Source: Lachnospiraceae bacterium (GTDB lineage: Bacteria > Bacillota > Clostridia > Lachnospirales > Lachnospiraceae). Taken from it: DNA of 52,670 nt. Where the stretch lies: NCBI GenBank assembly GCA_022800815.1, contig JAAWRC010000023.1:1-52670 (forward strand), read 5' to 3'. Under the pieces are notes generated by a model, which saw only the letters and a program-made list of their open reading frames with translations, did not search any database and was not told the origin of the DNA. The translations under genes and the position numbers were made by a program. Of the stretch, positions 1 to 52,670 are shown one piece after another. Position 1 is the stretch's first letter. Each line of letters begins with the position of its first letter.

Positions 1-27
1 GCGGAGTTTTCTGTTTTGGTACTCTGC

Positions 28-587
28 TCACCGCCTCCAGCATGGGGTAGTCTCCCCAGCTCTGCTGGGGGATTTATACTGTTTCATTAATAAGTACTGC
101 GCTCCGTTATTTATCGTTTTAGGCAAAATGTTTCTTTTCCTGCCATTTAAATGTCCCGCCCGGTGATATGTAAATTCAGGCCATCTCTTATATAATTCCA
201 ACTGGTGTCTCTCACTGCCATGTATTTTCAACCAGGGAACATCCGATGTTTTAGCTTGAAGCAAAAGGGAATTTAATGTTTTTCACCATTCTGTTTTCTA
301 TCCGAATAAACAAATAAAACATCTCCCAGCTCCGGCTTTTTATCTAAACCGATATCCACAATTGGTTTTTGATGACAATATACTCCCGAAACTGAAAAAT
401 CATAATCAGGAAAAACTATCACCAATATATTGAAAAGGTCTTTTATAAATTTAGTTGACAGAGCCGCCACGTAATCTGGCTCCTGCGGTCTGCATACATG
501 ATTGAGCCACCTCATAGTATCCAGAAGCGCTTTTTCAATCAAAGGCTCTAACATATACTCATTATATTTCACAATATTGGCATTCAT
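28..587 (-). pseudogene. Frameshifted hypothetical protein, possible PD-(D/E)XK-type fold
   Basis: Reading begins at ATG 587, seven bases after a GGTGGGGG ribosome binding site, and gives 104 residues ending in a stop at 273-275. The -1 frame continues the protein without a break: GEK-TLNSLLLQAKTSD, then a Trp/Tyr-rich stretch (LYKRWPEFTYHRAG) down to position 28. The switch point is a run of five A (minus strand) at 279-283. The restored protein has ELGDVLFV followed by LLLQAK, an E-x-x-D ... Q-x-K pattern like PD-(D/E)XK nuclease-type folds; this is my inference from the motif. The frameshift falls between the two halves of the motif. It lies beyond the operon terminator and is not part of the polysaccharide pathway. 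It may also be shifted again near its C-terminus. A base-calling error in the A run would explain the first break equally well. Confidence 0.55.
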
Positions 588-602
588 TTTGTATCCCCCA
601 CC

Positions 603-686
603 TAAAAAAACAGCACTCCCGAATGCTCCATGATATCCTTCAGTTATTCATCTTCCCAAAAATATCATCCACTCAAAAGTGCTGTT
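603..686 (-). terminator. Nested-hairpin intrinsic terminator at the end of the polysaccharide operon
   Basis: On the minus strand AACAGCACT (678-686) is the exact reverse complement of AGTGCTGTT (609-617). Inside it, ATGATAT (662-668) pairs with ATATCAT (630-636). A U7 tract (604-610) follows. A shorter competing hairpin, AGCATT-CGGG-AGTGCT (612-627), uses the same 3' arm. It follows rfbG by about 220 bases and ends directly before the ribosome binding site of the broken gene at 587, so it may be the operon terminator or a leader attenuator of that gene. Confidence 0.6.
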
Positions 687-904
687 CCAGATCTGTATAT
701 ATTCTGTTTTTCAGCGGATGGCCCTGCAGTTGCACTGTCCTTTCTCGATTCATCATTTTTAGCCATTGTTTTTTAGAACTTATCCCACTATATTTATCGA
801 CCATTTACAACAAATCTTAATTCTAAATCCGCTTAACTTCCGCTCCCTTATCCTATTTCTTCCCCCTCTTAAATCTCCTGTGAAAATGCAGGCCTCTGTT
901 ATTT
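687..904. other. Intergenic region downstream of rfbG
   Basis: AT-rich spacer between the rfbG stop and the terminator. I see no convincing open frame, tRNA or repeat in it. A TATAGT hexamer with a poor -35 partner on the minus strand is not strong enough to call a promoter. Short plus-strand frames here lack ribosome binding sites. Confidence 0.5.
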
Positions 905-2020
905 TCACTTCCTCCCCAAATACTCCCCAATCTGCTTCTCCATACACGCTGCCACGTCTCCACGTTCCAGATAGACTTTCGTCCACTCCACGATCTTCTC
1001 CATGGCCGTCCCCACGTTCCAGCGGGGGGCCCAGCCGAAGGTCTTTTTGATCCTGGAGCAGTCCAGCTTCAGAAAGCCGGCCTCGTGGGGCCCTCCGTCG
1101 TACTGATTGACCCAGCGAACCGGGTTTCCTCCCGCCCGGTTCCATTTATCGCAGAACAGGGTGGTCAACTTGCCGGTGGTCAGGCAGTCGGCGTCGTTCG
1201 GCCCGACGTTGTAGCTTCCGGCGCACTCGGGATTCTCGTACTGTGCCTGTGCGATCATGAGATAGGCCATGACTGGCTCCAGGACGTGCTCATAGGGGCG
1301 GGTGGAGTGCGGATTCCTCACTATAATGTCACGGCCTGCCGAAGCCGCACGGATGCAGTCCGGTATGATTCGGTCGGTGGCAAAATCTCCGCCCCCGATC
1401 ACGTTGCCCGCCCGCACCGTAGAAATCGCCGTTACTGCCGAAATCGCTGTTTTGGAATTTTCGGCGTTCTCGGAGGGCTGAAAGAAAGAATTCAGGTAAC
1501 TGCTGGTCACCAGTTCGGAACAGGACTTGGAATTGGAGTAAGGATCGTACCCGTTCAGGATGTCGTCCTCCCGGTAACCCCACTCCCATTCCCGGTTCCA
1601 ATACACTTTGTCCGTGGTCACGTTCACGAAGGAGCGCACCGAGTGACAATTCCGGACACACTCCAGCACATGGACCGTCCCCATCACGTTGACCTCGTAT
1701 GTGTAGACCGGATTTTTGTAGGACTCCCGCACGATCGGCTGCGCCGCCATGTGAATGACGATCTCCGGCTGCGTTTCCTCAAATACCTGTTTCATGTGCC
1801 GCAAATCCCGCACGTCCCCCAGGACAGAGCGCATCCCCTCTTCCACTCCGCACAGGGTAAAGAGTGCGGGGGAGGTGGGCGGCTCCAGGGCGTACCCCGT
1901 CACGTCAGCCCCGGCGTCCACCAGCGCCTTGCACATCCAGGCCCCCTTGAAACCCGTGTGTCCCGTTATCAGGACCTTTCTGTCTTTATAAAAGGACAAT
2001 CCATTCAACAATCCGCTCAT
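905..2020 (-). CDS. rfbG: CDP-glucose 4,6-dehydratase
   Basis: Converts CDP-glucose to CDP-4-keto-6-deoxyglucose, the second step of 3,6-dideoxyhexose synthesis, in the cytoplasm. It is a 371-residue extended short-chain dehydrogenase: the NAD-binding loop GHTGFKG is at about 20-26, TTDK at about 135-138 and the catalytic YSNSK at about 161-165. The HMAAQPIVRESY segment is typical of RfbG. The start at 2020 follows AGGAGAGAAAAG; an upstream in-frame start at 2074 adds 18 unrelated residues. It is the last gene of the locus, after rfbF and rfbH, about 90 bases after the rfbH stop. The order rfbF-rfbH-rfbG differs from the usual F-G-H order of enteric O-antigen loci. Confidence 0.93.
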   Translation of the reverse strand: MSGLLNGLSFYKDRKVLITGHTGFKGAWMCKALVDAGADVTGYALEPPTSPALFTLCGVEEGMRSVLGDVRDLRHMKQVFEETQPEIVIHMAAQPIVRESYKNPVYTYEVNVMGTVHVLECVRNCHSVRSFVNVTTDKVYWNREWEWGYREDDILNGYDPYSNSKSCSELVTSSYLNSFFQPSENAENSKTAISAVTAISTVRAGNVIGGGDFATDRIIPDCIRAASAGRDIIVRNPHSTRPYEHVLEPVMAYLMIAQAQYENPECAGSYNVGPNDADCLTTGKLTTLFCDKWNRAGGNPVRWVNQYDGGPHEAGFLKLDCSRIKKTFGWAPRWNVGTAMEKIVEWTKVYLERGDVAACMEKQIGEYLGRK

Positions 2021-2112
2021 CTTTTCTCTCCTGCATCTATACGCTCCCGAAAGCTCCGAACGCTCTCTAAACAAGCACCGAAACCAGAACTGTCATTTTC
2101 CTACCGCACATT

Positions 2113-3456
2113 TTACCGCCTGCTCACCGCTTCCGTTATCACCTTCGCCATGTAATCAATCATCTCATCTGTCATTCCGGGATAGACGCCCACCCAGAAG
2201 GAATCCCTCATGATCCGGTCCGTATTCTCCAAGGAGCCGGCAATTCGATAGCCCTCCTTTCTTTCCCGCATTTCGTCAAAACAGGGATGTCTGACCAGGT
2301 TCCCGGCAAAAAGCATGCGGGTCTGGATCCCTTTTTCCTCCACATAGGGAACCACCTGATTCCTGTCGATTCCCGACCCGCAGGTAATCAGAAACCCAAA
2401 CCAGCTGGGATCGGAATTTTCACACGCCTCCGGCAGGATCACCCGGTCCGCAATGCCTTCCAATCCGTTTTTCAAACGGGCAAAATTCTTTTTCCGCCGT
2501 TCCACGAAAGAGGGGAACTTCTCCAGCTGGGCACAGCCGACGGCCGCCTGCATGTCCGTGGCTTTCAGGTTGTATCCAAAATGGGAATACACGTACTTAT
2601 GGTCATAACCCAAAGGCAGCTCCCCGTACTGCTTATCGAACCGATGACCGCACAGATTGTCGTGCCCCGACGGGCACACGCAGTCCCGGCCCCAGTCCCG
2701 GAACGAACGGACGATTTTATTCAACAGCGGATTGTTCGTGTATACGGCTCCCCCCTCCCCCATGGTCATATGGTGCGGCGGATAAAAGCTTGAGGTCCCG
2801 ATGTCGCCGACCGTCCCCGTAAAACGGGTTTCGCCATCCATCGAGTACGTCGACCCCAGCGCATCGCAGTTGTCCTCCACCAGCCACAACCCGTGCGCAT
2901 CGCAAAATTGCTTCACTGCCTTCAGGTCAAAAGGATTCCCGAGGGTGTGGGCGATCATGACCGCCTTCGTCCTGTCCGACAACGCCCCCTCCAGCCTTGT
3001 GACGTCAATATTGTACTGGGGAATCGTGACATCCACGAAGACAGGCACCGCCCCGTACTGAATCATCGGCGTGACCGTCGTGGGAAACCCGGCCGCAACC
3101 GTGATCACCTCGTCCCCCCGGCCCACCCTCCGCTCTCCAAGGAGCGGCGATGTCAGCGCCATGAAAGCACAGAGATTTGCCGAAGACCCGGAATTCACCA
3201 GGGCGCAGTACCGGACTCCCAGATATTTTGCAAAGCCCTTCTCGAACGCCTCCGTATACCGCCCGGAGGTCAGCCAGAATTCCAGGGCGCTGTCCACCAG
3301 ATTCACCATCTCCCGGCTGTCATAGACCCTCGACGCATAAGGAATCCGGTCCCCCTCCGCAAAAGGCTTCCTGTTGTTATGGAACTTCTCCGCATACTCC
3401 TTCACCGATGATAAAACCTCTTCCCTTGCCACCTGCTCAGACATATTTTCAAACAT
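2113..3456 (-). CDS. rfbH: CDP-4-keto-6-deoxyglucose 3-dehydrase (RfbH/DdhC, E1)
   Basis: This PMP-dependent dehydrase removes the C3 hydroxyl of CDP-4-keto-6-deoxyglucose. The 447 residues follow the aminotransferase-like DegT fold, but the catalytic lysine is replaced by histidine in FYPPHHMTMGEGG (about 225-236), the hallmark of E1. Cysteines for the [2Fe-2S] cluster are visible in DCVCPSGHDNLCGH (about 258-271) and in EDNCDALG (about 195-202). The family needs an electron-transfer partner (E3, DdhD/AscD); none is in the window. The start at ATG 3456 follows GGGGTGGGAAT. It lies between rfbF and rfbG with short spacers, so one transcript is likely. Confidence 0.93.
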   Translation of the reverse strand: MFENMSEQVAREEVLSSVKEYAEKFHNNRKPFAEGDRIPYASRVYDSREMVNLVDSALEFWLTSGRYTEAFEKGFAKYLGVRYCALVNSGSSANLCAFMALTSPLLGERRVGRGDEVITVAAGFPTTVTPMIQYGAVPVFVDVTIPQYNIDVTRLEGALSDRTKAVMIAHTLGNPFDLKAVKQFCDAHGLWLVEDNCDALGSTYSMDGETRFTGTVGDIGTSSFYPPHHMTMGEGGAVYTNNPLLNKIVRSFRDWGRDCVCPSGHDNLCGHRFDKQYGELPLGYDHKYVYSHFGYNLKATDMQAAVGCAQLEKFPSFVERRKKNFARLKNGLEGIADRVILPEACENSDPSWFGFLITCGSGIDRNQVVPYVEEKGIQTRMLFAGNLVRHPCFDEMRERKEGYRIAGSLENTDRIMRDSFWVGVYPGMTDEMIDYMAKVITEAVSRR

Positions 3457-3533
3457 ATTCCCACCCCGTCTTTTCTCAATTTTCTATCTGCCATTGCGCA
3501 TGCATTTTCCCACATCGTGCACAAACAGTATTT

Positions 3534-4307
3534 TTACCACTTTTTCCAGGGAGCATTCCCCGAATTCCAAAGCTCTTCCAACTTGTTTTTCTCCTTCTGG
3601 CTGTCCATGCACTGCCAAAAGCCGTCATATTTGTAGGCCATCAGCTGTCCCATGTCCGCCAGACGGATCAATGGCTCCCGCTCGAATATCGTCTCGTCAC
3701 CATCAATCAAGTCAAAGACTTCCGGTTCCAGCACCATATAACCGGCGTTGATCTTGCCCCCGTCATCCCTGGACTTCTCCCTGAAATCCAGAATGCCGTC
3801 CTGGTCGTCGATATCCAGCACGCCAAAACGGGGCTCCGCATTTACCGCCGTCAGAGTCGCCAGCTTCTTATGCTTCCTGTGATAGGCCAGCAGGTCCTGA
3901 ATATTCAAATCCGACACGCCGTCCCCGTAAGTCATCATGAAAGTCTCGTCTCCGACATATTTCCGGATCCTTTTAATGCGGCCTCCCGTCATCGTATGCA
4001 GGCCGGTATCAATCAACGTCACCTTCCAGGGTTCGGCTATATTGCTGTGCACCTCCATCCGACCTCCTTGGGAGAAGTCGAAAGTAACATCGCTGTTGTG
4101 CAGATAATAATCCGAAAACCATTCCTTGATCATATACTGCTTATAACCGCAGCAGATGATAAATTCATGAAAGCCATAATAAGAATACTCTTTCATAATA
4201 TGCCACAAAATCGGCTTTTCTCCGATCTCAATCATGGGCTTCGGCCGCAAATGGCTCTCCTCGCTGATTCTCGTGCCAAAACCTCCCGCCAGAATGACTA
4301 CTTTCAT
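3534..4307 (-). CDS. rfbF: Glucose-1-phosphate cytidylyltransferase
   Basis: Makes CDP-glucose from CTP and glucose-1-phosphate and so feeds rfbG and rfbH. The 257-residue length fits the family. The nucleotide-binding start VVILAGGFGTRISEES, the RPKPMIEIG motif, MTYGDGVSD with the metal aspartate, and EPRFGVLDID are all present. ATG 4307 is preceded by an AGGGGG site ten bases upstream. It is the first of the three dideoxyhexose genes and is separated by 260 bases from the flippase gene, so it may have its own promoter, although I could not identify one. Confidence 0.95.
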   Translation of the reverse strand: MKVVILAGGFGTRISEESHLRPKPMIEIGEKPILWHIMKEYSYYGFHEFIICCGYKQYMIKEWFSDYYLHNSDVTFDFSQGGRMEVHSNIAEPWKVTLIDTGLHTMTGGRIKRIRKYVGDETFMMTYGDGVSDLNIQDLLAYHRKHKKLATLTAVNAEPRFGVLDIDDQDGILDFREKSRDDGGKINAGYMVLEPEVFDLIDGDETIFEREPLIRLADMGQLMAYKYDGFWQCMDSQKEKNKLEELWNSGNAPWKKW

Positions 4308-4435
4308 GCTTCAAACGCCCCCTTTTCTTAATGTCCATAGCAAAGATATTTAAAATTCTGCCTGGTAACTCCCTCAGTTTCTTCATCCCACAGGCATTTT
4401 CCCCTCACTGCTCGAGCACTTTCATTAGCATAAAT

Positions 4436-4525
4436 TTATAGGAATCGTTTTACTCCCATCAGACGATGAGTGCACAAGGACAACATTACTATGGCAATTA
4501 TTACTACCAACAAAAGCTTGATCAT
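4436..4525 (-). CDS. Possible 29-residue membrane micropeptide
   Basis: A short frame lies in the 260-base gap between the flippase gene and rfbF. ATG 4525 is preceded by AAGGATGGAGTT, a good ribosome binding site. The peptide starts MIKLLLVVIIAIVMLSLC, one hydrophobic helix, followed by a short basic tail ending in KRFL. That pattern resembles bacterial single-span micropeptides. It could also be a chance frame or the remnant of a lost gene. I recognise no family. Confidence 0.35.
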   Translation of the reverse strand: MIKLLLVVIIAIVMLSLCTHRLMGVKRFL

Positions 4526-4567
4526 AACTCCATCCTTATCAATTCTAAAAAGCAATACACCTTTCCA

Positions 4568-5839
4568 TTATTTCCTACTCACACTAAATTTCCTCATACC
4601 GTACATAAACACCACAAAAAATATCCCAGACAGTATTATCATCAGTCCCATATATAACACCGCCGCCCCGAACATGCCGTACTCCCCGACGACCAAGTCG
4701 GAACACAGATACGCCGCCGCCGCAATCACGGCATACCCCCACATCAGAAGCTTTTGTTGGCGGATCACCGTGTTCATCGTATTCAGGAAACCGGCCAGTC
4801 CATGAAATCCACCGCCAAGGAGCAAGATTAAAAGCTCCGTTTTAAAGGGAGACAGATCCGTATTATACAGCCAGGAAAGCACCGGGACGCCCAGAAAGTA
4901 AGCGCCCACGATGCAGATCATCGTGATAATCGCAATGATCCCGATCTGCCGGGCCACCATTTTCATGAATTCCCGCATTCTCCCCTCGTTCCACAAAACA
5001 GAAACCTTATGTATCACGGGATTAAAAATGAATCCATTTAGCAGGCCGATCACGAAAACCGGCATCGCAATGAATCCGTAGCAGGCCTGCATCTCATCCG
5101 TGAGCATCGCATCAATGGCATATTTGGGCGCATTTCCGATATAAAAAGAAAGGAACGAGCCAAGAAACAGCGGAAAGCACAATTTCAGCAGCAAAAAAAG
5201 ATTGCCTTTTTTCACCTCTCCACTTTCGCTCTGGAATTCTTTTATCATCCATCTGTTTAAGAACAGGAAAACAAGAAAAGAAACAACCGTCGCTATGATC
5301 AGGGATGTCAGCAAGCGGCGCAGAACGATAAGCCCCACGCCAAAAACGACAATGGTAACTCCCAGCCGCAGCGTCAATCCCTTCCCAGCCATGTCCAGAC
5401 GATTTTTCTGCTGGTAAAACCCATGATAGACATCTTCCACCGCATCCACCACCTTGAGCAGACACATCCAGATGATCGTCATGCTTTTTTCCAAGGTGTA
5501 TGCATTTTTTCTTTGCACAAACAGCACATAGCCAGCAGAGACGAGAATCATCGCCGCTGTCGTAAAAATCCTAGAACTCTTATATTCGGCAAATGAAAAC
5601 TGTCCCCTCACGTCCGACACCTGAAAATAACGCATCCCGTACTTTCCTATGGAAAGGAACAGGTTCGCATTGGCGAACGCAATGGTAAAAATCCCCGCAT
5701 CCTTAAGCCCCAGCGTCCTGGTCAGGATCATGAGCATGATGACTGACTGAAAAGCGGACAGCATGCTTCCCGCCATGTTCCAGGTGTAGCTGGACCTCTC
5801 TATATTTTTTGACTCCAGAAAGAAAGGTTTTATCTTCAA
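4568..5839 (-). CDS. Wzx-type polysaccharide flippase (MATE/MOP superfamily)
   Basis: A 423-residue polytopic membrane protein with about twelve hydrophobic helices. The N-terminus (SYTWNMAGSMLSAFQSVIML) and the following TRTLGLKDAGIFTIAFA are typical of Wzx/RfbX-like translocases, which flip undecaprenyl-linked repeat units across the membrane. The start appears to be TTG 5839, nine bases after AAGGAG. It is the only flippase-type transporter here, while an ABC-type exporter sits at 31-33 kb. No clear Wzy polymerase is adjacent. It follows a wrecked glycosyltransferase. Confidence 0.85.
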   Translation of the reverse strand: MKIKPFFLESKNIERSSYTWNMAGSMLSAFQSVIMLMILTRTLGLKDAGIFTIAFANANLFLSIGKYGMRYFQVSDVRGQFSFAEYKSSRIFTTAAMILVSAGYVLFVQRKNAYTLEKSMTIIWMCLLKVVDAVEDVYHGFYQQKNRLDMAGKGLTLRLGVTIVVFGVGLIVLRRLLTSLIIATVVSFLVFLFLNRWMIKEFQSESGEVKKGNLFLLLKLCFPLFLGSFLSFYIGNAPKYAIDAMLTDEMQACYGFIAMPVFVIGLLNGFIFNPVIHKVSVLWNEGRMREFMKMVARQIGIIAIITMICIVGAYFLGVPVLSWLYNTDLSPFKTELLILLLGGGFHGLAGFLNTMNTVIRQQKLLMWGYAVIAAAAYLCSDLVVGEYGMFGAAVLYMGLMIILSGIFFVVFMYGMRKFSVSRK

Positions 5840-5856
5840 TCGTAACGCTCCTTAAA

Positions 5857-6113
5857 CTAGGATTCTTTTTCAGGAAAATTTAATCTGCTCGTCTCCACTA
5901 CCAAAGGCCGCTTCATCACCCTTGTGTTAACCTTTATCACATATTCTCCTACCAGCCCAATGAAAAACAATTGTCATACAAGCCACAACCATTATAATTA
6001 GGAATTACTCTCGAATCACTGAGTATTGCCATGATATCTTCTGCCGGCAAAACCACATTATCTTGTTCATTATAGCACGGCAGAGAAAAGTATATCGTCT
6101 TTTTTCCATCCAT
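5857..6113 (-). pseudogene. Wrecked GT2 glycosyltransferase remnant
   Basis: Two ends of a DPM/GtrB-like GT2 enzyme sit together with the middle missing. ATG 6113, three bases from the stop of the upstream gene, opens a frame starting MDGKKTIYFSLPCYNEQDNV, the N-terminal beta strand and CYNE motif of the family. That frame stops after about 54 residues. In another frame, down to the stop at 5857-5859, the C-terminus is readable: FFIGLVGEYVIKVNTRV and then MKRPLVV. It matches the IMGVIGEYIG and TKRPLVL end of the intact GT2 at 7413-8354. Some 230-250 codons of the expected 310-330 are gone, and the remaining ends are out of phase, so the gene is dead. Confidence 0.8.
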
Positions 6114-6115
6114 AT

Positions 6116-7345
6116 CTATTCCCCAATCCCATCTGTGCTAATATGATATTCTGTTTTTCCATTCTCTTTGAAAAGACGAATTGCCGCTTCATTTGCCGTA
6201 GCCGCCGTCACAAACACAAAAACCCCTTTTTGCAACAATCCATCCTGTTCCTGCGTACTCATCACGCCATGGAATTCAATTTTCTTATCTCTGTCATATA
6301 CCGAAACCAGTTTTGACTTCTTATAATGCTCTTCCATATAAGAACAAATCAAATCTGCCTTCTGCGTAATTCCCCAAACCGCATACAATATGCTTTCTTT
6401 TTCTTCAAAACAATTTTTGACATCTTCAATTACATTATCATAATGTTCCACCCATACCGGACGATTAATTTCCTCTGTCTCATAAAACTGACTCACGTCA
6501 AACATGTGCCCGTATTTGTCGTAAGCCTCTCTAAGCCGTCTGGCCGCACTTTGGAGAATCACCTTTTTCTCCGCTTCATATTCGACAGGTTTGGGATTCC
6601 AGTCAATGGACTCGAATTCATCTCTCGTATATACGTGGACATATCTTGCCAGCGTCGTAAAGCGAAAAGAAAATTTATCTTTCATCAAGATTACCGGTAC
6701 TCCCATCGCAACACACGGCAAAGCACAATGCAGACGTGTCGTAATAACAAGGCGGGCCTTTTCGGCATATTCCCGAAGATAAAATTTCATCATCTGCTCC
6801 GGATCATCACAGTCATGCAATATCTGGCTCCTGATTACTGCGCCATCCTGCAAGTATTTCGGTATGTAGGAATAATACTTCTGAGGAACATCCACCAAAT
6901 AGACGTTTGCCCCCCCCCCAGAACTTACGTTCGGAATCGTTGCCGTCAAACACCCGTTCATATAGGCGCAAACATTCCTTTCCCTGAGCCACTTTACCGT
7001 ATAATAGTCCCGGCAGCCGATCGGTTCAAATCTGCGCAGATAAACGATTTCCTCTTCTGAAATATTTCCTCCCATAACACTCAGCCCCAGAAAGACCGGA
7101 ATGATCTTCGGTGAAAACATAGTAATGTTCAATCCGTCCCGATACCCGTACAACGGAAAACTGACAGGAAGCACCACGTACTCGCCGTCATAAGAAGACA
7201 ACTGGGAAAGCCCTATGCGGATTACGTCCGCATAATCAATCCCCATCTCCTTATAAAGATTTTCCACGGCAACCAGCTGCATGTCGTCACCAATGTTCAC
7301 TGAACTCCTTCTGTTTCCGTCAAAAAGAATATTCGCATATTTCAT
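6116..7345 (-). CDS. Polysaccharide pyruvyl transferase family protein with C-terminal Rossmann-like domain
   Basis: The family (WcaK/CsaB-like) transfers pyruvyl ketals or related groups to glycans. In these 409 residues the N-terminal NIGDDMQ motif, EPIGCRDYYTVKWL (about 107-120) and TTRLHCALPCVAMGVPVI (about 200-217) are the hallmarks. The last 90 residues (from about 318) form a second alpha/beta unit starting ILYAVWGITQKADLI, resembling the N-terminal domains of the proteins at 9276-10730 and 10755-12242. An in-frame run of ten G encodes SSGGGA at about 142-147; loss or gain of one G would stop the protein there. ATG 7345 follows GGAGGTAAGAGG. Confidence 0.85.
   Translation of the reverse strand: MKYANILFDGNRRSSVNIGDDMQLVAVENLYKEMGIDYADVIRIGLSQLSSYDGEYVVLPVSFPLYGYRDGLNITMFSPKIIPVFLGLSVMGGNISEEEIVYLRRFEPIGCRDYYTVKWLRERNVCAYMNGCLTATIPNVSSGGGANVYLVDVPQKYYSYIPKYLQDGAVIRSQILHDCDDPEQMMKFYLREYAEKARLVITTRLHCALPCVAMGVPVILMKDKFSFRFTTLARYVHVYTRDEFESIDWNPKPVEYEAEKKVILQSAARRLREAYDKYGHMFDVSQFYETEEINRPVWVEHYDNVIEDVKNCFEEKESILYAVWGITQKADLICSYMEEHYKKSKLVSVYDRDKKIEFHGVMSTQEQDGLLQKGVFVFVTAATANEAAIRLFKENGKTEYHISTDGIGE
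6910..6919 (-). repeat. Poly-G tract (G10) inside the pyruvyltransferase-like gene
   Basis: Ten consecutive G on the coding (minus) strand, spanning codons GGG GGG GGG GCA. The gene is open with ten G. Tracts of this length slip readily during replication, which makes this a likely phase-variation site. A count error in the assembly is the alternative. Confidence 0.8.
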
Positions 7346-7363
7346 CCTCTTACCTCCATCTTG

Positions 7364-7392
7364 AATCAGGCAGTGTCAAACTCCACCTGATT
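7364..7392. other. Hairpin in the leader of the pyruvyltransferase-like gene
   Basis: AATCAGG (7364-7370) and CCTGATT (7386-7392) are perfect inverted repeats, with G-U pairs extending the stem on the minus strand to about ten pairs. Read on the plus strand it is followed by TTTTTT, which looks like a terminator, but there is no plus-strand gene to terminate. On the minus strand it lies just before the ribosome binding site of the gene starting at 7345. Confidence 0.4.
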
Positions 7393-7412
7393 TTTTGTTT
7401 TATTACTCGACA

Positions 7413-8354
7413 CTACCTCGCTTCTTCAAAATTCAAACATTCCCGTTCTAAAACCAATGGTCGTTTTGTAACCTTGGAAAGAACCACGCCAATATATTCC
7501 CCTATTACTCCCATAATCATGATTTGTACTGATCCTAAGAATAAAACGGCTATGAGAATTGGTGCAATACCTGCCGAGAAACTATTCCAATGAACCAGCT
7601 TATATATCAAATAAACAATACCAATAACGAATGATATTACCGAACAGGTAAGCCCCAAAAGCGTCGTCAGCCGGAGGGGCGCAGTCGAAGTATTAATGAG
7701 GGAATTTATTGCAAAGTCAAGCCAACGCCTGAGATTATAGCTGCTTTTTCCCTTTTTTCTTTTTCTTTGCATATATGGAACAAGTTTTACGGGATATCCC
7801 AAATCGGCAACCAAATGACGTACTGACATCGTCCGTTCATTTGAAGCTTCAATCTCTCTCCAGACGGATTTATCCATAATGCCAAAGCCCGTCACCTGTT
7901 CCAACTGCGGAACACTGGCTGCGCCTTTGATAATCCTATAATAAACTTTGCGCAAAAAATATTTTATCGGATTTTCCTGGCTTCCCGTCTTTTTCCCCCA
8001 TACAATCAGATTGCCATCTTCCCATTCTTTTATAAACACCGGTATCATTTCCGGCGGATCCTGTAAATCGCATGGCAACGAAATCACCGCATCACCGGTT
8101 GCCCTGATGCAGGCATTCTTTGACGAACGCGCAGGTCCATAGTTCCTATAATTAAAAATCACTTTTACATGCTTATCCGTTGCTGCAAGCTGCCTGAAAA
8201 TCCGTTCTGAACCATCCGTCGACGCATTATCCGCAAAAACAATTTCATAATCAAAGTTTTTTAAAGTCTGACATATCGCAGAAACCTGATTATAGGCATC
8301 CATAATATTTTGTTCCTCGTTATAACAGGCAATACATACGCTCAATTTTTTCAT
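7413..8354 (-). CDS. GT2 glycosyltransferase, GtrB/DPM1-like, polyprenyl-phosphate type
   Basis: Probably transfers a sugar from its nucleotide to a polyprenyl phosphate carrier, or to a lipid-linked acceptor, at the cytoplasmic membrane face. From MKKLSVCIACYNEEQN the GT-A domain covers about residues 1-220 with FADNASTDGS, the LPCDLQDPPEM acidic motif and a QRKRKKGKSSYNLRRW segment. Two membrane helices follow, and the family-typical GVIGEYIGVVLSKV and TKRPLVLE end the protein. Several starts are possible: 8354 and 8366 lie 13 and 1 bases after an AAGGAG, and a TTG at 8399 is farther upstream. I prefer 8354. A decayed relative lies at 5857-6113. Confidence 0.88.
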   Translation of the reverse strand: MKKLSVCIACYNEEQNIMDAYNQVSAICQTLKNFDYEIVFADNASTDGSERIFRQLAATDKHVKVIFNYRNYGPARSSKNACIRATGDAVISLPCDLQDPPEMIPVFIKEWEDGNLIVWGKKTGSQENPIKYFLRKVYYRIIKGAASVPQLEQVTGFGIMDKSVWREIEASNERTMSVRHLVADLGYPVKLVPYMQRKRKKGKSSYNLRRWLDFAINSLINTSTAPLRLTTLLGLTCSVISFVIGIVYLIYKLVHWNSFSAGIAPILIAVLFLGSVQIMIMGVIGEYIGVVLSKVTKRPLVLERECLNFEEAR

Positions 8355-8407
8355 ACGCAAATTCATACTCCTTATCATACGAAAAATTAATGATGTCAAA
8401 AGAAAAA

Positions 8408-9274
8408 CTATTGAGTATCCATTTGGAAAGCATTATGCAAAATTGCATTAATGCTCTCTATCACTTTTTCATTTCCAAATTGAATTGTCTTTCCTTCTTT
8501 CAAGATACGATTTTTATTCAACAAAATTTTATTCTGCACCCATTTATCCAGGTACTCATTCCGGTCAACCAACAATTTTCCTTTCCTCTTACGAGTCCCC
8601 CCATCTCGGTCAGACTGCCTCAGCCTTTGAACAAATTCTTCGTAAATTTGCCGAATAAAGCTATCATCATTTATAACCTTTAAAGAATCCAGCCAAAGCG
8701 GAGGAAAGGTCCCAATATCCATCAGCCAATCCATTTGCCATATCGCAGCAATGATATAAATGTAATCCCGCAAGGGCATCCTGTCTCCCACATTCCTTTC
8801 GGAAATATATTGGCAGCAATATTCAAACATCCATTGCTTATTAATCACTCCATTTGCCAAGGGAAGCAACTTTCCCGCCAAGCCAAACGGATCCCATGTA
8901 AATGGGCTGGAAAAAGTCCAGAAAAACTGATTGTACAACCCAACGGATATTCCCCTGTCGTCCAACTGCGGATTTATGAGAAGGCTTACAAATGTCTCAA
9001 CGTCCCAAAATGCGATTTTATCATAAATCTTATTCCCTTGAGGGTAGTACCGTACAACGGATTCGCACTCCCTATATTTTCGTTCCCTGTCTATAAACGG
9101 CATTGACTCCTTTTTATACAAAAACCGGATATCATAATCACTTTCCTTTCTGTTAATTCCTCTTGATATACTCCCCTGTACTGCAGCAAATACTAATTGG
9201 AACTCATGCTCCCCGGCAATTTCCATCGCATCATTCATGATCTCGTCCCTGATATTCTGATCCCCGTAAAGCAT
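8408..9274 (-). CDS. Nucleotidyltransferase-fold protein (YcgL/COG3541-like)
   Basis: A 288-residue protein with a DNA polymerase beta-type nucleotidyltransferase core: QGSISRGINRKESDYDIRFL (about 33-52) has the G-S-x(4)-G and S-D-x-D motifs. Homologues of the YcgL group have no firmly established substrate. Its place among glycosyltransferases and decoration genes suggests it could attach a nucleotide or phosphate group to a glycan intermediate, but this is inference. The start at ATG 9274 follows GGGGAGAAAGAGTAAG and is one base after the upstream stop, so translation is probably coupled. Alternatives at 9292 and 9298 overlap the upstream gene. Confidence 0.7.
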   Translation of the reverse strand: MLYGDQNIRDEIMNDAMEIAGEHEFQLVFAAVQGSISRGINRKESDYDIRFLYKKESMPFIDRERKYRECESVVRYYPQGNKIYDKIAFWDVETFVSLLINPQLDDRGISVGLYNQFFWTFSSPFTWDPFGLAGKLLPLANGVINKQWMFEYCCQYISERNVGDRMPLRDYIYIIAAIWQMDWLMDIGTFPPLWLDSLKVINDDSFIRQIYEEFVQRLRQSDRDGGTRKRKGKLLVDRNEYLDKWVQNKILLNKNRILKEGKTIQFGNEKVIESINAILHNAFQMDTQ

Positions 9275-9275
9275 C

Positions 9276-10730
9276 TTACTCTTTCTCCCCATAGACAAAT
9301 ACGGACTTTCCGGAAAGCATTCCCACGTTAATGAACTCCAAATGATCTTCTAATCTTCTTTGTTCCAAAAAATATATGGCTTTTGAACCATCCTTGATTG
9401 TCTTCACAGGAAATTCCGTTGTAATGACATAATCATAATCCTGGTTGATATTTGTATCTACATATTCGCACCCGGGACAGCATAATAAATCATTGATGGC
9501 CGTCTCCAATTCTTCATCCCAAATCTTCGTTGTTGATTTAAAAACCTGTGCGCCCCATCTTGCAAAAAATCTTACTAAAAAACCAAAATCACATACATCA
9601 ACTAATATTTTTTTATTTTCGTTTATTTTCCAATTTTTATTTCCCATATAAAAGCATACTTTCTGAAGAGTTCCATACCAAAAAGTACTTGTATAACAGG
9701 AAACATTTGCAAACATTGGATGCTCCACAGGCGCCACGATCTCATGAAGCTGTTTTTGCCGAATTAGTTCTTTGATTTTAAATACATGTTCCTGATTAAA
9801 CAAATATTGATACTCACTTTTTTTTACAGAAACCGGTATATACCAATCACCTTTGGAAACCAAAAAAGATGCCCTGTGCTTTCCGCTTATCAAGTTAAAA
9901 TATCCCTTGGAATTCCACTGGGCATCCGGAGCACTCTCAACAAAGAAAGAGGTTTTATTCTCATACTCCTTATTCATATTTTCAAAAATTTCCGCACGGT
10001 TTCGAAATACGTTTTCTTTCCATTTTGCCGTTGTCTCAAAGGAATTCAATCTATGCGCCGCCGCCTCACAGGATTCTAAATAAATACTATAATCTGCGCT
10101 TTCATCCCCCATTAAATATTTAAAGAATTGTATATGGGGGGTTAACATCGCTATATTGATATCCAAAAACGTCTCATCCTTGTCTTGGCTTATAAGCTGA
10201 GCTGTCTTATAATCTTTATCCGTATAAACTAAGCAAAATGGCAAGCGCACTTTTATTTTTTCGGTATCCTCACTTATTTTTAACGTATCATTCAACTCAA
10301 TGACGGGAAAAGAAAAAGTCTTCGGAACCTTTACCACGTCAATTTCTTTCCGTTTACTGATTGTATTACTCAATGTGTACAACAAATTTTCATCACTATT
10401 TCCCTTTCCCTTCAAGCTGCGATAGGGAAAGAAAATAATATTGTTAATCCCGAATTCCACCATCTCAATGGCAATCCGCTCATGCTCAAACACATTCTTT
10501 ACTGTAAGTATTACAATAATTTGTTCTTTCTCCGAAAATTCCGCAACCTGATGCAGGCTTAAAACCGGTTTCCCATTCAGTTCTGCTATTTCATCTGCCC
10601 TTTTATCAATAAAACCCTCCACGAAGTACCCCTGTTCTTCCAAATAATGAGCGGTAATCACCCCCATCGTCGCCGCTCCATACAGCCAGATCCTGCTCTT
10701 TTTATCAAAATCAAAATATAAAGTATTCAC
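9276..10730 (-). CDS. Unrecognised three-part protein: Rossmann-like, HR-motif domain, methyltransferase-like C-terminus (copy 2)
   Basis: I do not recognise this 484-residue protein as a characterised family. Residues 1-105 look like a nucleotide-binding alpha/beta domain: WLYGAATMGVITAHYLEEQG, then VEGFIDKRADE and EKEQIIVILTVKN, similar to PglD-type N-domains. The middle holds YFNLISGKHRASFLVSKGDW and IPVSV, reminiscent of the DGxHR loop of ParB/sulfiredoxin-like folds, here with SGKHR. The C-terminal 150 residues (KKILVDVCDFGFLVRFFARW) could be a degenerate SAM-methyltransferase fold. It is a divergent paralogue of the gene immediately upstream. GTG 10730 follows GGAGGAAGTGTA. Confidence 0.6.
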   Translation of the reverse strand: MNTLYFDFDKKSRIWLYGAATMGVITAHYLEEQGYFVEGFIDKRADEIAELNGKPVLSLHQVAEFSEKEQIIVILTVKNVFEHERIAIEMVEFGINNIIFFPYRSLKGKGNSDENLLYTLSNTISKRKEIDVVKVPKTFSFPVIELNDTLKISEDTEKIKVRLPFCLVYTDKDYKTAQLISQDKDETFLDINIAMLTPHIQFFKYLMGDESADYSIYLESCEAAAHRLNSFETTAKWKENVFRNRAEIFENMNKEYENKTSFFVESAPDAQWNSKGYFNLISGKHRASFLVSKGDWYIPVSVKKSEYQYLFNQEHVFKIKELIRQKQLHEIVAPVEHPMFANVSCYTSTFWYGTLQKVCFYMGNKNWKINENKKILVDVCDFGFLVRFFARWGAQVFKSTTKIWDEELETAINDLLCCPGCEYVDTNINQDYDYVITTEFPVKTIKDGSKAIYFLEQRRLEDHLEFINVGMLSGKSVFVYGEKE

Positions 10731-10754
10731 TACACTTCCTCCGCAATCATATCA

Positions 10755-12242
10755 TTAATTATCCGTTCTCTCCAGCAACAGGGTTACCGCCATGGCATCC
10801 CCCGCCCAGTACCTTTCAATCTCCTCTACCTCTTCCTTTTCTTTTATCGCATTGCAGGCCTCTTCCCTTACTCGAAGATATATGCTTCGGATTTTTAAGT
10901 TCATGATCTCTTCTAATTTTATTTTCCATTCATCTATATACAACAAATCCACGATTCCACAATCCCATATATCTTCTTCAAAATCTTCATTTTCCCCCAT
11001 TATCCTATATTTTTCTTCCGGGAACCCAAAAAAGGACATCAAAGTTTCGGACCATTCAACATCCGAATTGAATGTATAATAAGTAACATGCCGACTTCCT
11101 CCCCTAAGGATATTCCTCAGTAAATAACCTCCATCTTCAGCCAAAATAAAAACATTTTTGTTTCGAAAATGCATACACCTCTTTTGAATGCAAAACAAAA
11201 AGAGCCGAATGTCTTCTGAACAAGTTCGATTATGCAAATAAAAAGCCGGATGCTCAATATAATACCTCTTCTTTCCCGCCAGCGTTTTTTTAATGAGATT
11301 TTCCTCGTTTCCCAACGCCTCGTAATCTTCAACCTTAAGTTCCACCGGAACTTCCCATTCCCGCCGTCTGATCAGATATGTAATCCGATGCAGTCCGTCC
11401 CGAATATTGATATATTTTCCCTTGGAATTATAATACCCGCTTGCAGGAGATAAAAAGAAAAATCCTTTGTCATCACTCTTTTTAAATTCTTTATCATACA
11501 ACCTCAATAACGTACTTCGCCCGGTTAAAAGTCTTTTTTCTTCCTCTTTATTTAACCCCCCGTCTTTTGAATGTGTCTTAATATAGACTTCACAAGCTCC
11601 CTTTCCTGTACGCAAATATTCCCAAAGGTCAAAATAATCATATCTGGAGATTACATTTGTATTCCCAAATATTCCCGAACTCTTTTTTTGCTCCGCCCCA
11701 AGTCCGTCTGCAGAAACAAATTCTGAATATAACAGTTCAACCGGAAGGTATAATTTTAATCTTTTACCATCCACGCTCCATTTTCTTCCATATAAACAAT
11801 ATTGCCCCTCTCCCTGCTCTAATTCGTCATAAGAAGGTATCTCCCATGTTCTTTCGAGGTCAAATTCTCCATTAATAAGACTATTATAAATCTCATACAA
11901 TACCTTTGTTTTTTCGTTCTCCATATGCCATACCGGCAGAAAAATAATATTGCGATACCCGTTTTTATAAAGCATCTCGGCTGCATCCTCATGTTGCAAT
12001 GCATTTTCCATTGTACATATAACGACAATGTCACTCTTGTTCATCTCGGGAACCCGGGATATCCCGCAAATCTCTACTGGATGAACATTTCCACATAAAA
12101 CAGTTCGCCCCCACAAGCTTTCATTTCTGTCTATCACAAACAATACTTCTATACCGACTTTATTCAATAATTGACACAACGACTCTCCTTTTTTACCAGC
12201 CCCGTAAATAATCGCAGCCTTATTTTTATGAAACTTAAACAC
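10755..12242 (-). CDS. Unrecognised three-part protein: Rossmann-like, DGLHR domain, methyltransferase-like C-terminus (copy 1)
   Basis: A 495-residue protein with the same plan as its downstream neighbour. The N-terminus has a proper GxGxxG loop, AAIIYGAGKKGESLCQLL, with FVIDRN after the second strand and SDIVVICTMENA later. The middle has KYINIRDGLHRITYLIRRRE and VPVEL; DGLHR matches the ParB-like nucleotide-handling loop better than the SGKHR of copy 2. The C-terminal part has NVFILAEDGGYLLRNILRGG, methyltransferase-like. The start is GTG 12242 after GAGGTGAGAG, seven bases after the acyltransferase stop. The role is unknown; its context argues for making or adding a glycan substituent. 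Confidence 0.6.
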   Translation of the reverse strand: MFKFHKNKAAIIYGAGKKGESLCQLLNKVGIEVLFVIDRNESLWGRTVLCGNVHPVEICGISRVPEMNKSDIVVICTMENALQHEDAAEMLYKNGYRNIIFLPVWHMENEKTKVLYEIYNSLINGEFDLERTWEIPSYDELEQGEGQYCLYGRKWSVDGKRLKLYLPVELLYSEFVSADGLGAEQKKSSGIFGNTNVISRYDYFDLWEYLRTGKGACEVYIKTHSKDGGLNKEEEKRLLTGRSTLLRLYDKEFKKSDDKGFFFLSPASGYYNSKGKYINIRDGLHRITYLIRRREWEVPVELKVEDYEALGNEENLIKKTLAGKKRYYIEHPAFYLHNRTCSEDIRLFLFCIQKRCMHFRNKNVFILAEDGGYLLRNILRGGSRHVTYYTFNSDVEWSETLMSFFGFPEEKYRIMGENEDFEEDIWDCGIVDLLYIDEWKIKLEEIMNLKIRSIYLRVREEACNAIKEKEEVEEIERYWAGDAMAVTLLLERTDN

Positions 12243-12250
12243 CTCTCACC

Positions 12251-13352
12251 TCATCTACTTTCTTCTAAAAATAACCGCCTGACATGCCATTTATATTTAT
12301 CCCAAAATATTTTGACATATTTTATAAAAAAGACACAAAGCCAGGCAAGCACCAAACCCATAATGCAAAAAAGAGCTATACGTTTTCCTACATCCCATGA
12401 AGAAAACCACCGTTTCACCACATGCTGACAAGTAAGATGATTCATATACAATGCCATGCTATATTCCCCTAAAAAAACAAAACTTTTAGAATCTAATGCA
12501 TTAAGGCGTCGGCACAAACTTCCCGCCCCGCTTCCAGTTATCGCAAAACTTCCCGCAATACAAAGCAGCCATATAAAATCTATTGCTCCCTTACTACGCA
12601 AAAAAACTGTCACGAATATACTGACATATCCTGTACAGGCACACACAGACAGTAATCTGCGTCCCAAGCGTGTAAAAGATATATTTCTTAGTCTCTCGGC
12701 CACCGCATACACTATTATCCCTAAATTCATCCCCCCAAATGCGCGTATTAAACTATCGTATACAAAACCATTCCAATCTCCTGTAACATGCAGATATCCA
12801 TACTTTTTTGAAAAATACCCCATATAGAGAATAACCACGCATGGAGCAGCTATATAAGAATATGTCCGCAAATATCTTCGTAAAAAAGGATATATGAACA
12901 ACATTCCTATCAGCATTGCCGAGATATACCAGTCACCTTGTACCCATCTAAAAACATTTATTCCCGACTGATGCAACAATAGTATTTCCCACACGGAATA
13001 AACAAGGTTTTTTATTAATATTTTACCTGTTATTTGATAAATAATAATCTGGACTGTCGCCGAAACAATGTATGCAAAAGCAAAATATGGAAACAACGTC
13101 CCGATTTTCCTTCCTAAAAACGCTACTGTTTCTTCCCCCAAGCACAACGAGCCATTTTTTCTTTCTGCTGTTTTAAAAGCAGAACGAGCCATTAAAAATC
13201 CCGAAACCACGAAGAAAAATTCTACGCCAATATCCCCCCCCCGGGTATATTTTCACGCTATCTGGTGAAATCACGTAAATTGCATGATAAAATAAGATCA
13301 AAAGTGAAAATAGAAATTTCAAAACATCGATTGCATTATTTCTTTTTCTCAT
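12251..13352 (-). pseudogene. O-acyltransferase (acyltransferase family 3), frameshifted at a G9 tract
   Basis: These integral-membrane enzymes (OafA-like) add acetyl or other acyl groups to surface sugars. The true start is ATG 13352 after GAGGGTGCGATAAA, giving MRKRNNAIDVLKFLFSLLIL and FYHAIY with the conserved histidine. At 13234-13242 the coding strand has nine G. With nine, the frame shifts to GGGYWRRIF; with eight it would read GGDIGVEFFFVVSGFLMARS, the expected family motif, and join the remaining open frame of some ten membrane helices ending at 12251. The total of 1102 bases is one more than a multiple of three. I regard it as a switched-off phase-variable gene; a sequencing miscount is possible. 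Confidence 0.85.
13234..13242 (-). repeat. Poly-G tract (G9) inside the acyltransferase gene
   Basis: Nine consecutive G on the coding strand about 37 codons after the start. Eight would put the two parts of the acyltransferase in frame. Position and length are typical of contingency-gene tracts. Confidence 0.8.
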
Positions 13353-13381
13353 TTTATCGCACCCTCTTTTACCTTCTCATC

Positions 13382-14440
13382 CTATCTATCCATAACAGTA
13401 TTTACACGTACCGGCCATATTATATCCACAAGTCTCTCACAACCTTTCCCGTCTACCATCTCCCGCATTTTTTCAGAAAGCTTCCGGCGCATCGACAAAC
13501 TATTCCTGAGTTGCTCCGTTTGCTCCCCTATCGCTTTCAGACATTGTTGCCTGTCTTCTCGAATATCTCCCACCCATGGTATAATGCCAAGGCGGGACAC
13601 GGTATGCGCAATGTCCAATTGATTGTCCGCCAGCGTGTACATGACGGAAGGAATTCCGGTGGCGCAGAGTTCATACGTCGTGACTCCCCCCGCCGTGACG
13701 GCCATGTCACACTGTGTCATATGCTCAGCCATATTTTTTACATTCCGCAATAAAACGACATTTTTATAATCTCCCCAGCGCTCCTCCAGCTTTTCCCTGT
13801 TCCTGTTAAAGCGTCCCAAAATCACTTGAAACTCCGCCACGCCAAACCATGACTTTTCTGCGAAACTTTCAAGAATTCCCCCCACCGCATCATAGGGGTC
13901 TGTCCCTCCCGACGTGATTAACACCCGAGATACGGTTTCATTGATTTTTCGGTCAATACGGGAGAACTCTTCCCGCAACGGCACATACCTGCATCCCAAC
14001 AGGATTTTTGTGTCCAGCCCCGCCTCCCGGTATCTTTTCTCATATTCCAGTTCTCCCGCATATATATTGTAATTCACCAGCAGGTCGACCGGATATAAGA
14101 ATTGATTCAAATCATCTATATAGACAAGTTTTGTATACTTCCCAATTTCTTTCAGATAAGTTTCCGTCACAAAATAAGAATCAATCAGCAGAGAGGAAAT
14201 CCCTCTGGCCTTTATCACCTGAACCATGGAAGCAATCTCTTTCTCCAGATCGTTCCACATCGAATTTAGGCAAATAACAGAAAATCCATGCTCCTCAATC
14301 ATGCTGCGGGAACGTTCATCCGCAATAATAAACGTCACCTCTTCGCCACGATGCCGAAACGCTTCCGCAATGGAAAGACACCGCATGACATGGCCCGTCC
14401 CAATCTCTTCATTGGCATCCGCCCGGATATAGTACCTCAT
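13382..14440 (-). CDS. pseG: UDP-2,4-diacetamido-2,4,6-trideoxy-beta-L-altropyranose hydrolase
   Basis: Removes UDP from the C1 position in the fourth step of pseudaminic acid synthesis. The 352-residue product starts MRYYIRADANEEIGTGHVMR, the PseG N-terminus with the glycine-rich GTGH loop and catalytic histidine. The GT-B-like C-terminal half has LITSGGTDP and MAVTAGGVTTYELCATGIP, typical of the family. ATG 14440 follows GGTGGAACATT. It overlaps the end of pseH by 32 bases, so the two are translationally linked. A longer frame from 14563 only adds out-of-family residues. Confidence 0.92.
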   Translation of the reverse strand: MRYYIRADANEEIGTGHVMRCLSIAEAFRHRGEEVTFIIADERSRSMIEEHGFSVICLNSMWNDLEKEIASMVQVIKARGISSLLIDSYFVTETYLKEIGKYTKLVYIDDLNQFLYPVDLLVNYNIYAGELEYEKRYREAGLDTKILLGCRYVPLREEFSRIDRKINETVSRVLITSGGTDPYDAVGGILESFAEKSWFGVAEFQVILGRFNRNREKLEERWGDYKNVVLLRNVKNMAEHMTQCDMAVTAGGVTTYELCATGIPSVMYTLADNQLDIAHTVSRLGIIPWVGDIREDRQQCLKAIGEQTEQLRNSLSMRRKLSEKMREMVDGKGCERLVDIIWPVRVNTVMDR

Positions 14441-14897
14441 AATGTTCCACCAATTTCCTGTAGCAATAGACATCATCCACTTTTTGGGCTTCATATCCCA
14501 GTTCCTCAAAAATTTTTTGGGAGGCCACGTTATGCTGCAAAACCTCGCCATAACTGTATGCACATGAGGGAAAAACAGTCAAAGCAGCATTGTTCAGCAG
14601 TTTCAACAAGGTACTACCATACCCGCATCCTCGCCGTTTGGGAATAATGCTGTAGCTGATCCTGCACCCTCTCTCCGTCAGCTCCAAACGTCCCTGACCG
14701 ACTGCCTCGTCTCCGTCCATTAAAATATACTGCTTCCGTGTATCAGAGCCCAAAATCCCTTTTAGCCATTCTACATGGCTGTCAAAGGCAATCCGGTCGG
14801 AATTCAGAGAATTCCTCCTGCACTCCGGATCGTTCACCAGGTCAAACAAAAAGACGGCATCTTCCTCTGTCGCAGGGCGTAAAGCTACTTTCCCCAT
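14409..14897 (-). CDS. pseH: PseH-like GNAT N-acetyltransferase
   Basis: Acetylates the 4-amino group of the UDP-sugar between PseC and PseG, using acetyl-CoA. The 162 residues show a GNAT fold: LRPATEEDAVFLFDLVND at the N-terminus, the acyl-CoA loop IIPKRRGCGYGSTLL (about 92-106) and the C-terminal VASQKIFEELGYEAQK. ATG 14897 sits behind GGAGGAAGAACC; the GTG at 14915 has no such site. Neighbours pseI upstream and pseG downstream settle the role better than the sequence alone. Confidence 0.87.
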   Translation of the reverse strand: MGKVALRPATEEDAVFLFDLVNDPECRRNSLNSDRIAFDSHVEWLKGILGSDTRKQYILMDGDEAVGQGRLELTERGCRISYSIIPKRRGCGYGSTLLKLLNNAALTVFPSCAYSYGEVLQHNVASQKIFEELGYEAQKVDDVYCYRKLVEHYEVLYPGGCQ

Positions 14898-14911
14898 GGT
14901 TCTTCCTCCGC

Positions 14912-15949
14912 TCACTCGCCTTCCTCCAACTTGTCATAGGACAGCGGCTCCCCGTAAGGGATTCGTTCCTTCGCCCGCATGCCGATGACCTTTTTGTATT
15001 CCTTCGGTTTCAGGCCGTATCCCGGGCGGATGATGCGGACGTTCTCCGCCGTGACCCTCTCCCCCGCCTCAATATCTTTCACCGCAAAAATGGACCGGCG
15101 GAACACGATGCTGTTTTCCTCCTGGCTCGTGGGGCCGTACTTGACGGTTCCCACCGCCTTCTCCGCCAGACGGACGTCCTCGACCATCTGCCTAAACTCC
15201 TGCGGCTCCATGGAAAAAGAGGAGTCCGGATTTTCTATGGACCGGCTCAGACAAAAATGCTTCTCAATCACCTTTGCCCCCAGGGCCACGGCCGTCACAG
15301 CCGCCAGGGACCCCATGGAATGGTCCGACAGCCCTACCGGAACCTGAAAGCGCTTCCCCATGTCCTGAATCGTCACAAGGTTCATCTCGTCGGAAACCGC
15401 AGGATAGGCGCTGGCGCAGCGAAGCAGGACGATCTGTTCATTTCCCTGCCCCCGGATTGCCCGGACCGCCTCCTCGATCTCCTCCGCAGTCCCCATGCCC
15501 GTGGAGAGTATGATCGGCTTTCCCTTCGACGCCACGTATTCAATCAGCGGAATGTCCACCAATTCAAAAGAGGCAATCTTATAGAACTCCATTCCGAGCT
15601 CTTCCAGAAAATCGACCGCTGTTTTATCGAAAGGCGTTGACAGAAAATCAATCTCCGCTTTCTCTGCCTCCCTCTTTAATTCCCCCTGCCATTCCCAGGG
15701 GGTATAAGCCTTTTCATAGAGATGATAGAGATTTTCCCCCTCCCATGTCCCATTGTCAATATGGAAATAGGAATTGTCACAGTCAATGGTCAGCGTATCC
15801 GCCGTATAAGTCTGTATTTTAACGCAGTCCGCACCGGCCTCTTTTGCGGCCCATATGATCTCCTTGGCCCGCTCAATGCTGCCCGCATGATTTGCCGACA
15901 TCTCGGCGATCATATAGGCACGCTGCAGGTTGTTTATATCAAATTTCAT
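14912..15949 (-). CDS. pseI: Pseudaminic acid synthase
   Basis: Condenses phosphoenolpyruvate with 2,4-diacetamido-2,4,6-trideoxy-L-altrose to give pseudaminic acid. The 345 residues have the NeuB TIM barrel (MIAEMSANHAGSIERAKEII, VKIQTYTADT, DFLSTPFD, PIILSTGMGT, VGLSDHSMG, VIEKHFCLSR) and a C-terminal SAF/antifreeze-like domain from about residue 285 (GERVTAENVRIIRPGYGLKP). The MSANH motif and FCLSR are typical of PseI rather than of sialic acid synthase. ATG 15949 follows AGAGGTTTAA. Confidence 0.94.
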   Translation of the reverse strand: MKFDINNLQRAYMIAEMSANHAGSIERAKEIIWAAKEAGADCVKIQTYTADTLTIDCDNSYFHIDNGTWEGENLYHLYEKAYTPWEWQGELKREAEKAEIDFLSTPFDKTAVDFLEELGMEFYKIASFELVDIPLIEYVASKGKPIILSTGMGTAEEIEEAVRAIRGQGNEQIVLLRCASAYPAVSDEMNLVTIQDMGKRFQVPVGLSDHSMGSLAAVTAVALGAKVIEKHFCLSRSIENPDSSFSMEPQEFRQMVEDVRLAEKAVGTVKYGPTSQEENSIVFRRSIFAVKDIEAGERVTAENVRIIRPGYGLKPKEYKKVIGMRAKERIPYGEPLSYDKLEEGE

Positions 15950-15963
15950 TTAAACCTCTTTTC

Positions 15964-17181
15964 TCAGTCCTTCCGATACGCCTGAACCACCTTTTTCACA
16001 GCCGTTATCACGTCCTCCACGTCCTCGTCCGTCATGGCATAATACAGAGGAAGCGTCAGAATCCGTTCGTACAGCCGCTCCGCATTGGGGCACAGTCCTT
16101 TCCCGTATCCCAATTTTTGATAATGGGGGAAATAATATACCGGAATATAATGGACATTGCATGCAACCCCCTCCGCTCCAAGGGCGTCAAATACCTCTTT
16201 CCGGGAGACGGTCAGTTCCTCAAGGTTCAGTTGAAGGATGTATAAATGTCTCACCGTGTCAGATTCCGCAATCTCCTTCTGCACCACGACCTGGGGCAGC
16301 TCTCCAAATGCCTCGTCGTATCTCGCCACAATCTCTTTCCGGCGTTTTGCGAACCGGGGAAGCTTGTCCAGCTGACTGCTTATCAGCGCCGCCTGAATGT
16401 CCGTCATGCGGTAGTTGTACCCCAGTCCGACCTGCTGATAGTACCATTTTCCCTCGGAGTTCCCTTCCATCAGCGACTCGTCCCTGGTAATCCCGTGGGT
16501 GCGGCCAAGCTTCAGCAGCGTGTAGTATTCCTCATTGTCAGTGAGAATGGCGCCGCCCTCGCCGCCGGTGATCGTCTTTACCGGATGAAAGCTGAAAATC
16601 GTCATATCCGCAATGCTGCCCACATATCTTCCCTTGTATTTCGTTCCTATGGAATGGGAAGCGTCCTCGATCAGGCACAGCCCATGTTCCCCGCACAGTT
16701 TCCGGATCGGCCCCAGGTCAGCCGCCTGCCCCGTGTAATCCACGGCAACCACGGCCTTCGTCCTCGAAGAAATCTTTTTCTCTATCTCCTCCGGCGATAT
16801 GTTGTAGGTATCCGGATTGATATCGGCGAATACCGGCCGGCCGCCGCAATATAAGGCGCAGTTCGCCGAGGCGGCAAAGGTGATCGGGGTCGTGATGACC
16901 TCGTCCCCCTCCGAGATTCCCGCCGCCATGCAGGCCAGATGCAGTGCTGCGGTCCCATTGCTCACCATCACCGCATACTTCGCCCCGGTCAGATCACATA
17001 ATTTCTTTTCCACCTCTTCGATTTTCGGCCCGCAGGTGAGAAAATCACTTCTCAAGACCTCCGTCACCGCCTCAATATCCGCATCGTCAATATACTGATG
17101 TCCGTAAAATATCGTTTTCTCCCGGACCGGCCTCCCGCCGTGAATCGCCAGCCCTGCCGTCTCTTCCGTCCTGTTATCCAT
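15964..17181 (-). CDS. pseC: UDP-4-amino-4,6-dideoxy-N-acetyl-beta-L-altrosamine transaminase
   Basis: This PLP enzyme transfers an amino group from glutamate to the 4-keto product of PseB. It has 405 residues. The PLP lysine lies in FSFHPVKTITGGEGG (about 195-209), with LIEDASHSIGTKYKG before it and GLGYNYRMTDIQAALISSQL after it, all typical of the DegT/DnrJ family and specifically PseC. ATG 17181 follows directly on the pseB stop codon (TAA at 17182-17184) with AGAGGAACATTAA as its binding site, so pseB and pseC are coupled. Confidence 0.94.
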   Translation of the reverse strand: MDNRTEETAGLAIHGGRPVREKTIFYGHQYIDDADIEAVTEVLRSDFLTCGPKIEEVEKKLCDLTGAKYAVMVSNGTAALHLACMAAGISEGDEVITTPITFAASANCALYCGGRPVFADINPDTYNISPEEIEKKISSRTKAVVAVDYTGQAADLGPIRKLCGEHGLCLIEDASHSIGTKYKGRYVGSIADMTIFSFHPVKTITGGEGGAILTDNEEYYTLLKLGRTHGITRDESLMEGNSEGKWYYQQVGLGYNYRMTDIQAALISSQLDKLPRFAKRRKEIVARYDEAFGELPQVVVQKEIAESDTVRHLYILQLNLEELTVSRKEVFDALGAEGVACNVHYIPVYYFPHYQKLGYGKGLCPNAERLYERILTLPLYYAMTDEDVEDVITAVKKVVQAYRKD

Positions 17182-18183
17182 TTAATGTTCCTCTAACCCT
17201 TTCAGCTCTTCCCTGATTTCCTCCACGGACAGCCACTGCTTGTTGGTTCCGGAATTATACTCAAAACCGTCCACGACCTTCTTGCCGTCTCCCACCTTGC
17301 TCTCATCAAACTTCCACCAGTCAAAATGAGGATAGATGATGTAATGCCTGTCATACTCGTAGGTCAGATAGCTGTCGTCCTTCGTCACCATAACCTCGTG
17401 CAGCTTCTCGCCCTCGCGGATGCCGATTTCCCTGATTCCCCCCTCCGGCAGCATGGCCTTCGCCAAGTCCGTAATGTAGAACGAGGGAATTTTGGAGATG
17501 TAGGTTTCCCCCCCCTTCGATTCCTCCAGGGCCTTGAAGACCAGCTCCACGCCCTGCTTCAGGGTAATCCAGAACCTGGTCATGCGGCTGTCTGTGATGG
17601 GAAGCTCCTTGGCCCCATGCTGAATCAGGTCCGCGAACACGGGAATGACTGACCCGCGGCTCCCCGCCACGTTACCGTAGCGCACCACCGAGAACTTCGT
17701 CCCGCTGACCTTGCTGTACGCATTGGCGGAGATGAACAGCTTGTCCGACACCAGCTTCGTCCCGCCGTACAGGTTGATGGGATTGACCGCCTTGTCCGTG
17801 GACAGAGCGATCACCTTCTTGACTCCCCTGTCAATGGCTGCGTCAATCACGTTTTGTGCGCCATGGATATTGGTCTTGATCGCCTCAAAGGGATTGTACT
17901 CGCAGGTGGGGACCTGCTTCATGGCGGCCGCATGAATCACATAATCCACACGGTCAAAGGCCCGCATCAGCCTGTCCTTGTCCCTGACGTCCCCGATAAA
18001 GAAACGGACCCTCGACAAATCCAGCTTATCCTGATACTTGGTTTTCATCAAATGCTGCTTAAACTCATCCCTGGAATAGATGATCACCCGGTGGGGCTCA
18101 TACCGCTCCAACAGCATCTCCAAAAACTTGTGTCCAAAACTGCCCGTTCCGCCCGTGACCAAAATCGTTTTTCCGTTTAACAT
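17182..18183 (-). CDS. pseB: UDP-GlcNAc 4,6-dehydratase (inverting)
   Basis: First enzyme of pseudaminic acid synthesis; it also inverts C5. The 333-residue product has LVTGGTGSFGHKF as the NADP loop, IHAAAMKQVPTCEYNPFEA, ALSTDKAVNPINLYGGTK with catalytic Asp-Lys and Tyr, and RYGNVAGSRGSV. MKQVP instead of the membrane-bound type supports the soluble PseB/FlaA1 group. The start at ATG 18183 follows GAGGAAGAGAAC; the GTG at 18228 adds 15 spurious residues. A G8 tract at 17508-17515 encodes KGGE and is in frame. Confidence 0.94.
   Translation of the reverse strand: MLNGKTILVTGGTGSFGHKFLEMLLERYEPHRVIIYSRDEFKQHLMKTKYQDKLDLSRVRFFIGDVRDKDRLMRAFDRVDYVIHAAAMKQVPTCEYNPFEAIKTNIHGAQNVIDAAIDRGVKKVIALSTDKAVNPINLYGGTKLVSDKLFISANAYSKVSGTKFSVVRYGNVAGSRGSVIPVFADLIQHGAKELPITDSRMTRFWITLKQGVELVFKALEESKGGETYISKIPSFYITDLAKAMLPEGGIREIGIREGEKLHEVMVTKDDSYLTYEYDRHYIIYPHFDWWKFDESKVGDGKKVVDGFEYNSGTNKQWLSVEEIREELKGLEEH
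17508..17515 (-). repeat. Poly-G tract (G8) inside pseB
   Basis: Eight G on the coding strand in AAG GGG GGG GAA, in frame. The KGGE peptide is conserved in PseB, so the tract may be only codon choice, but it is as long as the acyltransferase tract would be in its on state. Confidence 0.55.
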
Positions 18184-18206
18184 GTTCTCTTCCTCTTTCC
18201 GTGTTT

Positions 18207-18290
18207 TTAATGATTTCGTGATCCCCACACACTGACATCGTAGTCAAAAGGTGCTTCTGATACCAGGAATTCTGCCCCTTCCGGTATCAT
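18207..18290 (-). CDS. Possible 27-residue coupled small ORF
   Basis: ATG 18290 overlaps the TGA of the upstream reductase gene as ATGA, the usual arrangement for translational coupling. The frame runs 27 codons to a TAA at 18207-18209, starting MIPEGAEFLVSEAPFDYDVS and ending in an aromatic, acidic sequence with no membrane helix. I know no family for it. It could be a leader peptide before pseB, a remnant of the reductase C-terminus, or chance. Confidence 0.3.
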   Translation of the reverse strand: MIPEGAEFLVSEAPFDYDVSVWGSRNH

Positions 18291-19162
18291 ATGCTCTGTG
18301 CCAGAATTTCTCTGTCAACGCTGTCCCTGATGCCTTCATAGTAACCGTAAAGCTCCCCGATGGCCGGATCAATCTCCGTGATCCGCAAATCCGGAATCTC
18401 TGCCCGCAGACGTTCATTGGAGGCCGAATAATCCAGATTTCTCTCCTCGCTGAGAAGTTTTACCGGCAACTTCTTTCCGCTTCTCCGCAAAACCTTCCCG
18501 GCCAGCTCCGTGAGAAGATATTCCTTCCCGCTGCACACATTGTAGTCGTGGTGCCGGGGCGTGTTCTCCAGAAACCATCTCACAATGCCCGCCAGGTCCT
18601 CAATATAAAGAAAGTCGAAATAGCAATCCCTGCGCACCGTGAGCGGCAGGTCATAAATTGCCTTGCAGCACAGGTTGGAAAGGAACTTGATATAAAACAG
18701 CTCGTACTTCCCAAAGATTCCGAACAATCTCAGATTATAAATATTATCTGAATTCCGAGCGATCTCATTCATCGTATATTTCGCCAGCCCGTAATCTGTC
18801 TCCGGTATGTGATCTCCGATTTCCTCCTCCTTGGCCATGCGGATATGGAACCGCTTGTCATACTCCGCCCCGCTGCCAAAATAGAGAGTTTTCTCCACAA
18901 TCCCACTGTTTTTGGTAAGATTCAAAAACATGCGCAGATCGTTGGCCAGCTCATGCTCCCCGCCATTCACCATCGGCACGTGCACGGCGGCGTGAATCAC
19001 GTCGTCAATCCGATTCTGCCGTATATAGTCGCAAACCGCCGTCTCGTCAAGAAGCTCCAGTTCCTTGTGAGAAGGGGCATAAATCTCATACTCCCCGTTC
19101 AAGGCTTCCGTCAGATTTCGGCCGATAAATCCGCTCCCACCCGTCAACAAAATACGTTTCAT
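18287..19162 (-). CDS. NAD(P)-dependent sugar reductase/epimerase of the extended SDR type
   Basis: A 291-residue SDR: KRILLTGGSGFIGRNL is the cofactor loop, VIHAAVHVPMVNGG follows, and the catalytic pair is in YGLAKYTM (about 135-142). Lengths and motifs resemble GDP-fucose-synthase-like reductases. It begins two bases after the stop of the thiamine-diphosphate enzyme with GGGGGGAGTGAAGGG as binding site, so the two act together. If the partner is YerE-like, this enzyme would be the YerF-like reductase that acts on the branched side chain; this is inference from pairing. A 366-residue reading from 19387 is an artefact in the upstream gene. Confidence 0.8.
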   Translation of the reverse strand: MKRILLTGGSGFIGRNLTEALNGEYEIYAPSHKELELLDETAVCDYIRQNRIDDVIHAAVHVPMVNGGEHELANDLRMFLNLTKNSGIVEKTLYFGSGAEYDKRFHIRMAKEEEIGDHIPETDYGLAKYTMNEIARNSDNIYNLRLFGIFGKYELFYIKFLSNLCCKAIYDLPLTVRRDCYFDFLYIEDLAGIVRWFLENTPRHHDYNVCSGKEYLLTELAGKVLRRSGKKLPVKLLSEERNLDYSASNERLRAEIPDLRITEIDPAIGELYGYYEGIRDSVDREILAQSI

Positions 19163-19166
19163 CCCT

Positions 19167-20972
19167 TCACTCCCCCCAGTCAGGCATATTTTCTGCCTGT
19201 TCCCTTTCATCCACGAAGGGATACAGGTTTTCCAGCTTGCTGGAGGTAAAGGTCCCGTCCGCATTCGCCACGGTGAGCGATTTGGGAATTTCGTCAAAAT
19301 AGATGGAAGAAACCACTTCGCATAAGCAGGGGGCGTCATCCGCCATGCATTTTTCCAAAACCTCTTCCACCTGCGCATCGTTCTCAATCCGGAAATAATT
19401 CAGGTGGAAGGTGCGGGCAATGTCCCTCATATCCGGAAGAATCAGGCCACTCTCTTCGTTACATCCCGCAAAATTCGATTTGAAATTATTTCTCTGCATC
19501 GTGTAAATCGACGCATAGCCCTCATTGGAGAGGACAAACAATTTAAGAGGAAGCTTATAGGTGGAGATCAGCTGCAGTTCCTGCAGATTGTGCTGGAGGC
19601 TTCCGTCCCCCTCCAATACCAGCGTCCTCCGCTTTCCACTGGCCACGCAACAGGCAATCGCACTGGGAACGCACCATCCCATGGAACCAAGCCCCATGGA
19701 GGTGACAAACCGCTGCCCCTTCTTCAGCCGGTACGCCATGTGGGAAATCCCGCAAGTGCGGCCCGAGGAGGACCCCACGAACACGTCCGTCGCCTTCGAG
19801 AACTCCGACAATTTTTCCGCAAGGAAGAAGCCGTCTGTCTTCCCCTCGTTGTCAAAGGGCTGGCGTTCCCGGTTCAAGGGATACTTCTCCTTCATCCTGA
19901 TACAATAAGACAGCCATGCCCCCCTGTCCTTCTGCCGATACCTCCCTTTTTCTTCCAGAAGCCTGTCCAAAAATTCGGCAGCATCCGCCTGGAACTCCAG
20001 GGCGAAGTCCATGTTCAACTTGTCAATCTCGCCCTGCTCGATATCCACGATCACTTTCTTTGCATTGGGTGCAAAATGCGGCTCGTCAAAAGCCGTGATG
20101 GCGGGATTCAGACGTGTTCCCACGATCAACAGGAAATCCGCATTCTGCAGAACATAATTGGAGTAGCGGGTCGTGGGAACGCCCGGACTTCCCATGTACA
20201 GGGCTTCCTCGTCGCCGAATACCCCTTTCGCACGCCACGTGCTCAAAACCGGAATCTGGAATTCCTCCACCAGCTTCCGGATCTCCTCCTTCCGGTTGGC
20301 CGCAACCACCCCGTGGCCAATCAAAATCGCCGGACGCCTCGCCTCGTTTAACAGCCGATACACTTCCTCCAGCTTTGTCTCCTCGACGGCGGGCAAATCC
20401 TGATACCCTTCTTCGTCCGGCTCAAAAGCACGCAGGTCCTCCGTCTCCACCTGCGCCCCCTGAACGTCCAGAGGCACGTCGATCCAGACGGGCCCTTTCC
20501 TTCCGTGGGTCGCCAAATAAACCGCCTTTTCCAGATGATAACGGATGTCCTCTTTATTTAACACAATCTCCGCATACTTGGTGATCGCCTTCACCACGGG
20601 TATGATGGCGATCTCCTGGGCTCCATAAATCCGCAGCCCCTTTAACTGGCCCATCTGCTCCGTCTTACACTGTCCGGAAATGTAGAGCGCCGGCGACCCG
20701 TCCACCCACGCCCCCGCACAGCCGGTCACGGCGTTCGTGGCTCCCGGCCCGGTCGTCACCATGCAGGCCCCCAGATGCCCCGTGTACTGGGCATAGCTGT
20801 CCGCACAGATCCCGCTGGCCTGCTCGTTCAGGTTAAAAATCAAGTTCAATCCCTCCTGGCGCTTCACGCTGTCCAAGAGGTGCATCATCCCGCCGCCGGA
20901 GATCAGAAACAGGTCTCGAATCCCCTGAGCTACCAAAAACTGCGCAATATAGTCCGATACTTTGATTTTCAT
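19167..20972 (-). CDS. Thiamine diphosphate-dependent enzyme, acetolactate-synthase-like (possible YerE-type)
   Basis: A 601-residue three-domain ThDP enzyme. The activating glutamate is in FNLNEQASGICADSYAQYTG (about 47-66), the central domain spans about 200-340, and the ThDP/Mg motif GDGSLQHN with LQELQLI lies in the C-terminal third. It is embedded among nucleotide-sugar genes and paired with a sugar SDR, not with branched-chain amino-acid genes and without a small regulatory subunit. YerE of Yersinia adds a two-carbon unit from pyruvate to CDP-3,6-dideoxy-4-keto-glucose, and rfbF/H/G in this window can supply most of that pathway. The role is therefore plausible but unproved. ATG 20972 follows GGGGAGCGTGAG. 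Confidence 0.82.
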   Translation of the reverse strand: MKIKVSDYIAQFLVAQGIRDLFLISGGGMMHLLDSVKRQEGLNLIFNLNEQASGICADSYAQYTGHLGACMVTTGPGATNAVTGCAGAWVDGSPALYISGQCKTEQMGQLKGLRIYGAQEIAIIPVVKAITKYAEIVLNKEDIRYHLEKAVYLATHGRKGPVWIDVPLDVQGAQVETEDLRAFEPDEEGYQDLPAVEETKLEEVYRLLNEARRPAILIGHGVVAANRKEEIRKLVEEFQIPVLSTWRAKGVFGDEEALYMGSPGVPTTRYSNYVLQNADFLLIVGTRLNPAITAFDEPHFAPNAKKVIVDIEQGEIDKLNMDFALEFQADAAEFLDRLLEEKGRYRQKDRGAWLSYCIRMKEKYPLNRERQPFDNEGKTDGFFLAEKLSEFSKATDVFVGSSSGRTCGISHMAYRLKKGQRFVTSMGLGSMGWCVPSAIACCVASGKRRTLVLEGDGSLQHNLQELQLISTYKLPLKLFVLSNEGYASIYTMQRNNFKSNFAGCNEESGLILPDMRDIARTFHLNYFRIENDAQVEEVLEKCMADDAPCLCEVVSSIYFDEIPKSLTVANADGTFTSSKLENLYPFVDEREQAENMPDWGE

Positions 20973-21113
20973 CTCACGCTCCCCTTTTTTGTAAATTGAA
21001 TTTAAATATAATATTAATACACAAAAAAAATTAGCACGGTCTACTCTTCGTTATAACGCAAAATCAATATCTCTGGTTTTCTTATATTTTCAAAGATTTA
21101 ATCTGCGATACTT
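20973..21113 (-). promoter_or_regulatory. AT-rich leader with a possible promoter
   Basis: One of the longer gaps in the middle of the locus, upstream of the thiamine-diphosphate gene. On the minus strand TTGAAA is followed after 16 bases by GATATT, and a palindrome CGTTATAACG lies further down before a long A/T run. The match is weak; the site is flagged because the following seven genes form a compact sugar-nucleotide operon that needs a start. Confidence 0.25.
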
Positions 21114-23693
21114 CTAATATAACGCTATATAGGCCCTGCTTCCTATGCAAATCACCTGCTCCTCATTCAGACTGTCCCAATTTTTCCCCTCCCATTTTTC
21201 CAGAACGACATCTGGTATGTCATTAATTAACTTCATTTCTTTTCCTGCCATCAATGATAAAACAGCGTTTCTCGACCATTTCGCTTCATAAAGAGTCCCT
21301 GGATTTGCAGTGGTATCATGTTCTCCAGAATAATCCCCATAACGCCATGTCGGTTCCCCATCCGCCCAAAAAGCCACCTCAGTTATATCATTCCCGGTCT
21401 CTTCTCCATACTCCTCCATCCGTTCCAAATAAAATCGGCTTCTCTCATAATCCGCAACATTCCCCGCATACAGCTTCATGCTATTGATTTGCGCATCCTT
21501 TAAACTTAAACTCAGAAAAACCACACAAAGCGCCACAAATACCATCCGAAACTGATTGGTCCTGATTCCATTTTCTTTTTCCAAAACAGCCAGACCAGGT
21601 ACGATAAAAATCGCCGGCAATCCAAACAGCGCAGTGCAGGTCCGAGCGTCAATCCAGATATTTTTCATAAAAAACTGAAAATAAAATATCGAACTGAAAC
21701 TCACAAAAAATGCAACCATCATCACCAACAATACCGACGTCTTGTTGATTTTTGCAGAACGGTACCATATCAGCAAAAATATAAGTCCTGATGCAATGAT
21801 AACAAGCGGAAAAGCGTTCTGAGTCATATATCCCCTTCCTGTAGTTACCATGGATGCGACCCATTGACAAAAAACATTCCACTTGTCCGCCAAGCCGCTG
21901 ATGGACGAAGCCGCTTCGATTTTATAGTGCTGTCTGGACGACACTACCAGGCTTAACCACAATCGGTTTAAAATGCAGGGGATTATATAGCAGACTGCAC
22001 AATTTACATACCTTTTTACAAGTTCTTTGAATTTCGTTTTATCGAAACCTTTTTCGTGTGACTGAATATAATCAATATTCAGCCCTATGCAGCACACAAT
22101 GATATAATAAGCCCCGCAGGCCTGATATGTAAACAAGGAAAGCGTCAGAAACAATACTGGCAGCAGAATATTTTTTTTCTTTTCCAAAAACTTCTTTGCC
22201 GCCCATAATGCCGCAGGAATCCCCCACACGTAAGTACTTCTCGCACCATTAAACATAGCCAGCTCGCTCGTGAGGGGATTCAGCACCATTAAACCGGCTA
22301 AACTAAATATAATAACGGAATTCCGGTAATTGGCATTTAACTGCTTTTTCCATATATCAAATATTATACAACACGATAAAACAGACGCCAGCATAAATAT
22401 CAGAAGAGACGGTACTCCATTATAAGAATGAGGATACCCTTTGATCACTTTCCGAAACAAAAAACTCATGATCGTCGCTATCGGTCTCCCAAACTTATCC
22501 ATTTTAAAAAAAAATTCATCAGAAATCATCCTTCCGTATGCGCCATAAAAATCGTCTGCGCAATACATATTCCGAAACAGCATGCCAAATCCGGCTATAA
22601 AAAATATGGCAAACATACAAAAGGCCATGCCCTGATCTTTGTATTTACTTATCAAAGCATTACCTTGAGTAAGTATACTTAAAGTTCCATCCGCTCTTTC
22701 CCTAATCTTTTTTAATCCTTCTAAAACAACGCATGCCATGATTACAGCGACAAAAAATACCAGCATGCGAATATACGCCCATATAGCACCTCCTGGCGGA
22801 ATGTCTACGGCGACTAATTCTATCTGCTCCGTGTCGCAACTGTCCACTTCAAAAACTTCAAATCTGTTTTTTATAAGATGATAAGCTCCCTCGCCATCTG
22901 CAACAATATGTATTTTAAGATCTCCTTTGTACGCAGGATTCTTTTTTATAATCACCTGCGAATTTTCCACACGACTTACATAATGTCCCTCCTCAACCTC
23001 CTCATATCCATCATGGGAAATGACCTGAATCATTTCAGGATCAATCCATATGTTGGATACGGCTCTTCCAGTAACATTTTTCGTGTTTTGTATCGTATAA
23101 TATACCGGCTTGATAATTGCCGACAATGGTATCCACAAAAATACAATTGCAAAGACAAATAAAACCAGTAAAAACGCTTTCCTTTTCCAGCAATATAAAA
23201 CAGCTTTACAGTGTTTCAGCTTACCTTCCAAAAGCAGCAAAGTTACCGCCAAAATCCCCCAGCATACCAAATGAATAAGCATACTATTTATCTTAAACGA
23301 CAATAAAACTCTTTCCACTTCACCGTCGCTACTTGAATAGTTATATTCAAAATGACTGGTTCCCTTACTGACCGTCAATGTGACGTCTCCTGGTTCTGAC
23401 GACACCTCAATATATGGCGCAACACTGCCCAGCCTTTTTACCGTTAGTTCGGCCCCGCCAATATCAGACACAAAATGTCCCGGTTCCAATTCTGTAAAAT
23501 CATCATTTTTTTCAACGCTCATCACGTTGGGATTAACCCAAATACTGATAAGCGAATCTTCATCCTTTTCACTGCTTATTGTAACATTGCTTTTCCCTTC
23601 CTGTGCCTTATTTATAAAAAAACCGACGGGCACGACGAACAATGTCAAATATAAAACAACACTCAGCAATATGGTTTTTACATGAGTAAGCAT
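21114..23693 (-). CDS. GtrII-like membrane glycosyltransferase (GT-C fold) with duplicated N-terminal module
   Basis: Predicted to add a sugar from a polyprenyl-phosphate donor on the outer face of the membrane. Of 859 residues, the C-terminal half is a polytopic domain starting MYCADDFYGAYGRMISDEFF, whose DD pair and the following FKMDKFGRPIA match the GtrII glucosyltransferase family. The N-terminal part holds two copies of a soluble module, each bracketed by membrane helices: SIWVNPNVMSVEK ... ELEPGHFVSD and NIWIDPEMIQVIS ... EVEEGHYVSR. ATG 23693 follows AGAAGGAGACCAC. The GT2 at 7413-8354 or similar could load the lipid donor. Confidence 0.78.
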   Translation of the reverse strand: MLTHVKTILLSVVLYLTLFVVPVGFFINKAQEGKSNVTISSEKDEDSLISIWVNPNVMSVEKNDDFTELEPGHFVSDIGGAELTVKRLGSVAPYIEVSSEPGDVTLTVSKGTSHFEYNYSSSDGEVERVLLSFKINSMLIHLVCWGILAVTLLLLEGKLKHCKAVLYCWKRKAFLLVLFVFAIVFLWIPLSAIIKPVYYTIQNTKNVTGRAVSNIWIDPEMIQVISHDGYEEVEEGHYVSRVENSQVIIKKNPAYKGDLKIHIVADGEGAYHLIKNRFEVFEVDSCDTEQIELVAVDIPPGGAIWAYIRMLVFFVAVIMACVVLEGLKKIRERADGTLSILTQGNALISKYKDQGMAFCMFAIFFIAGFGMLFRNMYCADDFYGAYGRMISDEFFFKMDKFGRPIATIMSFLFRKVIKGYPHSYNGVPSLLIFMLASVLSCCIIFDIWKKQLNANYRNSVIIFSLAGLMVLNPLTSELAMFNGARSTYVWGIPAALWAAKKFLEKKKNILLPVLFLTLSLFTYQACGAYYIIVCCIGLNIDYIQSHEKGFDKTKFKELVKRYVNCAVCYIIPCILNRLWLSLVVSSRQHYKIEAASSISGLADKWNVFCQWVASMVTTGRGYMTQNAFPLVIIASGLIFLLIWYRSAKINKTSVLLVMMVAFFVSFSSIFYFQFFMKNIWIDARTCTALFGLPAIFIVPGLAVLEKENGIRTNQFRMVFVALCVVFLSLSLKDAQINSMKLYAGNVADYERSRFYLERMEEYGEETGNDITEVAFWADGEPTWRYGDYSGEHDTTANPGTLYEAKWSRNAVLSLMAGKEMKLINDIPDVVLEKWEGKNWDSLNEEQVICIGSRAYIALY

Positions 23694-23721
23694 GTGGTCT
23701 CCTTCTACAGTCACTTATTTA

Positions 23722-25503
23722 TTATCTCTCATTATCCGTAACATACCCGTCGTCTGTTGCCGCCGCCATCACAAATGGTACCCCACAGAAAATCGCATAC
23801 GCATATCGAAATTCAGAAAATACCGGCGACGCCACACATAAAGACGCTATAACCATCAAAAAAGGAACCGCAACAAACAATGCCGCATACTCTTTCTTAA
23901 CCAAAGCTGCATACGTGGAAATAATAATCAACCACACGTGAAAACCGATGCTCAAAAACAATTGCAGCAGGGGCACGTCTTCAAACAACCTTAAATATCC
24001 CTCAAATATGCGCTCTGCGCTTTCCGAGTGGACAATCCTTTCTATTCCAAATTTATTTTCATCCACTCTGGTATGCCATCTCCAATAGGGGTAACCGCCG
24101 TTCCAGTATCCTTTTGTCGCATCTGCCCACGCTTCCACGTACTTATGCGGATAAGACAATCCCAACTCCGCATATAGCTTTATAAATTCCCATTTGTTTT
24201 CAGCGATATAATTTTGGTTACCTTGTGACTGAACCAGGAGCTTGATCGGATCGTAAATATACTTGTCATACGTCTCCGGTATTGCATCTATATCTACAAT
24301 TTGTCCTAACGTTTCTTCCTGTTCTGCCGTAAGTTCCTTTCCATCTGCGATCACCCTGGCAATCTGCTGCGAGGGAATGGAAAGCCCTTCCATCAGGTCG
24401 GGCTGTTTCACGCCCAATGCGCTCATTACGGGATGCTTTAAAACCCAGGAAAAAACAACGATTCCGCAGAATACGATAAACACCTTTTTATGGCTTTTCC
24501 AGAACATGATCCCAAACAGAATCGTGCTGAGGACAAACACGAACCAGCCGTTGCTCCTCAGCAAACTGACTCCGACGGCAGAACCAAACAATACCACATA
24601 GTTTGTCCACCTGCGTTCCCCGATATTTTTCAATGTCCGGAAAGCCGCCACTGCGAACATCGCCACCATTGCGCCCCAAAACACGTCCTTCCACATGGTA
24701 AAACTATAAAGGATATGAAAGGGCATGGCAAGATACCATATAAAAACACAGATTGTCATAAACAGATTATGTTTGATCTGATAGATGGTATAAGTGATAT
24801 AAGCAAAGCAGAAAGCCATCACCAGAATGGAAAAGACGCTATAGGTTGCCACCGCAGCGTTCATGTTTCCAAACAATTGATATCCTAAGGAAAGTAACAG
24901 GTGAATGATCTGCGTGTGATAATACGGGTGATGATTCGTATACCTTCCGCTATTGCACTGGGCAATCTGTACCAAGCTGTCTGCCGATAAATTTCCCGGA
25001 TACTTAGCCAAAAACATAATGAGCACATTTACGGCAGTAATAATCCCCCATACTCCGACCAACACCCACCAGTCTTTTATCTTCCCCGCCGCTTTTTCCA
25101 TCGGTTTTACCCGATCATCAGACACCTTATAATGTATGGCAAGAAAAATTTCCTTGAATATGGCAAAGCCTCCGATAAAAAACACAGCTGCGGAACTGAC
25201 TTGATATACTTTTTCCCCAAACCCTGCATAATCGGAAATTTTCATGTCCAAAAATAATCGATAATTTGCCAGGGTAACCAACGCAGACAACAAAATACTA
25301 TAACAATTCGTTATGATTCGATGCGGCTTTGTCAGAATCTCGTCATTTTTCAAATAATTAAATATAAAACATACGCTTCCCGACATCAGGACTATCAGAT
25401 ATGGAATATAGTAGGACTCCAACCCCTCAAGAATGGCTCCCCAATACAATGCCGTAAATACTTTTATATATTTCCAGATTTTATCTTTCATCTCTTTATG
25501 CAT
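23722..25503 (-). CDS. Polytopic membrane protein, DUF6020-like
   Basis: A 593-residue protein with about twelve membrane helices and one long extracellular segment (about 370-500). The central motif YPGNLSADSLVQIAQCNSGR followed by YTNHHPYYHT is what I associate with DUF6020 proteins of Firmicutes, which look like GT-C enzymes; the acidic-histidine loop is a plausible active site. It lies just upstream of the GtrII-like gene and could be a second extracytoplasmic glycosyltransferase or the missing polymerase. ATG 25503 follows CAGGGGAGTCGTGTC. Confidence 0.7.
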   Translation of the reverse strand: MHKEMKDKIWKYIKVFTALYWGAILEGLESYYIPYLIVLMSGSVCFIFNYLKNDEILTKPHRIITNCYSILLSALVTLANYRLFLDMKISDYAGFGEKVYQVSSAAVFFIGGFAIFKEIFLAIHYKVSDDRVKPMEKAAGKIKDWWVLVGVWGIITAVNVLIMFLAKYPGNLSADSLVQIAQCNSGRYTNHHPYYHTQIIHLLLSLGYQLFGNMNAAVATYSVFSILVMAFCFAYITYTIYQIKHNLFMTICVFIWYLAMPFHILYSFTMWKDVFWGAMVAMFAVAAFRTLKNIGERRWTNYVVLFGSAVGVSLLRSNGWFVFVLSTILFGIMFWKSHKKVFIVFCGIVVFSWVLKHPVMSALGVKQPDLMEGLSIPSQQIARVIADGKELTAEQEETLGQIVDIDAIPETYDKYIYDPIKLLVQSQGNQNYIAENKWEFIKLYAELGLSYPHKYVEAWADATKGYWNGGYPYWRWHTRVDENKFGIERIVHSESAERIFEGYLRLFEDVPLLQLFLSIGFHVWLIIISTYAALVKKEYAALFVAVPFLMVIASLCVASPVFSEFRYAYAIFCGVPFVMAAATDDGYVTDNER

Positions 25504-25592
25504 GACACGACTCCCCTGTACTTTTTTTATCCACATCGACCGTATCCAGAGCTTCTTCCGACTTCATATTTCATGTAAAAGGAGCCGTCATA

Positions 25593-27845
25593 CTAGTATT
25601 CTCTGGGACGTCTTATTTTCTTCACCAATGGCAATGAATTCAAGATCCTTTCATAAACCAGATGCATCTTATAAAACTTGGAAGCCCGTATAATTTCCAA
25701 ATCGGATTTTAATACGCAATTCTCCTGCTTCAACTGTTCATATGCCAGAGAATCTTCCACCTCCATGCCGACGGCTTCTTCTTTGATCGGCGTCTCAACA
25801 ATATGGCCAACCCTGGGCTGCACCCAAGTCTGGTTCCCCCACAGGTAACCGGGCCCGTTCGCATTCGTCAGGTTGTAAATGTCCGCTCCATATCTCTCAT
25901 ACAGCGCATGGTGCTTCTCTTCCATCGTCTTGTACAGATACATCTTCGCACTGAACGCCATCACCCTTGTCATGCTGTCCTTCCTCACGCGGTAATAACA
26001 TAAAGGCTCCGGTATGCACACCCCGTTTCTCCCATTCTGCACCATGCCAAGCCACCCGTCATAGTCCTCCATCCCGTATTCCACGGCTTTTCGGTTTTGG
26101 CCGAAACAGACAAAATCTGCCTTCCTCACCACGGCAAATGCAGAAAGCATGTTTCCCATGAGCATATAGGGCAGCTCCGTGTTAAACGTCGTCCATACCC
26201 CGTCGCTCCCCTCAAAATACTGCAGCCAGCTATATACGAAGCTCACATTCTCATACTGCTCCAGTACTTCTATGCATCGTCTGTAATAATCCGGACTCAC
26301 CTTGTCATCTGCATCCAGAAAGCTGATGTATTCTCCTCTGGCCAGTCTGCTCCCCACGTTTCTCGCATTGGCCAGCCCGCCATTTGGAATATTCTCTATG
26401 CGGACTTTCGGATATCTTTCCCGGATCTCTTCCAATTTTTCCAGACTCCCCGGATCCGTGCTTCCATCATTGATGATGATCGTCTCGTAGTTTTCATAGT
26501 CGATCTTTGCAAGGCTCTCCATGGTCTCCATAACCGTGTTTCCCAAATTATAGTAGCAGATGATTACCGACAGCAACCCCCGCTCCCCCTTGTCCACATG
26601 CTCCGGAAGGCTTGTCACCCTCTGCGCATTTAGAACAGGGAATGTCTTTCTCTCCTTCCTGCCCATGACCTCTCTAAAAAACGCCTCTCTTTTTCTGACG
26701 TTTTCATCCGGGCCGCAAAGCTGACGAATGTACTTCTTCCCGTTTTCTCCCATCTGTCTCAACTCTTCATCCGTCAGGCGCAAAAATTTCTCTATCTTCT
26801 CTGCGCAGTCTCCTTCCTTCTCCCAGTCAAACACGATTCCCCGGCTTCCGTCTTCGCCCGTCATCTCGCTCTGGCCCCCTTGCTTCGACACCAGCATCGG
26901 GCATCCCTGCCACATGGCTTCCAGACATGTGTACGGAAAATTTTCATAAATGGAGGGAACAACGATCCCTCTCGCTTTTACGATCCTTCTGTTCAACTCG
27001 CTTGGAGGTATCGCACCGTTGATCTCCAACAATCCCTCTTCGATCCATTTTTGATATTTCTCTTTGATAATCTCCCCTAAGTTCCTGTCTTTTGGAGAAA
27101 AGAAGGTGTCCCCCCCTATGGTAACCAGTTTCGTCCTGTTTCCTTTTTCCCACAGGTGCGCCATCTGCTCAATAAACTGCATGATCCCTTTCCTGTATTC
27201 CAGCCGACCCGTATAAAGCAGGTAATTCCCGCATTCATAACTGACCTCTTCTTCACATTCAAAGGGCTGAGGAATGACGGTAATCTCTTTATCCGGAAAT
27301 TCCTTCTGAATAAATTTTTTCAGAAATTCGCTTGGAATAACAAGGCCGTCGGCACCTTCAATACAGAATTTCTCCATCCTGCCAATCCAATAGGTCGGAA
27401 ATGCGTACTCCGAATCCCTGTTAATTCTCACCAGTTCAAACGTCGGTGTATGCAGATGGACCACGATTCGGGTGTCCTTCAGGAACTTCTCGTCCAGCAG
27501 CTTGTACTGCAAAATATAATAGGCGGGCGCATTGTACTCCTGCGCCTCGATGATGTCCGGTTCTCCTTCTTGTTCGGCGTATTTGCGAACCACTTCATAA
27601 TATTGATACGAGAGCGCCGTCCAGTATCCCAGCCTGCCGTACGCCCTGCTCCTGTTCCCCGAAGCCTCGAACCGGACATAGGACAGTCTCTCATTCACCC
27701 TCTCAATCCGATCTTCCGTGTCGCGCACGAACACTTTCACCTCATGGCCTTTTTCTGCCATAAGACGGCTGATAATGTCCACGTACATCCCGATTCCTCC
27801 GCCATAAGACGGCGGAAACTCACTTGTTATATACCAGATTTTCAT
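25593..27845 (-). CDS. Bifunctional GT4-GT2 glycosyltransferase, copy 2
   Basis: Two glycosyltransferases in one 750-residue chain. The GT-B (GT4) part, about 1-395, starts MKIWYITSEFPPSYGGGIGM and carries the E-x7-E motif in YENFPYTCLEAMWQG. The GT-A (GT2) part, about 425-650, has LLSVIICYYNLGNT, INDGSTD and FLDADDKVSPDYY. A variable tail includes a short charged helix. It is a recent duplicate of the gene directly upstream, with near-identical long stretches. Both units would add successive sugars of the repeat. ATG 27845 follows GAGGGAGATAGT. Confidence 0.88.
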   Translation of the reverse strand: MKIWYITSEFPPSYGGGIGMYVDIISRLMAEKGHEVKVFVRDTEDRIERVNERLSYVRFEASGNRSRAYGRLGYWTALSYQYYEVVRKYAEQEGEPDIIEAQEYNAPAYYILQYKLLDEKFLKDTRIVVHLHTPTFELVRINRDSEYAFPTYWIGRMEKFCIEGADGLVIPSEFLKKFIQKEFPDKEITVIPQPFECEEEVSYECGNYLLYTGRLEYRKGIMQFIEQMAHLWEKGNRTKLVTIGGDTFFSPKDRNLGEIIKEKYQKWIEEGLLEINGAIPPSELNRRIVKARGIVVPSIYENFPYTCLEAMWQGCPMLVSKQGGQSEMTGEDGSRGIVFDWEKEGDCAEKIEKFLRLTDEELRQMGENGKKYIRQLCGPDENVRKREAFFREVMGRKERKTFPVLNAQRVTSLPEHVDKGERGLLSVIICYYNLGNTVMETMESLAKIDYENYETIIINDGSTDPGSLEKLEEIRERYPKVRIENIPNGGLANARNVGSRLARGEYISFLDADDKVSPDYYRRCIEVLEQYENVSFVYSWLQYFEGSDGVWTTFNTELPYMLMGNMLSAFAVVRKADFVCFGQNRKAVEYGMEDYDGWLGMVQNGRNGVCIPEPLCYYRVRKDSMTRVMAFSAKMYLYKTMEEKHHALYERYGADIYNLTNANGPGYLWGNQTWVQPRVGHIVETPIKEEAVGMEVEDSLAYEQLKQENCVLKSDLEIIRASKFYKMHLVYERILNSLPLVKKIRRPREY

Positions 27846-27893
27846 ACTATCTCCCTCAAATATGTTAGTATTTTATGTTGTCTGTCTTCTTCC

Positions 27894-30062
27894 CTAAAAT
27901 AACTTATCTAATTTCAACTTGAAAAACAAATTGATTAACCGCTTTCCTCTTTTGGAACTTGCAATCTTCATAAGCTTATTTTTCATCTGTACAGACTGAT
28001 TTTCACTGTTTGCATGCGTTCCGCAAAATTCATTGGGCCATGTCTGATTCCACCACAGATAGCCGGGACCGTTCGCATTCACCAGGTTGTAAACATCTCC
28101 CCCATATTCCTCATACAGCTCCTTATGCTTCTCCTCCAGGGTTTTGTACAGATACATCCTCGCCCCATTTGACATTACCCTGGTCATGCTCTCTTTCCTT
28201 ACGCGGTAATAACACAACGGCTCCGGTATGCACACTCCGTTTCTCCCATTCTGCACCATGCCAAGCCACCCGTCATAGTCCTCCATCCCGTATTCCATAG
28301 CCTTCCGGTTTTGTCCGAAACTGATGAAATCCGCCTTCCTCACCACGGCAAACGCAGAAAGCATGTTTCCCATGAGCATATAAGGCAGTTCCGTGTTAAA
28401 AGTTATCCATACTCCGTCGCTCCCCTCAAAATATTGCAACCAACTATATACGAAGCTCACATTCTCATACTGCTCCAGAACCTCAATACACCTCTTGTAA
28501 TAGTCCGGTGCCACCCTGTCGTCTGCGTCCAAAAAACTAATGTATTCTCCCTTTGCCAGTCTGCTTCCCACATTCCGGGCGTTCGCAAGTCCCCCATTCG
28601 GGATGCTCTCGATCCGCACTTCCGGATACTTCTCCTTGATCTCTTCCAGTTTTTCCAGACTCTTTTTGTCTGTGCTTCCGTCGTTGATGATGATTGTCTC
28701 ATATCTCCCATAATCAATCTGCATCAGACTTTCCATGGTTTCCATGATCGTATCGCCCAGATTATAATAACAAATAATTATGGAGAGAAGTCCTTTTTCC
28801 CCTTTCTGCACATTTTCCGGCAGCTCTGTTGCCTTACGTACATTCAAGACCGGAAAATCCTTTCTCGACGGTCGTTTTCTCACCTCTTCAAAAAAGGTCT
28901 CTCTCGCTTCCACATTCTGGTCCGCCGCACACAGCTCTCGGATATACGTCCGCCCCTGTTCTCCCATTTTTCTCAGCTTCTCCTCTGACAAGGACAAAAA
29001 CTTTTCAATCTTCTCCGCACAGTCTCCTTCCTTATCCCAATCAAAGACAATCCCCCTGCTCTCGTCCCCGCCTACCATTTCGCTCTGGCCTCCCTGTTTC
29101 GACACCAACATCGGACACCCCTGCCACATGGAGATCACGCAGGTATAAGGAAAATTCTCATAGATGGAGGGAATCACGATCCCTCTCGCCCTTGCCACAA
29201 TCTGATTGAATTCGTCCGGAGGAACCGTATCCTTGAATTCCAAAAGCCCCTCCTCGATCCACCTACAGTTCTTCTCTTTCAATATCTCTCCCAGATTCTT
29301 GTCCTTCGGCGAAAAATAGGTGTCTCCTCCCAGCGCTACCAGCTTTGTCCGGTTTCCCCCTTCCCACAAAAGTGCCATCTGGTCAATAAACTGCATGATT
29401 CCCTTTCTGTATTCCAGACGTCCCGTATACAACAGGTAATCGCCGCATTCATACCTAATCGCTCCATCTTTGTATTCATAGGGCAGACGAATCACCGTGA
29501 TCTCCTTGTCAGGAAAATCACGTCGGACATTTTCCTTCAAAAATTCGCTCTGTGTCACAAGTGCGTCTGCGCCATCAATACAGAATTTTTCCATTCGCCC
29601 AATCCAATAGGTCGGAAAAGCGTATTCTGCTTCCCGGTTGATCCTCGCCAACTCATAGGTCGGCGTATGCAGATGAACTACAATCCTTGCATCCTTCAAA
29701 AATTCTCTTTCCAGCAACTTGTACTGAATAATGTAATATGCTGGCGCATTATAATCCTGTGTCTCTATGATATCCGGCTCTCCCATCCGTCTGGCATAGG
29801 CCCGCACCACTTCATAATACTGATAGGATAAGGCCGCCCAGTACCCCATCCGGCGGTAAGCCTCGCTTTTACTCCCGCTCGCCTCAAAACGGATATAGGT
29901 AAGGCGCTCATTGACCCGTTCTTCCGAATCCTTGGAATCCCGCACGAACACCGTGACCTCATGGCCAGCCTCCGCCATTAGCCGGCTGATAATGTCCACG
30001 TACATTCCTACCCCGCCTCCATAGGACGGGGGAAATTCACTTGTTATATACCAGATTTTCAT
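27894..30062 (-). CDS. Bifunctional GT4-GT2 glycosyltransferase, copy 1, with altered GT4 motif
   Basis: A 722-residue paralogue of the next gene, with the same order GT4 (about 1-395) then GT2 (about 425-650, FLDADDRVAPDYY). The GT4 motif reads YENFPYTCVISMWQG: the second glutamate of E-x7-E is isoleucine, while copy 2 has glutamate. That residue usually contacts the nucleotide ribose, so the GT4 half may be weak, inactive or changed in donor use, leaving the GT2 half as the working part. The C-terminal 50 residues are unrelated to those of copy 2. ATG 30062 follows AGGGGATATGGT. Confidence 0.87.
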   Translation of the reverse strand: MKIWYITSEFPPSYGGGVGMYVDIISRLMAEAGHEVTVFVRDSKDSEERVNERLTYIRFEASGSKSEAYRRMGYWAALSYQYYEVVRAYARRMGEPDIIETQDYNAPAYYIIQYKLLEREFLKDARIVVHLHTPTYELARINREAEYAFPTYWIGRMEKFCIDGADALVTQSEFLKENVRRDFPDKEITVIRLPYEYKDGAIRYECGDYLLYTGRLEYRKGIMQFIDQMALLWEGGNRTKLVALGGDTYFSPKDKNLGEILKEKNCRWIEEGLLEFKDTVPPDEFNQIVARARGIVIPSIYENFPYTCVISMWQGCPMLVSKQGGQSEMVGGDESRGIVFDWDKEGDCAEKIEKFLSLSEEKLRKMGEQGRTYIRELCAADQNVEARETFFEEVRKRPSRKDFPVLNVRKATELPENVQKGEKGLLSIIICYYNLGDTIMETMESLMQIDYGRYETIIINDGSTDKKSLEKLEEIKEKYPEVRIESIPNGGLANARNVGSRLAKGEYISFLDADDRVAPDYYKRCIEVLEQYENVSFVYSWLQYFEGSDGVWITFNTELPYMLMGNMLSAFAVVRKADFISFGQNRKAMEYGMEDYDGWLGMVQNGRNGVCIPEPLCYYRVRKESMTRVMSNGARMYLYKTLEEKHKELYEEYGGDVYNLVNANGPGYLWWNQTWPNEFCGTHANSENQSVQMKNKLMKIASSKRGKRLINLFFKLKLDKLF

Positions 30063-30141
30063 ACCATATCCCCTAATATTATTTGATATCCTGAAATTGA
30101 TGACTGTGGAACCAGCCCGTAACCGTAAAAGGGCCTCAATG

Positions 30142-31458
30142 TCACTTCCTTCTTCTCCGTAAAAAACGGATTAATTTTCTTTCTTTTTCCGATAAATTTT
30201 GCATAGTATCCAATTGATTTTGTAAATCAGAAACTCGGGCATTTAATTCTGCGTTTGCTTTTTCCTGCTCCTGACTATAATGCCTCAATTCATTATTCAT
30301 CGGCCTCAATTCATTATTCATCGCCCTCAATTCATTATTCATCGCCCTCAATTCATTATTCATCGCCCTTAGCCCATTGATTGCATTTTCCTGATTAGCA
30401 CTATATTCCTGCATTGCCTTAACTGAATTCTGTAAATCGCAATTCATGTTCCGTAAGTCTTCAATTATGGCCCTTGCCTCTTCTATCCCTTCGCCCAGCC
30501 GACGATTTTCAGCAACATATGTCTCCTTTCGTATTACATTCTGGAACATTGCAGTTCTACTGTAACCTCCATAATTGACAGATACTTTCTCCTTTCTTTC
30601 TAAAGCGCTATCCACAAACTCTTCACATGTTTTAGACAAGCGATTCGCATATGACACATAATCTGTTGAACAGCAAAATGGATTTTCTAAAAAATTATTC
30701 CAAGAACCAGTTAAAAAATCCTTCAACTCTGTTGTATGCAAAAATTTTTTTAAACCATTAAATCGTTCATCATATTCAGAAGAATACAATACTAATACCG
30801 GTGTTCCTATTCCCGTACAGGGAAGTGCACAATGTAAACGACTTGTCAAAACACAGCGAGCTCCCTGATAAATCTTTAGATAATCTTCTGCCTGTTTGAG
30901 CCGCTTTTCAGGAGACATTTTTTTTAAGTCACTATTACCATGAGACATAACTCGCACATTGTATCCTTTTTCCCTTACATAATCTACAACCTCCGACGGT
31001 ACATCTACCAGACAAACATAATCCTGTTTTTCCACATCAGAAAATGGCCGCAAAGTCAATGTAAGGCATCCAGAAAAATAGGCTTCTATCCCTAACCCCT
31101 GCAACGTTTGTAACGTAGACCCATCACGACATCCGATTGGTTCACTTTCCTTCAAATAATTTTGTGCCAGAGAGTATTTATCCTCTTTAGATTTAAGCCA
31201 CTGAACATGATACCTTGAAAAATGCGTAGAAACGAACAAGGGATAAACATAAGGTGACGGAGGCCAGTTTTGCGATGTATACATAAACCAAGCATTCATA
31301 ATCAATGCCACTTTATATTCTTCATCAGGACAAAAAATATGCAACGATTCACGATCAATCCAATAATCCACTTTTGGCAAAAATCTCCGTTGTGCATATG
31401 TTTGAATATCATCCCCTATATTTTCAGAATCTGCATAATACAAGCATCCAAATTTCAT
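30142..31458 (-). CDS. Polysaccharide pyruvyl transferase family protein with coiled-coil tail
   Basis: A 438-residue protein. The N-terminal 300 residues carry NIGDDIQTYAQRRFLP, EPIGCRDGSTLQTL and LTSRLHCALPCTGIGTPVLV, the family signature, so pyruvylation or a related transfer is likely. The C-terminal 110 residues form a heptad coiled coil containing repeats of LRAMNNE encoded by a 21-base DNA repeat, and end in a basic FLRRRRK. Such a tail could gather the enzyme with neighbours or measure distance. ATG 31458 follows AGGAGTAGAAAAA, six bases after the ABC ATPase stop. Confidence 0.85.
   Translation of the reverse strand: MKFGCLYYADSENIGDDIQTYAQRRFLPKVDYWIDRESLHIFCPDEEYKVALIMNAWFMYTSQNWPPSPYVYPLFVSTHFSRYHVQWLKSKEDKYSLAQNYLKESEPIGCRDGSTLQTLQGLGIEAYFSGCLTLTLRPFSDVEKQDYVCLVDVPSEVVDYVREKGYNVRVMSHGNSDLKKMSPEKRLKQAEDYLKIYQGARCVLTSRLHCALPCTGIGTPVLVLYSSEYDERFNGLKKFLHTTELKDFLTGSWNNFLENPFCCSTDYVSYANRLSKTCEEFVDSALERKEKVSVNYGGYSRTAMFQNVIRKETYVAENRRLGEGIEEARAIIEDLRNMNCDLQNSVKAMQEYSANQENAINGLRAMNNELRAMNNELRAMNNELRPMNNELRHYSQEQEKANAELNARVSDLQNQLDTMQNLSEKERKLIRFLRRRRK
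30280..30363 (-). repeat. Four tandem 21-base repeats coding for a coiled-coil heptad
   Basis: Units of CGCCCTCAATTCATTATTCA plus one base (plus-strand sense), nearly identical, at 30280-30300, 30301-30321, 30322-30342 and 30343-30363, with a decayed fifth copy after them. Each encodes seven residues of the LRAMNNE type, so changes in copy number keep the frame and change coiled-coil length. Confidence 0.85.
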
Positions 31459-31463
31459 TTTTT

Positions 31464-32192
31464 CTACTCCTGCATATACAAAGGACAGATTTCCTCTGTA
31501 GCCCCTTCCATTCTCATCTTTCCTTTTTCCAACCACACAACCCTGTGACACAGGCTCTCAACCTGTGTAATACTGTGAGATACAAACAAAATGGTGGCTC
31601 CACTTTCTACGATCTGCCTCATCTTCTCCTGACATTTCTGCTGAAACTTAAAATCTCCGACTCCTAGTACCTCGTCCACAATTAAAATATCGGGAATTGC
31701 GGAAGTCGCAATGGAAAATCCCAAGCGGGCAATCATTCCGGAAGAGTAGTTTTTCAACGGCGTATCGACAAACTCCCATAATTCGGAAAAATCCATAATA
31801 CTTTCAAACTTTTCCTTCATATCCGTCCGGCTCTGTCCCAAAACCGCTCCGTTCAGAAAGATGTTTTCCCTAGCCGTCAAATCCATGTCAAACCCGGCAC
31901 CCAATTCAATCAACGGGGCAACGCTTCCAAAGACGTCGATCGTTCCTCTCGTCGGTTTTAAGACTTTGGCAATCAGTTTCAACAAGGTGCTTTTCCCTGA
32001 ACCATTTAAGCCGATAAAGCCCACCGATTCCCCTTTTTTTATATCCAGTGAAATATTCTGCAATGCCCAGAATTCTTCAAACATCAATTTATGTTTCAAA
32101 AATTTCAGGGCATATTCTTTTATGCTGTCCACCTTCTCAGTACTTTTATTAAACATCATCGAAACATTATCAAGCCTAATAATTGTCTCCAT
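31464..32192 (-). CDS. Polysaccharide ABC exporter ATP-binding protein (Wzt/TagH-like)
   Basis: ATPase of the exporter for a lipid-linked polysaccharide. Its 242 residues show Walker A GLNGSGKSTLL (61-71), the signature NYSSGMIARLGFS, Walker B ILIVDEVLGVGD and the switch histidine in FVSHSITQ. It stops right after the ATPase domain, without the C-terminal glycan-binding domain of Wzt proteins that check chain ends. ATG 32192 follows GGAAGGAAAAAA, 11 bases after the permease gene. Confidence 0.92.
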   Translation of the reverse strand: METIIRLDNVSMMFNKSTEKVDSIKEYALKFLKHKLMFEEFWALQNISLDIKKGESVGFIGLNGSGKSTLLKLIAKVLKPTRGTIDVFGSVAPLIELGAGFDMDLTARENIFLNGAVLGQSRTDMKEKFESIMDFSELWEFVDTPLKNYSSGMIARLGFSIATSAIPDILIVDEVLGVGDFKFQQKCQEKMRQIVESGATILFVSHSITQVESLCHRVVWLEKGKMRMEGATEEICPLYMQE

Positions 32193-32203
32193 TTTTTTCC
32201 TTC

Positions 32204-32992
32204 CTATATATATAAAATAAACCTGTCCTGCTTTTTGTAAAAAACGGTGGTGCCTATGAATAAGGCAATTATTCCAATCCCCAGACAGAGCAAGTTTTGC
32301 TCAAAACTTGGCCATGTCCCATACAATAATATATCCCTGAAATACTCCACATAATGATACATCGGATTAAAAATCAAAAATTCCTGAAGCATTTCCGGAA
32401 GAATCTCCCTTGGATAAAATAAAGGCGTGAGGTACAGCCATGCCAGCATGATAATTCCATAAAGATGGCCGATATCCCTGAAATACACATAGAGAGTTGC
32501 CAAAATTAATCCCAATCCGATCACAAAAGACACTACATAAAAAATGATAAAGGGCAGCAACACAATTGTTATTTTTAAAGGAGTCCTTGTAATTATCATA
32601 ACAATGATCATGGCAATAAAGGAAAACCCAAGATTAACCAGACTGGAAAACACTTTGGAAACAGGAAACATATATTTCGGAATATAAACTTTTTTCATCA
32701 ACGAAGCATTATAAACGACGGAAAATAACGCCGCCGTTGTCGAATCATTTATAAAAGAATAAAGGATATATCCGGACAGATAATAGATTGCAAAATTATC
32801 AATGGTACTTTTAAACAACTGGGAAAAGACAACCGTCATCACTCCCATCATCAACAGTGGGTTAAGGACAGTCCAGAGCATCCCCAGAACGGAACGGCGA
32901 TACCTCACTTTGACATCCCTGGCCACCAGTTCCCGCAAAAGCGGCAGATATTTTTTCATTCCATTAAGACTGTTTTTTATTTTAATAAACAT
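32204..32992 (-). CDS. Polysaccharide ABC exporter permease (Wzm/TagG-like, ABC-2 type)
   Basis: Membrane half of the exporter: 262 residues with six hydrophobic helices. The N-terminal amphipathic segment LLRELVARDVKVRYRRSVLG and LGMLWTVLNPLLMM are the family signature, and LTPLFYPREILPEML is the typical periplasmic-facing loop. GGAGAGAATAAAA precedes ATG 32992; the GTG at 33007 is less likely. It pairs with the ATPase gene downstream. Confidence 0.92.
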   Translation of the reverse strand: MFIKIKNSLNGMKKYLPLLRELVARDVKVRYRRSVLGMLWTVLNPLLMMGVMTVVFSQLFKSTIDNFAIYYLSGYILYSFINDSTTAALFSVVYNASLMKKVYIPKYMFPVSKVFSSLVNLGFSFIAMIIVMIITRTPLKITIVLLPFIIFYVVSFVIGLGLILATLYVYFRDIGHLYGIIMLAWLYLTPLFYPREILPEMLQEFLIFNPMYHYVEYFRDILLYGTWPSFEQNLLCLGIGIIALFIGTTVFYKKQDRFILYI

Positions 32993-33015
32993 TTTTATTC
33001 TCTCCACTGTATAGA

Positions 33016-35163
33016 TTATTTTCCATTTTCCAGACGATAATATATTTTCTTCAGACTATTCATCCCGCCAGAGAGCAAAAATCTCTTCTGTATCGATTCA
33101 TAACCTCTCTTTCCCAGTTCCTTCCTCAGCCTTGGAGCTTCGACAAGCTGTTCAATTGCTTTCCGGATTTCCTCTATATTTCCCGGCTCTACCAGAAGAC
33201 CGTTATAGCCTTCTTTGATAACCTCCGGAATGGCCGCCACTCTGCTTGCAATACAGGGAACACCATGACTCATGGCTTCCAGCAAGGACATTGGCAACCC
33301 TTCATGATAAGAAGGAAGAATATACAACATCGCCTTCCTGTAATGCTCTTCCAGTTCTTTTTTAGGACACCATCCCAAATGAGACACTCTGTGCCAAAGC
33401 CGCTTTTCTTCAATTTTCCTTCTGACCTTTTCCACTTCGCCATCGCCGCATATATCCAGAACGATCTTTCTGTCCAGCGTCTGGTCCGCTTTCTCGACAG
33501 CGTCGAGCAAGTCAAAAATCCCTTTTCTTTGTCCCAGTCTCCCTACAAACAAAATATTGACCGCTTTTGCATTATAACTGTTTTCCTCATTACCGGCAAC
33601 CGCATTATATAGCACCACAAGCTGCGCATCAGGAAATTTCTTTTCCATTTCCCTCTTTTGATATTCGCTTAAAACGATATTGACGTCTGCGGCAGCCAGA
33701 ATCCTTTCTATGCCCTTCTTTCTTTTCTGATTTGACGAATCATAAAAACCCATGAATTCCGCACCGTGATGGTGCAACACTGTTTTTATTTTCAATTTTC
33801 TGCAAAAATCAATAATGAACGCTTTCCTGTAAAAACTCCCTCTCTCAGACACATGCAGGTGCACGACATCAATCTTTTTAAACATGCATAAAAAGAAAAT
33901 CTCCATAAAGTGACATCCATAAAACAACACCTTTATAACATTGTTTTTTTCAATAAAGGTAGGAACATAATACAGTTTGATTCTGTCCCATTTTCCCCAG
34001 CTTAGATAATGATCAACGACAGTGCGAATCCCACCCTTTACGCTTTTATGAGGACCTGCCATCAAAACCCTGATTTTTTTACAATGTCTCTTTTTCCGAA
34101 AAAAATATTTCCAATCTGCGGATAATCCCTTCTGTTTTACATTTCTATATAGAAAAATCCAGATGCCTATTCCCATCCGATTCCCATGTCTCAGACATTC
34201 GAGAAGCATCTTATCAAAAGAACGAAAGGCAATATTCATTTCCTTCGCTTTCTCCAGACGTTTTTTTTCTCTCTGATACGCCCTTGATATTTCTTTCGCC
34301 AACGTAGAATAAGCTTTCTCGCCTCTCGCTTCATTTTTTATCCATTCTAAAAAAAGGCATACGAAATCCCTTCGTATCTGCTCACTAAAATCATAGACTC
34401 TCTTTTTTTGATTTACCTCGTTTAATTTACGGCGCAGTCTGCAAATTTCATGAAACATTCCTCGTTTATAATTTCTGACGATGGACTGCCTGTTCTGCCT
34501 GTAATGATATAATCCTTTTTTATCATTTAAAATCAATAACGTTTTACAGTCCAGCAATACCGGAAACACGATGTTTAAGTCCTCTCCAAAAGAAATCCTT
34601 TTATCGCAATATTGAATATTCCCGAGCAGAATGTCTTTTTTAAATAATTTCCCCCACCGATTTGGTGTCACGCCCCTTCCTAGATAAGTCCCGTTATTCA
34701 GTAAAACAGGAAATACATTATTCTTGATTTTTTCATAATTGTACAGACCGGCAGTTAACGGTTCCTTCTCGAAGATCTGATAATCTTCATATTCCATAAC
34801 CCTGTTACAACAAGTCACATCTGCGTTTTTTTCAATTCCTGATGCAAGGCGGGAAAGATAATCGGGCTCCACCCAATCGTCGCTATCCAAAAAGGCAATA
34901 TATTCACCGGTTGAATACTCCAGGCCCTTCAGCCATGTCGCCATCAAACCCTCATTTTCCTTGTGCAGCAATGTAACATTATCATATCTTTCCGCATATT
35001 CTCCACATATACCATAACTGCCATCCTTCGAGCCGTCATCTACAACAATTATTTCGTAATTATCGTAATCTTGAGTGACCGCAGAATCCAAGCATTTTCT
35101 GAGATATCTTTCCACATTGTAGACAGGTATGATCAATGAAATTCTATCTTTTCTCTCAGGCAT
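33016..35163 (-). CDS. Bifunctional GT2-GT4 glycosyltransferase
   Basis: A 715-residue fusion in the reverse domain order of the 25-30 kb pair. The GT2 part (about 1-330) has RISLIIPVYNVERYLRKCLD, VVDDGSKDGS and FLDSDDWVEPDYL. The GT4 part (from about 360) has IRVLMAGPHKSVKGGIRT, FVGRLGQRKGIFDLLDAV and the intact E-x7-E in YHEGLPMSLLEAMSHG. It likely adds two consecutive sugars after the PssDE-like step. The start at ATG 35163 lies behind AAGGAAAATAAG; an ATG at 35184 overlaps the upstream gene. Confidence 0.87.
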   Translation of the reverse strand: MPERKDRISLIIPVYNVERYLRKCLDSAVTQDYDNYEIIVVDDGSKDGSYGICGEYAERYDNVTLLHKENEGLMATWLKGLEYSTGEYIAFLDSDDWVEPDYLSRLASGIEKNADVTCCNRVMEYEDYQIFEKEPLTAGLYNYEKIKNNVFPVLLNNGTYLGRGVTPNRWGKLFKKDILLGNIQYCDKRISFGEDLNIVFPVLLDCKTLLILNDKKGLYHYRQNRQSIVRNYKRGMFHEICRLRRKLNEVNQKKRVYDFSEQIRRDFVCLFLEWIKNEARGEKAYSTLAKEISRAYQREKKRLEKAKEMNIAFRSFDKMLLECLRHGNRMGIGIWIFLYRNVKQKGLSADWKYFFRKKRHCKKIRVLMAGPHKSVKGGIRTVVDHYLSWGKWDRIKLYYVPTFIEKNNVIKVLFYGCHFMEIFFLCMFKKIDVVHLHVSERGSFYRKAFIIDFCRKLKIKTVLHHHGAEFMGFYDSSNQKRKKGIERILAAADVNIVLSEYQKREMEKKFPDAQLVVLYNAVAGNEENSYNAKAVNILFVGRLGQRKGIFDLLDAVEKADQTLDRKIVLDICGDGEVEKVRRKIEEKRLWHRVSHLGWCPKKELEEHYRKAMLYILPSYHEGLPMSLLEAMSHGVPCIASRVAAIPEVIKEGYNGLLVEPGNIEEIRKAIEQLVEAPRLRKELGKRGYESIQKRFLLSGGMNSLKKIYYRLENGK

Positions 35164-35167
35164 CTTC

Positions 35168-35656
35168 TTATTTTCCTTCTGCATTTAGTATATAATTTCG
35201 GACACATTGTACCACGCCAGCATAGGAAAAGAAATATTCTCGAAAGCTTCTCTTATCCATCCCCCTTAGACATTTCTCTAACTGGCCAATATTTTCACAC
35301 GACAATGCAAATTTCTTTTCTTCAAACGCCCTCGCTATTTCAAGCTGATGATCGTCCACATGCTCTTGATACCTTCGCAGTCTAGGTACAATGATCACTG
35401 ATTTTTTCAGCTTTAACCCCTTCGTGATTGTCCCTACCCCGCCATGAGTCACCAGTATCCTGCATTCCTTCAGTTTTTCATTAAAAAAGTCCTCTGACAC
35501 AAACCTTTCGCATGTGTAGTTTTGAGGCAAATAGGAAGAAGTCCCAATCTGAGCAAAAACCTCTTCCCTAAGACTTCCACATCCGACCAATGCATCCATC
35601 TCTTTCAACAGCCGTTCAAATGAAAACTTCTGAGTCCCCACCGTTACGAAAATCAT
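35168..35656 (-). CDS. PssE-like glycosyltransferase subunit (GT28 C-terminal, Alg13-like)
   Basis: Donor-binding half of a split glycosyltransferase; 162 residues starting MIFVTVGTQKFSFERLLKEM, with ILVTHGGVGTITKGL and VIIVPRLRRYQEHVDDHQLE, where the HVDDHQ motif is typical of Alg13/PssE. It works with the membrane-anchored PssD-like partner upstream, whose gene it overlaps by 41 bases. ATG 35656 follows GGAGGGCAGG. It probably adds the second sugar after the initiating transferase. Confidence 0.9.
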   Translation of the reverse strand: MIFVTVGTQKFSFERLLKEMDALVGCGSLREEVFAQIGTSSYLPQNYTCERFVSEDFFNEKLKECRILVTHGGVGTITKGLKLKKSVIIVPRLRRYQEHVDDHQLEIARAFEEKKFALSCENIGQLEKCLRGMDKRSFREYFFSYAGVVQCVRNYILNAEGK

Positions 35657-36119
35657 CCTGCCCTCCAAACGGGTCGACATATATCGCCCTCGGATACACC
35701 TTAAGCAAATTTTTCCAGTATACAATAAATAAATCAGAAAAACGATAAGCTATTTTTCCAGACAAAGAGCCGTCCTCCACCCTGGCAAAGCTTTCCGCAA
35801 AAATAATTTTCTTTCCTCTCAATTTCCCCAGGATAAGAATCGGAATGGATATGAAAGCCCCTGTCGATATATAATAATCTGGCTTCTCTTTTCTCAAAAT
35901 CTTATTTCCCGCAACAATCAACCGAAGAAACTTCGCCCACGCCCCTTTTTCTTTCCTGTTGATCTGCTCAACATAATATACCCTTCCATATCCTCTCGCT
36001 TTCATTCCAGCAACTTTTTCTGTAATTAAAAAATACTCCGCATTCTCCATATCCAGGTATTTTACAAACTCCAGCTCTCTTAAATGCCCTCCGGAAGAAG
36101 CAACCAAACACACCTTCAT
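35616..36119 (-). CDS. PssD-like glycosyltransferase subunit (Alg14-like)
   Basis: Membrane-associated half of the split transferase; 167 residues starting MKVCLVASSGGHLRELEFVK, with the SSGGHL loop, YISTGAFISIPILILGKLRG and AESFARVEDGSLSGKIAYRF typical of Alg14/EpsE/PssD. It is the first gene after a strong promoter and overlaps the pssE-like gene, ensuring equal output. ATG 36119 has only a modest binding site (GGGGTGATGT). Confidence 0.9.
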   Translation of the reverse strand: MKVCLVASSGGHLRELEFVKYLDMENAEYFLITEKVAGMKARGYGRVYYVEQINRKEKGAWAKFLRLIVAGNKILRKEKPDYYISTGAFISIPILILGKLRGKKIIFAESFARVEDGSLSGKIAYRFSDLFIVYWKNLLKVYPRAIYVDPFGGQDDFRNGGDSEVFI

Positions 36120-36172
36120 ACATCACCCCGATAATGATCAGCCTTTCTAATCCACCATAAACCAATATTTTT

Positions 36173-36200
36173 ATTATATCACAAACAGGAGCTGTCACAA
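36173..36200 (-). promoter_or_regulatory. Sigma-70/SigA promoter with extended -10
   Basis: On the minus strand TTGTGA (36195-36200) and TATAAT (36173-36178) are 16 bases apart, and TGA directly precedes TATAAT, making an extended -10. It points at the PssD-like gene, about 50 bases away, and lies in a 160-base gap. I expect it to drive the glycosyltransferase and exporter genes downstream. Confidence 0.7.
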
Positions 36201-36280
36201 CAAAATCTTAATTTATAGATTTTTCCCCTTATGGAAACCTCCGCCAGCCATCATGGAATATCTGCCACCTTTATACGCTT

Positions 36281-37039
36281 TTATTTCTCTCCGGAATAGT
36301 AAACCCGATACCCCTCCAGACACCCGGCTTCCCGGTACTGATACCGTTCCAAAATGCTGTCTTTTATTTCGTTCTGCTCGTAAGTGACCACGAAATCATA
36401 CCCCTTGTCGGAGGCCTCCCTTAAAATAAGATTAAAATTGGGAGCGCCGCTTTCCATCTCATAATACATGCTCCACTGTTCTTCGTTTGCGTCCAGGATA
36501 TACCCCTCCACGTTTCGTCCGTACATGCTCCGGATCTGCCCGGAATACTGCCTTGCCTGGCTTAACATGGGAGCGGGAAGAATGCACTTGGGCGACTCAT
36601 CCAGCTCCAGCATCAGGTCACAGACCTCCTTCACCGGCCGATCCACCTTCTCCGGGTTCTGAATCAGGACAAAGTCGCCATTTTGGTATACGTTCGTCCC
36701 TCCGACAAAGACGACCACGAGCGCCATGGCAAAAACCACCGCCCTCTCTCGCCAACTGCCTGCAGCCCGAGCCAGCCTTGTAAGTGCATATGCGATGATA
36801 ATTGCGTCCGGAACCACCCAAAAAAGCCGCCAGTAAATAATCTGATGAAACATCATATAATATAAAATCGGATTTAAAACGCAAAAGACCAGAAGGGCCA
36901 CCGGATACAACAGACGTTTCCTCGACTCCTTCTCGTGGACGAACAAATAGAAAGACGAGGCGACCGTCATCGTCAGAAAAAAGCCGTCCGCATAGTACGT
37001 CTCGCACCAGTATATAATCGCATCCATCGCTGTCTTCAT
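36281..37039 (-). CDS. Membrane protein, possible C-terminal partner of the DUF6077-like protein
   Basis: A 252-residue protein with about five hydrophobic helices in the first 130 residues and a soluble C-terminal half of about 120 residues (DFVLIQNPEKVDRP ... YRVYYSGEK). I do not recognise a named family. Such a soluble tail after membrane helices is seen in GT-C-like enzymes. It directly follows the DUF6077-like gene, and together they would equal one longer GT-C-type protein; they could be a split gene or a two-subunit enzyme. ATG 37039 has a good site, CAGGGGAGCGAAC, which favours two proteins. Confidence 0.6.
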   Translation of the reverse strand: MKTAMDAIIYWCETYYADGFFLTMTVASSFYLFVHEKESRKRLLYPVALLVFCVLNPILYYMMFHQIIYWRLFWVVPDAIIIAYALTRLARAAGSWRERAVVFAMALVVVFVGGTNVYQNGDFVLIQNPEKVDRPVKEVCDLMLELDESPKCILPAPMLSQARQYSGQIRSMYGRNVEGYILDANEEQWSMYYEMESGAPNFNLILREASDKGYDFVVTYEQNEIKDSILERYQYREAGCLEGYRVYYSGEK

Positions 37040-37064
37040 GTTCGCTCCCCTGTAACTTCGTTTT

Positions 37065-38099
37065 TTATCCTTGCTTTATGAGGTAATAAATCAGATAATA
37101 GACTGCGTTTGGAATGATCATCATCCAAAAATACAGAGTGGTCTTCCAGCTCTTTTTAAACAGCCCGTACAGCAATCCGAAACACCCCAGCAGCAGGGCT
37201 CCGATGATGACCCCCATCCCCGACATGAAGCACATGGCCAGATCCAAAAGCGCCAGACAGACATATTCCTCTCTTCTCCCATGCCGATAAATCCAAAAAC
37301 AGATAAGAAACATCGCCGGAATCCCCAGTCCCGCAATCACGGCCTTTCCCTGCCACAGTCTCACCATGGTAAAGGTTTCCGCACTGTACACGGAAAAGTA
37401 TCCATACAGATTGAGGATCATCAGAATGTCCAGAAACACGCATCGATGCACGACATCCTTCCCGAAAAACTCCTCCGAAAGCATCCACCAGACGCCTAGG
37501 ATCGCCGTCAGGATGGCAACCGGAAGAAAGGTGTGGGCGATCACGGTGGGCGAGAGCCCCGTCAGCTTTCCGCAGCAAGCGAGATATACCGCCCAGGGCG
37601 CCGTCACGTCCTTGCTCAGTTCCCCCAGCCAGGTGGAGATGGGAGCGCCCGTATTGGGGTCCGTCAGATACATCCGGTTCGTCCGGAGAATGTCCACCGC
37701 ATTGACGACGAATCTCGAATCGTCCGCATCCGTGTGCTGTCCCAAAAGCGCCGCCAGCAAAAAGGCCGTGACGAGGGCTCCCGTTATCAGGACCGCCGTT
37801 TTCTGTCCCCGCCCCTTGTTCCTCCACCGCAGCACCGGAAAACGCCTTTTATAAATCCCCCATGCGCATAATGCGGCGGTCCATACGGACAACACGGCAA
37901 AGGCCGCAAGGAAGGAGGCCCGCACCAGCACGAGCGGCACCGTGACCACCTGGGCGAATCCCCATATGGCCACCAGCCCCAAGAGGTAAAGCTTCGGCAT
38001 CGTCTTTTCGATGCGGAAAATCTCACAAAACCCGTTTCCGGCCACGTAAGGCACTATCCAAAGCACCGCCGCCGCCAAAACAATATTGATGATCGACAT
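37065..38099 (-). CDS. Polytopic membrane protein, DUF6077-like
   Basis: A 344-residue protein of about nine helices. The loop LLGQHTDADDSRFVVNAVDI after the fourth helix, with its DADD acidic cluster, is what I associate with DUF6077 and looks like the catalytic acidic loop of GT-C enzymes. It is a candidate for a glycosyltransferase or ligase acting on the outer face. It lies between the initiating transferase and the partner protein, 18 bases from the former. ATG 38099 follows AGAGGATAACTT. Confidence 0.65.
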   Translation of the reverse strand: MSIINIVLAAAVLWIVPYVAGNGFCEIFRIEKTMPKLYLLGLVAIWGFAQVVTVPLVLVRASFLAAFAVLSVWTAALCAWGIYKRRFPVLRWRNKGRGQKTAVLITGALVTAFLLAALLGQHTDADDSRFVVNAVDILRTNRMYLTDPNTGAPISTWLGELSKDVTAPWAVYLACCGKLTGLSPTVIAHTFLPVAILTAILGVWWMLSEEFFGKDVVHRCVFLDILMILNLYGYFSVYSAETFTMVRLWQGKAVIAGLGIPAMFLICFWIYRHGRREEYVCLALLDLAMCFMSGMGVIIGALLLGCFGLLYGLFKKSWKTTLYFWMMIIPNAVYYLIYYLIKQG

Positions 38100-38117
38100 A
38101 AGTTATCCTCTGAATTA

Positions 38118-39542
38118 TCATTTGGCCCCGCTTCTGCGGAGCACGAACACAATCGTTTTTAGTATGATCTTGACATCCAGCGATATGGACCAGTTGTCAA
38201 TATATTCCAGATCCAGCCGGATGACCTCGTTGAAATCCTTGATGTCGCTGCGCCCGCTGATCTGCCACAGGCCCGTAATCCCCGGCCGGAAGCTGATCCG
38301 GCGCTTCTGGTAATACAGGTACTGCTCGTATTCATCTATGGTCGGCGGCCGGGTGCCCACCAGGCTCATGTCCCCCTTCAGCACGTTCCAGAACTGGGGA
38401 AGCTCGTCGATGCTCGTCTTCCGGATGAAGGCCCCCACTCTCGTGACCCTGGGGTCGTTCTCCATCTTGAACATCGGCCCCCGAATCTCGTTCTGCGGCA
38501 TCAGGTCTTTTTTCCGCTCCTCCGCATCCACATACATGGAGCGGAATTTATAAAATTTGAAGATCCGTCCGTTCACGCCGACACGTTTCTGGCAAAAGAT
38601 CAAAGGCCCCCTGGATTCCAGAAGCAGAAACGGCGCAAGAACGATGCCGACCACCAGGGTGAGGGCCAGTCCCACGAGGGAGCCGACGATGTCCATCAGA
38701 CGCTTCAACAGCATCATCCGGTAGTCAAACAGGCGGCTGGAAAAAGCCACCACGTGATACTGTTCCAGATTGTAAATCTGTTTCTTCCCATGCTGATCCA
38801 GATTAAACAGATCCAAGCTCAGGCTCACGACCACGCCCATCTTCTCCAGCTCCAGGATCATGTCCTTTAAGAACGTCTCCCGTCTCTGTATCTCGCTCAC
38901 GTGGATGAACACCTCGTCCACCACGTGCTGCGTCGCATACTCCAGATAACTGTCCCCCTCGCCGGAAACGACGGGCACGCCGTCGATCGTCTCCGCCGTC
39001 CCCTCCGCTCCGAGGAGCACGATCCCCACAATGTCCCAGCGTACCTCCTTGGAATGGCGGAAACGAAACAGCACCCTCTCCGCCCGGTCCGCCGTCGTGA
39101 CGATCAGCAGACTGGTCTTCTTGCGAATATTCACATGGAAGAAGCGTTCCCAATTGCGAATAAAGATATGCACCGCCCAGATCAGGCAGGTATTGAACAC
39201 GAAGAAATATCCCATGACCAGACGGGACGTGAACATGTCATTCTTCATGCCGAATCCGAGAAATATGCACATCACGATTAAAATCAAATTATATTTCACG
39301 CTCAAAAGCGCTTCCTGATAGCGGTCCCGCCGGTAAAATCCGTCGTACACTCGCATAATGTAAAACGCCGCCACATGGATCACTGCGATTGCGCTGAACA
39401 GAACCTCGATGTCCACCTGCTCCCGGAAAACCGCAATGCTGCGGTAGCGCAAAAGCCCCGCCGCCAAAAGGCTTCCGAAAGCCGTCGCCATGTCGATCAG
39501 ACAGATCACAAGCTCCATGACTTGATTCTTCTTACGGTACAT
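38118..39542 (-). CDS. Undecaprenyl-phosphate sugar-1-phosphate transferase (initiating enzyme, WbaP/WcaJ type)
   Basis: Starts repeat-unit synthesis by moving a hexose-1-phosphate to undecaprenyl phosphate. The 474 residues show four N-terminal helices, a CoA-binding-like soluble domain (about 145-250), a re-entrant helix near KRLMDIVGSLVGL and the catalytic C-terminus with KFYKFRSMYVDAEERK, KTSIDELPQFWNVLKGDMS and LVGTRPPTIDEYEQY. The sugar (glucose, galactose or an amino sugar) cannot be told from sequence. ATG 39542 follows GGAGTGGAGT. A strong promoter lies 50 bases upstream, so this gene opens the assembly operon. Confidence 0.93.
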   Translation of the reverse strand: MYRKKNQVMELVICLIDMATAFGSLLAAGLLRYRSIAVFREQVDIEVLFSAIAVIHVAAFYIMRVYDGFYRRDRYQEALLSVKYNLILIVMCIFLGFGMKNDMFTSRLVMGYFFVFNTCLIWAVHIFIRNWERFFHVNIRKKTSLLIVTTADRAERVLFRFRHSKEVRWDIVGIVLLGAEGTAETIDGVPVVSGEGDSYLEYATQHVVDEVFIHVSEIQRRETFLKDMILELEKMGVVVSLSLDLFNLDQHGKKQIYNLEQYHVVAFSSRLFDYRMMLLKRLMDIVGSLVGLALTLVVGIVLAPFLLLESRGPLIFCQKRVGVNGRIFKFYKFRSMYVDAEERKKDLMPQNEIRGPMFKMENDPRVTRVGAFIRKTSIDELPQFWNVLKGDMSLVGTRPPTIDEYEQYLYYQKRRISFRPGITGLWQISGRSDIKDFNEVIRLDLEYIDNWSISLDVKIILKTIVFVLRRSGAK

Positions 39543-39595
39543 ACTCCACTCCAATAACGATCATGCTGTCATCCCCCCGGCAAACACGTCTCTTT

Positions 39596-39623
39596 ATTAT
39601 ACCATAAAAAAGCGCTTCCGCAA
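39596..39623 (-). promoter_or_regulatory. Promoter of the initiating transferase operon
   Basis: TTGCGG (39618-39623) and TATAAT (39596-39601) on the minus strand are 16 bases apart, and TGG just before the -10 forms an extended element. A small GCG-GAAG-CGC hairpin with T6 overlaps the spacer and could weakly terminate the upstream cassette. The expected transcript start is near 39589, leaving a leader of about 45 bases. Confidence 0.65.
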
Positions 39624-39688
39624 CAAAAAAACTTAATTTTCGTAATCTTTCATTAACATTTCGGCATTTTCTCCCATATTATACTGTC

Positions 39689-41461
39689 TCAGTCCATAAA
39701 AGACTCTCCAATTAAATAGTCTGCGTACCTTCCCGCCATCTCATACCAGTGAAACAGGGCTTCCCCCATGATGGCGCCGCAGGACTCCCGGTACATCGCC
39801 CACACGAACCAGTAATAGGCGATGATCGCCACGTAGGCCATGAAGTGGAATTCTTTCCTTGCACTCCACTCCCCGCCTAGGTATTCCCGGATGAAGGCCC
39901 TGGCCTCCCCGAAATCGTACATGGCGTCCACGATATAGTATCCCACGTCGATTCCCGGGTCTGAATACCCGGAATACTCCCAGTCGATCAGGAGCACGCG
40001 GCCGTCCGGCTCGATCATCCAGTTGGGCTTGTAGGTGTCGCCGTGGCAGAAACAGGCCTCCACCCCGTCGCCCGCAGTTTTTTCGTGGAGAAGGCCGACC
40101 TTCTTTTTCAGGGACAGAAATTCTTTGAAGCAGTCCGGATCCTTCTTCACCAGCAGTTCCTCCATCACGGCCGCATCCTGCCAGGGACGCAGACCGTAGT
40201 CCACGACCACGGGGGCCGCATGGAGCGCCCGCAGGACGGCGATGATTTTTTTAGAATCACCGAAATCCCGATAATCCGGTTCCCGGAACCTCGGGACGAA
40301 CCCGGAAATTTTCCACCCAGCCTCCTCGTCCATATGGACGTAGGTCGTATCGATCCCTAGCTCCCTCGCAATCTCCAGGGAGCGCTTCTCGTTCTTCCGG
40401 TTGATGATGCTCCCCGTGCCCTCTCCCGGATGGCGATAGACGTAATCCGCCCCCCTCACCCGAAAAATGAACGAGGTGTTCGTCATTCCCTCCTCCACGT
40501 TCCTGAAATCGACGATGTCCGCCTCCTCGCAGCGGAACACGGATTTTATGTTGCCGATGATCTCGCTGTGGGCATGCCGGACGTACTCCTCGTCAAAAGC
40601 CCTCAGCTCCTCGAAATAGTCGAATTCAAAAATGGAATCCTCCGCATATTTTTTCAGGTAGATCGGCGGCAGCCCGTCCAGATGATCCCTCACCAGCCAC
40701 TCCCAGAACGCATGGTCGTAGATTCCTGTCTCCCGGTACGTTTCCGCACAGGAGAGGAACGCCTCGCAAAACTCCCGTTTCCAAAAAGAATGGCCCATGA
40801 GGACGTACCCTTCCGCAAGCCCCTTCTGCATTTTGACGATGCGGTCCTCCCCATCCGGCAGGACATACATCTCGCCGGTTCTCGCAGGCATGAAAAATCC
40901 CGCATAAAAGGACTGGTACTCATACTGGTGAAAAGGATTTTCCACAAAATAATTGTCGCAGGAGCAGACATAGGTGTTGTTCAGTTCCTCTTTTGCGAGA
41001 CACAGGCTTTCAATGTTGTTTTTCCTGTTATATACAGAGTTAAACACGAACCTGACTCCGTATTTTTCTTTTAGATAAAAGAACATTTCCTTTTTATAGC
41101 CCAGGACGACGGTGACGTCCTCAATTCCCGCCTCCCCAAGCTGCTCGATCTGCCGGTCGATCAGCCGCTCTCCCTTCACCTCAAACAGCCCCTTCGGCCT
41201 CTCAAGGGACAGGGGGATGAATCTCGTGGAGGGGCCCGCCGCCAGAATCACCGCATTGGAAACCCGGAAGGGCTCCAGCGCCGAAACGCCCGCCTCCGTG
41301 ATCTCCCCCGTGCGCCCGTCCAGCAGCCCTTCTTCCGCAAGCCTTCCTGAGATTTCCGCTTCCTCCCCGGGCCGGCCGGGAAACAGTTCGCAGGAAATCC
41401 GTCCTTTTCCCGACCGGATGTCGTACGCCCGGTTCAATATGAAAAATTCCTCTCTCGTCAT
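39689..41461 (-). CDS. LicC-LicA-like fusion: winged helix, CTP:phosphocholine cytidylyltransferase and choline kinase domains
   Basis: A 590-residue enzyme expected to phosphorylate choline or a similar amine and activate it as a CDP derivative. Residues about 1-70 resemble a winged-helix domain (EISGRLAEEGLLD, TEAGVSALEPFRV). From about 72, AVILAAGPSTRFIPLSLERP starts the nucleotidyltransferase, with CSCDNYFVENP as acidic motif. From about 310, the kinase domain has FCHGDTYKPNWMIEPDGRVL and LIDWEYSGYSDPGIDVGYYI, the Brenner and DFG-like motifs. LicC-LicA fusions are known in Treponema and clostridia. The substrate here need not be choline. ATG 41461 has a weak GGGGGCAGG site. Confidence 0.88.
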   Translation of the reverse strand: MTREEFFILNRAYDIRSGKGRISCELFPGRPGEEAEISGRLAEEGLLDGRTGEITEAGVSALEPFRVSNAVILAAGPSTRFIPLSLERPKGLFEVKGERLIDRQIEQLGEAGIEDVTVVLGYKKEMFFYLKEKYGVRFVFNSVYNRKNNIESLCLAKEELNNTYVCSCDNYFVENPFHQYEYQSFYAGFFMPARTGEMYVLPDGEDRIVKMQKGLAEGYVLMGHSFWKREFCEAFLSCAETYRETGIYDHAFWEWLVRDHLDGLPPIYLKKYAEDSIFEFDYFEELRAFDEEYVRHAHSEIIGNIKSVFRCEEADIVDFRNVEEGMTNTSFIFRVRGADYVYRHPGEGTGSIINRKNEKRSLEIARELGIDTTYVHMDEEAGWKISGFVPRFREPDYRDFGDSKKIIAVLRALHAAPVVVDYGLRPWQDAAVMEELLVKKDPDCFKEFLSLKKKVGLLHEKTAGDGVEACFCHGDTYKPNWMIEPDGRVLLIDWEYSGYSDPGIDVGYYIVDAMYDFGEARAFIREYLGGEWSARKEFHFMAYVAIIAYYWFVWAMYRESCGAIMGEALFHWYEMAGRYADYLIGESFMD

Positions 41462-41492
41462 GTCCTGCCCCCGCTTCCATCTTCCCCGGACG

Positions 41493-43061
41493 TCAGGCCT
41501 TCCTGCCGGAAAAAAGCCCTGCAAACATCGCCTTCACGACCGGCTCCCTGCAGCTCTCGTAAGGCCGCCCATCCAGGATCAGCCGCTCCACCCGAAGCTC
41601 CTTCACCCGTTCCCTCGGAACCTCGTAAGGATTTTCGGAGAGAATGACCATGTCCGCCACCTTTCCCGCCTCCAGGCTTCCCCGCTCGCCCTCGTCAAAT
41701 CCCGCATAATATCCATTGTAGGTGCACATGCGAAGCGCCTGGCGGATGGTGAGCGCCTCCTTTTCGTTGGAATGGTTGACCGCCCTGTCCATCCACACAA
41801 TCGGGTCCGGCGAGGTACAGGGGGCGTCGGAGCCGGCGGAGAGCATGATTCCCCGATCCGTGAGGGTCCTCAGGGGATTGAGCCTCCCGGCCCGCTCCCG
41901 GCCCATGATCGACTCCAGATATTCGTCCGGCTCCTGTCTCCATCGAATAAATGCGCTCTGCACCGGCAGCTGAATCCCGTAATCGCCACATATGGCCATT
42001 CCCTCCGGCGTGGGAAGGCAGCCGTGAATGATTCCGTGGCGGTGGTCCTCCCTCGGATAATCGACGAGGGCCGCCCGAAGGGCCCGGCAGGCCTGGGCAA
42101 AGGCCCGGTCCCCAATGGCGTGCAGCTCAATCTGCAGACCAGCCCGATTTGCCTTTTTGCAAAAATCAATGACGGTCTCGTCGCTGTAATACAGAACCCC
42201 CGTCCCGCCGGCCTCGTCTGCGTAGGGTTCTTCCAGCGCCGCATCATGGGAACCGAAGCAGCCGTCCAACGCACACTGAAAACAGCCGCCGATCCGGGGA
42301 AGTTTCCGCCTGGTCGCCGCCTTTATGGACAGGGACTGGGGGAACACCCGCATCTGAAATCCGTTTTTCAGACTTTTAGCAAAAATCTTCTCGAAGGTAA
42401 TGTCCAGGTCTCCCTTGAAGCCGACCCCGCTCACCGTATGAATGCAGCCGATCCCCCTGGCCGCCTGAAAGTCCACCGCCGCCTGCATGTTCCGGAAAAG
42501 CTCCGGGATGGACACGGAGTTCGTGATATAATTGGACGCTTCGAAAAACGCCTCCTGGTTCATCTCACCCGTGTCCGGATGATATCCCCGCAGATCTCTC
42601 ACCCGTTTCCCGATCTTTTGCAGCAGCTTCGTGTTGACCACGCAGGCGTGCCCGTCATACTTGACCACCATGACCTCCCGGTCCGGGCACGCCCGGTCCA
42701 GCTCCCCCCGCTCAACCAGCCTGTGCTCTTTTACGGAATGAGGGGAAGCCCCGAAGGCGATCAGGGTCCTCCGTCTCTCCTTTAACGCAAATTCCCGCAG
42801 CATCTCCAGAATCTGGGCATTGGACTCTGCCTCCATGACGTTAAGGCCCGCATGAAAGGTGGAGAAGGACGCAAAATGCTGATGGGTATCCACGAAGGAG
42901 GGAATCAGCGCCCTTCCGTTTAAAGGAACTATCTCCGCCCCCCGGTACCTGGACGGCAGACTGTCCCCCACGAACACGATCCTTCCCCGATCCTCCACCA
43001 GATACTGAAAGACCCGCTCCTCCCGGTCCACCGTCACGATATCTCCCACGTAACACAGCAT
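41493..43061 (-). CDS. Metal-dependent amidohydrolase (YtcJ-like)
   Basis: A 522-residue cytoplasmic amidohydrolase. FVDTHQHF (about 57-64) gives the first metal histidines, IELHAIGDRAFAQA and HRHGIIHGCLPT further histidines, and LSAGSDAPCTSPDP the catalytic aspartate; the C-terminal GSLEAGKVADMVILSENPYE restores the small beta domain. No signal peptide is visible. Between two cytidylyltransferase genes, it probably prepares the amine or amide precursor that is then activated, rather than acting on polymer. ATG 43061 follows GGCGGTGGGACA. Substrate unknown. Confidence 0.8.
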   Translation of the reverse strand: MLCYVGDIVTVDREERVFQYLVEDRGRIVFVGDSLPSRYRGAEIVPLNGRALIPSFVDTHQHFASFSTFHAGLNVMEAESNAQILEMLREFALKERRRTLIAFGASPHSVKEHRLVERGELDRACPDREVMVVKYDGHACVVNTKLLQKIGKRVRDLRGYHPDTGEMNQEAFFEASNYITNSVSIPELFRNMQAAVDFQAARGIGCIHTVSGVGFKGDLDITFEKIFAKSLKNGFQMRVFPQSLSIKAATRRKLPRIGGCFQCALDGCFGSHDAALEEPYADEAGGTGVLYYSDETVIDFCKKANRAGLQIELHAIGDRAFAQACRALRAALVDYPREDHRHGIIHGCLPTPEGMAICGDYGIQLPVQSAFIRWRQEPDEYLESIMGRERAGRLNPLRTLTDRGIMLSAGSDAPCTSPDPIVWMDRAVNHSNEKEALTIRQALRMCTYNGYYAGFDEGERGSLEAGKVADMVILSENPYEVPRERVKELRVERLILDGRPYESCREPVVKAMFAGLFSGRKA

Positions 43062-43114
43062 TGTCCCACCGCCTTTTCTTCTTCTCTCCGCCAGAGCCGT
43101 CCGCCCTCCGTCCT

Positions 43115-44047
43115 TTACAGGATGCACTTTCCAGAAGCCCCGTACTCCAGATATGCCGGATCAATCTGGGCAAGCTCATAGAAATTATCGATCTCCACAA
43201 TGTCCGTCCTGCTGCAGGGGCGGATCTCGACCTGATAGTTTTCCTTATAGAGGACCAGGGGAATGAATTCCCAGAACAGGGAAGCCCCGTCCTTCTGCCG
43301 ATAAGCCCTCCGCCAGTCCTCCCGCAGCCTGGCGGAATCCTCCGCATTCCAGTAGGCAATCTCGTACTGATTGAAGCAGCAGGTCCCGCCCTTCCGGTAA
43401 TTGGCCGCAAATCCCCTGTCAAAGTCAAAGCACCAGTCGTCCGTCTCCAGGGCATAAGACGCCAGATAGTTGCTCCGGTAATGATACTTCTTTATCAGGG
43501 CCGGATTTAATAACAGCAGGTCTCCGGCGCAGATGTAGCAGTTATCCACCTTCTCCCCCGCCGTCAATGCGGAAGAAATATTGTTTTCCGTCTCATACCT
43601 GTCGTTGTCCACCAGGTTTAAAAAGGGATATTTTCCCAGCAGTGCGTCGAACTGTTCCTTCTTATAGCCCCGCACCACCGTGATGTCCGTGATCCCTCTT
43701 GCCGTCAGTGCGTCCAGCAGGCGGTCGATCATGCGGACCCCACCGATTTTCACCAGCGGCTTTGGTGTGTCCAGGGTAACGGGAGCCATTCTGGAACCAA
43801 AGCCCGCCGCAAAAATCACGGCCCTGCGGACCCGGTAAGGCTCCAGGGCCTCCCTGCCCTCCTCCGTGACTGCGAGAAGGTCCTTCTCCCTTTGAAGAAA
43901 ACCGCCGCAAACCAGAGTTTCCAGCTCCCTTGACACGAGGCTTCCCGAAATCCCACGGGCGTCCGCAAGATCCCGCCATGAATATTCCTTTTTCCCGCCT
44001 TCCTCCACGTGGGCAAGAAGCTCAAACTGACACCGATTCAGTTCCAT
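43115..44047 (-). CDS. Winged-helix/nucleotidyltransferase fusion, LicC-like
   Basis: A 310-residue protein. The first 75 residues form a MarR-like winged helix (FELLAHVEEGGKKEYSWRDL, SGSLVSRELETLVCGGFLQR, VTEEGREALEPYRV). The rest is a nucleotidyltransferase: RAVIFAAGFGSRMAPVTLDT with PKPLVKIGG, VVRGYKKEQFDALL, NNISSALTAGE and CAGDLLLLNP. The junction is similar to that of the LicC-LicA fusion at 39.7-41.5 kb, but no kinase follows. It should make a CDP- or other NDP-activated compound. ATG 44047 follows GGAGGATTGGATC. Confidence 0.85.
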   Translation of the reverse strand: MELNRCQFELLAHVEEGGKKEYSWRDLADARGISGSLVSRELETLVCGGFLQREKDLLAVTEEGREALEPYRVRRAVIFAAGFGSRMAPVTLDTPKPLVKIGGVRMIDRLLDALTARGITDITVVRGYKKEQFDALLGKYPFLNLVDNDRYETENNISSALTAGEKVDNCYICAGDLLLLNPALIKKYHYRSNYLASYALETDDWCFDFDRGFAANYRKGGTCCFNQYEIAYWNAEDSARLREDWRRAYRQKDGASLFWEFIPLVLYKENYQVEIRPCSRTDIVEIDNFYELAQIDPAYLEYGASGKCIL

Positions 44048-44088
44048 GATCCAATCCTCCGTCAGCCCGGACGGCCGGACTCTCCGCA

Positions 44089-45153
44089 CTATCCATACAG
44101 GCTTTCAAATTCTTCCAGGGTAATCCCCAGCTCAAATGCCGCCGGTTCTCCCTCCGCCGTCTTTTCATACCAGTTCCAGACCTCGTCCATGGTCGGTGCG
44201 GAAACCTCGAACAAGGCGGCAATGTCACGGATCACCTTTAAGCCGAAAGGGAAATCCGCCGTAAAATAGCGGGACTGCCAGTCCAGGGCCCAGCCGTTCT
44301 CCACTCGTTTCATCGGCGAAGTCAATCCCTTAAACGCCGGTATGCCCTTGAGTTTCCGGGTCATTTCAGAGATCGTCCGGCTCTCATAGTGCTCCCTGAG
44401 GGGCTTCACGGAGCCGAGGTCCATGGGGATCCTCTCACAGAGCGCCTGCAGTTCCCGGTCGCAGGCGATGAGGAGCGCAGACGCCTCGTCGGTCCACTCC
44501 TCGTAAAACAAAAAATTCCGGGGATAAACCATTCCCCGCCCGTGATTCCGAAACATGGAATACAAGCGGGTCGTGTGCAGGAGCGGGTTCGAGGGAGTCA
44601 GCGTCACGGACAGGTAATTTTCGAGAGGGATGCAGGGCATGTCAAAAAGCCCCTCCAGGTCCCCGCACAATCCCGCGGCCGCCGCCCCTGGGATGGCTCC
44701 GACCTGAAGCTTTTCCTTCCTGCCCAGCTCATACACGGATTTTCCATATTGCTTCAGCCTGGCGATGCTGTGAACCCGCTGAAACCCGAACAAGGTACAG
44801 CCCTTCCTCAAAAGTCTCTGAAAGGAAAATTCGGCACCTCCGCTCCCGGGAACCACGCCGATCTTCTGTCCCGCCTCCACGAAAGGCTCCATGCGCTCCC
44901 CCAGAGCCGGAAACAGCTGGGCCGGCATTGTGATCCATATGATTTCCGCTCCCTCCAGAGCCTCCTCCATGGAACCCGTCACCCTCGACGGCCTCCCTCT
45001 CAAGAGCAGGTTCTCTTCCGCATCATATACCCTCAGCTCTCTGCCCCAGCATTCCGGTTTTGACGTGTACACGGTCACCTCATGTCCCTTATGGGCAAAT
45101 TCGGCCGCCATGAGCGTTCCGACATTTCCCCCGCCGATCACCGCAGTCCTCAT
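44089..45153 (-). CDS. NAD/NADP octopine/nopaline dehydrogenase family protein
   Basis: Enzymes of this family reduce the imine formed from an amino group and a 2-keto acid, giving N-(carboxyalkyl) amines (opines). The 354 residues start MRTAVIGGGNVGTLMAAEFA, a Rossmann loop, with IIWITMPAQLFPAL, GVVPGSGGAEFSFQRLL and, in the helical C-terminal domain, TLTPSNPLLHTTRLYSMF, where the histidine is the expected catalytic residue. The ATG overlaps the stop of the upstream glycosyltransferase (ATGA), and the binding site is GGGGAGATACGGC. It opens the amine cassette. Confidence 0.88.
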   Translation of the reverse strand: MRTAVIGGGNVGTLMAAEFAHKGHEVTVYTSKPECWGRELRVYDAEENLLLRGRPSRVTGSMEEALEGAEIIWITMPAQLFPALGERMEPFVEAGQKIGVVPGSGGAEFSFQRLLRKGCTLFGFQRVHSIARLKQYGKSVYELGRKEKLQVGAIPGAAAAGLCGDLEGLFDMPCIPLENYLSVTLTPSNPLLHTTRLYSMFRNHGRGMVYPRNFLFYEEWTDEASALLIACDRELQALCERIPMDLGSVKPLREHYESRTISEMTRKLKGIPAFKGLTSPMKRVENGWALDWQSRYFTADFPFGLKVIRDIAALFEVSAPTMDEVWNWYEKTAEGEPAAFELGITLEEFESLYG

Positions 45154-47345
45154 GCCGTATCTCCCCGCTTCGGTTCCTTTGCGAAATCTCTCAGGGAAAA
45201 ATCAGAAGCAAGCAGGGTCAGATTTGGATTATAATAAGGGTCGCCTTCCTCAAGGATTTTCTTCCAACGTCTCCGGAAGATCTCCACCTCGTGATCAAAC
45301 CGGAAAATTTTCTCCGGCGTATTTTCAGCCCCTCTGGATTTTGACTCGTAATGATGCAGCTGAACAAAGGGATTATAAACCACCAGTTTATCAAGCCCTC
45401 TCACTTTCAGGCAATAGTCAATATCGTTAAAAGCCACCGCCAGACCCTCGTCGAATCCGTCGACCTCCTCGAAAATGTTCTTTTTGGTCATCATGCAGGC
45501 CGCCGTGACCGCACTGTAATCCTGAGCGCACATGGAACGCAGGAAATAGGTCTTTTCCCCCCTGTGGAATCCGACAAAGGTATGCCCGGCAATCCCCTTG
45601 TATCCCACGATGACGCCTGCGTGCTGGATCGTGTCGTCCCCGTAAAAGAGCTGCGCCCCGACAATTCCCACGTCCTCCCGCTGACAAAAACCGAGCATCT
45701 CCTCGACACAATCCTCGTTGATCAGTTCCGTGTCGTTATTTAAGAACAGCAGGTATTCGCCTCCCGCATAAGGCACTGCGGCATTGTTGATGGCTGAAAA
45801 GTTGAAGCCCTTTCCCTCCCAGCGGATCACCTGAAGCTTCCGGTACCGCTTTTCCAGCGCCTCGTAGCACCGGAAGGTCTCCTCCTCCGTGCTGTTATTC
45901 TCCACGACGATCACTTCCAGATTTTTATAGGAAGCCTTCTCCAGGAGGGATCTCACGCACGTGAGCAGATCATCGGCATGGTCCTTGTTCGGAATGATCA
46001 CGGAGACCAGGGGACTTCCTTTCACCGGATAACGTACCCGGTAAGCCCCCAGCACCTCGTTTTCTTCCACTTCCACCTCACCGATTCCGATTCGCTCACA
46101 GTGGGCCTTGATGGCCCTGGCTCCGGCCTCGAAGGCGTACAGTTTTTTCTTCGGATCCTCCGCCGTGGAGCCCTCGTTCACTCTCCAGTGGTACAGAACC
46201 TTCGGTATATGACAGATGACGTCCGCCCGCTCCACGCACCGGAAGACAAAGTCATAGTCCTGTGAACCGTCGAAGTCCGCCCGGAAGCCGCCGAGTTCCT
46301 TCGCCAAGGTTCGCTCCGCCACAAATAGATGGGAAATATAATTCATGCTTCGAAGCAGGTCCGGATTAAAGTCCGGCTTGAAATGGGCGTCAAAATAAAA
46401 GGGCTTTCCCCTTTTCACAGTCAGTTTGTCTTCATCCGAGTAAAGCACCTGAACCTTTCGTCCTTCCTCCGCCTCCCGGTTGATCCGAAGGGCGCATTCG
46501 TAGAGTGCGTCCTCGGAAAGAACGTCGTCATGGTCCAGGAGAACGATATAATCCCCCCGGGCCAGGGCCAGGGCCGCATTGGTATTTCCCGCAATCCCGA
46601 GGTTCTCCGGCAGGCGGACGGATCTAATCCGCCCGTCCGCCTGCCCGTACGCCTGGACCCTGCGCCAGAAACCCTCCCCGTCAAAGCCGGCTCCTTTGCT
46701 CCCGTCCGCCAGGCAGAGCTCCCAGTTTCCGTAGGTCTGCCTCTCGACGGAGTCTACCATCTCGTCCAGAAGCTTCTCCGGCGTCCGGTAGAGGGGCACG
46801 ATGATGCTGAATTTCGGCATGATCGGAAAACCGTCCCTCCTCTGCCTTTCCAGTTCCTGCGCAGAAGGCTGCACCAGAACCCTCCAACTGTTGTATCTTT
46901 TTTTATCCTGCCTGAACTTTCCTGCCAGTTTTTTAAAAAAGGCCTTCCATCCATACTGTTTTAAAATGGCGATTCCCCGTTTTATGGAATCCGGCCGAAA
47001 CAACAGCTTAAGCCGGAGGAGCAGAGAGGCGGGGCGGTCCTTCGTTCCGCCCATGGCCACCTTTTCTTTTAAAGTCTTCCCCTCCGCCCGAAATACAATC
47101 TCGTAGGAGTCTTTCGCATCATAGGGAAACGAAATGCAGAAGCCCAGCTTCAGTGCGCTCTTCCCCACGAAAAATTCCCGGTTCACGTCAAACCTTCCCG
47201 CATCCGTGCGGACAAAGGGGACCTTCCCACTCTTTTTTCCGACGATCTCGATATCCACGGGAATCTCCGGGGAACTGCTGACCGCCCAGCCGGAAAGCAC
47301 CATCTCCGAATCTTTTGTCTCCACCGTGTCAATGTAATACTTCAC
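45150..47345 (-). CDS. Glycosyltransferase with two GT2 domains and an N-terminal beta domain
   Basis: A 731-residue enzyme starting at GTG 47345, just after GGAGGCGGAAACC, which lies inside the end of the upstream gene (17-base overlap). The N-terminal 100 residues (YYIDTVETKDSEMVLSGWAV ...) look like a beta-sandwich accessory domain. Two GT-A domains follow: about 190-420 with FSIIVPLYRTPEKLL and LLDHDDVLSEDALYE, and about 450-700 with VSVIIPNKDHADDLL and FLNNDTELINEDCVEEM. Such rhamnan-type transferases build cell-wall polysaccharides. A longer frame to 47612 is an arginine-rich shadow of the upstream low-complexity tail. Confidence 0.88.
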   Translation of the reverse strand: MKYYIDTVETKDSEMVLSGWAVSSSPEIPVDIEIVGKKSGKVPFVRTDAGRFDVNREFFVGKSALKLGFCISFPYDAKDSYEIVFRAEGKTLKEKVAMGGTKDRPASLLLRLKLLFRPDSIKRGIAILKQYGWKAFFKKLAGKFRQDKKRYNSWRVLVQPSAQELERQRRDGFPIMPKFSIIVPLYRTPEKLLDEMVDSVERQTYGNWELCLADGSKGAGFDGEGFWRRVQAYGQADGRIRSVRLPENLGIAGNTNAALALARGDYIVLLDHDDVLSEDALYECALRINREAEEGRKVQVLYSDEDKLTVKRGKPFYFDAHFKPDFNPDLLRSMNYISHLFVAERTLAKELGGFRADFDGSQDYDFVFRCVERADVICHIPKVLYHWRVNEGSTAEDPKKKLYAFEAGARAIKAHCERIGIGEVEVEENEVLGAYRVRYPVKGSPLVSVIIPNKDHADDLLTCVRSLLEKASYKNLEVIVVENNSTEEETFRCYEALEKRYRKLQVIRWEGKGFNFSAINNAAVPYAGGEYLLFLNNDTELINEDCVEEMLGFCQREDVGIVGAQLFYGDDTIQHAGVIVGYKGIAGHTFVGFHRGEKTYFLRSMCAQDYSAVTAACMMTKKNIFEEVDGFDEGLAVAFNDIDYCLKVRGLDKLVVYNPFVQLHHYESKSRGAENTPEKIFRFDHEVEIFRRRWKKILEEGDPYYNPNLTLLASDFSLRDFAKEPKRGDTA

Positions 47346-50300
47346 GGTTTCCGCCTCCCTTCTCCGGCCCGTCGGCCTCCGGCTCCGACAATTCTTCGCC
47401 GGATGTCTCCCCCTCGGGTCGTCTTTCCTCCGGCGATCCCACCCCGGGTGTCTCCGTCCCAGGCGCTTCCGTCTCAGACTTCCCCTCCTCCGGTGCTTCC
47501 GTCCCCGGTGCCTCTGTCTCGGGCATTTTCTCACCGGACGTCTCCGCCCCGTGCTCCTCTGTCCCAGGCGTTTCCCCGCCGAACGTCTCCGCCCCGGGTG
47601 TCTCCGTCTCAAACGGTTTCTCGCCGGACATACCCTCCTCGGGCTTCCTCTCCGCCGGCATTTCCGCCTCGGGCTTCTCCGTCCCGAAAGCTTCCCTCTC
47701 CGTTCCGCTTTCCTCCGTCCCGGAGGGAGGCTCCTCCGTCACCGGACCGGAAGAGAGATAGGAGTTTCCGCTGCCCTCAACCACGGTCCCCTTGGGAACC
47801 AGCCTGATCTCAATGGCTTCCAGACGTTTCGCCTGGCCCATGGTGCCGGCCGTCTCCCCGTTCTTCGCCCAGCCCAGCCAACCATAGCTCTGGGCGTGAA
47901 CCCGGTAATAAATGTCGTATACTTCCGCCATCTTTCCGGAAAGCCGGATTTCGATGGCCTCCAGACGCTTCGCCTGGCCGGTCGTCCCGCTCTCCTCGCC
48001 GTTTTGCACCCAGTCAAGCCAGCCGTAGGTCTGAACATAAGTCCGGTATTGAACGTCTCCCGGAATTCCCGTGTTCTTAAGGGAAATCCGAATTCCCTCC
48101 AGCCGCTTGGCCTCACCCTCCGTGCCGCTCGTCTGTCCGTTTTCCTTCGCCGCCTGCCAGCCGTAGGTCTGGACGTGGGTCTCGTAAAACACCCCGTTCG
48201 GCCAATAGAAGGCTCCCGCCCCGCTGCCGGGCGGATTGCCGCCTTTTTGCACCATGACGATCTGGATGGCCTCAATCCGCTTCGCCACCTCCGCCGTCCC
48301 GGCGGACTCCCCGTTCTTCGCCCAGCCCATCCAGCCAAAGCTCTGGGCGTGAACCCGGTAATAAATGTCATATTTTTTCGCCAGGTCGCCGGTCAGCTCA
48401 ATCTGGATGGCTTCCATCCGCTTTCCCTCGCCGACGGTTCCGCCGGTTCCCCCGTCATACACCCAGCCCTGCCAGCCGTAAGTCTGGAGATAGGTGCGGT
48501 AGCGGATGCCTCCTGCGACATAAGGGCTGGATGCGCGAATCTGGATCGCCTCCATCCGCTTTCCCTCGCCGGTCACGCCGCCCACGGCCCCGTCCGCCAC
48601 GGAGGGCAGCCAGCCGTAGGACTGCATGTGGGGCGTATAGGTGACCGTCGGCGGAAGCCAGTGGCAGGCAACTCCTTCCCCGGTTCCCTCCGGCACGAAG
48701 CCCTTGGCCACGAGCTTCACCTGGACCGCCTCCGCGCGCTTCGAAAGCCCCACGGTTCCGGCCTCCTCGCCGTTTTTCGCCCAGCCCAGCCAGCCATAGC
48801 TCTGACTGTGAACCCGGTAATAAATGTCATACTGATTCGCCGCCTCCCCGGTCAGTTCGATCCTCACCGCCTGCAGGTCCCTTCCTCCGCCGGGAATCCC
48901 GTTTCCGGAAGCCCCGTCTTTCCAACCCATCCAGCCAATGCCGGCCATGTGGGCGTCTATGCGGATGCCTCCCGTCATGCCCGCCGTGTCCAGCTGGAGC
49001 CGCAGGGCCTGGAGACTTAACTGCATGTTCGTGGTTCCCGCAGTCTCACCGCCCGCCACAAAGCTCTGCCACCCCTTTCCGGTCACATAGCCGCAGTAAG
49101 AAAGGCTGGCGTTGGTCCAGAGCTCCGAACGGTCCTCGTAAATCCCCGAATCGCTGATCACCTCGTAGGTGCCGGAACCGAGCTCCAGATAAAAATAGCC
49201 GTTCACATACTGGCTTTCCCGTCTCGTTCCGTTCACCGTCAGCGACGTGTTCGCCGGAATGTTCGTCGGAAGATAAACCCTGGCCCTCGTGTTCGCCGGA
49301 ATGGTCATCACCGTTTTCAGACGCCCGTCCCCCAGCATCTCATAGGAGACCCGAATGCTTCCCTTCACGGAAGGAACTGCGATGGAGCCAAAACGGACTC
49401 CTCCCGGCTGAAGCTTGATCTGAAACTCGTCGAAGCCGCCGGTCAGGGGCTTGATTCCGAACATACCCCTGGCCAGCTGGCTGGCCGGTGCGGACCCCCA
49501 GGGATGGGAATAGGTCATGTTCCCCTTATTCTCCGGATTCCAGGCCTCCGTCGTCACCGTCGCATCCAGCTCGTACATCATGTAGGCCCAGCTGCGCACG
49601 CCCTCGTTCACGTTGGGATTTGACATGATCTGCCTTGCCAGCGTGCCGTTGTTGCTCTCATAAAGGCCCTGTAAAAGGAAAAACGTCCCGTAAACGCTCA
49701 TGGTCACCTGGCCGTCCCGCTCGATGGAGGCGGCCATCGCGTCCGCCATCGCCTGATCGCCGTAAATGTCGTAAGCGAGGGCGTAGGCCGTCGCATGCTG
49801 GGCACCGTGGCCCGTGATCTGGCCGTCCGCAGTCAGACCGTCACAAAAGGTTCCCGTCTCCCTGCGGTACAGTCTCCGGATCATGGAGTCACGTATCACC
49901 GCCGCCCGGCTTCTGTAAAGGGAGGCGTCCGAGGTCTTTCCCAGCTTTTCGGCGATGGAAGCCATGTCCTCATAAGCCCCCACGCAGACCGCATTGAACA
50001 CCGTGTTATAGAAGACGCTCTCGTCGTAACCGTCCCGCTCCGTATAGGGCCAGTCGATTAAAAGCGTCTTCTTGGGCCGTTTTACCAGCCCCAGGGAGGC
50101 GTCAAAGTAGGAATCGTACAGCTTTCCCTTTAGCAGGTCATAATTTTTCTCAAGGAAGGCCGCATCTCCCGTATATAAATAATCCTGCCAGGCTCCCATG
50201 ATGCAGAACAGCTGATACTCCGCCGGCCACTGCGGGTTATTGCTCGTATAGTCCAGGGAATGCCTTGCCAGGCTGTAGTCGTCCTCAAAAGAGTAGCTGG

Positions 50301-51816
50301 AGAGCATGTTGATCAGGACGTCCCCCTCGTAGGCTGCCCGCTCCCTGCTCTGGGAATCCACGTACAGATCCTGGTTCGTCGCCTGTATCGTGTACTTGGT
50401 CATGCCATAGATATCGTTCAGCACGTCGTTGCTGCTGGAAAACGACGACTCTCCGGACGAAAATTCCTGCCGGACAGCCATCCCCTGGACCATCCCCGTC
50501 TTCAGGGCCACCGGACAGTTGTCAATCTGGACGTAGCGAAAGGTCTTCATGCCCACGTCCCCCAGCTCCTGACGGCCCGCCTTCAGGTTCCAGACCTCCC
50601 GGTAAACGTTTCCCGTCCGCATCTGGTACCTGACCGTGCCGTCTGAATTCAGCTCCTCCCCGTAGGAAACCGTGACCTGTCCCTGAACCGGCGAACTGAC
50701 GGTCAGCTTCAGGCTGCCGACGATCTCCTTCCCCATGTCGACGAGGTAGGAGTTGCCGGACAGCCGCTTCACCGACGCCGAAGGAATCTCGTAGCGGGTC
50801 ATGTTCTCCGACGGATACGGGGTGAGGGTTCCCGTGAGATTCAACGCCTGAGCCGACGAGGCCCCGCTCCAGCCGCCCGCCGAATAGGAAGTCTCGCTCC
50901 AGCCGTAAGGATACAGGGCCCCGTTCATGTTCTGGGCTGCGGCGTAATAATAAGCCCCCACCCCCACGTTCACTCCGTTGTTCCCGAAGACCTGATTGGC
51001 ATTGAGCGCCTTCCAGCTTCCCCGGTCCCTGCCGGAATTGACCAGCACCTCCCGCCTTCCGTCCGTGTAAAAGACGGTGATCTGGCAAAGAAAGCTCCTG
51101 TTCTCCTCCGCATAACAGATCGCCCCGGCCGTGTTGCCGCCGGTTTTTAGATAATCCGTAATGTCATAGGTGTTGTAGTACAGCTTTCCGCCGTTCAGGC
51201 GGCTCGGCCCCAGGCCCACCAGCTCTCCGTTGACGTAAAAGTCATAGACGTACTGCCGGCTTTTTTCAGGGGAAGACGCCGTCACGCTGGCGACCGCCTT
51301 CTCGATTCCGCTTCCCGCCTGAAAGTTTCCGCGCAAAAAAACAAAGGCATCTTTTCCCCAAATGCCCTGCACGCTTGCCCATCTCGTTCCCGTCGCCGTC
51401 GTGAACGCCTGCGGTGTGGACAGGGCGCTCTCCAACCCGTCCCTGTCCTTCGTCTGGACGCACCAGTAATAAAGCTGGTCGTCCTCCAATTTGGCCGAAA
51501 GCCCGGCGATACGAATCCCGGCGCTGCCGCCTCCGGATATCCAGCCGGTGTCAGCCACGTCCGGACCGGTCGAAAGCTTCGACGCCCGGCTCGCTATAAC
51601 GATCCGGTATGCTGACTGGTACTCGTCATAATCCCGGTCCACGAAGGACCAGGAAAATCGGAGATCCTCCCTGGGAACGCCCATGGGGTCCTCCAGGAGG
51701 TTGATTTTTAAGTTTTCCGGTTTTTCCGGCGCCGCCCCCGCAGCGCCGGCCCCCAGGGGGAACAACGCCGCAAGAAACAATATCCCAAACAGCCATCTTT
51801 TCAATTTCATGTTCAT
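47329..51816 (-). CDS. Secreted GH78 alpha-L-rhamnosidase-like enzyme with nine ChW repeats and acidic tail
   Basis: A 1495-residue secreted protein. A signal peptide (KLKRWLFGILFLAALFPLGA) is followed by a fibronectin-like domain, then the GH78 region: YVDSQSRERAAYEGDVL gives the catalytic-acid motif (compare DCPQRDERLGWTGD of known enzymes), QWPAEYQLF a further acidic motif, and the rhamnosidase C-domain includes TYSHPWGSAPASQLARGMFG. Nine ChW repeats (pattern SYGWLGWAKNG ... KRLEAIEIRL) follow from about 910 to 1365. The last 130 residues are rich in Pro, Glu, Thr and Gly. The start, 51816 or 51810, has no strong binding site. It probably trims or remodels rhamnose-bearing polymer at the wall; no rhamnose synthesis genes are in the window. 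Confidence 0.87.
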   Translation of the reverse strand: MNMKLKRWLFGILFLAALFPLGAGAAGAAPEKPENLKINLLEDPMGVPREDLRFSWSFVDRDYDEYQSAYRIVIASRASKLSTGPDVADTGWISGGGSAGIRIAGLSAKLEDDQLYYWCVQTKDRDGLESALSTPQAFTTATGTRWASVQGIWGKDAFVFLRGNFQAGSGIEKAVASVTASSPEKSRQYVYDFYVNGELVGLGPSRLNGGKLYYNTYDITDYLKTGGNTAGAICYAEENRSFLCQITVFYTDGRREVLVNSGRDRGSWKALNANQVFGNNGVNVGVGAYYYAAAQNMNGALYPYGWSETSYSAGGWSGASSAQALNLTGTLTPYPSENMTRYEIPSASVKRLSGNSYLVDMGKEIVGSLKLTVSSPVQGQVTVSYGEELNSDGTVRYQMRTGNVYREVWNLKAGRQELGDVGMKTFRYVQIDNCPVALKTGMVQGMAVRQEFSSGESSFSSSNDVLNDIYGMTKYTIQATNQDLYVDSQSRERAAYEGDVLINMLSSYSFEDDYSLARHSLDYTSNNPQWPAEYQLFCIMGAWQDYLYTGDAAFLEKNYDLLKGKLYDSYFDASLGLVKRPKKTLLIDWPYTERDGYDESVFYNTVFNAVCVGAYEDMASIAEKLGKTSDASLYRSRAAVIRDSMIRRLYRRETGTFCDGLTADGQITGHGAQHATAYALAYDIYGDQAMADAMAASIERDGQVTMSVYGTFFLLQGLYESNNGTLARQIMSNPNVNEGVRSWAYMMYELDATVTTEAWNPENKGNMTYSHPWGSAPASQLARGMFGIKPLTGGFDEFQIKLQPGGVRFGSIAVPSVKGSIRVSYEMLGDGRLKTVMTIPANTRARVYLPTNIPANTSLTVNGTRRESQYVNGYFYLELGSGTYEVISDSGIYEDRSELWTNASLSYCGYVTGKGWQSFVAGGETAGTTNMQLSLQALRLQLDTAGMTGGIRIDAHMAGIGWMGWKDGASGNGIPGGGRDLQAVRIELTGEAANQYDIYYRVHSQSYGWLGWAKNGEEAGTVGLSKRAEAVQVKLVAKGFVPEGTGEGVACHWLPPTVTYTPHMQSYGWLPSVADGAVGGVTGEGKRMEAIQIRASSPYVAGGIRYRTYLQTYGWQGWVYDGGTGGTVGEGKRMEAIQIELTGDLAKKYDIYYRVHAQSFGWMGWAKNGESAGTAEVAKRIEAIQIVMVQKGGNPPGSGAGAFYWPNGVFYETHVQTYGWQAAKENGQTSGTEGEAKRLEGIRISLKNTGIPGDVQYRTYVQTYGWLDWVQNGEESGTTGQAKRLEAIEIRLSGKMAEVYDIYYRVHAQSYGWLGWAKNGETAGTMGQAKRLEAIEIRLVPKGTVVEGSGNSYLSSGPVTEEPPSGTEESGTEREAFGTEKPEAEMPAERKPEEGMSGEKPFETETPGAETFGGETPGTEEHGAETSGEKMPETEAPGTEAPEEGKSETEAPGTETPGVGSPEERRPEGETSGEELSEPEADGPEKGGGNREVLH

Positions 51817-51833
51817 GCTCACATTTCTGAACG

Positions 51834-52670
51834 TCAATATAGTTTATAGCTTAAATCCAGGTCCACGTTTCCGGGAATTCCATTCACCCGTCCCCGTTCC
51901 GTGTACTGCCACATCTGCACATTCGTGAGGCCGGTCCAGTTTCCGCCCTCATAGCCGGTATTCTTTACCATCGCTCTGGTAGCCGAATCGTTAAACTGCA
52001 GTACGTCGTCGCTCCAGCGATATCTTGCCAGCCAGATCTCGTATGCGGAAGCGATCCGGTCATAGTCAAACACCCGTTTCAGCTTGCTGGGACTGCCGTA
52101 CACCATGGTCTTGTATCCGGCCGCCCGCATCACGGAACAGAATTCCTGGGCCATCGCCATGTTGTTCAGCTTGGCCGCCGTCGTCATATGCTCTTCCTCT
52201 TCCAGATCGAAGACCACCGGCAGAGTGACCGGATACCCTCTCAAAAGGCTCACGGCAAATTCTGCCTCCGCCCTCGCCTCCTCCGGTGTCGACGCATAAC
52301 AGTACACGTATCCGCCGATCGGTATTCCGTTTGCCAAGGCTCCCTGAGCATTTTTCCGGAAATAATGATCCTCCATCAGGGTTCCCCCCGTGGACCCCGT
52401 ATTCTTCTGCGTAATCCTGAGCATCGCAAATTCCACGCCGTCCGCTTTCGCTTTCTGCCAGTTGATGCTCCCCTGCCATGCGGAAACGTCGACTCCCCAT
52501 AATTCCGGTTTATAATACGTGTTTGCCACAGAACCGGGAGCCGCTCCCCCTTTTCCCACCAGGACGATCTCTATGGCCTCCAGACGCTTGTAGTAACCCT
52601 CACTCCCGCAGGGGGCCCCGTTTTTCGCCCACCCGGTCCAGCCAAAGGTCTGGCAGTGAACCCGGTAATA
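51834..52670 (-). CDS. GH25 lysozyme-like enzyme with ChW repeat, 5' end outside the window
   Basis: The frame is open to the window edge, so the start is not seen. The visible 278 residues begin with a ChW repeat (YYRVHCQTFGWTGWAKNG, then KRLEAIEIVLVG). The GH25 muramidase domain follows: ELWGVDVSAWQGSINWQKAK with the first catalytic aspartate, GGYVYCYASTPEEARAEAEF, and LPVVFDLEEEEHM with the D-x-E pair. It ends GNVDLDLSYKLY, the family-typical end (VDLD). It should cleave peptidoglycan between MurNAc and GlcNAc while held on the wall by ChW repeats. The stop is 17 bases before the start of the GH78 gene, so the two are likely co-transcribed. Confidence 0.9.
   Translation of the reverse strand, partial: YYRVHCQTFGWTGWAKNGAPCGSEGYYKRLEAIEIVLVGKGGAAPGSVANTYYKPELWGVDVSAWQGSINWQKAKADGVEFAMLRITQKNTGSTGGTLMEDHYFRKNAQGALANGIPIGGYVYCYASTPEEARAEAEFAVSLLRGYPVTLPVVFDLEEEEHMTTAAKLNNMAMAQEFCSVMRAAGYKTMVYGSPSKLKRVFDYDRIASAYEIWLARYRWSDDVLQFNDSATRAMVKNTGYEGGNWTGLTNVQMWQYTERGRVNGIPGNVDLDLSYKLY

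Follow-up and report, generated by a model that had tools for sequence, protein, structure and literature searches.

Long G tracts in a glycan-decoration cassette

Do long G tracts in sugar-decoration genes of a Lachnospiraceae bacterium act as phase-variation switches, as a first-pass annotation of this DNA had proposed? The window, i.e., the whole 52,670-nucleotide stretch analysed, contains a low-GC cassette in which glycan-decoration genes are closely ordered in a row (Table 1). An exact run count identified three long G runs on the cassette coding strand (the minus strand), which read as C10, C9 and C8 in the forward sequence; one more C run, of 7 residues, occurs in the window at 27110-27116. 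The positions and lengths given in the first-pass annotation were exact on recount. The pyruvyltransferase and acyltransferase genes, which it had called neighbours, do lie within one decoration cassette, but four genes separate them.

Table 1 Genes and G tracts of the cassette, with the evidence for each assignment.
Feature	Position	Strand	Evidence
Polysaccharide pyruvyltransferase-like gene, 409 aa, open	6116..7345	-	PF04230, E 4.1e-14
G10 tract, in frame, codon 143	6910..6919	-	Glycines in loop; relatives have other residues
Glycosyltransferase family 2 gene	7413..8399	-	PF00535, E 4.1e-23
Nucleotidyltransferase-like gene	8408..9298	-	PF10127, E 3.5e-9
Cassette gene, no Pfam match	9276..10730	-	Pfam profile search
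Cassette gene, no Pfam match	10755..12242	-	Pfam profile search
Membrane O-acyltransferase (Acyl_transf_3) gene, sole break seen is at the tract	12251..13352	-	PF01757, E 3.9e-13, downstream piece
G9 tract, out of frame, 110 nt after ATG	13234..13242	-	Frame reading
Gene whose product we take to be PseG-like, no Pfam match	13382..14563	-	Label from sequence reading
PseI/NeuB-type synthase	14912..15949	-	PF03102, E 1.1e-92
PseC-type aminotransferase	15964..17181	-	PF01041, E 1.1e-119
PseB-type dehydratase	17182..18228	-	PF02719, E 3e-103
G8 tract in pseB, in frame, at conserved Gly-Gly-Glu	17508..17515	-	Frame reading and homologous sites

The presence of two runs of at least 9 residues in the cassette is unlikely to be due to chance. 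Shuffling the codon order of six cassette genes yielded a mean of 0.057 such runs, with two or more in 1 of 3000 shuffles, and a Markov-2 model yielded a mean of 0.07. The G-run totals of the genome, a draft assembly of 75 contigs, are 94 (G7), 19 (G8), 4 (G9), 3 (G10) and 2 (G11). Relative to a geometric fall, 5 runs of at least 10 residues were seen versus 1.5 expected (P 0.017); for runs of at least 9, the figures are 9 and 6.4 (P 0.20).

Reading frames of the tract-bearing genes

The acyltransferase gene starts at an ATG at 13352, preceded by GAGGG, and its frame is open up to the G9 tract. The ATG frame meets a stop 23 codons from the start of the tract. A 327-codon frame beginning DIGVEFF continues past G9 to 12251 and matches PF01757 over profile positions 53-323 of 326 (49.6 bits versus a cut-off of 31). 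Both flanking frames confirm that the G9 is out of frame and that eight G would reopen the gene, as had been claimed, and the frames read on both sides of the tract showed no further lesion. With one break seen, at the tract, the gene appears otherwise intact, as expected of a contingency locus, in which the change is reversible. No relatives of the acyltransferase were found at E 1e-10 in 10 other genomes of the genus. A run of at least eight G ahead of a GVxxFF motif, a pattern blind to tracts at other codons, was matched in a single one of the 397 family genomes, that of the window. By these sequence comparisons, the acyltransferase tract is not conserved.

The pyruvyltransferase-like ORF is open across its G10 tract, as the first reading had it, and matches PF04230 with 53.6 bits (cut-off 25.3). 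At E 1e-20, 4 of the 298 other family genomes sampled yielded relatives; the one other genus member among them had no match. A scan of genome contigs with the pyruvyltransferase matched 22 stretches, 0 of which were relatives. The G10 sits in a variable loop, and since the glycine triplet is found there in 0/7 aligned relatives, the enzyme does not require the glycines that the tract encodes. After a length change in G10, the frame would meet a stop about 28 to 35 codons on; frames read on each side of both tracts show that a single-unit change shifts the reading frame at G10 and G9 alike. Judged by their distribution, the pyruvyltransferase and acyltransferase genes are accessory.

The pseB tract was considered as a third switch and rejected. 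Its G8 is indeed present, but no switch is needed to account for it, since it is in frame, like 10 of the 11 judgeable G8 tracts of the genome, which mostly lie in ordinary genes. At the homologous Gly-Gly-Glu, the G run is 2 to 6 residues long (80 matched sites, 80 named loci). The pseB G8 is an ordinary tract.

The same G8 tracts bear on whether the broken acyltransferase frame is a sequencing or assembly error, the true run being one G shorter and the gene open. The assembly is a draft, and poly-G artefacts do occur in the genome set, as shown by the 51 G at one end of a contig from another species (G007). In contrast, of the 11 G8 tracts of the genome flanked by scored coding sequence, only one, near a gene start, was called a frame break, and the reading frame runs uninterrupted through the cassette's G10. 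We regard such an error as improbable.

Long tracts in the genome and the genus

The comparison covered 11 genomes of the genus, one per species. Of 45 tracts of at least 9 residues (9 own, 36 genus), 21 were counted inside genes (8 own, 13 genus); the 24 set aside lay between genes, at gene starts or at contig ends, or were unclear.

Four genes of the window's own genome carry out-of-frame tracts, and three of them look like pseudogenes with further damage. For instance, L015 (G11) adjoins flagellin and glycosyltransferase-like genes and was considered as support for switching, yet it is clearly broken a second time, upstream. L021 and L022 look truncated also, judged in part by what is typical of their families. 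Thus, L015 is not otherwise intact, and L021 and L022 probably are not. In-frame long tracts also occur in a MATE-like gene, a carboxypeptidase-like gene and a response regulator. A rival explanation is slippage without selection: runs reaching about 9 residues would grow and shrink, most visibly in unneeded genes; the acyltransferase would be at an early stage of decay into a pseudogene, and the G10 would be an in-frame expansion that the loop tolerates. The damage to L015, L021 and L022, the long tracts in non-surface genes, the unconserved acyltransferase tract and the accessory nature of the window genes all agree with this explanation, which we nevertheless consider rather unlikely. Against it stand the lack of a visible second lesion in the acyltransferase, two further acyltransferases hit in another species, and a glycan gene, or a probable one, with a single break in each of G007, G008 and G010, all other species.

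The two further acyltransferases, L125 (out of frame) and L133 (in frame), carry the only tracts of at least 9 residues in G008. Both tracts are in the N-terminal part, at codons different from that of the window acyltransferase. Across the 11 genomes, 3/26 Acyl_transf_3 genes carry a tract of at least 9; without the window genome the figure is 2/22, an excess with P 0.0005-0.001 for assumed gene lengths of 1.1-1.6 kb, in a test run after the two G008 genes had been seen, on a class named beforehand in the earlier annotation. In G010, L144, a glycosyltransferase by Pfam, is singly broken at its tract, as is L157 in G007, which has no Pfam match and owes its glycan label to a reading of its neighbours. 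A GT8 gene was rejected as an orthologous on/off tract: DNA reading revealed that the G004 copy reached C9 by substitution and is in frame, and the G006 copy has a C6, out of frame with the ATG read for it, which is too short for a likely switch. A mutator was also rejected as the cause, since MutS1 and MutL were found in 5/5 genomes asked.

Frame breaks are more common at long tracts: 7/12 tracts of at least 9 residues (11 genomes) versus 2/23 G7-G8 tracts (own genome only) are broken (P 0.003). When gene junctions are dropped, the counts become 5/10 versus 0/21 (P 0.0015), with L021 and L022 accounting for 2 of the 5. The tally derives from automatic codon scoring, which required a coding score of at least 0.10 on both sides, a cut-off picked after the scores were seen, and which is wrong or weak where flanks are short. 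The window acyltransferase was scored onto the other strand, not recognised as coding, and left out of the 12, as was the response regulator L028:577, in frame by eye. For G7, the controls comprised 24 tracts, 20 of them coding, on 20 stretches, drawn from the 94 G7 tracts of the genome.

Glycan genes hold 8/21 coding tracts of at least 9 versus 3/35 of G7-G8 (P 0.010). The figure is 6/19 without the window pair (P 0.040) and 5/19 if L157 is also uncounted (P 0.090); the enrichment fades under the strictest count. Six of the glycan labels are by Pfam (the two window genes, L125, L133, L144 and L154), although L125, at 30.4 bits, fell just under the cut-off in one search and over it in another. 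L015 was labelled by similarity to genes read as glycosyltransferases. Control genes with no Pfam match (L017, L170, L177 and L180) were counted as non-glycan, and L014, a G8 control, represents the same GT8 site as the tract L154 in another species.

Slippage and surface glycan variation

With moderate confidence, we consider slipped-strand phase variation of accessory glycan-decoration genes to be the best reading. The first-pass proposal is strengthened by the long G runs in two decoration genes, one open and one broken only at its tract, by the excess of frame breaks at long tracts and by the two G008 acyltransferases also hit; it is weakened by the other long tracts of the genome, whose host genes either are not surface genes or carry additional lesions. 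During replication, the polymerase would add or drop one G in G9 or G10, and each change would shift the frame, toggling the acyltransferase (off in the assembly) or the pyruvyltransferase (on). The acyltransferase, when off, would end soon after the tract, losing most of the membrane domain; the pyruvyltransferase, when off, would end at the stop described above. A population in which tract lengths vary would be a mixture of cells whose surface glycan differs in the presence of O-acyl and pyruvate ketal groups, up to the four forms foreseen in the first-pass annotation, a variation that selection may favour. Alternatively, transcriptional slippage or programmed frameshifting at the G run could yield some full-length acyltransferase from the G9 gene with the DNA unchanged; this is a general possibility, and a very remote one.

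More tentatively, poly-G contingency tracts may serve the genus as a standing system of surface-glycan diversity, chiefly at glycan O-acyltransferases and with on and off copies in one genome, and the lineage G053, of the same order, may have taken poly-G genome-wide into sugar-binding lipoproteins and regulators. G053 has many G10-G13 tracts, often right after lipoprotein-like signal sequences.

Phages, antibodies and lectins see the surface glycans of gut clostridia. If slippage switching holds, one strain would comprise several antigenic forms, and the one dominant in each host could be read from tract lengths in ordinary genome or metagenome data.

Comparison with known systems

G-tract slippage switches are of a well-known kind, hardly described in clostridia, and the present case is probably one. 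No report of poly-G phase variation of Lachnospiraceae glycan genes was found among the titles and abstract openings retrieved from an open-licence library, which does not prove absence. The systems compared below include that of an actinobacterium, Gardnerella.

Gardnerella has homopolymer tracts and phase-variable colonies; its G/C tracts of at least 8 residues vary and several of the genes appear to encode surface proteins, but about 70 percent of these tracts are upstream of genes (PMC11287997). The poly(A) tract of Listeria monocytogenes inlA, reported with a general homopolymer model, is a case of slippage frameshift in a Firmicute gene, but involves poly(A), a single gene and no glycan (PMC2831843). 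Another comparison is the pneumococcal capsule O-acetyltransferase gene wcyO. Frameshifts in its homopolymeric regions inactivate a Firmicute glycan O-acyltransferase by a single-base change; the accessible text describes inactivation in isolates, with neither a demonstrated reversible switch nor a long G run (PMC6218050).

In the Campylobacter jejuni flagellin glycosylation locus, poly-G/C contingency genes include Cj1295, which is off with eight G and on with nine, and adjoining genes are in opposite states (PMC3068675). That locus has ten G/C tracts, and switching there was shown by variants, sequencing and mass spectrometry (PMC3068675). The present cassette, from a Gram-positive lineage, has two tracts of at least 9 residues, and its switching is a proposal from sequence. 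The two systems share tracts of the G8-G9 type in genes that modify pseudaminic-acid glycans (PMC3068675).

Poly-G tracts in the decoration cassette

The runs of ten, nine and eight G reported by the first-pass annotation were confirmed, with coordinates and strand as counted in the window (52,670 bases, GC 0.486). The G10 tract is contained in a 409-residue gene featuring a polysaccharide pyruvyltransferase domain (Pfam), and the G9 tract interrupts an Acyl_transf_3 gene, as indicated by the frames read on either side and by a Pfam match. The acyltransferase start is an ATG at 13352, preceded by GAGGG; this frame is open for 110 nt before the G9 tract and meets a stop 23 codons from the start of the tract, and the acyltransferase-matching frame, 327 codons long, extends from the tract as far as 12251. 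As assembled, the sequence has the pyruvyltransferase gene on and the acyltransferase gene off. The catalytic histidine of Acyl_transf_3-type acyltransferases is located in the first membrane helix, so a product with a downstream start is predicted to lack it. Slippage at either G10 or G9 would close or open one decoration gene. A further acyltransferase gene of the same genome (G000:C40:33559-34533) has one internal TAG.

The two genes are the ends of a six-gene row with intergenic gaps of -23 to 67 nt. The GC content is 0.36 to 0.44 in this cassette, 0.53 to 0.55 in the upstream pseI-, pseC- and pseB-type genes, and 0.50 to 0.58 in three sugar-nucleotide genes below 4,307. When the codon order of the six cassette genes was shuffled, runs of at least 9 averaged 0.057 per shuffle, and two or more occurred in 1 of 3000 shuffles.

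Phase-variable decoration genes are usually accessory, and both the pyruvyltransferase and the acyltransferase genes are. The pyruvyltransferase tract encodes glycines in a loop, and all 7 aligned relatives lack a glycine triplet there. In the ten other genomes of the genus, a search at E 1e-10 found no relative of the acyltransferase, and only one of 397 family genomes, the window's own, carries a run of G8 or longer preceding the GVxxFF motif.

Long poly-G tracts of the window and its genome (exact run counts in the window; several gene names elsewhere assigned by reading sequences)
Tract	Position	Coding strand	Gene	Frame
G10	6910-6919	minus	pyruvyltransferase	in frame
G9	13234-13242	minus	acyltransferase	out of frame
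G8	17508-17515	minus	pseB	in frame
			MATE-like transporter	in frame
			D-Ala-D-Ala-carboxypeptidase-like	in frame
			OmpR-type response regulator	in frame
G11	gene (L191) 8056-9171		TPR gene related to a pair of glycosyltransferase-like genes next to flagellin	out of frame
			class I/II aminotransferase	out of frame
			transposase-like fragment	out of frame
			ambiguous	ambiguous

Tracts at pse loci and elsewhere in the genome

PseB has its best named match (91 percent) in an uncultured Lachnospiraceae MAG (sample set Lapin), in agreement with the assignment of the host to the Firmicutes. In named relatives, the run at the pseB tract site is 2 to 6 G long (80 sites), so the G8 of the window is a local expansion. 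The pse loci of these relatives (80 loci, 1.33 Mb) contain 7, 3, 3 and 1 runs of 7, 8, 9 and 10, respectively. With four runs of at least 9, most pse loci lack such a tract; two are in frame, one is at a gene junction, and one (L080, 19318-19327), a coding-strand C10 close to a pse locus in a named MAG of the Lachnospiraceae, lies where the frame breaks from one open frame to another.

The window's genome (3.40 Mb) contains 94 G7 and 28 longer tracts (19 G8, 4 G9, 3 G10 and 2 G11). Relative to a geometric fall, tracts of at least 10 are in excess (5 observed, 1.5 expected, P 0.017), and those of at least 9 number 9 against 6.4 expected (P 0.20). Among the nine longest, two pairs are no more than 6.4 kb apart, against 0.13 expected. 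Long tracts extend beyond switchable surface genes, as they also occur in transporter, carboxypeptidase-like, regulator and damaged genes: the TPR gene has a clear second break upstream of its tract, and the aminotransferase and transposase genes appear truncated.

Tracts in other species of the genus and order

Ten other species of the genus carry 36 tracts of at least 9, and only one species has none. Both tracts of one species (G008) are inside Acyl_transf_3 genes. The first (L125) is out of frame, with separate Pfam matches on each side in different frames; the second (L133) is in frame, in surroundings that read as a glycan locus. Overall, 3 of 26 Acyl_transf_3 genes (11 genomes) contain such a tract. 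Excluding the window's genome, 2 of 22 do, against 0.03 to 0.05 expected (P 0.0005 to 0.001), in a test on a class named beforehand by the first-pass annotation but run after the two G008 genes were known. Judging by open frames, the tract is the only break in a glycosyltransferase gene (L144, G010, PF13692), a membrane gene of a probable glycan locus (L157, G007) and a regulator-like gene (L141, G009), the latter two having no Pfam match, and in an unnamed gene (L124, G005).

A GT8 gene near 82608 of G006:C48 (L210) has a C6 near its 5' end that does not keep the frame of the ATG read for it; in three other species, the related genes carry an in-frame C8 or C9. The 51-G run that coincides with a contig end next to a methyltransferase-like frame (L161, G007:C42:25063-25113) is an assembly artefact, perhaps seeded by a real poly-G tract.

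Outside the genus, a genome of another family of the same order (G053, about 3.5 Mb) has many long poly-G tracts (L195-L206, L212-L231), with 407 overlapping G9 matches; its exact G10 runs number 29, compared with 3 for the genome of the window. Its length distribution departs from the fall expected by chance: the first 23 listed tracts comprise one G9, ten G10, eight G11 and four longer. Among 32 tracts read (12 picked as at least 10 and 20 from the exact-G10 list, with genes named by reading), about nine directly follow a lipoprotein-like N-terminus in solute-binding-like proteins, several are in AraC-like regulators or close to the ends of histidine-kinase-like genes, and one coincides with a frame break within a pyruvyltransferase-like gene. 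Some of the intergenic tracts share a downstream GAACTTAAG-like motif. These tracts possibly constitute a genome-wide contingency system. Another genome of the order (G040, 1.9 Mb) has 142 overlapping G9 matches but one exact G10, and hence probably a few very long runs, which are perhaps artefacts.

Frame breaks and glycan genes

Among tracts with coding scores on both flanks, the frame is broken at 7 of 12 tracts of at least 9 (11 genomes) and at 2 of 23 G7-G8 tracts (own genome; P 0.003). With gene junctions excluded, the figures are 5 of 10 and 0 of 21 (P 0.0015), although two of the five breaks are in damaged genes of the window's genome (L021 and L022). This excess indicates that runs of G9 and longer slip, whether in the DNA itself or in the sequence data. 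Glycan genes account for 8 of 21 coding tracts of at least 9 and for 3 of 35 of the G7-G8 controls, whose genes were named with Pfam (P 0.010). Without the window pair the share is 6 of 19 (P 0.040); no longer counting L157 as a glycan gene lowers it further, to 5 of 19 (P 0.090).

The proposal of phase variation therefore stands in part. One gene is open and one is broken at its tract, and the longer tracts coincide more often with frame breaks, but long tracts of the same genome are also found in non-surface or damaged genes, and at its strictest the glycan excess is weak. On balance, we slightly favour putative poly-G switching of glycan-decoration genes, a mechanism of known kind and probably a new case in a little-described group. 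In Campylobacter jejuni, Cj1295 is off with G8 and on with G9 (PMC3068675). Cj1295 and its neighbours represent the nearest proven case, whereas the switch in the window is predicted from sequence.
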